NCBI GenBank assembly: GCA_012727815.1 | Contig: JAAYGI010000021.1 | Location: forward strand, 1-41,626 | Origin: Erysipelothrix sp. | GTDB taxonomy: Bacteria > Bacillota_I > Bacilli_A > Erysipelotrichales > Erysipelotrichaceae | Reading direction: 5' to 3' | DNA: 41,626 bases | In this document: positions 1 through 41,626 of the stretch, in pieces | Position numbering within the stretch: the first letter of the stretch is position 1 | Layout: every line of letters begins with the position of its first letter | The notes under the pieces: generated by a model | Told to the model about the DNA's origin: nothing | Database searches by the model: none | The model's input: only the letters and a program-made list of their open reading frames with translations | Made by a program: the position numbers and the translations under genes

Positions 1-2
1 CA

Positions 3-194
3 ATACTACCACATGTATTCGAAAGATTTTATCGCGGCGATGCAAGTCGTGAACGTTATAGTGGCAGCAGTGGTTTAGGGTTGGCAATATCAAAGTCAAT
101 TATTGAAGCACATGGTGGCACGATTGATGTTAAGAGTAAAGTAGGTAAGGGGACTTGCTTCATTATTAATCTAGATCCTGAAATTACTTACTAA
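3..194 (+). CDS. Sensor histidine kinase, C-terminal fragment
   Basis: The window opens inside a gene; only the last 63 residues are visible. They carry the end of a HATPase_c domain: an FERFYRGD segment (F-box region), then [20 protein letters not shown], which is the glycine-rich G2 box and the helix after it, and the closing [10 protein letters not shown] strand. This is the usual C-terminus of a membrane-bound histidine kinase of the PhoR/VicK type, which autophosphorylates and passes phosphate to a response regulator. The partner and the sensor domain lie upstream, outside the window, so the signal cannot be named. The stop is TAA, 51 bases before the next gene. Confidence 0.85.
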
Positions 195-245
195 TCTGTC
201 TTAAGTAGAAAGAAGTAAAAGTTATACAGGAGGGAGGCGAAACAT

Positions 246-536
246 ATGATGTGGGTTTTATTTGGTGTATTAGCAATTATTACAGCTTCGCTGAATGTCC
301 TATGGACAGTAGGTAAGAAAGATGCGAGATGGTTTCGTTTTCTCAGCATGTCGTTTACTGCATTAACACTTGCCGCAGAGTATAGTGTTGTTAAAAGGTG
401 GGTTTTAAGTGCTGATTATAGCGCGATTGAAGATGTTGTACCAACAATGTCGAAAATCCTTTGGTTTTTAACGATACTATCAATCGCAATAAATAGTATC
501 TCTCTATTTGTTGAACCTTCTACTAAAGAAAAATAA
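246..536 (+). CDS. Small three-helix membrane protein, unknown function
   Basis: A 96-residue hydrophobic protein. Three likely membrane helices are visible at about residues 2-20, 32-52 and 69-89, with a charged GKKDARW loop after the first and a basic/acidic tail (EPSTKEK). The segments SFTALTLAAEYS and DVVPTMSKILWFLTILSI resemble a family of small uncharacterised membrane proteins that I associate with Bacillota genomes; I cannot assign a role. A very strong ribosome-binding site (AGGAGGGAGG, 228-237) precedes two consecutive ATG codons (246 and 249); either could be used. It follows the histidine kinase by 51 bases with no visible terminator between, so it is probably co-transcribed with it. 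A terminator follows. Confidence 0.75.
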   Translation: MMWVLFGVLAIITASLNVLWTVGKKDARWFRFLSMSFTALTLAAEYSVVKRWVLSADYSAIEDVVPTMSKILWFLTILSIAINSISLFVEPSTKEK

Positions 537-550
537 AAGAGTTAAGAAAT

Positions 551-577
551 AAAAAGGACATACTAATGTCCTTTTTA
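551..577 (+). terminator. Rho-independent terminator after the small membrane protein
   Basis: Perfect 11-bp inverted repeat (AAAAAGGACAT / ATGTCCTTTTT) around a 4-base loop, ending in a T run. The A-rich left arm makes it potentially active on both strands. It separates the kinase unit from the ybeY unit. The bases from here to 732 hold no gene that I can see. Confidence 0.85.
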
Positions 578-732
578 CCTCTTTGAACTTCGATATAAGC
601 ATTGGTAGGGGATATATCCTTTTTGCATATGAAAATTACTCTATTTAAAATATATTTTTACGCTAAGGTATTATAGATGTAATATATTGCAATTCCCCCC
701 ATATAAACACATTTTTATACCTCAGTAATCAA

Positions 733-761
733 TTGAAAAAAGGATAGTAAAATGATATAAT
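733..761 (+). promoter_or_regulatory. Sigma-A promoter for the ybeY operon
   Basis: TTGAAA (733-738), a 17-base spacer, and TATAAT (756-761) with the extended -10 TG two bases upstream (TGATATAAT). It is a near-consensus housekeeping promoter. The expected start of transcription is around 768, so the 5' leader would be only about ten bases and the GGAG ribosome site (768-771) would sit at its very end. Confidence 0.75.
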
Positions 762-778
762 ATCCATGGAGTGTGCAT

Positions 779-1234
779 ATGGAAATAACTTTTATAAATC
801 AGAGTGAAGACAGTACTTGGGAAAACTATGAACAATACTTAAGGCCTTTGTTAGAGAAGACTTTAAATCTTGTTTCTTTTTCTTTAGATGTTGAAGTATC
901 AATCGTGTTGGTAGATACAGAAACGATACATCAATACAATAAAGATTACAGAAATATAGACAGACCTACAGATGTGTTAAGTTTTGTTGATGGTGATGTA
1001 TTTGACGGTGTTACATCTCTTGGAGATATAATAATCTCTGTAGATGCATGTAAATCACAAGCACAGGAATACAAACACTCAATAAAAAGAGAGTTCTTAT
1101 TTCTAGTAGTACATGGTTATTTACACTTACTGGGATATGATCATGAAACAGAAGATGAAGAAAAAGAGATGTTGAGATTACAGAAGGAGATACTAAGTGG
1201 AATTGCTGATAGATTTGACGAAGAGATTCATTAG
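779..1234 (+). CDS. ybeY: Endoribonuclease YbeY (rRNA maturation factor)
   Basis: YbeY is a metal-dependent endoribonuclease that helps 16S rRNA 3'-end maturation and 70S ribosome quality control in the cytoplasm. The diagnostic zinc-site motif is near the C-terminus: HGYLHLLGYDHE, with the three metal-ligand histidines, followed by an acidic helix (EDEEKEM). The NKDYRNIDRPTDVLSF segment before it is also family-typical. Length (151 aa from ATG 779) is normal. GGAG at 768-771 fits ATG 779; a GTG six bases upstream is the alternative. The 3' end overlaps dgkA by 38 bases, as in the conserved Bacillota cluster ybeY-dgkA-cdd-era. Confidence 0.95.
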   Translation: MEITFINQSEDSTWENYEQYLRPLLEKTLNLVSFSLDVEVSIVLVDTETIHQYNKDYRNIDRPTDVLSFVDGDVFDGVTSLGDIIISVDACKSQAQEYKHSIKREFLFLVVHGYLHLLGYDHETEDEEKEMLRLQKEILSGIADRFDEEIH

Positions 1235-1565
1235 AAAATTCATAAATGCATTTAGTGGTTTGTGGGCAGGAATACGTTATGATAACAGTATTTTACTACA
1301 ATTTGTTCTGGCAGTCGCATCCATAATTGTATTTGCAATTATTAAAATTACTTTTGTGGAATGGATGTTTGTAATTAATGCGATATTTATTGTTATTATT
1401 ACAGAATTCCTAAACTCATCAGTAGAGGATCTTTGTGACCTCTTGGTTGACAAATATGATCTACATGTAAAAGAAATTAAAGATATTGCTGCGGCAGCAG
1501 TACTTCTCAGTGCAATATATGCAGTTATTGTTGCAGTGATAATCGTAGGGAGACATATGCTATGA
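1197..1565 (+). CDS. dgkA: Diacylglycerol/undecaprenol kinase DgkA
   Basis: Small integral membrane lipid kinase, 122 aa, which in Gram-positive bacteria phosphorylates undecaprenol to recycle the cell-wall lipid carrier. A short amphipathic N-terminus (KRFIRKFINAFSGLWAGI) is followed by three membrane helices. Between helices 2 and 3 lies the catalytic motif TEFLNSSVEDLCDL, matching the family pattern E-x-x-N-T/S-x-x-E. The KDIAAAAVLLSA stretch is also typical. GTG start chosen because AAGGAG (1184-1189) lies seven bases before it. It overlaps ybeY by 38 bases and cdd by four (ATGA), indicating translational coupling. Confidence 0.93.
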   Translation: MELLIDLTKRFIRKFINAFSGLWAGIRYDNSILLQFVLAVASIIVFAIIKITFVEWMFVINAIFIVIITEFLNSSVEDLCDLLVDKYDLHVKEIKDIAAAAVLLSAIYAVIVAVIIVGRHML

Positions 1566-1966
1566 AAGATAAATTACTAACTGAAGCATTCAAAGCAATG
1601 GAGAATGCTTATGCGCCTTATTCAAACTATCATGTAGGATCTAGCATCCTGACAAAAGATGGTGTGATTACCCATGGTGCTAATATTGAAAACGCATCTT
1701 ATGGTGCATCAAATTGTGGTGAAAGAAGTGCAATCTTTGCAACGTATTCAAAAGGATATAGAAAAGAAGATATTGAAGGAATAGCAATTGTTACTGATGG
1801 TGACATACTAGCAGGACCTTGTGGTATTTGCAGACAAGTCTTATCTGAGCTCTTAAATCTAGATACCCCAATTTACTTATCAAATAAAAAAGAAGAAAAA
1901 ACAACAAACATCCAAGAGCTTATGCCAATGATGTTTGGAAGAAAGGATCTTGATGACAGACTTTAA
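1562..1966 (+). CDS. cdd: Cytidine deaminase
   Basis: Tetramer-type cytidine deaminase (134 aa) of pyrimidine salvage, converting cytidine/deoxycytidine to uridine/deoxyuridine. The active-site pair is clear: the substrate/zinc motif NIENASYGASNCGERSAIF, with zinc Cys and catalytic Glu in CGER (more often CAER), and the second zinc motif PCGICRQVLSE. The N-terminal YAPYSNYHVG is the family signature. Start ATG overlaps the dgkA stop (ATGA). The 3' end overlaps the era start by 14 bases. Adjacent to era as in most Bacillota. Confidence 0.96.
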   Translation: MKDKLLTEAFKAMENAYAPYSNYHVGSSILTKDGVITHGANIENASYGASNCGERSAIFATYSKGYRKEDIEGIAIVTDGDILAGPCGICRQVLSELLNLDTPIYLSNKKEEKTTNIQELMPMMFGRKDLDDRL

Positions 1967-2852
1967 ATCAGGTTTTGTATCTATTGTAGGAAGACCCAAT
2001 GCTGGGAAATCAACACTTATCAATCAATTGGTAAAACAAAAGATTGCAATCGTTACAGATAAACCACAAACAACACGCGATGCAATCATCGGTGTCTTAA
2101 CAGAAGAAGAATACCAAATTATATTCACAGATACACCAGGAGTTCATAAACCTAAACATGAATTAGGAAACAGAATGAATGCAATTGCATATTCAAACTT
2201 TAGAGGAATGGATTTAATCTACTACCTAATGGATGCAAGTGTGCCTTTTGGAACAGGTGACCAATTTATCATTGATAAATTAGCAAAAGTAAAAACACCT
2301 ATCATTCTTGTCTTAAACAAGATTGATGCAATTTCCCAAGATGCATTATTACTGCGTATTGTTGAAATGAAAGAAAAATTAGACTTTGCAGAAATTGTGC
2401 CCTTATAAGCACTTAACAATGCAAACACCGATACACTTTTAGATGTTACATTATCATACTTAGATGATGGGATTATGTATTATCCAAAAGATACTGTATC
2501 AGCATATCCAGAACAATTTATAATTGCAGAAATTATCAGAGAGAAGATTATCAATCTTACTGAAGAAGAAATACCACACTCAGTTGCAGTTGCAATAGAG
2601 AAAATGGTACGCAAGAAAAATGTACTGGTTATCAGTGTTGTTATCTTCGTGAATAGAGATTCACAAAAAGGAATGATCATTGGTAAACAAGGTAAAATGA
2701 TTTCTCAAATTGGACAACAAGCACGTGAAGAATTAGAAAGTTTACTTGGAGAAAAAGTATACTTAGAAAACTACGTTCGCGTTGAAAAGAATTGGCGTAA
2801 TAAAGACCGCTTGTTGAATCAACTGGGATATATTGAAATAGAAGAAGCTTAA
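1953..2852 (+). pseudogene. era: GTPase Era, interrupted by an in-frame stop
   Basis: Era binds the 3' end of 16S rRNA and drives 30S assembly. Read through one TAA codon, the frame gives a full-length 299-residue Era. N-terminal GTPase motifs are G1 GRPNAGKS (13-20), G2 TT, G3 DTPG (60-63), and G4 NKID. The stop (2406-2408) is codon 152, in the context VP-L-stop-A, exactly where Era carries the G5 serine (VPISA); TCA to TAA is a single change. The same frame continues directly into the linker and the C-terminal KH domain (GKQGKMISQIG, the GxxG loop) up to 2852, with no other defect. ATG 1953 is chosen over upstream TTG because of AAAGGA at 1942-1947. Either a real nonsense mutation or a sequence error; the remaining codons show no decay. 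Confidence 0.9.
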
Positions 2853-2875
2853 AAGAAGATGGGATGGTACTTAAA

Positions 2876-4246
2876 ATGAGTAAATTTGAATTTGAAAAAA
2901 TAGTGAGTCACGTTAGAACCGCAGGTTTTGTATTCCAAGGTTCTGAAATTTATGGTGGATTGGCAAATACTTGGGACTATGGTCCTTTAGGAATCAACCT
3001 AAAAGATAATGTTAAAGAATTATGGTGGAATGCGTTTATTCGCAAGAACCAATACAACGTAGGATTACAATCAGCAATCCTAATGAATCCAAAAGTATGG
3101 GAAGCAAGTGGACACTTGGAAACATTCAACGATCCACTTATGGACTGTAGAAGTTGTAACACACGTCACCGTGCAGATAAATTAATTGAAGAGTTTACAA
3201 ACAATGAAGTTAATGCAGGTGCAATGACTGTTGAGGAAATGGCTTCATACATTGAAAAACATAAAATTCCATGTCCAAAATGTGGTAAACATGACTTCAC
3301 ACCTATTCGTGAATTCAACCTAATGTTTAAAACATTCCAAGGTGTTGTAGAAGAGAGTAGTAATGCTGTTTACTTAAGACCAGAAACAGCACAAGGTATC
3401 TTTGTTAACTTTAAAAACGTACAACGTTCAATGCGTAAAAAATTACCATTTGGTATTGGCCAAGTTGGTAAATCATTTAGAAACGAAATTACACCAGGAC
3501 AATTCATTTTTAGAACAAGAGAATTTGAACAAATGGAATTACAATTCTTTGTTAAACCAGAAGAAGCAAACCAATGGTATGAATACTGGAAGCAATTCGC
3601 AATGGATTTCCTTGTTGATATGGGAATCAAGCGTGAGAACTTACGATTTAGAGATCACGATGCAGATGAGTTAAGCCACTATTCAGAAGGTACTGTTGAT
3701 ATTGAATATAAATTCCCTTGGGGATTTGATGAAATTTGGGGTATTGCAAACCGTACAGACTACGACTTAAGCCAACACCAAAAATTCTCAAAACAAAACC
3801 TTGAATACCACGATTCAGAAACAAATGAGAAATTCATTCCATATGTTATTGAACCATCCGTTGGTGTAGAACGTTTAATGCTAGCACTTATGTGTGATGC
3901 ATACGATGAAGAAGAATTAGAAAATGATACAAGAACTGTAATGCATTTCTCACCACGTGTTGCTCCTGTTAAAGCAACTGTCTTACCATTATCTAGAAAA
4001 CTATCAGATGATGCACGTAAGGTTTGGGAAAGACTTGTAGATGAATTTGAAACTGAATTTGATGAAACAGCAAGTATTGGTAAACGATACAGAAGACAAG
4101 ATGCAATTGGAACACCATACTGTGTAACATTTGACTTTGACTCATTAGAAGACAATCAAGTCACAATTAGAGAACGTGATTCAATGGAACAAAAACGAGT
4201 TTCTGTTGATGAAGCAATTGCAATCATTAAAAAAGCAATTAAATAA
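2876..4246 (+). CDS. glyQS: Glycyl-tRNA synthetase, single-chain dimeric type
   Basis: Class II synthetase charging tRNA-Gly, here the alpha2 eukaryote/Mollicute-like form of 456 aa rather than the alpha2beta2 GlyQ+GlyS form. Seen in order: N-terminal [20 protein letters not shown] signature, a zinc module with CRSC (91-94) and CPKC (133-136), motif 2 in [20 protein letters not shown], and motif 3 in [13 protein letters not shown]; the anticodon-binding domain ([12 protein letters not shown] onward) closes the protein. ATG 2876 is preferred because relatives begin MSKF-; an in-frame ATG at 2864 is the alternative. No T-box leader is present: the gene follows era by only 23 bases. Confidence 0.96.
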
Positions 4247-4268
4247 TTAAAATGTAAAGGATGATTTG

Positions 4269-6026
4269 ATGGGGAATATACCAAAAGAACTTATAGATGA
4301 TATAAGAGCAAAATCAGATATTGTTGAAACAGTATCGTCATATATCCCTTTAAATAAAAAAGGGAAAAACTTTGTTGGTTTGTGTCCTTTTCATGAGGAC
4401 TCTAACCCATCAATGTCAGTAAATCCTGAACGCCAAATATTCAAATGTTTTGTATGTGGTGAGGGTGGTAATGTATTTACATTCATTGAAAAGTATGAGA
4501 AATCAAACTTTGTCAGTGCTGTTATAAAACAAGCAAGAAATCTTAATATCGATATGTCTCGCTATGAAACAACAAGCATCAAACCGGTAAACAAACATAA
4601 AGAAAAACTATTTGCATTGATGAAGGATGTTCAAAACTTTACTTCATACCAGCTTAAGTCAAAAGATGGTGCAGCAGCACTAGAGGTCTTAAGGCAACGT
4701 GGCTATCCCGATGAAATTATTGAAAAATTTGGAATTGGAGTGGCTTTATCAGGAAATCAGATATTGAAATTCTTAAAAGCTAAAGGTTATACAGAAGAAG
4801 AAATGTTAAGTGCTGATATTATACGTATTGGAGCTCAAGATTTACAAGATGTATTTTATCAAAGGATTATGTTTCCTATCAACGACCAATATGGTAATAC
4901 CATTGCCTTCAGTGCACGAGCACTTGATCAAAACAGTAAAGTTAAATATATTAACACTGGAGAAAGTGAACTATATACTAAAGGTAATAACATATACAAC
5001 CTTGATAGGGTAAAAAAAGAATTTAGAAATGCTGAGACAATGATTATAACTGAAGGTGTTACCGATGTATTTGCCTTCTCAATGGCAGGATATGATAATG
5101 CCGTGTCATTACTTGGAGTAGCGTGTTCAGAAACACAACTCCAACTCATTAAACGTAATACAAAATCTGTACTCTTAGCATTTGATGCTGATAAGGCAGG
5201 GTATGATGCAACCTTTGCACTGGGCTTAAAACTCAGCAGAATGCACATCCCATTAAAGATATGGTATAATGATTCTTCTTTAGATCCAGATGATCTATAT
5301 AAGCAAAAGGGAAAAGAAGCCATATCAAAAGGAATTGAAGAAGCACTAGGATGGTTTGATTTTCTACTAACATATGGTATTGGTTTATACGGTATAGACG
5401 CTTTTGATGATAAAAGACGCCTTATATCATTCTATCTACCACATTTAGAAAACCAAGACACGCTCACACAAGATTTCTATTTAGGACAATTAAGTAAGGT
5501 ATCTGGTTTTGATGTATTGACATTAAAAGCACAACTTAGAAATACAAACGCTCCTATAGAAAACTATGAGACACAAACAGCGCCTGTTGTAGAAAATTAC
5601 AATGATGCACTTTATACACAAAATATTCCAAGAGCTGAGCTTGAAATACTAAATCAGATGATATTATCTAAAGAAGCAACACAAATCTTTAGTAAGTCTC
5701 TGGGGTTTCTACCCAACGAATTGGCTCAAGAAACAGCACTTTTAATACAAAATGTATATAGAACACAAGATCATTTAGATCTGGCTGATGTACTATCAAA
5801 TGAACTAAGCGATAAAATGCGTAAATTCATTTTAGAACTAGAAGACAGACTTACATTCTATGCATATGAAAAAGAAATAGTTGAAGAAAATATAGAAGCC
5901 ATTAAGCAAAAAATGGATTCAAATAATAGTAGCAGTATGCTGAATAAATTAAAACTTGCTCAAGGAAAAGAAGAGCAGTCGAAATTATTAGATGCAATAC
6001 TAAAACGTAAAAATACTAGGAGGTAA
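4269..6026 (+). CDS. dnaG: DNA primase DnaG
   Basis: Synthesises RNA primers at the replication fork. Domains in order: CHC2 zinc finger with ligands Cys39, His42, Cys60, Cys63 ([10 protein letters not shown] ... [10 protein letters not shown]); the RNA polymerase core with a TOPRIM fold around residues 255-340 ([10 protein letters not shown], then [10 protein letters not shown] with the metal-binding acidic residues); and a divergent C-terminal helicase-binding region rich in Glu/Lys. 585 aa is usual for the family. ATG 4269 is preceded by AAAGGATGA; a TTG three bases upstream is the alternative. rpoD begins two bases after the stop: the macromolecular-synthesis operon dnaG-rpoD, without rpsU. 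Confidence 0.96.
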
Positions 6027-6028
6027 TT

Positions 6029-7369
6029 ATGAAAAAAGTTAAAACTTTAGATCAAGTAAAATTATCATTAATTAAGGATTACAAAGAAGAGGGGGTTTTA
6101 CTAAATAGTGAAGTTGAAAAAGCAATATCACATTTAGAATTAACAGATGATCAAACAGATGAGCTATTCAACTGGTTTGGTGAAAATGACATTGTCCTAA
6201 CAGATGAAGATGATGAAGAGTTTTTAGACGAAGATGAAGAGTTTTTAGGTGATGAAGATATCGATGGTGATTCTGAAGATGGTCCATTTGATGAATCAAG
6301 AAACACAGTAGACTTAAGATCTTATGACAATGAACTGACAACACAAAACGAAATTAGAATCAGTGACCCTGTAAAAATGTACTTAAAAGAGATTGGACGT
6401 ACAAACTTACTAACAGCAAAAGACGAACTTCAAATTGCACGTCGCGCGGATGAGGGTGAACTTGCTAAAACAATGGTTAAAGAAATCTATAAAGATCGTA
6501 TTGATCCTGATATCTCAGATGAAGATCTAGAAAATTTAAATATTGACGATGTTCGTATGACAATTGTCGCACATTATAAAAACGATGAAGCAAACCTAGC
6601 ATATGTAGAAAACGTACTGAACGCATACTATGATGGTCAAGAAGCAAGAGATCTATTAATCTCAGCTAACTTACGACTTGTAGTATCAATCGCGCGTAAA
6701 TACTTAGGTCGTGGAATGTTATTCTTAGATTTAATTCAAGAAGGTAATATGGGGCTGATTCGTGCAGTTGAAAAATTCGACTACTCATTAAAATATAAAT
6801 TCTCAACTTATGCTACATGGTGGATTAGACAAGCTATAACACGCGCTATTGCGGACCAAGCACGTACAATCAGAATTCCAGTACACATGGTTGAAACAAT
6901 TAACAAACTAACTCGTATTCAAAGACAACTTGTACAAGAATTAGGAAGAGAACCAGAAGCTGAAGAAATTGCAGCCCAAATGGAAAATATGACACCTGAA
7001 AGAGTACGTGAAATTCAAAAAATTGCACTAGATCCTGTATCACTTGAAACACCAATTGGTGAAGAAAATGATTCACATTTGGGTGACTTTATTGAAGATA
7101 AAGATGCATTATCACCAAGTGACTTTGCAAACAATCAGTTATTAAAAGATGAAATTGACATGGTTCTTCAAGGTCTTACAGAACGAGAAGAAAAAGTACT
7201 TAGATTAAGATTTGGTCTAGAAGATGGCCGTACACGCACATTAGAAGAGGTTGGAAAAGAATTCAACGTTACACGTGAAAGAATTCGTCAAATCGAAGCA
7301 AAAGCACTTCGTAAACTAAAACACCCAACCCGTTCAAAACGTCTACGTGACTTTATGGAAAGCCATTAA
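6029..7369 (+). CDS. rpoD: Primary sigma factor RpoD (SigA)
   Basis: Housekeeping sigma-70 factor, 446 aa. An N-terminal region 1.1-like helical part is followed by a very acidic linker (residues about 55-90) that contains an in-frame near-tandem duplication of 21 bases (DEEFLDE then DEEFLGD, 6212-6253). Then come region 1.2 ([11 protein letters not shown]), regions 2.1-2.4 ([40 protein letters not shown]), region 3 ([13 protein letters not shown]), and region 4.2 with its helix-turn-helix ([20 protein letters not shown]). AGGAGG lies just before ATG. The motif-rich regions 2.4 and 4.2 are intact, consistent with the TTGaca/TATAAT promoters found in this window. Confidence 0.97.
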
Positions 7370-8034
7370 TGAGCGTATCAAAACGTCTTCAAGCAATACT
7401 TGATCTTATCGATAAGACAGATGTTATTGTTGATGTGGGTACGGATCATGGATACTTAATAATCCAAGCAATTAAAGATGGAAAATGTAAGAAAGCTTAT
7501 GGACTTGATATTGCATCAGGTCCCTTAAGTTATGCTCAAAGAAATGTTATAGAACATGGTTTTGAATCTTATATAGAACTTGAATTGATGGATGGATTAG
7601 AAGACTTTGACCAGGATGCAAATACTTTTGTAATTGCAGGAATGGGTGCAGAGACAATTCTTAGTATTCTTGATAATTATGAATTCAATACAAATCAAAG
7701 GCTAATAATTCAGTCCAATACAAAGCATTATTGGTTAAGAAAAGAACTGATAGAAAGAGGATTTCACTTTATTGATGAGATGTTTCTTTATGACAATAAA
7801 AAAGCAGTTACTCTTTTCAAAATCAAAAAAGGGCAGAAATCATATTCTGATAAAGAACTATATTTAGGTCCTATACTTTGTAAACAGGATAATAAACCAT
7901 ATCACCAATACTTAAAAAAAGAATATAAAAAGATACAAGAAGTGAGTAAATTTAATACTGATTATATAAAATTATTGGATTATCTCAAAGAATACTTGTT
8001 AGAAAAGGGTGTTATAAATGAAACAAATAACTAA
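7369..8034 (+). CDS. trmK: tRNA (adenine(22)-N1)-methyltransferase TrmK
   Basis: SAM-dependent Rossmann-fold enzyme methylating A22 of certain tRNAs, known from Bacillus YqfN. 221 aa. The SAM-binding motif I is VIVDVGTDHGYL near residue 20, and motif post-I is YGLDIASGPL; VIAGMGAETI (about residue 88) is a family signature. The rest is a helical C-terminal domain. The ATG shares its A with the rpoD stop codon, so translation is coupled. In Bacillus the same gene lies directly downstream of rpoD/sigA, which supports the assignment. Confidence 0.93.
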   Translation: MSVSKRLQAILDLIDKTDVIVDVGTDHGYLIIQAIKDGKCKKAYGLDIASGPLSYAQRNVIEHGFESYIELELMDGLEDFDQDANTFVIAGMGAETILSILDNYEFNTNQRLIIQSNTKHYWLRKELIERGFHFIDEMFLYDNKKAVTLFKIKKGQKSYSDKELYLGPILCKQDNKPYHQYLKKEYKKIQEVSKFNTDYIKLLDYLKEYLLEKGVINETNN

Positions 8035-9346
8035 AGATTTTATGGCTTTAAACAGGTTCAAATCACCAACATCAGTACAAAGTGATGTATTAGAGCAAAT
8101 AAATAAAAAGAATGATCTAATTGTTATGGCCCCTACAGGTACAGGGAAAACACACAGTTTTCTTTTTGCAATCTTAGAGACTGTAGATCCAACTATTATA
8201 TCAAACCAAGCAATTATACTTGCACCAACACGTGAACTTGCAATGCAAATTTACGATTTTACAGCAATGATTAAAGAAGTTGAACCTAATATGACGGTTG
8301 AACTGGCAATTGGTGGGATGGATAACTCTAGATTAAAAACAAGACTAGAAGAACAACCCCATATATTAATAACAACTCCTGGGAAATTCCAAGATGTTTT
8401 ATCATGGTCAGTCTTAAGAGTAGATACAGTAAAATTATTAATAATAGATGAAATGGATATGATGTTTGACTATGGATTTATTGAAGAAATAGATAGTATT
8501 GCTTCAAGATTCTTAGATAACACACGTTTTATGCTATTTAGTGCAACATTACCTCAAGGATTAAACCAATTTATTAAAAAATATCTAAGAAATCCAGTAC
8601 AAATTCAATCTCAAGAGGAAAGATTCCAACCTAAGATTGAACATATATTGATCCACAGAAGACACAAAAGCTTAGAAGCATCTGTTTTAGATGTATTGCT
8701 AGCAATCAATCCATCACTTGTAATTGTTTTTGCAAATACAAAAGAAGCTGTTTCAAAAATAGCACTCTACTTAAGAGAGTTTGGTATTGATAATGTTGAG
8801 ATTCATGGAGATGTTGATGACAGAGCAAGAATGCAAGTTGTTAAACGTATAAGAACAGGGAAAGTACGCTATATTATTGCAACTGACCTTGCAGCACGTG
8901 GAATCGACTTACCAGAAGTATCACACGTTGTGAATGCAAACATTCCGACCTATGACTTATCATTCTATACACACCGTGCAGGACGTACAGGACGTACAGG
9001 TCGTGATGGATACTGTATTAGCTTGGTTGATGATTCGGATCAAAATGCAATAACACGCCTTATGGCACAAAATGTTACATTTAAATTCATGCGAATCAAT
9101 AAAGATACATTGGCTGATTCAAGACCATTCTTTAACTTTGAAAGAAGAAAAAGACCACTTGATCCAGAAGTTGTTGCAAAACTTAAACGTAAAAATGTTA
9201 AAGTCAAACCTGGATATAAACGTAAACACAAACAAAAAATTGAAAAATTAATGCAACAAAGACGTAGAGAAGTTATCAAAACAGATATCAAACGTCAAAA
9301 GAAAGAGCGTGCTAAAGACCGCCAAGCAAAAATGAAAGAAGATTAA
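8018..9346 (+). CDS. cshB: DEAD-box RNA helicase, CshB-like
   Basis: ATP-dependent RNA helicase of 442 aa. Motifs in order: Q motif (FKSPTSVQSDVLEQI), motif I APTGTGKTH, Ia APTRELAM, Ib TTPGKF, motif II DEMD (8447-8458; Met replaces the usual Ala), motif III SAT, motif IV region FANTKEAV, V TDLAARGIDLPEVSHVVN, VI HRAGRTGRTGR. The C-terminus (from about residue 375) is a strongly basic Arg/Lys tail, as is common for RNA-binding extensions of cold-shock helicases. It overlaps trmK by 17 bases; in Bacillus yqfR/cshB lies close to trmK. The helicase family is certain, the exact orthologue less so. Confidence 0.88.
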   Translation: MKQITKDFMALNRFKSPTSVQSDVLEQINKKNDLIVMAPTGTGKTHSFLFAILETVDPTIISNQAIILAPTRELAMQIYDFTAMIKEVEPNMTVELAIGGMDNSRLKTRLEEQPHILITTPGKFQDVLSWSVLRVDTVKLLIIDEMDMMFDYGFIEEIDSIASRFLDNTRFMLFSATLPQGLNQFIKKYLRNPVQIQSQEERFQPKIEHILIHRRHKSLEASVLDVLLAINPSLVIVFANTKEAVSKIALYLREFGIDNVEIHGDVDDRARMQVVKRIRTGKVRYIIATDLAARGIDLPEVSHVVNANIPTYDLSFYTHRAGRTGRTGRDGYCISLVDDSDQNAITRLMAQNVTFKFMRINKDTLADSRPFFNFERRKRPLDPEVVAKLKRKNVKVKPGYKRKHKQKIEKLMQQRRREVIKTDIKRQKKERAKDRQAKMKED

Positions 9347-9347
9347 T

Positions 9348-11351
9348 ATGAGTTTATTTAAAAGACGCAATTACAAGGGAAGTAGTGACCATTTACAAAA
9401 AGATTTAAATCTTTTCAAAACCATGAATAAAAGAATGGTTATTTTAATGGTGGCTGTAGCGCTTGTAGCAACATCTTTAATTGGTAGACTTTATTATATT
9501 CAAATTATTAATGCCGAACACTACAAAGATTTAGTTGCTATGAAAGAAACCATTCCGATAACAAATGGAACCGCACGCGGTGAAATATACGATCGAAATG
9601 GTGAATTGGTAGTAACAAACAAACCCATTAATACCATAAACTACTTATCAAGACGTGCTATGAATATGTATGATCAATATGATCTGGCATTGAAGTTTGC
9701 AGAACGATATGAAGTTGAATTTGAATTAATGGACCGTGAACTTAAAGATTTGTATATATTTCTAAATGAAAATGGAAAAGACTTGGTAACATCTGAAGAA
9801 TTAAAAGAATTACTCTTCAATGATGCTAAAGTAAATCAGTTAAAGCTAAGCCGTGTTACACCAGAACATATCGCAACTATTACTGATATTCAGAAAGAAG
9901 CATTCAAAGTTTATTTAAAGATGAATACTCAAACACAAGGGAATGCTGCTATTATCCTTGAAAATGCATCAGATGCAGATATATCATTTTTATCCGAAAA
10001 CCTAAATGACTTTCCAGGATTCTCTTGGGGAACAACATGGGAAAGACAGTATGTAGGTATTGAAGGACTTCAAGGAATCGTAGGTTCTGTAAATGATATC
10101 CCTTATGAAAAACTCAGTTATATGCGTGCTAAAGGCTATTCAAACAATGACAAAATCGGAGTAAGTGGTCTTGAATATACATATGAAGAGTATCTATCAG
10201 GAGTCAAAACTCAATATAAAATTGATCCTGTTACCGGTGAAAATGTCACCTTAGTAAAGGGTGAAAAAGGGCATGACCTCATTCTTACTATAGACATGCA
10301 GTTACAAGAAAAACTATTTGAAGAAGTAAAACGTGAATGGCTGTCTATGAAAGGACAACCGGCACGTGAATATATGCATGGTATTGACTTTGTATCTAGT
10401 AATCCTCAAACAGGAGAAATACTGGCAATTGTCGGACTTCGTGAAAGCAGTGATGGTGTGATTTATAATGACCCATCTGCTGTTCTACTTGAAGCCCATC
10501 CAGTAGGATCTGTTGTTAAAGGTGCTACTGTATATACAGGATTACAAGAAGGTGTAATGAAACCAGGGGAAATCGTACAAGATAGACCTCTACATATTGC
10601 AGGAACTCAACCCCGTGTATCATGGACTACTTTAGGGCCTGTAAATGACCTAACGGCTTTACAAAAATCAAGTAACATTTATATGTTTATGGTGGCTATT
10701 AAATTAGGTGGTGGAACATATATTCCAAATGCACCTTTAAACTTTAATAAACCTATCGAAGATACATTTTCCCTAATGAGAAATTATTTTGGTCAATTTG
10801 GTCTTGGAGTTGAAACAATGATAGATTTCCCACGAGAAGAAACAGGATATAAAGGGGCATCACAAAGTGGTGGACTCTTACTGGAATTCTCCGTAGGACA
10901 GTATGATAACTACAACGCAATGCAATTGAATCAGTACATATCTACGATTGCAAATGGTGGTTATAGATTAAAACCTTATTTTGTAAAAGAGGTAAGAAGT
11001 AGCACACAGAACGTAACGATACTAAAAAACGACCCATTAATCTTAAATGAGATTGAAGGTAAAGAAAGTCTAGATCGTGTTAGGGAAGGCCTTAGACTGT
11101 GTAATTACACAGGAGCATGTGGTCCTTATAGAAATAAACCTTACACATCCGCTGGTAAAACAGGAACTGCAGAATATAGTGCCTATGGAAACAACATGAT
11201 AAATAACTCATTTGTATTCTTTGCCCCCTTTGAAGATCCTATCTTTGCAACATCATGTATTCACAGTGGCGCCTACTATGGACGCTTTTATGAGAATGTT
11301 TGTAAAAGATTAACACCTAAGTTTGCGGATATTTATATGAATTCTAGGTAA
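9348..11351 (+). CDS. Class B penicillin-binding protein (transpeptidase)
   Basis: Monofunctional peptidoglycan transpeptidase, 667 aa, anchored by one N-terminal helix (about residues 30-50: MVILMVAVALVATSLIGRLY) with the catalytic part outside the cell. A PBP dimerisation region follows (GTARGEIYDRNGELVVTN). Catalytic motifs are SVVK (nucleophile Ser388, Lys391), SSN (441-443) and KTGT (Lys604). Features resemble PBP2/PBP2b-type elongation enzymes, but I cannot decide between elongation and division without its partner (RodA or FtsW is not in the window). It starts one base after the helicase stop with AAGAAGAT as a weak ribosome site. It is the last gene before an rpmG promoter. Confidence 0.92.
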   Translation: MSLFKRRNYKGSSDHLQKDLNLFKTMNKRMVILMVAVALVATSLIGRLYYIQIINAEHYKDLVAMKETIPITNGTARGEIYDRNGELVVTNKPINTINYLSRRAMNMYDQYDLALKFAERYEVEFELMDRELKDLYIFLNENGKDLVTSEELKELLFNDAKVNQLKLSRVTPEHIATITDIQKEAFKVYLKMNTQTQGNAAIILENASDADISFLSENLNDFPGFSWGTTWERQYVGIEGLQGIVGSVNDIPYEKLSYMRAKGYSNNDKIGVSGLEYTYEEYLSGVKTQYKIDPVTGENVTLVKGEKGHDLILTIDMQLQEKLFEEVKREWLSMKGQPAREYMHGIDFVSSNPQTGEILAIVGLRESSDGVIYNDPSAVLLEAHPVGSVVKGATVYTGLQEGVMKPGEIVQDRPLHIAGTQPRVSWTTLGPVNDLTALQKSSNIYMFMVAIKLGGGTYIPNAPLNFNKPIEDTFSLMRNYFGQFGLGVETMIDFPREETGYKGASQSGGLLLEFSVGQYDNYNAMQLNQYISTIANGGYRLKPYFVKEVRSSTQNVTILKNDPLILNEIEGKESLDRVREGLRLCNYTGACGPYRNKPYTSAGKTGTAEYSAYGNNMINNSFVFFAPFEDPIFATSCIHSGAYYGRFYENVCKRLTPKFADIYMNSR

Positions 11352-11355
11352 TCTA

Positions 11356-11364
11356 TGATATAAT
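11356..11364 (+). promoter_or_regulatory. Extended -10 promoter for rpmG
   Basis: TGATATAAT (TATAAT at 11359-11364) lies 27 bases before the rpmG start; the -35 position has no good TTGACA match, so the TG extension probably compensates. The same TATGATATAATT string is found before the gene at 28422. Confidence 0.65.
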
Positions 11365-11390
11365 TAGTACGCTAAAGTTTGGAGGTAATC

Positions 11391-11540
11391 ATGAGACATC
11401 AAGTAACATTAAAATGTACAAGTTGTGGCGAAGAAAACTATATAACAACTCGTAATAAAAGTCTTCACCCAGAACGTATGGAAGTAACAAAATACTGCCC
11501 ACGTGAACGCACGCATGTACTACACAAAGAAAAACGATAA
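11391..11540 (+). CDS. rpmG: 50S ribosomal protein L33
   Basis: 49-residue basic ribosomal protein, recognisable from LKCTSCGEENYITTRNK and the end YCPRERTHVLHKEKR. L33 sits on the large subunit near the E site. The zinc-binding C+ form has two CxxC pairs; here the first pair is present (CTSC) but the second is reduced to CPRE, with Glu in place of the fourth Cys, so it looks like an intermediate between C+ and C- forms. GGAGGT at 11381-11386 sets the ATG start. It is transcribed from its own promoter and closed by a UUCG-loop terminator. Confidence 0.93.
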   Translation: MRHQVTLKCTSCGEENYITTRNKSLHPERMEVTKYCPRERTHVLHKEKR

Positions 11541-11573
11541 GAAAATATACACCTTCGGGTGTATTTTCTTTTA
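11541..11573 (+). terminator. Terminator after rpmG
   Basis: TACACC-TTCG-GGTGTA stem with a UUCG tetraloop, extended by GAAAA/TTTTC arms around a two-base bulge, then a T-rich tail (TTTTATT). Confidence 0.85.
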
Positions 11574-11586
11574 TTAAGGAGTTAAT

Positions 11587-12216
11587 ATGAAAATTAAAAG
11601 TATAACAAGTGGCTATGCTCAAACAAATACATACTTCCTAAGTAAAGGAAATAAAATGATTGTAATAGACCCTTGTATTGAAGTTAATAATAATCCAAGT
11701 GCGCTATATGAAAAAATTGAAGGCAAGGATGTTATTGCAATACTAATAACCCATGCACACTATGACCATATTACTGGAATTGATGCACTTGTTGAAAAGA
11801 CATCAGCAAAAGTATACGCATATAAAGAAGAGATTACTTGGTTTAAAGATAATGTTTTAAATCTTGCAAATATGTTTCCGGAACCACTTGATATCAAATC
11901 TAATATAATTCCAATTGAATTTGGAACTTTAAATTTTGATGATTTCAACTTTGAAGTATTAGCTACACCAGGACATACCAAAGGTTCTATTTCATATAAG
12001 ATAGATAATCATATCTTTGATGGTGATTTTATCTTTATGAATTCTGTTGGCCGTACTGATTTATATTCAGGAAACTCCCATCAGATGAAGAAAAGTTTAA
12101 AAGAATTTGTAGCTGAATATAAAGAACAAGATATTCATCTATATCCAGGACATGGTCCTGTCACAACACTTAAAAGAGAAATTAAGAATAATCCATATAT
12201 ATTGGAAGTACTTTAA
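11587..12216 (+). CDS. Metallo-beta-lactamase-fold hydrolase (glyoxalase II-like, YqgX type)
   Basis: 209-aa cytoplasmic hydrolase with the complete binuclear metal site of the MBL superfamily: HAHYDH (His56, His58, Asp60, His61), His131 in PGHTKGS, Asp148 in FDGDF and His190 in YPGHGP. The compact size and GRTDLYSG segment match the small hydroxyacylglutathione-hydrolase-like group that includes Bacillus YqgX, which is also encoded close to comG. The physiological substrate is not known from sequence; low-molecular-weight thiol esters are the family guess. AAGGAG precedes the ATG by four bases. It is terminated independently of comG. Confidence 0.88.
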   Translation: MKIKSITSGYAQTNTYFLSKGNKMIVIDPCIEVNNNPSALYEKIEGKDVIAILITHAHYDHITGIDALVEKTSAKVYAYKEEITWFKDNVLNLANMFPEPLDIKSNIIPIEFGTLNFDDFNFEVLATPGHTKGSISYKIDNHIFDGDFIFMNSVGRTDLYSGNSHQMKKSLKEFVAEYKEQDIHLYPGHGPVTTLKREIKNNPYILEVL

Positions 12217-12241
12217 GGCAAACATTCGTTTGTCTTTTTTT
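12216..12241 (+). terminator. Terminator between the hydrolase and comGA
   Basis: Eight-pair stem AGGCAAAC / GTTTGTCT (one G-T pair) around ATTC, followed by seven T. It begins inside the hydrolase stop codon and isolates the comG operon. The 33 bases to comGA contain no clear ribosome site or strong promoter. Confidence 0.8.
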
Positions 12242-12274
12242 AGGAATAAATTACAGAATGTAGTACTTATAACT

Positions 12275-13144
12275 ATGAAACACTTAGATATATACTTTGA
12301 TCAGTTGATGGAAAAAGCAGTAAGACTTAAGATTACAGATCTTCATATTGATCCCATTGGGAAAACTATTATATTACGAAAACATAAACATAAAGTCGAA
12401 ACTATAAAGGAGGATAGGGTTCCACTTATGTATGATTATCTTAAATATAAGTCCAATATCTTTCTCGAAAGTTTTGGAACCCTACAGACAGGTAGTTTCC
12501 AGTACAATGTGAATATGCTTACCTATTACTTAAGATTTGCAGTACTAGAGACCTATGCAAGAAAGCATGGTGTTTTAAGAATCCTCAATATTATTCCGAT
12601 TAATAATCTAACTGCTTGTGGTATGCCTTTAGATATAAAAGATAAAATACGTACTATGTTTAAAGAAAGTCATGGCTTGATCATTTTCTGTGGTAAAACA
12701 GGAGCAGGAAAATCCACAACAATGTTTGCTGGTTTGAATGAACTAAAAGATAAAGAGATATTTACATTAGAAAATCCTGTAGAAAAGTACATGCCAGATC
12801 TTGTTCAAATAGAATGTAAGGATGATGATTTAAACGATCATATATCACAGCTCTTAAGACATGATCCCGATATATTAGTAATTGGTGAAATACGAACTTC
12901 ATTAGAACTGCAACAAGCAATCAGGGCATCTTTATCAGGACACTTACTGGTTACTACGCTTCATGCCGGTAGTTTTCAAGAGGTATTACTGAGATTAAAA
13001 GAATTAAGTATTTCTACTTTTGAGTTAAGAAATGTCTTAAAGGGAATCGTGTTTCAGAAAATTAATACACATGATACTAAGATAGAATTTCACTTTGAAG
13101 CGAAAAATGAACATGAGATTAAAGGAATGATAGACTATGTTTAA
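12275..13144 (+). CDS. comGA: Competence pseudopilus assembly ATPase ComGA
   Basis: Secretion-superfamily (GspE/PilB-like) ATPase that powers assembly of the DNA-uptake pseudopilus at the cytoplasmic face of the membrane. 289 aa from ATG 12275. Motifs: Walker A GKTGAGKST, the Asp box in TLENPVEKYM, Walker B DPDILVIGEIR and the His box LVTTLHAGS. It is short like other ComGA proteins and lacks the long N-terminal domain and the zinc tetracysteine motif of PilB. No obvious Shine-Dalgarno sequence precedes the ATG, unlike almost every other gene here. It overlaps comGB by eight bases. Confidence 0.93.
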   Translation: MKHLDIYFDQLMEKAVRLKITDLHIDPIGKTIILRKHKHKVETIKEDRVPLMYDYLKYKSNIFLESFGTLQTGSFQYNVNMLTYYLRFAVLETYARKHGVLRILNIIPINNLTACGMPLDIKDKIRTMFKESHGLIIFCGKTGAGKSTTMFAGLNELKDKEIFTLENPVEKYMPDLVQIECKDDDLNDHISQLLRHDPDILVIGEIRTSLELQQAIRASLSGHLLVTTLHAGSFQEVLLRLKELSISTFELRNVLKGIVFQKINTHDTKIEFHFEAKNEHEIKGMIDYV

Positions 13145-14078
13145 TTTCATTAAAAAGACAATAAGAAAATCTAACTATCAATTCTTAGCACCGGTGGTAC
13201 TTGATATTTTGAATACGAAGATCTCCTTTGAAGATATTAAAACAATATTGAAGATTCCTTTCAATAACTTGTCAGAATATTTGGATGTTATTAGTAATTT
13301 TAGATTTGAAAATCTAACGGATACTGATAACTTAGGCTTTTATATTGGATTCACAAAACTTGTAGCTGAATTGAAAGAGATAAGTATTAAGAAATTTATT
13401 TATCCTATGTTTTTACTTGTAGTATCCTTTGTTCTGACATTTTATTTTTCAACTACATTTGGTCCTAGTATCATTGAAATGTTAGAAGGTTTTGATGTCC
13501 ATAATAAGCAACTTTATTTTGTCTTACATATGGTTAATCTATTGAAGGTAATCTGGATTATTTTGATAGTGGGATTAATAATATTACTTTTAATCATTCA
13601 TAATAAAGATTTAAGATATGTATTATTCATTAGATATCATAATCTAAAAATATTTGGATTCGTAAAAAATATACTCAGTTCTCGATTTATATTTGTATAT
13701 CAATACCTATTTAAACTCAATTTAACCACTCAGGAGATACTAAAAGAGATTAAAGAAGTTAAAGGGCTGGGGGATGTTAAATGGATTGGATATCACATAG
13801 AATCCAATCTATCACAAGGTAAAGATTTACTATCCGCAATAGATCTAGAATATTTTAATCCATTTATGATTATTTACTTTAAAAATGGATTTTATACAAA
13901 TAAGCTTTCAAAGAGTTTAGATACATATCAAAAGACATTAGATAAAATTATTAAAAACCAATGTGAAAGATATATACTATATTTTAAAACTTTCGTTTAT
14001 GCTTATATTATTATCTTTGTAGGAATATACTATTTATTCCTATTTCAACCATTATCAATACTGGAGGGGTTATCATGA
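13137..14078 (+). CDS. comGB: Competence pseudopilus platform protein ComGB
   Basis: Polytopic inner-membrane platform (GspF/PilC family, 313 aa) that couples ComGA to pseudopilin insertion. Two T2SSF-like halves can be seen, each ending in membrane helices: FIYPMFLLVVSFVLTFYFST and VIWILIVGLIILLLIIH in the middle, and a last helix near the C-terminus (FVYAYIIIFVGIYYLFLFQP). Sequence is very A/T-rich and divergent, but position between the ATPase and the first prepilin makes the call firm. It starts within the end of comGA and overlaps comGC by four bases (ATGA). Confidence 0.9.
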   Translation: MFNFIKKTIRKSNYQFLAPVVLDILNTKISFEDIKTILKIPFNNLSEYLDVISNFRFENLTDTDNLGFYIGFTKLVAELKEISIKKFIYPMFLLVVSFVLTFYFSTTFGPSIIEMLEGFDVHNKQLYFVLHMVNLLKVIWIILIVGLIILLLIIHNKDLRYVLFIRYHNLKIFGFVKNILSSRFIFVYQYLFKLNLTTQEILKEIKEVKGLGDVKWIGYHIESNLSQGKDLLSAIDLEYFNPFMIIYFKNGFYTNKLSKSLDTYQKTLDKIIKNQCERYILYFKTFVYAYIIIFVGIYYLFLFQPLSILEGLS

Positions 14079-14368
14079 ATAAAAAAGGATTTACATTGTT
14101 AGAAATGGTAATTGTCATGGCTGTGATTGTGATATTATTTCTACTAACAATGCCAAACATTACGAATACAATGGATGTTGTTAATGACAAGGGCTGTGAT
14201 GCTCAGATTAAAGTAATTGATTCAGCCATACTCCAATATAAGTTGAAGCATGACACAATACCTACAGATATCAATCAGCTTGTTTCAAGTGGATTCATCA
14301 GTCAAAAGCAAACTAAATGCAGTAATAATAAAACTCTTAAGATTACAAATGGGCAAGCTCATGAATGA
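14075..14368 (+). CDS. comGC: Major competence pseudopilin ComGC
   Basis: 97-aa type IV prepilin-like protein. The N-terminus MNKKG-FTLLEMVIVMAV shows the prepilin peptidase site (cleavage after Gly5, Phe at +1, Glu at +5) followed by the hydrophobic assembly helix. The soluble part has two Cys (GCDAQ and TKCSNN) that could form the intramolecular disulfide known for ComGC. The length matches Bacillus ComGC (98 aa). GGAGGGG lies just upstream in the comGB end. It overlaps comGD by eight bases. Confidence 0.93.
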   Translation: MNKKGFTLLEMVIVMAVIVILFLLTMPNITNTMDVVNDKGCDAQIKVIDSAILQYKLKHDTIPTDINQLVSSGFISQKQTKCSNNKTLKITNGQAHE

Positions 14369-14636
14369 TGGATTCACACTGATTGAAGTCCTTATTGTTA
14401 TGATGGTCATTACCTTACTATCTCTTGTATTTACATCAAAATTAAAACTCAGTGAAGATACATATTTAAATCCTGAAAACTGCCAATTAAAATCAATGGC
14501 TCATAAAAGTAGATGTCAGTTAAACGATACGATTCATTTTAATGAGAATGGTAATATAAATCATGCTCAAACTATTAAGATATCTAATAAAATATGTGTG
14601 TTTCAATTAGGAATGGGAAGGTATAGTTGTGAATAA
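14361..14636 (+). CDS. comGD: Minor pseudopilin ComGD
   Basis: 91-aa minor pseudopilin. MNDG-FTLIEVLIVMMVITLL shows the cleavage site after Gly4, Phe +1 and Glu +5, then the conserved helix. The basic residue usually found before the Gly is missing if ATG 14361 is used; an in-frame ATG at 14349 would add MGKL and supply a Lys. The soluble domain is short with two Cys pairs (ENCQLK/SRCQLN and ICVFQL/YSCE). The gene is nested tightly: eight bases overlap with comGC and eight with the following small pseudopilin. Confidence 0.85.
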   Translation: MNDGFTLIEVLIVMMVITLLSLVFTSKLKLSEDTYLNPENCQLKSMAHKSRCQLNDTIHFNENGNINHAQTIKISNKICVFQLGMGRYSCE

Positions 14637-14745
14637 GGGAAGTGTACTTATTGAAGTACTGATAGCACTCTTAATCCTACTACAAGTCATAAATGTTTTG
14701 CATATGTTAATAGAGGTGATTTTATTAAGCGCGGATTTACTTTAG
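14629..14745 (+). CDS. Minimal ComGE-like pseudopilin, 38 aa
   Basis: A very small reading frame starting at GTG 14629 inside the end of comGD: VNKG-SVLIEVLIALLILLQV and then a short helix-only tail. It has the full prepilin signature (Lys-Gly cleavage site, Glu at +5, hydrophobic helix) but almost no soluble domain; ComGE in Bacillus is about 115 aa. Its place between comGD and comGF is that of comGE. AAGGTATAG just upstream is a modest ribosome site. It overlaps comGF by 22 bases. It may be a truncated remnant, or a functional helix-only subunit. Confidence 0.65.
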   Translation: MNKGSVLIEVLIALLILLQVINVLHMLIEVILLSADLL

Positions 14746-15089
14746 TAGAGGTTTTGATAGGACTGTTTTTCAGTTTATTAGCATTGCTTTTGATTCAAGG
14801 TATATTACATATAATGGTCAATATACGGATTAAATCTACAAATCAGATAGAAGTTTTTTCCTTACAATTCGAACAGTTTATAATTAGAAATAAGATTGTA
14901 TCCTGCGACTATAATAAAATAGAGACACAAGAATTTGAATTGATATTTGAAAAGAACCGTTTAGTTAAGAAACCAGGATATGAAATCCTACTACAAGATA
15001 TAGAATCATCATATTTTGAATGTAGTGATCCATTAGTATTAAAATTTATATGGGAAGGTGAATCATATGAAATTAAGATTAAAAGGTAA
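14724..15089 (+). CDS. comGF: Minor pseudopilin ComGF, apparent AUU start
   Basis: Read from ATT 14724 the protein is 121 aa and begins (fM)KRG-FTLVEVLIGLFFSLLALL, a perfect prepilin leader and helix. There is no ATG, GTG or TTG in frame upstream of the motif; the first standard start, TTG 14754, would delete the cleavage site and half of the helix. A strong extended ribosome site, AGAGGTGAT (14712-14720), fits ATT 14724 at proper spacing. I therefore assign the AUU start. The soluble part ends in the EFELIFEKNRLVKK and SSYFEC segments, consistent with ComGF. It overlaps comGE by 22 and comGG by 23 bases. Confidence 0.75.
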   Translation: MKRGFTLVEVLIGLFFSLLALLLIQGILHIMVNIRIKSTNQIEVFSLQFEQFIIRNKIVSCDYNKIETQEFELIFEKNRLVKKPGYEILLQDIESSYFECSDPLVLKFIWEGESYEIKIKR

Positions 15090-15408
15090 AGATGGAAATA
15101 TATTACTTTATGTTTTAGTCTTCTATATCTTCTTCCTGTCATGGTTTCATATTCAAATTAAAAAGATATCAGATAGACACGAAGATCAGTTATCTATCAA
15201 AACAATTAATAGAAATTTAAATATTGAAAGACAAGCAGTTTCTTATCTAGACAGTATCTATCCTGAAAGACCAGAAGCCATGGAACTAGAAGGCGTCAGA
15301 TTAGAATTTGAATGCAATGCAAACAAATGTAAAATTTTTGTAAAAGGAGATATCAATTATTCGTTTTTATATGTTATAATAGAATCGAATGAAATAGAAT
15401 GGAGGTAG
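15067..15408 (+). CDS. comGG: ComGG-like pseudopilus protein
   Basis: 113 aa, starting at ATG 15067 behind GGGAAGGTGA. A short basic N-terminus (MKLRLKGKDG) leads into one hydrophobic helix (NILLYVLVFYIFFLSWF), followed by a soluble domain with one CNANKC pair. There is no standard FTLxE motif, as is also the case for ComGG of Bacillus. Assignment rests on its being the last gene of the comG cluster, single-helix topology and size. Its stop codon lies within the efp ribosome site region. Confidence 0.7.
   Translation: MKLRLKGKDGNILLYVLVFYIFFLSWFHIQIKKISDRHEDQLSIKTINRNLNIERQAVSYLDSIYPERPEAMELEGVRLEFECNANKCKIFVKGDINYSFLYVIIESNEIEWR
15372..15380 (+). promoter_or_regulatory. Extended -10 promoter for efp
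   Basis: TGTTATAAT (TATAAT at 15375-15380) with the TG extension, inside the 3' end of comGG and 34 bases before the efp start. No convincing -35 box. It would allow efp to be expressed independently of competence. Confidence 0.6.
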
Positions 15409-15413
15409 ATTTG

Positions 15414-15974
15414 ATGATTTCTTCAAATGATTTAAGAACTGGTATGGCTATAGTTTATGAAGATAACCTTTATCAAATTATTAGTCAATCTCAGAATAAA
15501 ACTGCAATGCGTCAAATGATCGTTAAAGCGAAAGTACGTAACATGCATACAAACTCTATTACCGAATTAACATTTACAGGTGGAGACAAACTTAAAGTTG
15601 CTCACATCGATAAAAGAAACATGCAATATCTATATGATGCTGGTACAGCACTTGTTTTTATGGACAGTGAAACGTATGAGCAATTAGAAATTGAAAAAGA
15701 CAAATTAGAGTGGGAAATGAACTTCCTTAAAGAAAATCTTGATGTTACAATTATTATGTACGAACAAGAAGTACTTGGAATCCAATTACCAGAAAAAATT
15801 GCACTTAAGATCACTGAAGCTGAGCCAGCTGTAAAAGGTGATACTACTAATAATGCACAGAAAAATGCAGTATTAGAGACAGGTTATGAAATTAGAGTAC
15901 CTCTATTTATCGATAGAGATGAAGTTGTAATGGTTAATACCACAGACGGCAAGTATGCTGGACGTGCAAATTAG
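15414..15974 (+). CDS. efp: Elongation factor P
   Basis: 186-aa three-domain translation factor that relieves ribosome stalling at polyproline. N-terminal KOW-like domain begins MISSNDLRTGMAIVYEDNLY; the OB domains contain YEQLEIEKDKLEWEMNFL and the C-terminal signature-like GYEIRVPLFIDRDEVVMVNTTDGKY. The loop that normally holds the modified lysine or arginine (PGKGxAF) reads NKTAMRQM; counting back from the conserved KVRN segment, Met32 occupies the tip position and Arg33 is next to it. GGAGGT at 15400-15405 sets ATG 15414. Promoter upstream and terminator downstream make it a single-gene unit. Confidence 0.95.
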   Translation: MISSNDLRTGMAIVYEDNLYQIISQSQNKTAMRQMIVKAKVRNMHTNSITELTFTGGDKLKVAHIDKRNMQYLYDAGTALVFMDSETYEQLEIEKDKLEWEMNFLKENLDVTIIMYEQEVLGIQLPEKIALKITEAEPAVKGDTTNNAQKNAVLETGYEIRVPLFIDRDEVVMVNTTDGKYAGRAN

Positions 15975-15996
15975 TACCCTTTTTGGGTGCTTTTTC
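15973..15996 (+). terminator. Terminator after efp
   Basis: AGTACCC / GGGTGCT stem (one T-G pair) with a T5 loop, starting in the efp stop codon and followed by TTTTTCTTTTTT. Confidence 0.85.
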
Positions 15997-16025
15997 TTTT
16001 TTATTAAAATTTAATATTTATATTT

Positions 16026-16092
16026 ATTTGTATATTTGTGGAATGACGGTCCACATGTTTCTACCTCGCGCCAATCTCGCGAGACTACAAAT
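16026..16092 (+). promoter_or_regulatory. Purine (guanine-class) riboswitch aptamer
   Basis: All elements of the purine aptamer are present. P1 is ATTTGTA (16026-16032) with TACAAAT (16086-16092), seven perfect pairs. P2 is GTGGA/TCCAC with a seven-base loop. J2/3 is the invariant TTTCTACC. P3 is TCGCG/CGCGA with a seven-base loop CCAATCT. J3/1 is GACTA. The C in GACTA (position 74 of the Bacillus xpt numbering; U in adenine riboswitches) predicts guanine or hypoxanthine recognition. It heads purEKLCFMNHD, as in Bacillus, where guanine excess turns the operon off. Confidence 0.92.
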
Positions 16093-16115
16093 CAACTTTT
16101 TTAGTTGTTTTTGTG
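16087..16115 (+). terminator. Riboswitch expression platform, conditional terminator
   Basis: A short CAACT/AGTTG hairpin (16093-16107) is followed by TTTTTG. A longer alternative pairing, ACAAATCAAC with GTTGTTTTTGT, uses the P1 3' strand and buries the T run. The two structures exclude each other: ligand-stabilised P1 would free the T run and favour the terminator, absence of ligand would favour the longer anti-terminating hairpin. This mechanism is inferred from base pairing only. Confidence 0.55.
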
Positions 16116-16121
16116 TTTGAG

Positions 16122-16152
16122 AAACTTATTATACATATAATAAGTTTTTTTT
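16122..16152 (+). terminator. Second terminator-like hairpin before purE
   Basis: AAACTTATTAT / ATAATAAGTTT, eleven perfect A/T-rich pairs around ACAT, followed by eight T and then directly by the purE ribosome site (AGGAGG, 16161-16166). It may be the actual regulated terminator of the riboswitch or an additional attenuation point. Confidence 0.7.
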
Positions 16153-16171
16153 GTTTTCACAGGAGGATATT

Positions 16172-16645
16172 ATGAAGGTTTCAATTATTATGGGTTCTAA
16201 AAATGATGACAGTATCATGCATGAAGCATGTCTTATACTGGATAAATTCGGTGTTTCATATGAAAAAAAGGTTGTGAGTGCTCACAGAACACCTTTAGAA
16301 ATGGTTGATTATGCAAAAACATTAAATGAAAGAGGGTTTAATGTTGTAATCGCCGGAGCAGGTGGTGCAGCACATTTACCAGGTATGGTTGCCGCAATTA
16401 CTGATCTTCCAGTAATCGGTGTACCAATAGAAACAAAGGCATTAAAAGGTGTAGATTCCTTATTAAGTATTGTCCAGATGCCAAAAGGAATTCCAGTACT
16501 TACTGTATCTATCAATGGTGCAGCAAATGCAGGTATTGCAGCGGTACAAATCTGTTCAATTAAAGAGCCATCATTAAAAGAGAAGATTATTGAGTATAAA
16601 AAAGGATTATCAAAAACAACATGGGAGCAACAATTTGATGAATAG
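16172..16645 (+). CDS. purE: N5-carboxyaminoimidazole ribonucleotide mutase PurE
   Basis: 157-aa class I PurE, which converts N5-CAIR to CAIR together with PurK. The N-terminus has the nucleotide/phosphate-binding loop [10 protein letters not shown], then VSAHRTP with the catalytic His, and the glycine-rich [18 protein letters not shown] segment and PVIGVPI typical of the family. ATG follows AGGAGG by five bases. First gene of the riboswitch-controlled operon; overlaps purK by eight bases. Confidence 0.97.
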
Positions 16646-17708
16646 TAATCAAACCATAGGAATTATAGGAGCAGGTCAGTTGGGTCTTTATATGATGCAA
16701 GCAGCGCAAAACATGGGTTTTTCTGTAGTGACATATGACCCTGATATAAATGCACCTGCACACAAATATGCGGACACAACTTTTGTAAATGAATTTTCTG
16801 ATATAGAAGCATTCAAAAGATTCTATGAAAAAGTTGATATTATAACGTATGAATTTGAAAACATTGATGAATCAGTACTGAAATTAGGACAAGATAAAAT
16901 TCCACAAGGTATTGATTTGTTAAACTACAGTAAGCATAGATTTAAAGAATTAACGCTTGCTCAAGAATTAGGTATTCCTACTATAAAAAGTGTGTATCTA
17001 AAAAATACAAACCATTCAAAAGAACTTTCAAAATTAAAACTACCCCTTATCCAAAAAACATGTCAGTTTGGATATGATGGTAAAGGACAAAAGATTTGTC
17101 AAAAACTTGATGAAATAGAAGTATTAGAAGAATCACTGGTTTCAGAATACATTAAATATGATTATGAAGTCTCTGTTATTTTAATTAGAGGAAAACACAA
17201 CACAACATGTTTTCCATTAATTAAAAATCAACACAAGGGTGGAATACTAGAAACTTCAATTCCTACAAAAGATACTGAATCTATCGCGATTGAATATGCT
17301 GAAAAAATTGCTGATCATACTAATTATATAGGAGTGATGGCGGTTGAGTTTTTTGTTAAAGATGGAAAAGTTATATTTAACGAAATAGCACCAAGACCTC
17401 ATAACTCAGGACATTATACCTTAGTAGGGTCATACAAATCACAATTTCAATTACACATAGAGGCAATCCTGGGATATGAACTTGACCAAGCACAAAACAT
17501 TGATGAAGCATGTGTCATGTTGAATGTATTAGGAAAAGATTACTTACAGGCTAAAAATACTTATTACAAATATGAAAACACCCATTTTTATGATTATGGT
17601 AAAAAAGGAATCAAATCAGATAGAAAAATGGGACATATTATATTTTTAGGAAATGATGCATATGATAATGCTGAAAAGTTCAAAGAGGGAGAAAAAAATG
17701 GGTTGTAA
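16638..17708 (+). CDS. purK: N5-carboxyaminoimidazole ribonucleotide synthase PurK
   Basis: ATP-grasp enzyme, 356 aa, making N5-CAIR from AIR, bicarbonate and ATP. Visible: N-terminal substrate-binding fold [13 protein letters not shown], the ATP-grasp lid [32 protein letters not shown], and the metal/phosphate site [18 protein letters not shown] 16638 lies inside the end of purE. Its last 11 bases overlap the purL start. PurE plus PurK is the bacterial two-step route, so the step needs no glutamine. Confidence 0.96.
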
Positions 17709-20700
17709 ATATTTTGTTGCACTAAATGATGATAACTATAAAGAAACAGTATTAGATGTTCTAGGAATTGAATTAAAGAACTTTAAGACATTCTTACAGT
17801 ATGAATTTGACAATGACATCTCAAAAGAAAATTTTGAAAAGATGTTAGGAAAATCAGAAATACCAAAACTTGAAGAAAAAGACACTCTGATTATAGAACC
17901 TTTAAATTCTCAGTTTTGTATGCGTAATACATCACTAGAAGAAATTCTAAAGATGAATGGAATAAAAGTTCAAGGTAAGGTTTCTACAGTTTATACATTT
18001 GAAACACTTTCTAAAGAAGATATAGAAACACTAGAGAATTACTCATACAATCCAGTTGAAAAGAAAGTAAAGAAAATTGATGAACCTTCAATTTTCAAAC
18101 AAAGTCCTTCATTAAAATCTACATCTATTGAAGGTTTCAATGATTTAGATTCTAATGAACTGAAAGAATATTATACAAAAGAAGGATTATCAATGACTTT
18201 TGATGATATTCAGTATGTACAAAAATATTTTCTAGAAGAGGGAAGAAACCCAACAGAAACAGAACTAAAAGTTATCGATACTTACTGGTCTGATCACTGT
18301 AGACATACAACATTTAATACAACACTTTCAAAAATTGATATCGATAATTTTAAATACAGTAAGTTAATTGAAGATTCATTAAAACTATATTTAAATGATA
18401 AAAAGGAATTAAATCGTGATGCAAAACCATTAACATTAATGGACATTGCAACACAAGCTGCACGTTATCACAAAAACATTGATGGTGAAAAACTTGTTGA
18501 AGTTAGTGATGAAGTGAATGCTGCAAGTATTGTAGTAAACATAGAAGTAGATGGTATTGAAGAACCATGGTTGCTTATGTTTAAAAACGAAACACACAAT
18601 CACCCTACAGAAATAGAACCCTTTGGTGGAGCCGCTACATGTGTAGGTGGTGCAATACGAGATCCATTAAGCGGACGTGCTTATGTATATCAAGCAATGA
18701 GAATTGGTGGAACAGGCGATATACTAACACCTTATAAAGATACTTTAGACCATAAACTGCCACAAAGAACAATTGCAACTGTTGCAAGTTTAGGAAATGC
18801 ATCTTATGGAAATCAAATCGGTCTAACAAATACTTATTCAAGAGATGTTTACCATGATTCATATCTTGCAAAACATATGGAACTGGGTGCAGTAGTCGGT
18901 GCAGTAAGACAAAAAGATGTCTTACGTGGTACTCCAAAACTAGATGATGTCATTGTTATGTTAGGTGGAAGAACTGGTAGAGATGGTGTAGGAGGTGCTA
19001 CAGGATCATCTGTAATGCACGATAAAGAATCTATCAAAGAAAGTGCATCAGAAGTTCAAAAAGGGAATCCTCATATCGAAAGAAAGATTATTAAACTCTT
19101 TAAAAATCCAGAAGTCAGCAAACTTATTGTAAGTAGCAATGACTTTGGAGCAGGTGGTGTATCTGTTGCGATAGGGGAATTGGCAGATAGCATTCATATT
19201 AATTTAGATAAGGTTAATTTAAAGTATGAAGGACTCAATGCATGTGAAATTGCAATCAGTGAATCTCAAGAAAGAATGGCAGTTGTGCTTGATCCTAAAG
19301 ACCTTGAATTCTTCTTAGAGGCATGTGAAAAAGAATCGATTGAAGCAAGTGTTGTCGCAAAAGTAACGGACACTCAAAGACTTGTTATGGAATATAAAAA
19401 TGAAATTATATTCGATATAAGCAGAGAGTTTATTGACAGTTCAGGTGTTGTACAAAATACTGAAGTACATGTAACGGATAACAATAAAGTATCACCATTT
19501 GTAAAAGTACATGATAATTCTAAAGAGGATTTAGTAAGAATACTATCTACTCTTGAATTTACATCACAAAAACCAATGATTCAATCTTTTGACTTTAGTA
19601 TCGGACAATCTACAGTCTTCAGTCCACTTGCAGGTAAGAATCAATTAACAGAAAATATTGCAAGTATTCAAACATTCCCAATTAAAGATACAAATACAGT
19701 TTCTGTATTAACACAAGGATTTATACCAAAACTAAGTGAATACAATCCATACTTAGGTGCATATATGTCAGTTTATGAATCTGTATTAAAAACAATTGCA
19801 GTAGGGGGTCTTAAAGATAAAATGGCTTTATCTTTCCAAGAATACTTCAATCGTTTAACAAGTTATGAAAAATGGGGAAATGTACTTCAAACAATGCTTG
19901 GCTCGTATCAAGCACAAAAGGATTTAAAACTGAGTGCTATTGGTGGTAAGGATAGTATGAGTGGTAGTTTTGAAGATTTAGATGTCCTAGATACCTTTGT
20001 TTCATTTGCTTGTTCTAAACAGGAAAGTGACAAGCTAGTAACTGCAGATATTAAAAATACAGATTCATATCTATATAAAATAGAAAGTCCATTGGTAGAT
20101 GGTGCTTACAAACTTGATTTTGAAGCGCTTGATGCTTACCAAGAACTAATAAAAGATAAAAAAGTTTTAAGTGCAATGAGTACAGAACACAGAACAGAAC
20201 TACTTACATTAATTCAAATGGCTTTAGGAAACGATATCGGATTTGAAGTATATGAAGATTTAAATATCTTTAATCCAGGAGTACTGGTATTTGAATCTAA
20301 AGATGAACTTGATTCAAAACATTTCAAATTGATTGGTAAAACTCATTCAGAAGATACTGTAAGGACACTGAGTTCTTCAATAAATTTAGAAGACTTAAAA
20401 TCAGCTTACACTAAAACACTTAAAGAAATTTATCCATGTGATGAAGCGGTGTTAGAGGCATCACCATACTCTCCAAAATCATATAAAGTAAATGGTTTAA
20501 AAGCATACATACCACTCTTTACGGGTACTGTTAATGAAATTGATTTGAAGAATAAACTTGAAGAGAATGGATACACTGTTTTAATGTCACGTATAGATAC
20601 TGAAGACCTTAAACAGTCAATCTCAACATTTAAAGCACATCTTGAAGAAACTGATCTACTTATCTTAACGGGTGATTATGTTCCAAATGATGAGCTAATC

Positions 20701-21219
20701 GGAAAACAAAGTATCATTGCAAACTTCTTGAACTTACCAGAAATTAAAGAATCAATTGAGACTCATATTGAAAAAGGTCATAAGATTCTAGGATTAGATG
20801 GTGGTTACAACGGACTTATTCAAGTTGGATTGCTACCTTATGGAAAATATGTAGAAACAGATAACAGTTTAAATACAAGTTTAAGAGCAAAAAATTTACT
20901 TGTAGATCTAAAATGTATTAATAACAAGAGCAGCTGGCTGGGTGATATTAATGTAGATGAATCTGTAAGACTACCTTTATCTACATACTTTAATTCAATT
21001 ACACTTGATGAGAAAACAAAAGAATATATTGAAGAAAACAAAAATACAAAATTCATCTACAAAGATTTACCAGAAATGATGGTATCTAATGATGATAATG
21101 TTTGTGGTTCAATAACACATGATGCACGTATTAATACAAATACATTTAAGAATCAGAATGTACTTGGTAAAGGACTATTTATGAACATAGGAACAACAAT
21201 TGAAAGAGGAAACAAATAA
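17698..21219 (+). CDS. purL: FGAM synthase PurL, fused large type with a degenerate glutaminase domain
   Basis: 1173 aa, large form: PurS-like N-terminal domain, two-lobed synthetase and C-terminal glutaminase domain (about residues 930-1173). Synthetase motifs look intact: SDHCRHTTF, NETHNHPTEIEPFGGAAT, GGRTGRDGVGGATGSS, SNDFGAGGVS and GGKDSMSGS. The glutaminase does not: the nucleophile elbow, normally GICNGFQAL, reads GLDGGYNGL with Asp1034 in place of Cys (codon 20797-20799), and the usual C-terminal GHSER/PHPER motif reads GTTIER (1165-1170) with no His. FGAM formation here should depend on free ammonia or another donor. No separate purQ or purS is present in the operon. ATG 17698 follows GAGGGAG. 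Slightly shorter than usual large PurL proteins (about 1250-1300 aa). Confidence 0.94.
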   Translation: MGCKYFVALNDDNYKETVLDVLGIELKNFKTFLQYEFDNDISKENFEKMLGKSEIPKLEEKDTLIIEPLNSQFCMRNTSLEEILKMNGIKVQGKVSTVYTFETLSKEDIETLENYSYNPVEKKVKKIDEPSIFKQSPSLKSTSIEGFNDLDSNELKEYYTKEGLSMTFDDIQYVQKYFLEEGRNPTETELKVIDTYWSDHCRHTTFNTTLSKIDIDNFKYSKLIEDSLKLYLNDKKELNRDAKPLTLMDIATQAARYHKNIDGEKLVEVSDEVNAASIVVNIEVDGIEEPWLLMFKNETHNHPTEIEPFGGAATCVGGAIRDPLSGRAYVYQAMRIGGTGDILTPYKDTLDHKLPQRTIATVASLGNASYGNQIGLTNTYSRDVYHDSYLAKHMELGAVVGAVRQKDVLRGTPKLDDVIVMLGGRTGRDGVGGATGSSVMHDKESIKESASEVQKGNPHIERKIIKLFKNPEVSKLIVSSNDFGAGGVSVAIGELADSIHINLDKVNLKYEGLNACEIAISESQERMAVVLDPKDLEFFLEACEKESIEASVVAKVTDTQRLVMEYKNEIIFDISREFIDSSGVVQNTEVHVTDNNKVSPFVKVHDNSKEDLVRILSTLEFTSQKPMIQSFDFSIGQSTVFSPLAGKNQLTENIASIQTFPIKDTNTVSVLTQGFIPKLSEYNPYLGAYMSVYESVLKTIAVGGLKDKMALSFQEYFNRLTSYEKWGNVLQTMLGSYQAQKDLKLSAIGGKDSMSGSFEDLDVLDTFVSFACSKQESDKLVTADIKNTDSYLYKIESPLVDGAYKLDFEALDAYQELIKDKKVLSAMSTEHRTELLTLIQMALGNDIGFEVYEDLNIFNPGVLVFESKDELDSKHFKLIGKTHSEDTVRTLSSSINLEDLKSAYTKTLKEIYPCDEAVLEASPYSPKSYKVNGLKAYIPLFTGTVNEIDLKNKLEENGYTVLMSRIDTEDLKQSISTFKAHLEETDLLILTGDYVPNDELIGKQSIIANFLNLPEIKESIETHIEKGHKILGLDGGYNGLIQVGLLPYGKYVETDNSLNTSLRAKNLLVDLKCINNKSSWLGDINVDESVRLPLSTYFNSITLDEKTKEYIEENKNTKFIYKDLPEMMVSNDDNVCGSITHDARINTNTFKNQNVLGKGLFMNIGTTIERGNK

Positions 21220-21920
21220 TGATATTACTATATGAAGGAAAATCAAAACGTATATTTCAAGCAGAAAAAGAAGATGAAGTAGTAATTGAGTATAAGGATG
21301 AAGTAACAGCATTCAACTCACTTAAAAAAGCAAGTATTACAAATAAGGGGATTGTTTGTAGTAAAATTAGTGCTTATATTTATAAATATTTGCATGATAA
21401 AGGTGTGCCATCACACTTCGTCAAACAAATAGATGATACTCACCAACTTTGTAAAAAAGTTGATGTTGTTGCTCTTGAAGTAATTGTTAGAAATATAGCA
21501 TCAGGATCTATTGTAGAAAACTTAGGATTCAAAGAAGGCTATATCTTTGAAGAACCAATCATTGAATTTTGTTATAAAGATGATGCATTGAAAGACCCAA
21601 TGGTAAATTCATCACACATTAAAGCATTGAAGCTATGTGATGAAAAGACATTAGAATCAATTAAAGAGATGACACTAAATATAAATAAGCATCTAATAGA
21701 ACTATTTAGTGAAGCAAACATAACAGTAGTAGATTTTAAATTAGAGTTTGGACACGATAAAGATAATACACTTTTATTAGCAGATGAAATATCACCTGAC
21801 AATATGCGCTTATGGGATAAAGATACCAATGAAAAACTTGATAAAGATACCTATAGACATGACATTGGGGATTTACATACTGCATACACAGAAGTACTAA
21901 ACAGACTGGAAGCTATTTAA
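21219..21920 (+). CDS. purC: SAICAR synthase PurC
   Basis: 233-aa ATP-dependent ligase adding aspartate to CAIR. Family signatures: LYEGKSKRIF near the N-terminus with the phosphate loop, NKGIVCSKIS, EVIVRNIASGSIV, and LADEISPDNMRLWD near the C-terminus with the metal-binding acidic residues. All active-site segments are intact. ATG shares its A with the last base of the purL stop; the 3' end shares one base with purF. purB, which lies between purK and purC in Bacillus, is not in this operon. Confidence 0.97.
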   Translation: MILLYEGKSKRIFQAEKEDEVVIEYKDEVTAFNSLKKASITNKGIVCSKISAYIYKYLHDKGVPSHFVKQIDDTHQLCKKVDVVALEVIVRNIASGSIVENLGFKEGYIFEEPIIEFCYKDDALKDPMVNSSHIKALKLCDEKTLESIKEMTLNINKHLIELFSEANITVVDFKLEFGHDKDNTLLLADEISPDNMRLWDKDTNEKLDKDTYRHDIGDLHTAYTEVLNRLEAI

Positions 21921-23275
21921 TGAGTGGAGTATTAGGTATCTACAATGTTGAATCAGCATCCAGAGCGCTCTATTATGGCTTACATACATTACAGCACAGG
22001 GGACAAGAAGGTGCTGGAATTGTTAGTTCAGATGGAAAAAATTTATTGACATATAAAAGAACGGGAATGGTTAGAAGTATATTTAAAGAAAATATACTTC
22101 AAACTCTAGTAGGAGATATGGCAATAGGTCATGTTCACTATCCAACTAAAGAAACACTGAACCCACAAAATATTCAACCTCTCACATTTCATAGATCACA
22201 AGATGCATTCTCATGTTGTTTACATGGTGATGTTATTAATGCATTACAAATAAGAGAATATCTAGAAGACAAAGGATCAATATTTCAAACAGATTCAGAT
22301 GTCGAAGTATTTTCTCAACTCTTAGCTTTAAATCAAAAGAAGTCATTTGAAAAGAACTTAACACACTGCTTGAATCAGATGGAAGGTTCATTTGGTATGC
22401 TATATGTATCAGAAACAAAAATGGTTGCTGTAAGGGATCGCTATGGCCTGTCACCACTTGTATTGGGGAAACTCGATGATGGTTATGTCATCAGTAGTGA
22501 ATCATGTGCTTTTAATACATTAGGAGCAACTTATATTAGAGATATTAAACCAGGTGAAGTATTAATATTTGAAAATGGAAGCTACAAAAGTCTCTTCTAT
22601 GCGAAAAATACCGAAACACATGTTTCAGCAATGGAGTACATTTATTACTCAAGACCTGATTCAAACATTGAAGGTATCAACGTTCATATCGCAAGGAAAA
22701 ACACAGGTAAGATGCTTGCAAAAGAAGCAGGTGTTGATGCTGATATTGTAATTGGTGTTCCAGATTCAGCTCTAAGTGCTGCACATGGTTATGCTGAACA
22801 AACAGGCTTACCATATGAGATGGGTCTTATTAAAAACAGATACATAGGACGCACCTTTATTATGCCGACACAACATTTACGAAAAGAAGGTGTTCTCTTA
22901 AAATTATCACCTGTTGCTTCAGTAATTGAAGGTAAAAGAATTGTACTGATTGATGATTCAATTGTACGTGGTACAACATCAGTATCAATAGTAAAGATGT
23001 TAAAAGATGCAGGTGCTAAAGAAATACACTTAAGAATAGCGTCACCTGCAATCATATCATCACAATTCTACGGACTAGATTCCTATGAAAATAATGATTT
23101 AATTTCAAAAAAATATGACAAAGAAGCATTAAAAGATTTTATCGGTGTAGATTCACTGGAATTCTTAAGTGTTGAAGGCTTACAAAGTGCAATTGGAGAT
23201 GTAGGTTTATATATGGGATGCTTTAATAAAGTATATCCAACACATCTATATGAAAGGGTAAGAAACAATGAGTAG
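21920..23275 (+). CDS. purF: Amidophosphoribosyltransferase PurF with a degenerate glutaminase site
   Basis: 451 aa. Normally makes phosphoribosylamine from PRPP and glutamine: an N-terminal Ntn glutaminase supplies ammonia to a C-terminal PRTase. The PRTase half is intact (PRPP loop VLIDDSIVRGTTS, DSALSAAHGYA, RYIGRTF). The glutaminase half starts MSGVLGIYN, so Ser replaces the catalytic N-terminal Cys (codon 21923-21925). GHVRYPT reads GHVHYPT (Arg73 equivalent to His, codon 22136-22138), and the oxyanion motif AHNGNL reads CLHGDV (Asn101 equivalent to His, codon 22223-22225). LQHRGQ and the Asp127 region are kept. Ligand cysteines of the Bacillus-type iron-sulfur cluster are mostly absent (e.g. 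SQFYGLD for PCFYGID). No upstream propeptide start exists: ATG overlaps the purC stop. Predicted to be ammonia-dependent. Confidence 0.94.
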   Translation: MSGVLGIYNVESASRALYYGLHTLQHRGQEGAGIVSSDGKNLLTYKRTGMVRSIFKENILQTLVGDMAIGHVHYPTKETLNPQNIQPLTFHRSQDAFSCCLHGDVINALQIREYLEDKGSIFQTDSDVEVFSQLLALNQKKSFEKNLTHCLNQMEGSFGMLYVSETKMVAVRDRYGLSPLVLGKLDDGYVISSESCAFNTLGATYIRDIKPGEVLIFENGSYKSLFYAKNTETHVSAMEYIYYSRPDSNIEGINVHIARKNTGKMLAKEAGVDADIVIGVPDSALSAAHGYAEQTGLPYEMGLIKNRYIGRTFIMPTQHLRKEGVLLKLSPVASVIEGKRIVLIDDSIVRGTTSVSIVKMLKDAGAKEIHLRIASPAIISSQFYGLDSYENNDLISKKYDKEALKDFIGVDSLEFLSVEGLQSAIGDVGLYMGCFNKVYPTHLYERVRNNE

Positions 23276-24275
23276 AAGATATGAAGAGTCTGGTGTAGAT
23301 TTAGAAAAAGGATATGAGTCAGTAGAACGCATAAAGAAACATATTAAAAGAACTGAAAATATGGGGGTTATGGGTGGCATTGGTGCTTTTGGAGGTCTCT
23401 TTGATTTAGCAAAGTACAACTATGAAGATCCTGTTTTAGTAAGTGGTACAGATGGGGTAGGAACAAAACTACAACTGGCAATCGATTACAACAAGCATGA
23501 AACTATTGGTATTGATCTTGTTGCAATGTGCGTAAATGACATTATTACTCAAAATGCAAAACCCTTATTTTTCTTAGATTATTTAGCAGTAGGAAAAAAC
23601 AACCCACTTACAATCGAAAAAATTGTAGCGGGTATTAGTGATGGATGTGTCATTTCCAAAATGGCTTTAATTGGTGGGGAAACAGCTGAAATGCCAGGTA
23701 TGTATGCTGAAGATTCATATGACCTTGCAGGTTTTGCAGTGGGATGTGCTGAGCGAAGCATGCTACCTGATACAAATAAGGTAGAAGCAGGTAATGTACT
23801 ACTTGGTTTCCACAGTAGTGGGTTTCATTCAAATGGTTATTCATTAATTAGAAATATTATTGAAACTTCAAAAGTTGATATGAATTTCTTATTAGATGCC
23901 AAAACAGTCATAGATCATCTTATGACACCGACTAAAATATATGTTAAAGAAATTGAAAAACTTAAAACTTTTGGTATTATTAACAGTATGATGCATATTA
24001 CAGGTGGCGGTTTTGAAGAAAACATTCCACGAGGTCTTCCGGAAGGATTTAGTGCTAGCATAGACATGAATACATGGCCAATACCAAAAATCATTACATA
24101 TATTCAAGAACAAGGGAACTTGAGTGATATTGAAATGATGCAAGTTTTTAATTATGGTATTGGATTCATCTGTGTTGTATCTGAAGATGTTGCCTTATCA
24201 TATCTTAAAGAAAATGATGATGCATCAATTATTGGAAGGGTCACATTGGGTGAGACTTTGGAATATAAAGTATGA
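23268..24275 (+). CDS. purM: AIR synthetase PurM
   Basis: 335-aa ATP-dependent cyclase making aminoimidazole ribonucleotide from FGAM. Typical segments: YEESGVDLEKGYESVERIK, GGFGGLF-like IGAFGGLFDL, VSGTDGVGTKL, DLVAMCVNDI, LIGGETAEMPGMY and GFHSSGFHSNGYSL. All are present and uninterrupted. It starts within the last codons of purF and its TGA stop overlaps the purN start (ATGA), demonstrating that TGA is a stop codon in this genome. Confidence 0.97.
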   Translation: MSRRYEESGVDLEKGYESVERIKKHIKRTENMGVMGGIGAFGGLFDLAKYNYEDPVLVSGTDGVGTKLQLAIDYNKHETIGIDLVAMCVNDIITQNAKPLFFLDYLAVGKNNPLTIEKIVAGISDGCVISKMALIGGETAEMPGMYAEDSYDLAGFAVGCAERSMLPDTNKVEAGNVLLGFHSSGFHSNGYSLIRNIIETSKVDMNFLLDAKTVIDHLMTPTKIYVKEIEKLKTFGIINSMMHITGGGFEENIPRGLPEGFSASIDMNTWPIPKIITYIQEQGNLSDIEMMQVFNYGIGFICVVSEDVALSYLKENDDASIIGRVTLGETLEYKV

Positions 24276-24856
24276 GACTTTGTATATTAGCATCTGGTAG
24301 TGGTTCAAACTTTGAAGCAATCCAAACAGCCATTCTTGAAGAGGAATTAAGTGCGGATATAGTTTGTGTTATTTCAGATAAAATGGATGCTTATGTACAT
24401 AAACGTGCTCATAAGCATGAAATACCAACATATTTTATAAACTTTAAAGAACATCCAACAAGAGCGGCAGCAGAACATTCTATGTCCTTGATAATCGATA
24501 CATACAATCCTGATTATATTGTATGTGCAGGTTATATGAAGATTCTTGGAAATGATTTTGTAAATAAATATTCAGGGAAAATCCTAAATATACATCCATC
24601 CAAATTACCAAAATATAAAGGTTTAAATGCATTACAACAAGCATTGGATAATAATGAAAAAGAAATAGGGGTCAGTGTACATTATGTTGATGAAAGTCTT
24701 GATGGTGGACGTATCTTAAAACAAGTTGTGTTTCCTATCTATGAAGATGAATCACTGAGTGAAATTGAAAGTAAATTACACCAACATGAACATAAATTGT
24801 ATGTAGAGGTTTTAAAAAACATAAGGGAGATAAAAAATGAAAAAGGCATTAATTAG
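24272..24856 (+). CDS. purN: GAR transformylase PurN
   Basis: 194-aa folate-dependent phosphoribosylglycinamide formyltransferase. N-terminal phosphate-binding loop ILASGSGSNFEAI; catalytic Asn and His in LNIHPSKLPKYKG; catalytic Asp in VHYVDESLDGG. Use of 10-formyl-THF is expected. Four-base overlap with purM and 20-base overlap with purH keep it in the translationally coupled operon. Confidence 0.96.
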   Translation: MRLCILASGSGSNFEAIQTAILEEELSADIVCVISDKMDAYVHKRAHKHEIPTYFINFKEHPTRAAAEHSMSLIIDTYNPDYIVCAGYMKILGNDFVNKYSGKILNIHPSKLPKYKGLNALQQALDNNEKEIGVSVHYVDESLDGGRILKQVVFPIYEDESLSEIESKLHQHEHKLYVEVLKNIREIKNEKGIN

Positions 24857-26351
24857 TGTAAGTGATAAAACAAATATTGTATCATTTGCTAAATCTTTGA
24901 TTGAATTAGATTATGAAATTATATCTACAGGAAATACTTATAAAATTCTAGTTGAATCAGGTTTAAAAGTTGAGTCAGTCGAATCATATACTGGATTTCC
25001 TGAAATGCTAGGAGGACGTGTTAAGACATTGAATCCAAAGATTCATGCGGGTATTTTAGCACAAGCAGGTCAAGAAAATGAGTTGGCTGCACAAGATTAT
25101 GAATTTATTGATTTAGTATGTGTGAATCTATATCCATTCAAAGAAACATTAAAGTCAACATCAGATCGTGATACTTTGGTAGAAAACATTGATATTGGTG
25201 GACCAACAATGTTAAGAGCAGCAGCTAAAAACTTTAATCGTGTTACGGTTGTTGTTGATAATAATGACTTTGATGCTATTATCGAAGAAATTAAAGTAAA
25301 TGGAGAAACATCAAAAACAACAAGACAAACTTTAGCAAGTAAGGTATTTCAACATACTGCATCTTATGATGCACTTATCTTTAAAACACTTAATAGCTGG
25401 AATGAGACGCCTTTAACAAATCAATACATCCAAAGTTATGATTTAAAAGAAACATTAAGATATGGAGAAAATCCACATCAAAAAGCTTGGGTATATCAAG
25501 ATGAAACAAACCAAGATGCTTCTTTACTCTCATGTGTTCAATTACACGGAAAAGCTTTGTCATACAATAACTATAATGATGCACAGGCTGCTCTTGATAT
25601 TGTGAGTGAGTTTGATGCACCTTGTGTGGTAGCTGTAAAACATATGAATCCATGTGGTGTTAGCCTTGGGAAAAACATCGATGAAGCATTTGATAAAACA
25701 TATGCAGCAGATCCAGTTAGTATTTTTGGAGGTATTGTTGCATGTAATGGTGAAGTAACTAAAGAAACAGCAACTAAGTTAAATGATATCTTCTTAGAAA
25801 TTGTACTTGCGACATCATTTAGTGATGAAGCACTTGATGTATTAAAACAAAAAAAGAACTTAAGACTTCTAACATATATACCATTAACAAAAGAGAATAA
25901 GACACAGATGACAAGTTATCTTCCAGGAGGACTTTTAGTTCAAGAGGTTGATTCATTTGAAAATCCAAATACTTGGACGCTATCAAATGGTCATATGGAT
26001 GATGCAATGAAAGAAGACATGATCTTTGCTCAAAAAATTGTAAAACATGTTAAAAGTAATGCAATTGTACTTGCAAAAGATTTACAAACTGTAGGACTGG
26101 GTGCAGGACAAATGAATCGCGTTGGAGCTGCACTTATTGCTTGTGAACAAGCAGGTGAAAAAGCAAAAGGTTCTGTACTTGCAAGTGATGCATTCTTTCC
26201 AATGAGAGATACTGTAGATTTAGTAGCTAAATATGGTGTTAAGGGTATTGTTCAACCAGGAGGTTCAATTAAAGACAATGAATCGATTGAAGCGTGCAAA
26301 GAACATGATATTACTATGACCCTAACTCATAGAAGACACTTCAAACACTAA
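24837..26351 (+). CDS. purH: Bifunctional AICAR transformylase / IMP cyclohydrolase PurH
   Basis: 504 aa, last two steps to IMP. The N-terminal MGS-like cyclohydrolase domain shows ALISVSDKTNIV, STGNTYK, GFPEMLGGRVKTLNPKIH and DLVCVNLYPF. The AICAR transformylase domain has the catalytic Lys-His in VAVKHMNPCG, plus YGENPHQKA and the C-terminal FFPMRDTVDLV and GIVQPGGSIKDNE. Length and motifs are normal. GGGAGAT precedes ATG within the end of purN. Its stop shares one base with the purD start. Confidence 0.97.
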   Translation: MKKALISVSDKTNIVSFAKSLIELDYEIISTGNTYKILVESGLKVESVESYTGFPEMLGGRVKTLNPKIHAGILAQAGQENELAAQDYEFIDLVCVNLYPFKETLKSTSDRDTLVENIDIGGPTMLRAAAKNFNRVTVVVDNNDFDAIIEEIKVNGETSKTTRQTLASKVFQHTASYDALIFKTLNSWNETPLTNQYIQSYDLKETLRYGENPHQKAWVYQDETNQDASLLSCVQLHGKALSYNNYNDAQAALDIVSEFDAPCVVAVKHMNPCGVSLGKNIDEAFDKTYAADPVSIFGGIVACNGEVTKETATKLNDIFLEIVLATSFSDEALDVLKQKKNLRLLTYIPLTKENKTQMTSYLPGGLLVQEVDSFENPNTWTLSNGHMDDAMKEDMIFAQKIVKHVKSNAIVLAKDLQTVGLGAGQMNRVGAALIACEQAGEKAKGSVLASDAFFPMRDTVDLVAKYGVKGIVQPGGSIKDNESIEACKEHDITMTLTHRRHFKH

Positions 26352-27592
26352 TGCATAAAGTATGCGTTATTGGTAGCGGAGGGAGAGAACACGCACTCTC
26401 TTACCGCCTAAGCCAAAGTAAAATTGTAGATGAAGTATATTGCATGCCAGGTAATGTTGGGATGAAAAAACATGCAAAATTAGTCAATATAGATATTAAT
26501 GATTTTGATGCTGTTGTTAAATTTTGTAAAGACACATCTATTAGTTTGGTTATAGTAGGACCTGAAGTTCCTTTAATGAAAGGTATTGTAGATGTTTTAA
26601 TTGCTAATGATATCAAAGTCTTTGGACCTACAAAAAAAGCAGCACAACTCGAATCAAGTAAAGCTTTTGCTAAAGATTTTATGAAACGAAATAAGATTCA
26701 AAGTGCAAATTATGAACTCTTTGATGATTATGAAAAAGCTTTGGAATATTTAGAAACTCAAGAATACCCCCTTGTAATAAAAGCGTCAGGCTTAGCGCAG
26801 GGAAAAGGTGTACTAATCTGTGAAGATATATCACAAGCTAAAACTGCTCTTTATGAGATTATGAATGATAAAATATTTGGTTCAAGTGGTGATTTAGTAT
26901 TGATCGAAGAATTTATGGACGGAGAAGAGTTTTCACTTTTCGCACTATGCCATAATGAGCAATATGTTATCTTACCTGCTGTTCAAGATCATAAGCGAGC
27001 ATACGATGGCGATCTAGGACCCAACACTGGTGGAATGGGTGTTTATATGCCAGTACCATTTGTAAATGATGCAATTATCGAAACTGCAGTTAAAGATATT
27101 GTGCAACCAACCTTAAAATATATGATTGAAGAAGACAATCCTTTCACGGGTGTTCTATTTGTTGGAATTATGATGCACCACGGTGTCCCAAAAGTTATTG
27201 AGTATAATACACGATTTGGTGATCCAGAGACTGAAATTCTAATGTTGGCTATGGAATCAGATCTATATAGTGTGATTGTAGATTTATTAGATGATAAAAA
27301 ACCAAGTGTTAAATTTTCAAATGATGCTTTTGTAGGAGTGGTACTTGCTGCTAAAGGATATCCTAATGATCCAATAACTCACAAAGCTATTCCAAACCTT
27401 GATGATATAGCATCAAATATATTTCATATGGGAACAACACTGGATGATGATATTCTTGTTAACAGTGGAGGCCGTGCCTTAATCTTCTGTAACAAAGGAG
27501 ATACCATAAGTGATGCAAGAGATAAAGCTTATAAAGATCTTGCTAGATTAGATAGTGAAGATTTCTTCTTTAGAAAAGACATTGGTCATTAA
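26351..27592 (+). CDS. purD: GAR synthetase PurD
   Basis: 413-aa ATP-grasp ligase joining phosphoribosylamine and glycine. N-terminal loop VIGSGGREHALSYRL, GPEVPLMKG, the ATP-grasp core LVIKASGLAQGKGVLI, the substrate segment DHKRAYDGDLGPNTGGMGVYMP and the metal site EYNTRFGDPETE are intact. It is the final gene of the operon purE-K-L-C-F-M-N-H-D and handles the unstable product of PurF, which would here be formed from ammonia. Confidence 0.97.
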   Translation: MHKVCVIGSGGREHALSYRLSQSKIVDEVYCMPGNVGMKKHAKLVNIDINDFDAVVKFCKDTSISLVIVGPEVPLMKGIVDVLIANDIKVFGPTKKAAQLESSKAFAKDFMKRNKIQSANYELFDDYEKALEYLETQEYPLVIKASGLAQGKGVLICEDISQAKTALYEIMNDKIFGSSGDLVLIEEFMDGEEFSLFALCHNEQYVILPAVQDHKRAYDGDLGPNTGGMGVYMPVPFVNDAIIETAVKDIVQPTLKYMIEEDNPFTGVLFVGIMMHHGVPKVIEYNTRFGDPETEILMLAMESDLYSVIVDLLDDKKPSVKFSNDAFVGVVLAAKGYPNDPITHKAIPNLDDIASNIFHMGTTLDDDILVNSGGRALIFCNKGDTISDARDKAYKDLARLDSEDFFFRKDIGH

Positions 27593-27660
27593 GTCATTAA
27601 AGATATAAATCTATAAAGATATTAAACAATTTCATATAAGATGAGTTTGTTAAGTAAAGA

Positions 27661-27703
27661 AAGTGTTTGAGTGCCAAAATTGGTATTTCAAGCACTTTTA
27701 TTA
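27661..27703 (+). terminator. Terminator of the purine operon
   Basis: Long stem of 17 pairs (27661-27677 with 27680-27697, one bulged T, some G-T pairs) around a two-base turn, followed by TTTTATT. The 68 bases between the purD stop and this hairpin hold nothing that I recognise. Confidence 0.8.
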
Positions 27704-27709
27704 TATAAT
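27680..27709 (+). promoter_or_regulatory. Promoter for the FMN riboswitch-ribU transcript
   Basis: TTGGTA (27680-27685) and TATAAT (27704-27709) with an 18-base spacer. The -35 box is built into the right arm of the purine operon terminator. Transcription would start about 27716, just ahead of the aptamer. Confidence 0.6.
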
Positions 27710-27718
27710 GGATAAGAA

Positions 27719-27827
27719 ATACTTCAGGGCAGGGTGCAATTCCCGACCGGTGGTACACCCCACGCGTCTTCGGACATGAACTGGTTAGATTCCAGTGGCG
27801 ACAGTATAGTCTGGATGATAGAAGATT
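27719..27827 (+). promoter_or_regulatory. FMN riboswitch (RFN element)
   Basis: Clear RFN aptamer: CTTCAGGGCAGGGTG at the 5' side, then ATTCCCGACCGGTGG, ACCCCACG, GATTCCAGTGG, CGACAGT, AGTCTGGATG and closing GAAG pairing with the initial CTTC. FMN binding would repress the riboflavin importer downstream. Confidence 0.95.
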
Positions 27828-27838
27828 TTTTCTTTTTG

Positions 27839-27866
27839 CCTTGAGTATGTTTTTTTCTCAAGGAGG
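27839..27866 (+). promoter_or_regulatory. Ribosome-site-sequestering hairpin of the FMN riboswitch
   Basis: CCTTGAG (27839-27845) pairs with CTCAAGG (27857-27863); the right arm covers the first half of the ribU ribosome site AAGGAGG (27860-27866). No T run follows, so control is probably at translation initiation, although the T-rich strings around it do not exclude transcriptional effects. Confidence 0.65.
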
Positions 27867-27872
27867 TAAATG

Positions 27873-28388
27873 ATGAAAAAAATTGATACTCGAAACTTGA
27901 TTATGGTGGCGCTATTATCAGCAATATCTTTCGCACTATTTATGTGGGAGATTAAGATAGTAGGACCATTAGAATTCGATCTAAGTGATGTTGTTGTGGT
28001 TATGGCTGGATTTTGGATGGGATTGATTCCCGGAATACTTGTAGCCTTAATAAAAAACATACTACATCTATTATTCTTTATAGGTAGCGGTGGTATAGGA
28101 GAGTTAACTAACTTTGTCTATGCTGTGCTTTTAATGGCACCACTTGCACTTATTAAGCCAAAAACATGGGTAAAGAAAATTGGATTATACATACTGGTCA
28201 TAGTATTTGTGACCGTATCAATCAATGTTTTCAATTATTACATAGCAATGCCAATTTATGGTATCGCACAAGACATTAGGTTCGAAATGATCCTTTTGAC
28301 CTTCGTGCCTTTTAATATAGTTAAAACGGGTGTAGTTATTCTTATTTTTAACTTAATTCTTCCGTTTTTTGATAGAAAGTTTAAGTAA
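27873..28388 (+). CDS. ribU: Riboflavin ECF transporter substrate-binding subunit RibU
   Basis: 171-aa integral membrane S component with about six helices. The N-terminus MKKIDTRNLIMVALLSAISF and the segments EFDLSDVVVVMAGFWMG and GGIGELTNFVYAV are characteristic of RibU. It works with the ECF module (EcfA, EcfA', EcfT), which is not in this window, to import riboflavin. The FMN riboswitch in front supports riboflavin rather than another vitamin. Two ATG codons adjoin (27870, 27873); the second is chosen for proper spacing to GGAGG. No riboflavin synthesis genes are present nearby. Confidence 0.93.
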   Translation: MKKIDTRNLIMVALLSAISFALFMWEIKIVGPLEFDLSDVVVVMAGFWMGLIPGILVALIKNILHLLFFIGSGGIGELTNFVYAVLLMAPLALIKPKTWVKKIGLYILVIVFVTVSINVFNYYIAMPIYGIAQDIRFEMILLTFVPFNIVKTGVVILIFNLILPFFDRKFK

Positions 28389-28391
28389 CTA

Positions 28392-28400
28392 TGATATAAT
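28392..28400 (+). promoter_or_regulatory. Extended -10 promoter for the 28422-32837 gene cluster
   Basis: TGATATAAT with TATAAT at 28395-28400, in the same TATGATATAATT context as the rpmG promoter. No convincing -35 box. It lies directly after the ribU stop; no terminator separates the two units. Confidence 0.6.
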
Positions 28401-28421
28401 TCAATTGAGGTGAGGGAATTT

Positions 28422-29861
28422 ATGAAAACACGTATGGAGCGCTATAAAGAACTTCGTGAGAAGATGTCAAATGAGGTTGAAACAAAAGTTCAATCTCAAG
28501 GCTTATCTGAGTATGCAAATCGGTTAAATAAAATAGATCAAAATAATTTTGATAATATGGAAGTAGAGTCTAATCCAGATTATAAACCGACTCGCGCCAA
28601 AGATGTCGAAGTAGATATGTATGAAACTTTTGAGAATGAGTACCTTAAAGATTTCCTTGAAGAAGTGAAGTCTTATAATATTGAAAAAGGTACACGAGTT
28701 GTTTCTGACACTAAAGAGAATATCTTAGAGAATATCAATGCACCAGAATCACAAGTAAATGGGAAACTTGGAACAAGCGAAGATCCTATTGGTCTTGAAG
28801 ATATTGGTATCTTTGATAATATTAAACAACCCGTAACTAACCGTGAAGAGATTGACACAAGTGCAATGGACTTCTTAAATAAAACAGCAGAGATTAAATA
28901 TGAAGATGATATTTTTTCTAATGCTGTCTCTGATTTGCTAGAAGAACCCATTGCAGTTCAAGAAAATGTTGAAGTAGTAGCTTCAGAAGATACACCAGCA
29001 GATGATTTTGGTTTTAATGATATGTTTAATACACCATCAGAAGAGTCAGAACCAGCTATGCCTGTATTTGAACCATCAGAAGTCTTATTTGATGAAACTG
29101 AAAATACAGATGAATTATTCGATACAGAATCAATTATTAATGCTTTAACAAATGATAACTTTTTCTCTGAGAAAGTTACTGAACCAGAAGCTTCTATTGA
29201 AGATGGACTTTTAGATACTTCTCAATTTCAAACATTTGATTTGGAACTTGAGCAAAGAAACAAAGAACATACGGATGAAATATTCCAAAATGTTGATGAT
29301 ACTTTCTTTGACGGCTTAAATTTTGGTGAAAATATCAACAAGGTTGAAAACCAAGTAGAACATTCAGAAAACAATGATCCATTCTGGACAGATTACATTC
29401 AAAAGATGAATGAATTGGAAGATAACATTGATGCTGTTTATGAAGGACCAAGAGATAACTTGAACTTCCCAGAATCAAGACCAGAACCAATTCAAACTAG
29501 AAGACCAGAGCCGGTTGAATCTCGTGATATTACTCAAGAATTTTTAGAACTTACACGAGAAATCGAACGTGATAACTTAGAGTCAATTGATTTAGGATCA
29601 CAGGTAAGTGAACCTGTAGTTGAAACGGTTGAAGAAATAGAAACAGTACGTGTTGAGGAAATTCCTGTCACAGTTGAAAAGCAAATAAGTAAGAATATAG
29701 AATTTACAGAAACGGCAGAGATGGATGATGCCCAAGATTTATATACACCATCAAAAAAAGAAACAACAAAAAACAGAGCAATTAATGCATTACTGACAGT
29801 TGCACTCGCAGGTATCATATTAGGTGTTGCTATTGCTGTTAAGTATTTCTTATTTAATTAG
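28422..29861 (+). CDS. Acidic tail-anchored membrane protein, unknown function
   Basis: 479 aa, which I do not recognise. The N-terminal 90 residues are mixed-charge and helical (MKTRMERYKELREKMSNEVE, then YETFENEYLKDFLEEVKSY). A long low-complexity acidic region follows (about residues 95-440), rich in Glu, Asp, Pro and Phe with repeated short motifs such as EPSE, EDIGIF, DTFFDGL and DPFW. The end is a basic cluster (SKKETTKNRA) and one hydrophobic helix (about residues 455-477) with only FLFN after it: a tail-anchored topology with the bulk in the cytoplasm. GAGGTGA precedes ATG 28422. It is the first gene of the cmk-der-gpsA cluster. A scaffold or regulator of envelope or division is possible but unsupported. 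Confidence 0.7.
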   Translation: MKTRMERYKELREKMSNEVETKVQSQGLSEYANRLNKIDQNNFDNMEVESNPDYKPTRAKDVEVDMYETFENEYLKDFLEEVKSYNIEKGTRVVSDTKENILENINAPESQVNGKLGTSEDPIGLEDIGIFDNIKQPVTNREEIDTSAMDFLNKTAEIKYEDDIFSNAVSDLLEEPIAVQENVEVVASEDTPADDFGFNDMFNTPSEESEPAMPVFEPSEVLFDETENTDELFDTESIINALTNDNFFSEKVTEPEASIEDGLLDTSQFQTFDLELEQRNKEHTDEIFQNVDDTFFDGLNFGENINKVENQVEHSENNDPFWTDYIQKMNELEDNIDAVYEGPRDNLNFPESRPEPIQTRRPEPVESRDITQEFLELTREIERDNLESIDLGSQVSEPVVETVEEIETVRVEEIPVTVEKQISKNIEFTETAEMDDAQDLYTPSKKETTKNRAINALLTVALAGIILGVAIAVKYFLFN

Positions 29862-29875
29862 TGAGGAGAATTAGT

Positions 29876-30532
29876 TTGTTTAATATAGGAATCGATGGTC
29901 CAAGTGCATCAGGAAAAAGCACGATAGCAAAACGATTGGCTAAAATGCTTAATTTCACACACATAGACACAGGTGCTATGTATCGTGCAATTGCTTATGA
30001 TTGCGTCAAGAACAATATTGATCTTGATGATGAAGTTGCATGTAGTGAAATTGCACAAAAGAGCAAGATTGAATTAATAGATGACAAAATATTTTTAAAT
30101 GGAAAAAACGTAACGCATGCAATCAGATCAGAAAATGTATCTGCTGCAGCATCACGCATTTCAAAATATAAAGATGTTAGAAACAAACTTGTTTTAATAC
30201 AACAAGAAATTGCCGAAAAAAAAGGTTTTGTACTGGATGGTAGAGATATAACATCAGTAGTACTTCCAAATGCAGAACTAAAAGTATACCAAACTGCCGA
30301 TGTTTCAGTAAGAGCAAAACGCAGATTTGAAGAACTAACAAAAGCAGGGCATGAATTGGATTATGATGATGTATATAACGATTTAGTACAACGTGATGCC
30401 CAAGACATGAACCGCACAGAATCGCCTTTAATCAAGGTAAAGGATGCTGTAGAAATTGATACAAGCTATCTTACAATAGAAGAGAGTGTATCATTAATTA
30501 TGAGTATTCTAAAGGACAGAGGTTTAATATGA
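29876..30532 (+). CDS. cmk: Cytidylate kinase
   Basis: 218-aa (d)CMP kinase. P-loop GIDGPSASGKST, then HIDTGAMYRAI, the NMP-binding insert region, and DGRDITSVVLPNAELKVY with the invariant Asp-Gly-Arg-Asp. RRFEELTKAGHE and RDAQDMNRTESPL match the lid and the base-recognition parts. TTG 29876 is chosen as start because GAGGAGA ends six bases earlier and the protein then begins MFNIGIDG, as in relatives; GTG 29861 would overlap the previous stop. Four-base overlap with der. Confidence 0.95.
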   Translation: MFNIGIDGPSASGKSTIAKRLAKMLNFTHIDTGAMYRAIAYDCVKNNIDLDDEVACSEIAQKSKIELIDDKIFLNGKNVTHAIRSENVSAAASRISKYKDVRNKLVLIQQEIAEKKGFVLDGRDITSVVLPNAELKVYQTADVSVRAKRRFEELTKAGHELDYDDVYNDLVQRDAQDMNRTESPLIKVKDAVEIDTSYLTIEESVSLIMSILKDRGLI

Positions 30533-31842
30533 TAGATGGAGTTATAGCGATTGTCGGCCGACCAAATGTTGGTAAGTCATCGCTTTTCAATCGTATTATT
30601 GGCGAAAGAAAATCAATAGTACATGACCAACCTGGTGTTACAAGAGATAGAATCTATGGGAAAACTACATGGTTAACTAAAGATTTAAGATTTATTGACA
30701 CTGGTGGTATTCAACTTGAAGAACAAGATTTTTCAAAAGAAATTCAAATGCAGGTAGATATTGCAATAGAAGAGTCAGATTTGATTCTTTTTGTAGTAAG
30801 TGCAATTGAAGGATTAACAGCAGATGACCAACATATTGCTAGATTACTACGTGGTTCAGACAAACCAGTAGTTGTTGTTGCAAATAAAGTTGATGATATT
30901 CAATTTGTTGCTGATATTTATGAGTTTTATAATTTAGGTTTTGATGAACCATTCCCTACAAGTACTGAACACGGTATTGGTATCGGAGACTTATTAGACC
31001 AAGTTATTCAAAAACTACCTATGAAACAGTTCAGAGAACACGAAGACATTTTAAGTTTCTGTGTTATTGGACAACCAAACGTAGGAAAAAGTTCACTTGT
31101 GAACTCAATTATTAATCAAGATCGTGTTATTGTTTCTGAAATTGAAGGAACAACACGTGATGCTGTAGATACACCTTTCAAATTTGAAGGTAATGACTAT
31201 GTCATAGTTGATACAGCTGGTATTAGAAAACGCGGAAAAGTATATGAGAAAATAGAAAAATACTCTGTACTGCGTGCTATGAGTGCCATAGAAAAGGCAG
31301 ATGTAGCGCTCTTTGTAATTGATGGTGAACGAGGGATTCGTGCCCAAGACAAACATGTTGCAGGATATGCGCATGAAGCTGGTAAACCAATTGTTATTAT
31401 CTATAACAAATGGGATACTGTAGATACAAGCGAAGAAGATATGGAAGCTGTACGTAAGAAAGTTTATGATGAATTCATTTACTTAAATTACGCACCAATC
31501 TTATTTGTATCTGCACTTACTAAAAAACGTGTACATACAATACTACCAATGGTAAATATTGTATATGAAAACAGTGTACGTCGTATTGCAACAAGCGTTG
31601 TAAACGAGGTAATTCAAGATGCTGTTATGCTTACACCACCACCAACACACAATGGCCAAAGATTACGCGTATTATATGCATCACAAGTAAGTGTTCAACC
31701 ACCTACATTTGTAATATTTGTTAATGATCCAGCATTGGCTCACTTCTCATATGTGAGATACCTGGAAAATGCACTTAGACGTGCTTTCAATTTTGAAGGG
31801 ACGCCGGTACATATCATTATCAGAAAGCGAGGAAATGCATGA
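30529..31842 (+). CDS. der: Ribosome assembly GTPase Der (EngA)
   Basis: 437 aa with the unique tandem pair of GTPase domains acting in 50S subunit assembly. Domain 1: G1 GRPNVGKSS, DTGG, NKVD. Domain 2: G1 GQPNVGKSS, DTAG, NKWD. A C-terminal KH-like domain follows (PPPTHNGQRLRVLYA and PALAHFSYVRYLENALR). Everything is intact. In the window Der is complete while Era, another ribosome-assembly GTPase, is interrupted. Overlaps cmk and gpsA by four bases each. Confidence 0.97.
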   Translation: MIDGVIAIVGRPNVGKSSLFNRIIGERKSIVHDQPGVTRDRIYGKTTWLTKDLRFIDTGGIQLEEQDFSKEIQMQVDIAIEESDLILFVVSAIEGLTADDQHIARLLRGSDKPVVVVANKVDDIQFVADIYEFYNLGFDEPFPTSTEHGIGIGDLLDQVIQKLPMKQFREHEDILSFCVIGQPNVGKSSLVNSIINQDRVIVSEIEGTTRDAVDTPFKFEGNDYVIVDTAGIRKRGKVYEKIEKYSVLRAMSAIEKADVALFVIDGERGIRAQDKHVAGYAHEAGKPIVIIYNKWDTVDTSEEDMEAVRKKVYDEFIYLNYAPILFVSALTKKRVHTILPMVNIVYENSVRRIATSVVNEVIQDAVMLTPPPTHNGQRLRVLYASQVSVQPPTFVIFVNDPALAHFSYVRYLENALRRAFNFEGTPVHIIIRKRGNA

Positions 31843-32837
31843 GAATCGCAGTTATAGGTTCAGGAAGTTGGGGAACAGCGCTTGCGAATGTTCTTGCAAT
31901 TAATGAACATGATGTAATTATTTGGGGTAAGAATATAGATGAAGTTAAAGACATTCAAGATAACTATCAAAACTCTAAATTCTTCAAAGATGTTACATTA
32001 AATAAAAATCTTAAAGCAACTTCGAATTTTGATGATATTGTAGATTATGATGTATTCTTACTTGCTGTACCTTCAATTGCAATTGAAGAGGTGAGTAAAA
32101 AATTAAATGATATTGTTAAGAAAAAAATATACGTTATCAATGTAGCTAAAGGATTTCATCCAGTTACACATGAATATCTAATGGATGTTATTGAAAACAA
32201 TATTGATAAAGATAAACTTGAAGCTGTTGTCAGTCTTATTGGACCTTCACATGCTGAAGAGGTTGTCTTAGGTTTATTAACAGCTGTAAATGCAGTTTCT
32301 AAAAACCTTAAAGATGCAGAAGTTGTTCAAAATTTATTTTCAAATGATTTCTTTAGAGTCTATACTAACGATGATGTCGTTGGTGCTCAAATAGGAGTCG
32401 CTATTAAGAATATTATTGCATTAGCAAGTGGTGTTGCTAAAGGTATGGGACAAGGCGATAACGCCCGTGCTGCACTGATAACACGTGGATTGAGCGAAAT
32501 GGCGCGCTATGGCGTTTATTTCGGTGGTAGAATGGAAACATTCTTAGGTCTATGTGGTGTTGGTGACTTAGTTGTTACTGCAAGCAGTGAACACAGTCGA
32601 AATTTCCAGGCAGGTTATGCTGTAGGAAAAGCAAACGGTGTTGCTGAATTTAATAAAAACAACACATTAACTGTAGAAGGTGTTATGGCTGCAAAAGTAG
32701 TACACGAAGTAGCAAAAGAACACAATATATCAATGCCGATCACTGATCAGGTGTACCAAGTATTTTATGAAGGTAAGGATCCCAAGACAGCAATTCTTGA
32801 ATTGATGACACGTGATTTAAAACATGAAATGAAATAA
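31839..32837 (+). CDS. gpsA: Glycerol-3-phosphate dehydrogenase [NAD(P)+] GpsA
   Basis: 332-aa cytoplasmic enzyme reducing dihydroxyacetone phosphate to sn-glycerol-3-phosphate for phospholipid synthesis. N-terminal dinucleotide loop GSGSWGTALA, then GPSHAEEV, catalytic Lys in GVAIKNIIALASG, and GMGQGDNARAALITRG and LCGVGDLVVTASS, all standard. Conserved Bacillota order cmk-der-gpsA-hup. It overlaps der by four bases. Confidence 0.97.
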   Translation: MRIAVIGSGSWGTALANVLAINEHDVIIWGKNIDEVKDIQDNYQNSKFFKDVTLNKNLKATSNFDDIVDYDVFLLAVPSIAIEEVSKKLNDIVKKKIYVINVAKGFHPVTHEYLMDVIENNIDKDKLEAVVSLIGPSHAEEVVLGLLTAVNAVSKNLKDAEVVQNLFSNDFFRVYTNDDVVGAQIGVAIKNIIALASGVAKGMGQGDNARAALITRGLSEMARYGVYFGGRMETFLGLCGVGDLVVTASSEHSRNFQAGYAVGKANGVAEFNKNNTLTVEGVMAAKVVHEVAKEHNISMPITDQVYQVFYEGKDPKTAILELMTRDLKHEMK

Positions 32838-32838
32838 C

Positions 32839-32867
32839 TTGTAATTTTAAATATATAGTGATATCAT
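32839..32867 (+). promoter_or_regulatory. Promoter for hup
   Basis: TTGTAA (32839-32844), 17-base spacer, TATCAT (32862-32867) with TG extension two bases before it (TGATATCAT). It begins inside the end of the gpsA unit and is followed by the hup ribosome site AGGAGG (32880-32885). Confidence 0.7.
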
Positions 32868-32891
32868 TTATCTATTATTAGGAGGAATAAC

Positions 32892-33179
32892 ATGAGCGTA
32901 AAAACATTAAATAAAAAAGCATTAGTAGATAACATTGCTGACAAACTAAACTTAACAAAGAAAGATGCAACAGAATTTATTGATGTATTCTTAGATGAAA
33001 TCAGAGATGTATTAGAAGATAAGGGAACTGTAGAATTATCAGGATTTGGTAAATTCGAAGTTAGATTCCGTGCCGAAAGAGATGGATTCAACCCAAAAAC
33101 AAAAGAAAGCATTCGTATAGCAGCATCACATAGTGTTGCATTCAAACCAGCTAAGGCTTTAAAAGATTTAGTTAAATAA
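32892..33179 (+). CDS. hup: DNA-binding protein HU
   Basis: 95-aa histone-like dimeric DNA-bending protein. LNKKALVDNIADKLNLTKKDA forms the helical base; GFGKFEVRFRAERDGFNPKTKE is the signature beta-arm region with the intercalating Pro in NPKT; the C-terminus FKPAKALKDLV is typical. It has its own promoter and terminator, as expected for an abundant protein. Confidence 0.96.
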   Translation: MSVKTLNKKALVDNIADKLNLTKKDATEFIDVFLDEIRDVLEDKGTVELSGFGKFEVRFRAERDGFNPKTKESIRIAASHSVAFKPAKALKDLVK

Positions 33180-33180
33180 A

Positions 33181-33210
33181 AAAAATGGGAGCTAATGCTC
33201 CTATTTTTTA
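33181..33210 (+). terminator. Terminator after hup
   Basis: AAAAATGGGAGC / GCTCCTATTTTT, twelve pairs (one G-T) around TAAT, with A and T runs on both sides. Two bases after the hup stop codon. Confidence 0.88.
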
Positions 33211-33226
33211 TCTAAAAGGAGATAAC

Positions 33227-33922
33227 ATGGGATATTATTATATGGGATATGGTTTTGTAATAATTGCAGCAATCTTATCCATGATCGCGCAAAGCTATGT
33301 TAAAAGTAGTTACAATAAATTTAGTAGAATTGCCACATCTAAAGGAATGTCTGGTGCTCAAATAGCACAATACATCCTTACCAGAAATGGTATTACAGAT
33401 GTTCAAGTTGTAGAGTCAAGAAATGGACTCTTATCAGATCACTTCGATCCAAATAAAAAGATAGTAGCACTATCACCAGAAGTATTTAGAAATTCATCTA
33501 TCGCATCTGTTGCAGTAGCAGCACATGAGGTAGGACATGCGATTCAATATGATACTGGATACTTTGGTATTAAAATTAGAACAATGGTTCTAGGACCTGC
33601 AATCGTTGCAAGTAAACTATCAGGAATATTCATTATGATTGGTATTTTATTTATTAACTCAACTGTAGGCATCATGTTTGATATTGGTATTATTTTATTA
33701 GGTGTTGTAACATTGTTTCAAATACTAACATTACCAATTGAATTTGATGCATCATCAAGAGCCCTAAAGAATATTCAATCCGAAGGATTACTTGTATCTT
33801 CAGAATACTCAGGTGCTAAGACAATGCTACAAGCTGCAGCATTAACGTATGTAGCAGCTGCTGCAGGATCTATCATGAACTTAATGAGATTTATCATGAT
33901 CCGTAATAGTCGTAGAGATTAA
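33227..33922 (+). CDS. YugP-type membrane zinc metallopeptidase
   Basis: 231-aa membrane protein of the neutral zinc metallopeptidase 2 family (Bacillus YugP). One N-terminal helix (YYMGYGFVIIAAILSMIAQ), then the soluble segment with SRNGLLSDHFDP and the zinc motif HEVGH (residues 100-104) in AVAAHEVGHAIQYD, then two further hydrophobic helices and the C-terminal EFDASSRAL, which supplies the third zinc ligand in related families. ATG 33227 follows AAGGAG. The physiological substrate is unknown. It lies between two terminators, so is probably transcribed alone, though no clear promoter is visible. Confidence 0.9.
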   Translation: MGYYYMGYGFVIIAAILSMIAQSYVKSSYNKFSRIATSKGMSGAQIAQYILTRNGITDVQVVESRNGLLSDHFDPNKKIVALSPEVFRNSSIASVAVAAHEVGHAIQYDTGYFGIKIRTMVLGPAIVASKLSGIFIMIGILFINSTVGIMFDIGIILLGVVTLFQILTLPIEFDASSRALKNIQSEGLLVSSEYSGAKTMLQAAALTYVAAAAGSIMNLMRFIMIRNSRRD

Positions 33923-33946
33923 TATACTGATTAAAATAGAAATTTT

Positions 33947-33979
33947 AAAGACAAAAGAAGTAAATCTTTTGTCTTTTTT
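33947..33979 (+). terminator. Terminator after the YugP-type protease
   Basis: AAAGACAAAAGA (33947-33958) and TCTTTTGTCTTT (33965-33976), twelve perfect pairs with a six-base loop, continuing into TTT. Confidence 0.87.
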
Positions 33980-34037
33980 ATGCTTCAATTTATATCTATT
34001 AGGACTCAAGTTAAATCATCCATACTTATTAGCAGAG

Positions 34038-35267
34038 GTGGTTATTATCTGGAAATCAGTAAGTGTATTTTTATTAGCAGTATCAAGTTTAACTTTTTCA
34101 AGTAATTATATAAATGTTGAAAGAGATAAGTTAAATTATGAAATTTTAAATGTATCTATTAACAATAATACTTTAGTAATAGATGGTTGGGCTACAATGC
34201 CCAGTTCTCAGCACTTTTTATCGAATACGACACATTCCTATGATCTAGAGTTAAATAGTGATAAGGAGCTTGTAAATTTACCTGGAACGCTTATAGCAAC
34301 AGATTTAACACAGCAAATGTCCTTTTCAGGCAATAAAACCTGCAATTCTAGTACTATAAATACAGACATATGTAACTATAACCATAAAAATGTGGGTTTC
34401 AAGTTTAGTATTCGACTCGATCAACTGAATGCTGATCAAGACTATAATGTCTACCTTAAAATGCATGCCAAACAAGCTAATAAAAGGTACAGAATCCCAG
34501 TGTTTTATGTTACAGATGGAGAAAAGATATTAAAGAGCGAAAGAAATCAATATATAATCAAAAGTGACTTCTCACATGCTAAATTTTCGATCTTTGCTCA
34601 TACTCTTATAGCACGTGACAGACCCAGTCCTAAAGGTAATTATGTCTATACAAAACAATCGTGTTCTACATCTTATAAAGATATTGGATATTTAAGACAA
34701 AATGCTGTCTTTCAAAATATTAAGGATATCTCACTCTATGATAACCGTATCACATATTTCAAGGTGAGGGTACAACCAAATGGTTGTGTGAACAATAGAT
34801 CGAGACTTGTAGAATCAAATACATCAAATTTATATGCATATGTTCCGAGCACACATATAAATTACTTAGGACAAGCGATGACCATTAGTGTTAGAGCCTT
34901 AGCATCTAAACCAAATTTATTTGTAGAAGATGTAATTTTAAATCAGTACGATAGATATGATCCTTATAAGTATGCACAAGCAACAGACTTATATGATGGC
35001 AATATCTCTAGAAAGATTACAATTGATAGTACAAACGTAAATATGAATATCCCTGGTTTGTATCAGACGTGCTACAGTGTTACAAACACTTCGAATTTTA
35101 CAACACAGGGCTGTGGTCGAGTTGAGGTAATTGCAATACCTACAAAAAAACGATTTGTATCGAAGTATACGATTCATGATACATATTTAAAAAGATGGGA
35201 TAGAAACAAACTTAAGACAAAACTGCATGTACAAGAATTCAAACTATCTGAAGTGATAGATAAGTAG
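34038..35267 (+). CDS. Predicted secreted protein with a C-terminal Ig-like (DUF5011-type) repeat, unknown function
   Basis: About 409 aa, not recognised overall. It begins with a signal-peptide-like stretch (IWKSVSVFLLAVSSLTFSS) followed by a beta-rich region (YEILNVSINNNTLVIDGWAT) and several Cys that could form disulfides (TCNSS/DICNY, QSCST, NGCVN). Near the end, DLYDGNISRKITIDS and PGLYQTCYSVTNTS resemble the DUF5011/HYR Ig-like fold common in surface proteins. No LPxTG or other anchor is seen. The start is uncertain: GTG 34038 is listed, but the best ribosome site (AGAGGTGG, 34034-34041) overlaps it and would suit ATT 34044 or ATC 34047; no in-frame ATG exists nearby. No promoter is obvious. 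Confidence 0.6.
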   Translation: MVIIWKSVSVFLLAVSSLTFSSNYINVERDKLNYEILNVSINNNTLVIDGWATMPSSQHFLSNTTHSYDLELNSDKELVNLPGTLIATDLTQQMSFSGNKTCNSSTINTDICNYNHKNVGFKFSIRLDQLNADQDYNVYLKMHAKQANKRYRIPVFYVTDGEKILKSERNQYIIKSDFSHAKFSIFAHTLIARDRPSPKGNYVYTKQSCSTSYKDIGYLRQNAVFQNIKDISLYDNRITYFKVRVQPNGCVNNRSRLVESNTSNLYAYVPSTHINYLGQAMTISVRALASKPNLFVEDVILNQYDRYDPYKYAQATDLYDGNISRKITIDSTNVNMNIPGLYQTCYSVTNTSNFTTQGCGRVEVIAIPTKKRFVSKYTIHDTYLKRWDRNKLKTKLHVQEFKLSEVIDK

Positions 35268-35283
35268 TGTAGAATAACATGTA

Positions 35284-35322
35284 AAAGAGATGCTCCTTTA
35301 AATGAAAGCATCTCTTATTTTT
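35284..35322 (+). terminator. Bidirectional terminator between convergent genes
   Basis: AAGAGATGCT (35285-35294) pairs with AGCATCTCTT (35307-35316); the plus-strand side ends in ATTTTTA and the minus-strand side in CTCTTTTA. It lies between the secreted-protein gene and the convergent deoB. The rest of 35268-35410 holds no other feature that I can support. Confidence 0.75.
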
Positions 35323-35410
35323 ATATTGTCATTAAATAGGGTCAGGAAGTACGTACATATGTTAAATACAAAATCATATAGAACTGCGCATAATGTATAT
35401 TATGTAAGTT

Positions 35411-36595
35411 TTAGATTAATTTATCCAGGTCACTCTTACCATATGCAGGTGCTTCTACCTTGAAGTTATCAGCAATTGTAGCTGCAAGATTAGCAAATGT
35501 ATCTGTTTTATCTAATTCTTTAAACTCACGCATTGATGGTGAATAGTATAATCCAAAGACCTCTTCACGTGTGTGGTCTGTTCCTGGGAATGTTGGATCA
35601 TTACCATGGTCTGCAGTAAGGATCAATAGATCATCACTTCGAAGCTCATGTAATAGTAGTCCTAACTTCTCATCAAAGGTTTCAAGCTCTTGAGCATAGC
35701 CTTCTGGATTGCGTCTATGACCCCATAGTGCATCAAAATCTACTAAATTTACAAATAGGAGCCCTTTGAATTCTTTATTTTTAACAATGTCGATTGTTTG
35801 ATCCATTCCATCGACATTACTCTTAGTTCTAAAAGATTCTGTAATTCCTTCATTATCAAAGATGTCTACGATTTTACCTACAGAGATAACATCAAGGTCA
35901 GCATCTTTAAGAGCATCTAGTGTTGTTCTTCCGAAAGGTTTTAAAGCATAATCATGTCTGTTAGCAGTACGTTTGAATCCTGTTTCTTTATCTCCGACAA
36001 AAGGTCTTGCGATAACACGTCCAACCATCCATTCTGGTTTCATTGTTAATTCTCTAGCAATTTCACATACTCTATATAATTCATCAAGACCAAATGTTTC
36101 TTCATGTGCTGCAATTTGTAATACACTGTCAGCAGATGTATAGACAATCATTTTATTTGTCTTCATATGTTCTTCACCAAGTTCATCCAGAATTTCTGTA
36201 CCACTTGCTGCTTTATTTCCTATAATTTCATAACCTGTTTTTTCTGAAAGTTCATCTAGTAAGTCTTGTGGAAATCCATGTTCTGTAAAAGTAATAAAAG
36301 GTTTATCAATATAAAGCCCCATCATTTCCCAGTGTCCAGTCATAGTATCTTTACCTACTGACGCTTCCTGGAGTCTTTGACGGTATGCGTGTGGCTTATC
36401 AACGGGTTTAATACCTTCAATAGCGTGTAAGTTCCCCATTCCAAGGCTTTCCATAAAAGGCATATGAAGGCCACCATGTGCTTTGGCTGTATTACCGAAG
36501 GTATCTGAACCTACATCATTATATTTATCAGCATCGTGTGCTGCTCCAATACCTACTGAATCAAGTACTATTGTAATTATTCTGTTATATTTCAT
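35411..36595 (-). CDS. deoB: Phosphopentomutase DeoB
   Basis: 394-aa alkaline-phosphatase-superfamily mutase interconverting (deoxy)ribose 1- and 5-phosphates in nucleoside catabolism. Metal-site motifs: [13 protein letters not shown] at the N-terminus, [11 protein letters not shown] with the phosphorylated Thr, [13 protein letters not shown], and [20 protein letters not shown]. All are intact. ATG overlaps the xerD-like stop by four bases (ATGA), and the xerD-deoB neighbourhood is conserved in Bacillus. Last gene of the recN-dinB-xerD-deoB unit. Confidence 0.96.
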
Positions 36596-37506
36596 TCTTG
36601 TTCTCCCTTTTTGCTAAAATTAGCATTTAAATACTTATCATATTCATTTTTTACTGTTTCATTGCTAACATGTGTATATATTTGAGTTGTAGCAATATCT
36701 GTATGTCCTAAAATTTCTTGAATTACTCTTAAATCGACATCGTTTTGTAACAAATTTGTTGCAAGAGAGTGTCTGAGTGTATGTGCACTTACTTCTTGGG
36801 TCAAATTTGTCTCCATACGACGTTTTTGAATCATTGTATGAATGTATTGTCGTGTGACTGGATTACCTCTAAGGGTTATAAACACCCTGTTAGAGCCTTT
36901 ATTAGACAGTGTTGGGCGGATTGTCCTGGTATAATACTGAAGTTTACTTAATGTATCTTCATCTATGGGTACCATTCTCTCCTTATTCCCTTTTCCGATG
37001 ATTCTTAACCATCTTTCTTCCTCATAAACTTGAGAAAAGGTTAAATTAACACACTCAGATACGCGTATTCCTGTTTTAAATAGTAAAGTCAGAATAGCTA
37101 TATCTAAATAATCTTTTGCATCTTCCTTTTTAAATGATAACAGTTGATTTAACTGTGACTCATTTAAAGATTTAGGAAGTTGTAGCGGCCTTTTCTTGTT
37201 TTTAAGGTAAGCTGTGATATTGGTATCTATAATGTTGTATTGTATTAAATATTTGAATAAATTACGTATAGAAGCAATCTTACGATCGATAGAATTACTT
37301 GCGTATATTTCATTCAATTCATTAATATATGTTAAGAGTATTTCATAGCTTAAATCTTCAAATTTTTTAATCTCAATGGATTGTAAATATTCATGAAAGT
37401 GTTCTAAGTCGATACGGTATGCATCTACTGTATTTTCTGATTTAGGTTGTGTGTATTGAATGTGATATAAATAGTCATTTAATACTGTTACCATATCTTT
37501 TTTCAT
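36592..37506 (-). CDS. xerD: XerD-like site-specific tyrosine recombinase
   Basis: 304-aa tyrosine recombinase, with the N-terminal SAM-like DNA-binding domain and catalytic residues Arg148 (TGIRVSE), Lys172 (GKGNKER), His242 and Arg245 (HTLRHS), His268 (LGHTD) and Tyr277 (TQIYTHV). The chromosome-type size and the position next to deoB (as in Bacillus ripX/xerD-drm) argue for the housekeeping dimer-resolution enzyme rather than a phage integrase. AAGGAGGT precedes the ATG by three bases. XerC versus XerD cannot be proven from sequence alone. Confidence 0.88.
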
Positions 37507-37515
37507 ACTACCTCC

Positions 37516-38676
37516 TTATGAGTGATCCACTATATCAGTTTTGACAGGATAATCACTGCGTTTTATTTTCTTATGAGATTTTGATAAATTTGTTTTCTTA
37601 TTAACTGTAAAAAGACTGAGTTGTTCTTCTATTTGATCAATCGATTTAATGTTACTTAAGGATACAGAAAGAAATTTAACACCTGAAACTTCATGTTTGC
37701 CTTCAAACTCAGTATAAAGGCCCATGACACGTTCAAATATGTCTTCCTTATCATTTATATAATAATCTAAAGTGAGCGACCTTGCAACTGTAATCATATC
37801 TTCAAAGCGAATCGCAAACTGGATAGTCTTTGCTTTAACATTAGTATCTTTAGCACGTTTTTCAAGATCTATAATTTGATTGAGTATCTCTGTCTTCAAT
37901 TCATCAAGCTCATGAATTGGTTTTGAGTATGTTAATGAGTGCCCAATTGATTTGGCAGTTGTATCTGTATCGATAATATCAGATCCAGTACCCATTGCTA
38001 AATCTATATATATTTGAGTCCGGTTCCCAAATATATTACGTAATACTCCAAATGGTGCATTGGCTAAATCACCAATAGTGAATATTCCTACTTTATGTAA
38101 TCTTGGAACTGTTTTTCTACCAATGCCAAACATATCTTCAATAGGTAGTGGCCAAATTTTTGCTTCGACTTCCCTTTTCCTTATGACAGTAATTCCTAAG
38201 GGCTTGTTCATATCAGATCCCATCTTAGCTAGAAATTTATTGGGTGCAATTCCTATATTAACAGGAAGTTTTAACTCTTCATAGACTCTTTTTTGTATCT
38301 CTATTGCAAGATCTAGAGGTCTTTTATAGTTTTTAATAGTTTCTGTGAAATCTACATAGACCTCATCAACAGAACCAGGTTCTACAAGCGGTGAATAGCT
38401 TGTAATTAGGTCGATGAATTTTTGTGATAAGTCTTCATATAAATCAAAATCAACATGAACAACAATCAACTCTGGGCATATTAGTTTAGCCTGAGTCATA
38501 AGCATTGCACTTTTGACCCCTCTTTTTCGGGCTTCATAAGATGCTGAAGTAACAACAGATCCCTTTACAACATGGCATGCAGCAACAGGTTTACCTTGAA
38601 GAGATGGGTCAAGGGCAATATGAGCACTTGCAAAAAAAGCATTGATATCGATGTGAAATATAACTTTAGCTGACAT
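37516..38676 (-). CDS. dinB: DNA polymerase IV (DinB), copy nearest xerD
   Basis: 386-aa Y-family translesion polymerase. Catalytic carboxylates are present: Asp10 in FHIDINAFFASAH and Asp104-Glu105 in GSVDEVYVDF. The palm/thumb segments NIGIAPNKFLAKMGSDMNKP and GIGRKTVPRLHKVGIFTIGDL (helix-hairpin-helix) and a little-finger domain follow. A beta-clamp binding peptide, QLSLF (352-356), is near the C-terminus, with a basic tail after it. AGGAGGG precedes the ATG. Third and most distal of three tandem paralogues; 45 bases separate it from the next. Confidence 0.94.
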   Translation of the reverse strand: MSAKVIFHIDINAFFASAHIALDPSLQGKPVAACHVVKGSVVTSASYEARKRGVKSAMLMTQAKLICPELIVVHVDFDLYEDLSQKFIDLITSYSPLVEPGSVDEVYVDFTETIKNYKRPLDLAIEIQKRVYEELKLPVNIGIAPNKFLAKMGSDMNKPLGITVIRKREVEAKIWPLPIEDMFGIGRKTVPRLHKVGIFTIGDLANAPFGVLRNIFGNRTQIYIDLAMGTGSDIIDTDTTAKSIGHSLTYSKPIHELDELKTEILNQIIDLEKRAKDTNVKAKTIQFAIRFEDMITVARSLTLDYYINDKEDIFERVMGLYTEFEGKHEVSGVKFLSVSLSNIKSIDQIEEQLSLFTVNKKTNLSKSHKKIKRSDYPVKTDIVDHS

Positions 38677-38721
38677 TGTTCCCTCCTTAAGGTTTGAGTT
38701 GTGTACATAAGATAAATACTT

Positions 38722-39888
38722 TTATTTTTTATCAAACAGTGTACTTGCACGCGCAAATCCACCGCCAAAATTTTCATTCAAATTGTCGATCATTGTATCA
38801 GTATCTAGGTCTTTATTTAGAGAAAATATATTCAATTGTTCTTCTATCTCATCAATGACTTTAATATTATTCAGTGTAATAGAGATGAAAGTGACTCCTT
38901 TGTGGTGTTTGTCATGAAACATTTCATAAAGAGCCATAACACGTTCTAATATCTCTTCTTTATCATTAATATAATAATCTAGACTAATAGAACGAGCTGC
39001 TGTATCTGAATCTTCAAATCTGATTGCAAACTGTATTGTTTTACCTTTAAGATGGTACTTTTTAGCACGTGCTTCAAGATTTTCAATTTCATGTATTATC
39101 TTTGATTTTAATTCGTCTAATTCATAGATAGGTGTAGAAAATGTTTGTGATTGACCAACAGATTTGGCAGTCGTTTCTCGTACAATTGTAGATGAACCTA
39201 AACCATTGGAGTGATCAATAAAATGTTGTGTTTTATTCCCTAAGACGCCTCTTATAGTATCAAATGGAATTGTATTCAAATCACCAATTGTAAATACTTG
39301 GATATCATGTAATCGTGGTACTGTTTTTTTACCAATACCAAACATATCTTCGATGGGTAATGGCCATAATTTTGTCTCTACTTCTCTTTTTCTTAAAACA
39401 GTAATTCCTAAGGGTTTATCCATATCCGATGCCATTTTAGCTAAAAACTTATTGGGTGCAATCCCAATACTGATGGGTAGCTTTAATGAATCAAATACAC
39501 GCTTTTGAATCTCTACTGCCAAGTCTAATGGATGTTTATATTCTTTGATTTTCTCTGTTAAATCAACAAATACTTCATCAATGGAAGCTTGTTGAACATC
39601 TTCAGAATAAGATTGAATGATATCTACAAACTTTCTTGAAAGATCTACATATAGTTTAAAGTTTATATCTATTATTTTAAGTTGCGGACACAGTCTTTTT
39701 GCCTGTGATAGTGGCATCGCACTGCCTACCCCAAATTTTCTTGCCTCATAAGATGCAGTTGTAATAACAGCACCTTTAACATTATTACAAACAACAATAG
39801 GAAGTCCTTCAAGAGTGGGATCTTCTATAATATGTGCATTTGCAAAAAATGCATTTATATCAATATGAAAAATAACACGTGCACTCAT
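38722..39888 (-). CDS. dinB: DNA polymerase IV (DinB), middle copy
   Basis: 388-aa Y-family polymerase with intact catalytic residues (Asp10 in FHIDINAFFANAH; Asp104-Glu105 in ASIDEVFVDL), the SIGIAPNKFLAKMASDMDKP and GIGKKTVPRLH segments and the clamp motif QLNIF (351-355). A distinctive C-terminus (ENFGGGFARASTLFDKK) differs from the other two copies. AAGGAGA lies before ATG 39888; the frame is open further upstream but without a ribosome site. Sixteen bases separate it from the copy next to recN. Confidence 0.94.
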   Translation of the reverse strand: MSARVIFHIDINAFFANAHIIEDPTLEGLPIVVCNNVKGAVITTASYEARKFGVGSAMPLSQAKRLCPQLKIIDINFKLYVDLSRKFVDIIQSYSEDVQQASIDEVFVDLTEKIKEYKHPLDLAVEIQKRVFDSLKLPISIGIAPNKFLAKMASDMDKPLGITVLRKREVETKLWPLPIEDMFGIGKKTVPRLHDIQVFTIGDLNTIPFDTIRGVLGNKTQHFIDHSNGLGSSTIVRETTAKSVGQSQTFSTPIYELDELKSKIIHEIENLEARAKKYHLKGKTIQFAIRFEDSDTAARSISLDYYINDKEEILERVMALYEMFHDKHHKGVTFISITLNNIKVIDEIEEQLNIFSLNKDLDTDTMIDNLNENFGGGFARASTLFDKK

Positions 39889-39904
39889 AAACTTCTCCTT
39901 TTCA

Positions 39905-41083
39905 TCAATCTTTAACGTTTGCTTTATAAGCATGTAATTTCATTTCCATCTTTGGATATCTTCTTAGAACTTCTAAGTCCTCTAATTTTAAAGCTTCATC
40001 ATTTTGAATGTCAGCTTTAAATAGATCCAGTTGTTCTTCTATTTCTCTAATGTCTTTTAAATTAGTAAGTGTTGTAGAAATAAAAGTAACGCCACCATAG
40101 TCCTGGTTTTCAAATTCACCAAACAATAGCATAACGCGTTCAAATATTTCCTTTGTATCATTTATATAATAGTCTAAAGTACGTGATCGGGCTGAAGTTT
40201 CTTTATTTTCAAAACCTATTGAAAACTGAATTGTTTTACCTTTAACAAAATCTTGTCTAGCCCGCCTTGATAAGGTTTCAATATCATGAAGTATTTCAGA
40301 TTTAACCTCTTCTATTTCGTGGATTGCTTTTGTAAAAGTTTGTGATTGTCCTATAGACTTTGCAGTGGTATTAGTATCAATATCATTAGAACCAATACCA
40401 TTGGCTAGATCGACGAAATACTGGGCACGATTAGCAAGGACTGCCTTAACTTTTTCAAAGGGTTGCTTTACTAAGTCTCCAATAGTAAAGACATCTATTT
40501 CATGAAGCCTGGGAACAGTTTTCCTACCAATACCAAACATCTCTTCGATGGGTAATGGCCATAATTTACTTTGGACTTCCCTTTTCCTTAGAACAGTAAT
40601 TCCTAAGGGTTTGTTCATGTCAGATGCCATTTTAGCTAAAAATTTATTGGGAGCGATTCCAATATTTACAGGCAGTGAAAGTTCATCTAACATTCTTTTT
40701 TGTATTTCTGTTGCCAGATCTAAGGGTTGAGCATACTCTTTTATTTTATCTGTGAGATCAACATAAACCTCATCTACTGAAGCTTGCTCTATTTCGGTAG
40801 AATAAGTACTGATTAGGTCATAAAACTTCTCAGACAGTTCTGTATAGAGTTCAAAATCAACAAAGACTGGTTTTACTGCTGGATATAATTTACGTGCTTC
40901 AGATAGTATCATGGCTGTTTCAATACCATGGTATCTTGCTTCATAAGAAGCAGATGTGATGACGTTTCCTTTAACATGGTGGCATACAACAACTGCTTCA
41001 CCTTTCAAGGATGGATCTTTAGCGATATGTGCGCTTGCGAAAAACGAGTTAATATCTATATGAAATATGATACGTACTGACAA
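39905..41083 (-). CDS. dinB: DNA polymerase IV (DinB), copy nearest recN
   Basis: 392-aa Y-family polymerase; Asp10 in FHIDINSFFASAH, Asp104-Glu105 in ASVDEVYVDL, NIGIAPNKFLAKMASDMNKP, GIGRKTVPRLHEIDVFTIGDL and the clamp motif QLDLF (351-355) are all present. The C-terminus is longer than in the other copies (KMEMKLHAYKANVKD). The start is TTG 41083: it gives MSVRIIFHID, matching the MSARVIFHID and MSAKVIFHID of its paralogues, and AAAGGGGTG precedes it. Only three bases separate it from recN, so its translation is probably coupled to recN. Confidence 0.93.
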   Translation of the reverse strand: MSVRIIFHIDINSFFASAHIAKDPSLKGEAVVVCHHVKGNVITSASYEARYHGIETAMILSEARKLYPAVKPVFVDFELYTELSEKFYDLISTYSTEIEQASVDEVYVDLTDKIKEYAQPLDLATEIQKRMLDELSLPVNIGIAPNKFLAKMASDMNKPLGITVLRKREVQSKLWPLPIEEMFGIGRKTVPRLHEIDVFTIGDLVKQPFEKVKAVLANRAQYFVDLANGIGSNDIDTNTTAKSIGQSQTFTKAIHEIEEVKSEILHDIETLSRRARQDFVKGKTIQFSIGFENKETSARSRTLDYYINDTKEIFERVMLLFGEFENQDYGGVTFISTTLTNLKDIREIEEQLDLFKADIQNDEALKLEDLEVLRRYPKMEMKLHAYKANVKD

Positions 41084-41086
41084 TTA

Positions 41087-41626
41087 CTACACCCCTTTAT
41101 CTAATATTCTTTGTGCTACTTTTAAAGCGTCTTTATCGGCATGGCCTGTCATCATTAATGCCAGTTGTTCGAGCCTTTTTCTAGTATCTATTTTATGTAC
41201 TTTAGTAATGGTATTATTTTCAAGGACTTCTTTTGAAATAAGATAATGTGCACTTGCATAAGCTGCAACTGATGGCAGGTGCGTGATCGAAATGACTTGT
41301 AATTTCGAAGAGATTTCTTTCATTTTTTCTGCTATCTTTAAAGCTACCTTACCACTTACTCCGGTATCTATTTCGTCAAATATCAAAGTAGGTTTATCTT
41401 GTGAGTTTGCAAAGATAACCTTAAGTCCCAACATTAAGCGTGACAATTCGCCTCCACTAGCGACTTCGGATAAAACTTCAAGTTGCATACCTTTATTAAA
41501 ACTTACCATGAACTTAATATCATCACATCCGTCGTCCATATAGTCTTTGTCTTTTATTAATATTTCAAATCGAGTATCAATGAGCATTAAGTCATTGAGT
41601 TCTTTTATTACAAGTGATTCTAAGGA
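41087..41626 (-). CDS. recN: DNA repair protein RecN, C-terminal part
   Basis: The last 179 residues of RecN, an SMC-like ATPase acting early at double-strand breaks; the 5' part lies beyond the window edge. Seen: the ABC signature SGGELSRLMLGLK, Walker B TLIFDEIDTGVSG, the D-loop/H-loop region QVISITHLPSVAAYA and the end RLEQLALMMTG. It is the first visible gene of a minus-strand unit with three dinB genes, xerD and deoB. In Bacillus recN is SOS-induced; the promoter here lies outside the window. Confidence 0.95.
   Translation of the reverse strand, partial: SLESLVIKELNDLMLIDTRFEILIKDKDYMDDGCDDIKFMVSFNKGMQLEVLSEVASGGELSRLMLGLKVIFANSQDKPTLIFDEIDTGVSGKVALKIAEKMKEISSKLQVISITHLPSVAAYASAHYLISKEVLENNTITKVHKIDTRKRLEQLALMMTGHADKDALKVAQRILDKGV

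Follow-up and report, generated by a model that had tools for sequence, protein, structure and literature searches.

The in-frame TAA that interrupts era in this Erysipelothrix sp. (positions 2406–2408) is probably a wrong base in the consensus or assembly of an otherwise normal, full-length gene, a reading to which we assign a probability of about 0.7. The initial annotation presented the stop as the loss of a gene important or essential in most bacteria, and itself named assembly or sequencing error as the alternative. Because TAA also interrupts topA and two ABC exporter genes of the same assembly, that alternative is now the likelier answer, and biological loss of era is unlikely. The window, i.e. 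the whole 41,626-base stretch that was analysed, is contig C113 of the source assembly (G000), which comprises 1,446,738 bases in 123 contigs, is rated 84.42% complete with 3.02% contamination, and was apparently reconstructed from a metagenome.

The features of the era region are listed in Table 1. In the frame that starts at 1953, positions 2397–2411 read GTG CCC TTA TAA GCA, or V-P-L-stop-A. The gene order ybeY-dgkA-cdd-era-tRNA synthetase is that of the usual era neighbourhood; the Figure 1 legend of PMC10582724 gives ybeY, dgkA, cdd and glycyl-tRNA synthetase as the customary neighbours. GTPase Era is represented in NCBIfam by TIGR00436 and NF000908, and matches to the era profile TIGR00436 extend over profile positions 1–143 before the stop and 147–270 after it. 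The former indicates that an N-terminal Era-type G domain is present, and the KH_2 match (PF07650, 68.5 bits) that a C-terminal KH domain is also present. When the gene was read through as a single frame, it scored 296 bits (cut-off 116.25) with one internal TAA, and it is at this codon that the single uninterrupted reading frame expected of Era is broken.

Table 1. Features of the era region, with positions numbered as in the window
Feature	Position	Strand	Basis
Intact upstream neighbours ybeY (773–1234), dgkA (1197–1565) and cdd (1562–1966)	773–1966	+	Pfam; stop-free against relatives
era frame, read through	1953–2852	+	Terminal TAA at 2850–2852
era 5' part, closed by the in-frame TAA and holding most of the G domain (MTDFKSGF...IVPL-stop)	1953–2408	+	TIGR00436, 150.3 bits; Pfam MMR_HSR1
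In-frame TAA at the G5 serine position of Era	2406–2408	+	Alignment column 152; codons of relatives
era 3' part, with the rest of the G domain, the linker and the KH domain, up to the terminal TAA	2409–2852	+	TIGR00436, 134 bits
Possible restart ORF, 125 aa, ATG start, linker and KH domain	2475–2852	+	ORF list; no Shine-Dalgarno match
KH_2 match (residues 54–130 past the stop)	2568–2798	+	Pfam
Intact class II tRNA synthetase, which we take to be glycyl	2864–4246	+	Core (class II) and anticodon domains in Pfam; stop-free against relatives
Two intact downstream genes, presumably dnaG and rpoD from the usual gene order	4266–6026; 6029–7369	+	Align to relatives without stops

To place the stop within the protein family, an alignment of 123 Era loci was used, some of which represent one gene fetched twice; 120 of them cover column 152, the position of the stop. 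Serine occupies that column in 118 of the 120 covering sequences, and the placement of the nonsense codon at the G5 serine is therefore confirmed. Its derivation from TCA by a single change, as initially proposed, is an inference, since the genus relatives carry TCN or AGT at this codon. The leucine that stands beside the stop in place of isoleucine is ordinary (Leu in 7/120 sequences), and the idea of an odd double change at the Ile-Ser pair was dropped on that account. An imperfect palindrome that contains the stop (GTGCccTTATAAGCAC, 2397–2412) was likewise dropped, its core pattern showing no enrichment across the window (two matches, 0.85 expected).

Sequence on both sides of the stop is undamaged and free of frameshifts, as had been noted; the description of these flanks as perfectly conserved was too strong, identity to the nearest relative being 72–73%. 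For the KH part, the nearest named relatives are an uncultured Erysipelothrix (a metagenome-derived assembly; 75% identity) and Erysipelothrix inopinata (74%). Across the 45 columns conserved in at least 95% of the sequences, the window deviates at two, namely the stop and A229V. Comparison with four relatives from the genus yielded 0.27–0.32 amino acid differences per residue after the stop, versus 0.33–0.38 before it. Thus no decay beyond the stop was detected against these four relatives, neither the relaxed constraint nor the further lesions by which a decaying pseudogene is recognized. As the KH part is constrained like the G domain and shows no excess divergence, the stop is either very young or absent from the organism.

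It was of interest to consider whether the two halves of the gene might be made separately, with the G domain terminated by the stop and translation of a KH protein beginning at ATG 2475. The ORF from this ATG contains the entire KH domain. The initial annotation placed the ATG after the linker, which is incorrect; it lies at the start of the linker, ahead of the whole KH domain. No Shine-Dalgarno match was found at ATG 2475 in the window; the 3–5 matching bases seen in the six relatives tested arise by coding chance. No improved restart site was found. Moreover, the methionine of ATG 2475 also occurs in relatives whose Era is intact, and a G domain released in this way would be deprived of its G5 end. 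A split Era is accordingly regarded as highly improbable.

A family search of the source assembly revealed no second era, its remaining matches scoring lower and being read as other GTPases. The second copy that the initial annotation suggested looking for was thus not found in this 84%-complete assembly. Among 60 genomes, the source assembly included, an Era-level match was found in 58. In 55 of these era is single and uninterrupted; the other Era-level matches are those of G011, G007 and the source assembly. The era of G011 is in two pieces, both of which lie at contig ends, and G025 (68% complete) yielded only lower-scoring GTPase matches. In G028, rated 98% complete, there were no Era-family candidates at all, other GTPases included; this genome was perhaps unreadable in the collection.

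The era of G007 contains three stops, which result from three one-base gaps within about 100 bases. In the 107 kb around this gene, 9 of 106 proteins of relatives are split between frames, while the reverse comparison with G002 gave 0 of 102. The many frameshifted genes in this stretch of the single-contig genome (C1:983001–1089500) suggest indel errors in the G007 assembly. The idea that era has been lost repeatedly within the genus, for which the G007 stops had been considered as evidence, was therefore rejected; the frameshifts spread over G007 explain them, and G007 provides no second case of loss.

A true and very recent nonsense allele, in a population that tolerates the lack of full-length Era or as a minority variant taken up into the consensus, is possible but doubtful. 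In its favour, the stop is a clean one without any base pattern to mark it as erroneous, and loss of Era can be survived in some Firmicutes. PMC10582724 and PMC6738653 describe such loss as viable, with strong defects, in Staphylococcus aureus, Streptococcus pneumoniae, Mycobacterium tuberculosis and some Bacillus subtilis strains; on these sources Era is not essential in every Firmicute. As in the viable loss or KH-truncation mutants of S. aureus (PMC6738653) and Listeria monocytogenes (PMC10582724), the KH domain would be missing here. The S. aureus era mutant (PMC6738653) differs in being a laboratory mutant, and in the source assembly topA is cut as well. The stop in topA would need a separate explanation if that in era were a true allele. 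The lack of decay past the era stop also speaks against such an allele, as does the fact that no credible loss of era was seen in any other genome of the genus.

In-frame stops elsewhere in the source assembly were surveyed in sampled stretches that cover 59% of its length. It is apparent that era is not the only gene affected. In topA, a TAA (C5:22478–22480, minus strand) falls at the invariant serine of the TOPRIM motif (DPDREGEAI-stop-WH) of a gene that is otherwise complete. Serine stands at this site in 12 of 12 relatives, none of which has a stop in topA. TopA is expected to be vital in this organism. Two ABC exporter genes each carry a single in-frame TAA in a frame that is otherwise whole, at C110:39349, where the three closest homologues have Glu, and at C6:43122, where G011 has Ala. 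These two would be unremarkable as ordinary pseudogenes.

The frequency of such stops was assessed by a matched test against G011. With 174 G011 queries, 55,421 codons of the source assembly were aligned; 22 stops were flagged, of which four, all TAA, were judged genuine by eye, and there were no frameshifts. The others were set aside by eye as antisense, upstream or poor alignments. As a control the comparison was run in the opposite direction, where 183 queries aligned 57,103 codons of G011; 12 stops were flagged and one was judged genuine, as was one frameshift, and a second G011 frameshift was discounted as an artefact of joining sequence. On contig C10 of G011, close to its beginning, a TAG stands in place of a Gln codon and interrupts a gene. 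Random base changes in the codons of the source assembly yield a stop in 5.1% of cases, and 53% of those stops are TAA, so that the occurrence of TAA at all four sites is unremarkable.

A homology-free detector was also applied. In the source assembly it examined 627 coding-like segments (853,023 bases) and returned 16 candidates, of which those in era, topA and the C110 exporter were taken as genuine; in G011 it returned none from 212 segments (394,141 bases). This detector is blind to stops that lie soon before a start codon, such as that in the C6 exporter. Seven small contigs made up entirely of N (14,776 bases) were counted in the first scan and then excluded, and two further N contigs (4,806 bases) remain in the scan totals. 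Candidates of the homology-free scans that were discounted by eye comprised a transposase-like ORF on C5, an ORF on C25 that lacks a start codon and lies where that contig ends, neighbouring genes that share a frame, antisense frames, and short pieces.

The possibility that the era and topA stops are real but read through was weighed; a serine tRNA that suppresses ochre codons, or recoding of another kind, would then restore some Era and TopA. Both genes have TAA at a serine that is part of an invariant motif in relatives, and tRNA-Ser(UGA) was not found in the incomplete assembly. The presence of two serine sites among four stops gives a post hoc P of 0.017 for two TCA-to-TAA changes, which is a hint in favour of readthrough and speaks against a consensus error. 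None of the 21 tRNAs found in the 84%-complete assembly has a UUA anticodon, however, and TAA is the main terminator, ending 184 of 276 long open frames. In addition, the replaced residues are not the same throughout, being Ser in era and topA, Glu in the C110 exporter and Ala in the C6 exporter. Readthrough is thus very improbable. The same slight weight is given to its more specific form, in which a partial ochre-suppressing serine tRNA, encoded outside the assembled 84%, would permit Era and TopA to be made at low levels.

Taken together, wrong consensus bases account better than two separate tolerated losses for the fact that era and topA are each whole but for one TAA. In era, such a base could have arisen from low local coverage, from merged strains, or from a damaged or misread template. 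The DNA of the organism itself would then encode an uninterrupted Era, presumably with its ordinary role in assembly of the small ribosomal subunit. False nonsense codons are a known class of error in draft assemblies. The stops described here resemble that class as isolated substitutions that cut intact genes of a fragmentary assembly, but differ in that the error is proposed from the consensus sequence, not from reads.

These results are, of course, more a caution than a discovery, in that the apparent loss of a vital gene in a draft genome has to be weighed against similar stops across the assembly. Were the era and topA stops both true, the organism would have to manage in the absence of two major housekeeping functions or else decode UAA as sense, and either would be worth serious study.

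The remainder of the window was compared with the corresponding genes of relatives, and no stops or frameshifts were seen in its other genes. Unique replacements were counted in the window and in its relatives, with cdd and one further gene excluded because fewer than four relatives were available for them. The window has 214 unique replacements, against 114 to 157 in the relatives, a surplus that a longer branch would explain equally well. In the other window genes, seven of the 214 unique changes are radical replacements, and most of them lie in variable stretches. G:C>T:A changes account for 14 of 128 unique changes in the window, compared with 7/77 to 17/81 in the four relatives; a G:C>T:A signature such as a mutator or oxidation would leave was rejected, there being no excess of this class. 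The ordinary base spectrum of the unique changes and the undamaged state of the other window genes argue weakly against a consensus error in era. They do so only weakly because stops make up 5.1% of base changes, and the few missense errors to be expected would be too few to see. A further feature of the window is an ORF of 483 aa at 28410–29861, most of which is unmatched in the stretches from four relatives, their proteins of 290–351 aa matching just its first 110 residues or so.

Follow-up and report, generated by a model that had tools for sequence, protein, structure and literature searches.

Bacterial genomes with multiple DinB paralogues are well known, and three are present in M. smegmatis (PMC4176160). 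The mycobacterial DinB1, DinB2 and DinB3 differ from one another in function (PMC4176160, PMC3901139), and the passages of the literature available to us place them at separate loci by their locus tags (PMC3901139) and in separate PolY groups (PMC12926913). Many Y-family polymerases carry a C-terminal tail; according to two studies (PMC6511836, PMC12926913), such tails are homologous to the N-terminus of RecA (RecA-NT motif) and are predicted computationally to bind RecA, and the majority of bacterial PolY groups have them, B. subtilis YqjH among the carriers. A two-hybrid study in B. subtilis described the link between PolY1 and RecA as indirect and reported that RecA both promotes and limits PolY synthesis (PMC13335488). 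The role of the RecA-NT-like tail in DinB-type polymerases is the question on which the locus described here bears. Among the titles and passages of the literature searched, we found no report of tandem dinB arrays or of an Erysipelothrix Pol IV, and the searched passages of a survey of bacterial polymerases (PMC12926913) mention no tandem dinB array.

An uncultured Erysipelothrix-lineage bacterium carries three intact dinB-type Y-family polymerase genes head to tail on the minus strand between recN and xerD (Table 1). They resemble PolY1 (B. subtilis YqjH type) in their best NCBIfam model (PRK01810, DNA polymerase IV), in a QLxxF clamp-binding peptide and, for dinB2, in a post-clamp tail that is putatively of the RecA-NT-like kind reported for YqjH. 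Unlike PolY1, they are three tandem paralogues and not one gene, two of them are tail-less, and their PRK01810 scores (340, 357 and 352 bits) stay under the curated cut-off of 399. The mycobacterial set also comprises three paralogues in one genome, whereas the copies of this array stand in tandem and descend from one gene within the genus; moreover, M. smegmatis DinB2 lacks the aromatic steric gate that all three array copies keep. UmuC/YqjW/UvrX-type polymerases with YolD or UmuD partners carry a RecA-NT tail, to which that of dinB2 is putatively similar, and other-class PolYs occur in congeners, but we found none of this type in this genome, and the array copies score far below the UmuC model (92–101 versus 431 bits).

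Gene integrity, fold and putative operon context

Table 1. Features of the dinB array and its neighbours; positions refer to the window, that is, the whole stretch of 41,626 nucleotides analysed.
Feature	Position	Strand	Remark
recN, 3' part	41087..41626	-	cut by contig end; remainder on contig C122
dinB1, derived copy, 392 aa, TTG start	39905..41083	-	Y-family polymerase
dinB1 clamp-binding peptide QLDLF	40019..40033	-	
dinB1 tail	39908..40018	-	without match to the conserved post-clamp tail
dinB2, conservative copy, 388 aa	38722..39888	-	Y-family polymerase
dinB2 clamp-binding peptide QLNIF	38824..38838	-	
dinB2 tail	38725..38823	-	conserved post-clamp motif, putatively RecA-NT-like (PMC6511836)
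dinB3, derived copy, 386 aa	37516..38676	-	Y-family polymerase
dinB3 clamp-binding peptide QLSLF	37609..37623	-	
dinB3 tail, lysine-rich	37519..37608	-	conserved motif undetectable
xerD-type tyrosine recombinase	36592..37506	-	Phage_integrase and Phage_int_SAM_1 domains
deoB, next in conserved block	35411..36595	-	synteny with congeners, 69–79% identity

The structural claims of an earlier sequence-only reading of this DNA, namely three tandem and intact dinB genes behind recN, very short spacers, conserved catalytic residues and clamp peptides, and differing C-terminal tails, were all borne out. The three reading frames are complete, the catalytic residues D10, D104 and E105 are present in every copy together with the aromatic steric-gate residue F15 and the fingers residues Y47 and R50, each copy has the clamp-binding peptide that had been read there, and the tails that follow differ. 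Counted from the sequence, the spacers are 3 bp (recN–dinB1), 16 bp (dinB1–dinB2), 45 bp (dinB2–dinB3) and 9 bp (dinB3–xerD), and we saw no convincing promoter or terminator within the array. The start of dinB2 is an ATG behind a good ribosome site, with the mechanically called frame beginning farther upstream. Pairwise amino-acid identity among the copies is 59–62%, and their base composition resembles that of the flanking genes (GC 0.32–0.34, GC3 0.19–0.23). We take the gene behind xerD to be deoB (phosphopentomutase), by sequence recognition. On the plus strand, positions 33969–35267 of the window encode a possibly secreted protein of 432 aa, the sole recognised part of which is a bacterial surface Ig-like domain (residues 320–381).

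All three products match the Pfam families IMS, IMS_HHH and IMS_C above cut-off. The Pol IV equivalog model PRK02406 (cut-off 256) is passed by dinB2 (266.5 bits) and dinB3 (259.8) and failed by dinB1 (230.5). An AlphaFold model of dinB1 (pLDDT 84.7) retrieved Y-family structures throughout with Foldseek (E 5e-45 to 2e-30), the top match being an entry titled DPO41-RPOZ (34% identity), which we take to be B. subtilis PolY1. The Y-family fold of palm, fingers, thumb and little finger is assigned to dinB1 by AlphaFold and Foldseek, to dinB2 by an AlphaFold model and to dinB3 by homology; the tail regions of both models are of low confidence and uninformative. On these matches, all three are probably polymerases of the DNA polymerase IV (DinB) type, with a predicted low-fidelity lesion-bypass activity.

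Upstream of recN, contig C122 carries dxs, ispA, xseB, xseA and nusB, all on the same strand; these names are our assignment, made by sequence recognition and from the usual gene order in Firmicutes. The polymerases therefore look like passengers of a long housekeeping operon, nusB-xseA-xseB-ispA-dxs-recN, and not like parts of a break-repair cassette. RecA was found in 13 of 13 Erysipelothrix-lineage genomes, and the LexA DNA-binding domain (PF01726) reached the cut-off in none of the 13 genomes of the genus, with one sub-threshold hit (G005, L111). SOS co-induction with recN was considered and set aside for want of a clear LexA in the genus. The proposal that a place between recN and xerD signals co-expression with double-strand-break repair thus fared poorly: the position is ancestral, recN-dinB is common in the order, the operon looks housekeeping and the genus has no clear LexA.

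Assembly, ancestral arrangement and origin of the array

The source genome is metagenome-like, with 123 contigs, 84% completeness and 3% contamination. Contig C122 (L109, 1–674) overlaps positions 40953–41626 of the window by 674 bp at 97.3% DNA identity, a region that covers recN and the start of dinB1. Two recN-dinB1 variants at this identity mean that at least two strains contributed to the assembly. The overlap also backs the recN–dinB1 junction independently, from a co-occurring strain; the dinB1–dinB2 and dinB2–dinB3 junctions rest on a single contig. A fourth dinB on C122 was ruled out, as the sequence is this same overlap. Within the 131 bp of dinB1 that are shared, both differences between the strain variants are synonymous.

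Such a mixed and slightly contaminated genome makes it conceivable that three alleles from related strains, or from related species, were joined in a row as a chimera. However, the distance between the strain variants is about 3% in DNA and that between the dinB copies about 40% in protein, the longest exact run common to any two copies is 26 bp, and the copies are separated by clean intergenic spacers with ribosome sites. Given this divergence and the lack of longer exact runs, strain collapse or repeat-driven misassembly is unlikely, and we consider an assembly artefact of any such kind highly improbable. Of the two findings that the sequence-only reading had named as fatal to itself, near-identical copies did not turn up, and a collapsed or artefactual duplication is unlikely.

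In congeners, the block recN-dinB-xerD-deoB contains one dinB wherever it is fully readable, some contigs being cut at one end of it. This arrangement is ancestral in the genus, which is sparsely sampled with 13 species, and recN-dinB or recN-dinB-xerD is often kept farther out in the family and the order. More than one strong dinB match was found only in this genome, both among the 172 genomes of the family that have a strong match (E <= 1e-60) and among the 204 such genomes of the order (E <= 1e-70), thresholds that could miss a more diverged second copy. Congener genomes hold 2–5 PolYs in total, at least one of which is always of another class (about 409 and about 480 aa). Outside the array, we found no PolY in this 84%-complete genome, and the missing classes may sit in the unassembled 16%. 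The number of PolYs, three, is therefore ordinary for the genus; their tandem arrangement is unusual.

In a maximum-likelihood tree, the three copies form one clade against all 28 other sequences (support 99/95), dinB1 and dinB3 pair within it (100/98), and the clade is sister to the single copy of a congener (G011/L035). This topology places the origin of the array in this lineage, later than its separation from that congener: the one recN-linked dinB, of PolY1/YqjH type, was triplicated in tandem. The triplication is old: at fourfold sites of conserved residues, divergence is 0.54–0.60 between the copies, against 0.68–0.76 to the G011 orthologue. Third codon positions differ at 0.51–0.54 and second positions at 0.20–0.22 between copies. 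Under an IQ-TREE codon model, most terminal branches measured 2–10 substitutions per codon, so that silent sites are taken as saturated. Gene conversion between the copies was examined and discarded, because the clustering of shared codons was not significant (best p 0.08). The earlier suggestion that the copies are not a recent amplification thus holds in part: they are old, maintained and diverged, but they are still an amplification, and the phylogeny that had been proposed as a check shows copies that are far from identical and yet form one lineage-specific clade beside a single-copy congener. With only 13 species sampled in the genus, an unsampled donor carrying this clade could be imagined, from which the extra copies would have been gained horizontally instead of being duplicated in place; the single clade against 28 other sequences and a base composition like that of the flanking genes make such a gain from other Erysipelothrix-like bacteria very unlikely.

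Asymmetric divergence, the post-clamp tail and competing explanations

The copies have not evolved evenly. With the nearest outgroup, relative-rate tests counted 56 unique changes in dinB1 versus 29 in dinB2 (p 0.003), and 54 in dinB3 versus 27 in dinB2 (p 0.003); four other outgroups gave the same direction with p 0.0015–0.17, weaker with some. At 132 sites invariant in the genus, dinB2 shows 12 changes, dinB1 25 and dinB3 24. The substitutions T44S, I103V and S140N are common to dinB1 and dinB3. Both have, furthermore, lost P59 of the SAMP motif in the fingers, which has become I in dinB1 and L in dinB3, whereas 26 of the 28 relatives compared retain it. By a phmmer alignment to Dpo4, read against the structure of that enzyme, P59 adjoins residues that roof the template base; that its replacement alters the choice of lesion is a guess.

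Single-copy orthologues of the genus share a conserved stretch behind the clamp peptide, of the type IIxRLNKEL...FKxxSxLLK. Scored with a profile of this tail from which the copies in the window had been left out, dinB2 reached 16.8 bits, a value that 0 of 2000 shuffles matched, and dinB1 -1.8 bits, which 1705 of 2000 shuffles matched; no score was reported for dinB3. The profile aligns in register to the RecA N-termini of relatives, with a weak match (probability 15%, pairwise p 0.0017). Given this weak match, and since the link has been called indirect in B. subtilis (PMC13335488), contact of the dinB2 tail with RecA is here a prediction from the literature. Taken together, rates and tails point to dinB2 as the conservative copy and to dinB1 and dinB3 as faster, tail-less derived copies. 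The prediction of three maintained functions is met halfway: the genes are intact, old and maintained, but only one conservative and two derived copies are evident.

We give a probability of about one half to the reading that an old in-place triplication has left one conservative, RecA-modulated Pol IV and two derived ones recruited by the clamp. The single recN-linked dinB would have triplicated in tandem, with dinB2 branching off first and retaining the clamp peptide and RecA-NT-like tail, and with them presumably the ancestral RecA-modulated lesion bypass. dinB1 and dinB3 would stem from a later common ancestor; both have changed at a higher rate, no longer carry the tail and have substitutions in the fingers, but retain the catalytic residues and the clamp peptide. 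They would work as stand-alone polymerases that the clamp alone recruits, with altered template or lesion preference, and may partly stand in for the other PolY classes apparently missing here. Gene integrity, the clade, the order of splits, the rate asymmetry and the tail loss are directly supported, in one species and on one contig; active enzymes, a tail that touches RecA and a sharing of tasks among the copies are predicted parts of the reading. A bolder form of it, in which an ancestral RecA-responsive Pol IV gave rise at its own locus to a pair of clamp-only enzymes, independent of RecA and altered in the fingers, that replace the dispersed PolYs of other classes otherwise carried in the genus, is doubtful; if true, it would amount to a graded translesion system run from one operon.

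What weighs against one conservative and two derived polymerases is that faster change could also be decay towards redundancy. dinB1 and dinB3 might be slowly decaying spare copies, with dinB2 alone of importance, as their faster rates, twice the substitutions at genus-invariant sites and lost tails would suggest. Against such decay, their frames are still open at near-saturated silent divergence, their catalytic, steric-gate and clamp sites are intact, and the strain differences in dinB1 are silent; we hold it to be unlikely, though live. Another live rival, to which we lend a little more credence while still judging it improbable, is dosage: more DinB of similar activity would be useful, and the copies would have drifted under purifying selection without new roles. 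The complete set of catalytic and clamp residues in all copies, the excess of differences at third over second codon positions and the short spacers with no convincing internal promoter or terminator agree with this, but pure dosage would predict neither unequal rates nor a tail lost from just two of the copies nor proteins that differ by about 40%.

Significance and DinB termini in relatives

The array offers a natural experiment: a single cell holds three polymerases derived from the same gene, all of which have clamp peptides but only one of which has the tail. Comparing copies with and without the tail would show whether it couples Pol IV to RecA. Moreover, the locus may be a case in which the paralogues of one gene replace different polymerases that relatives keep dispersed.

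Variation at the end of DinB is also seen elsewhere. Four single-copy, recN-linked DinBs of relatives (L041 443–1495, L042 3291–4343, L044 6001–7053 and L047 6001–7059) stop at or just past the clamp peptide, so that loss of the tail is not unique to the array. In four genomes of one genus of the family (g8; G019, G282, G283 and G284), an in-frame TAG lies inside the aligned stretch of the DinB match, and it may reflect a slightly early gene end, read-through or loss.
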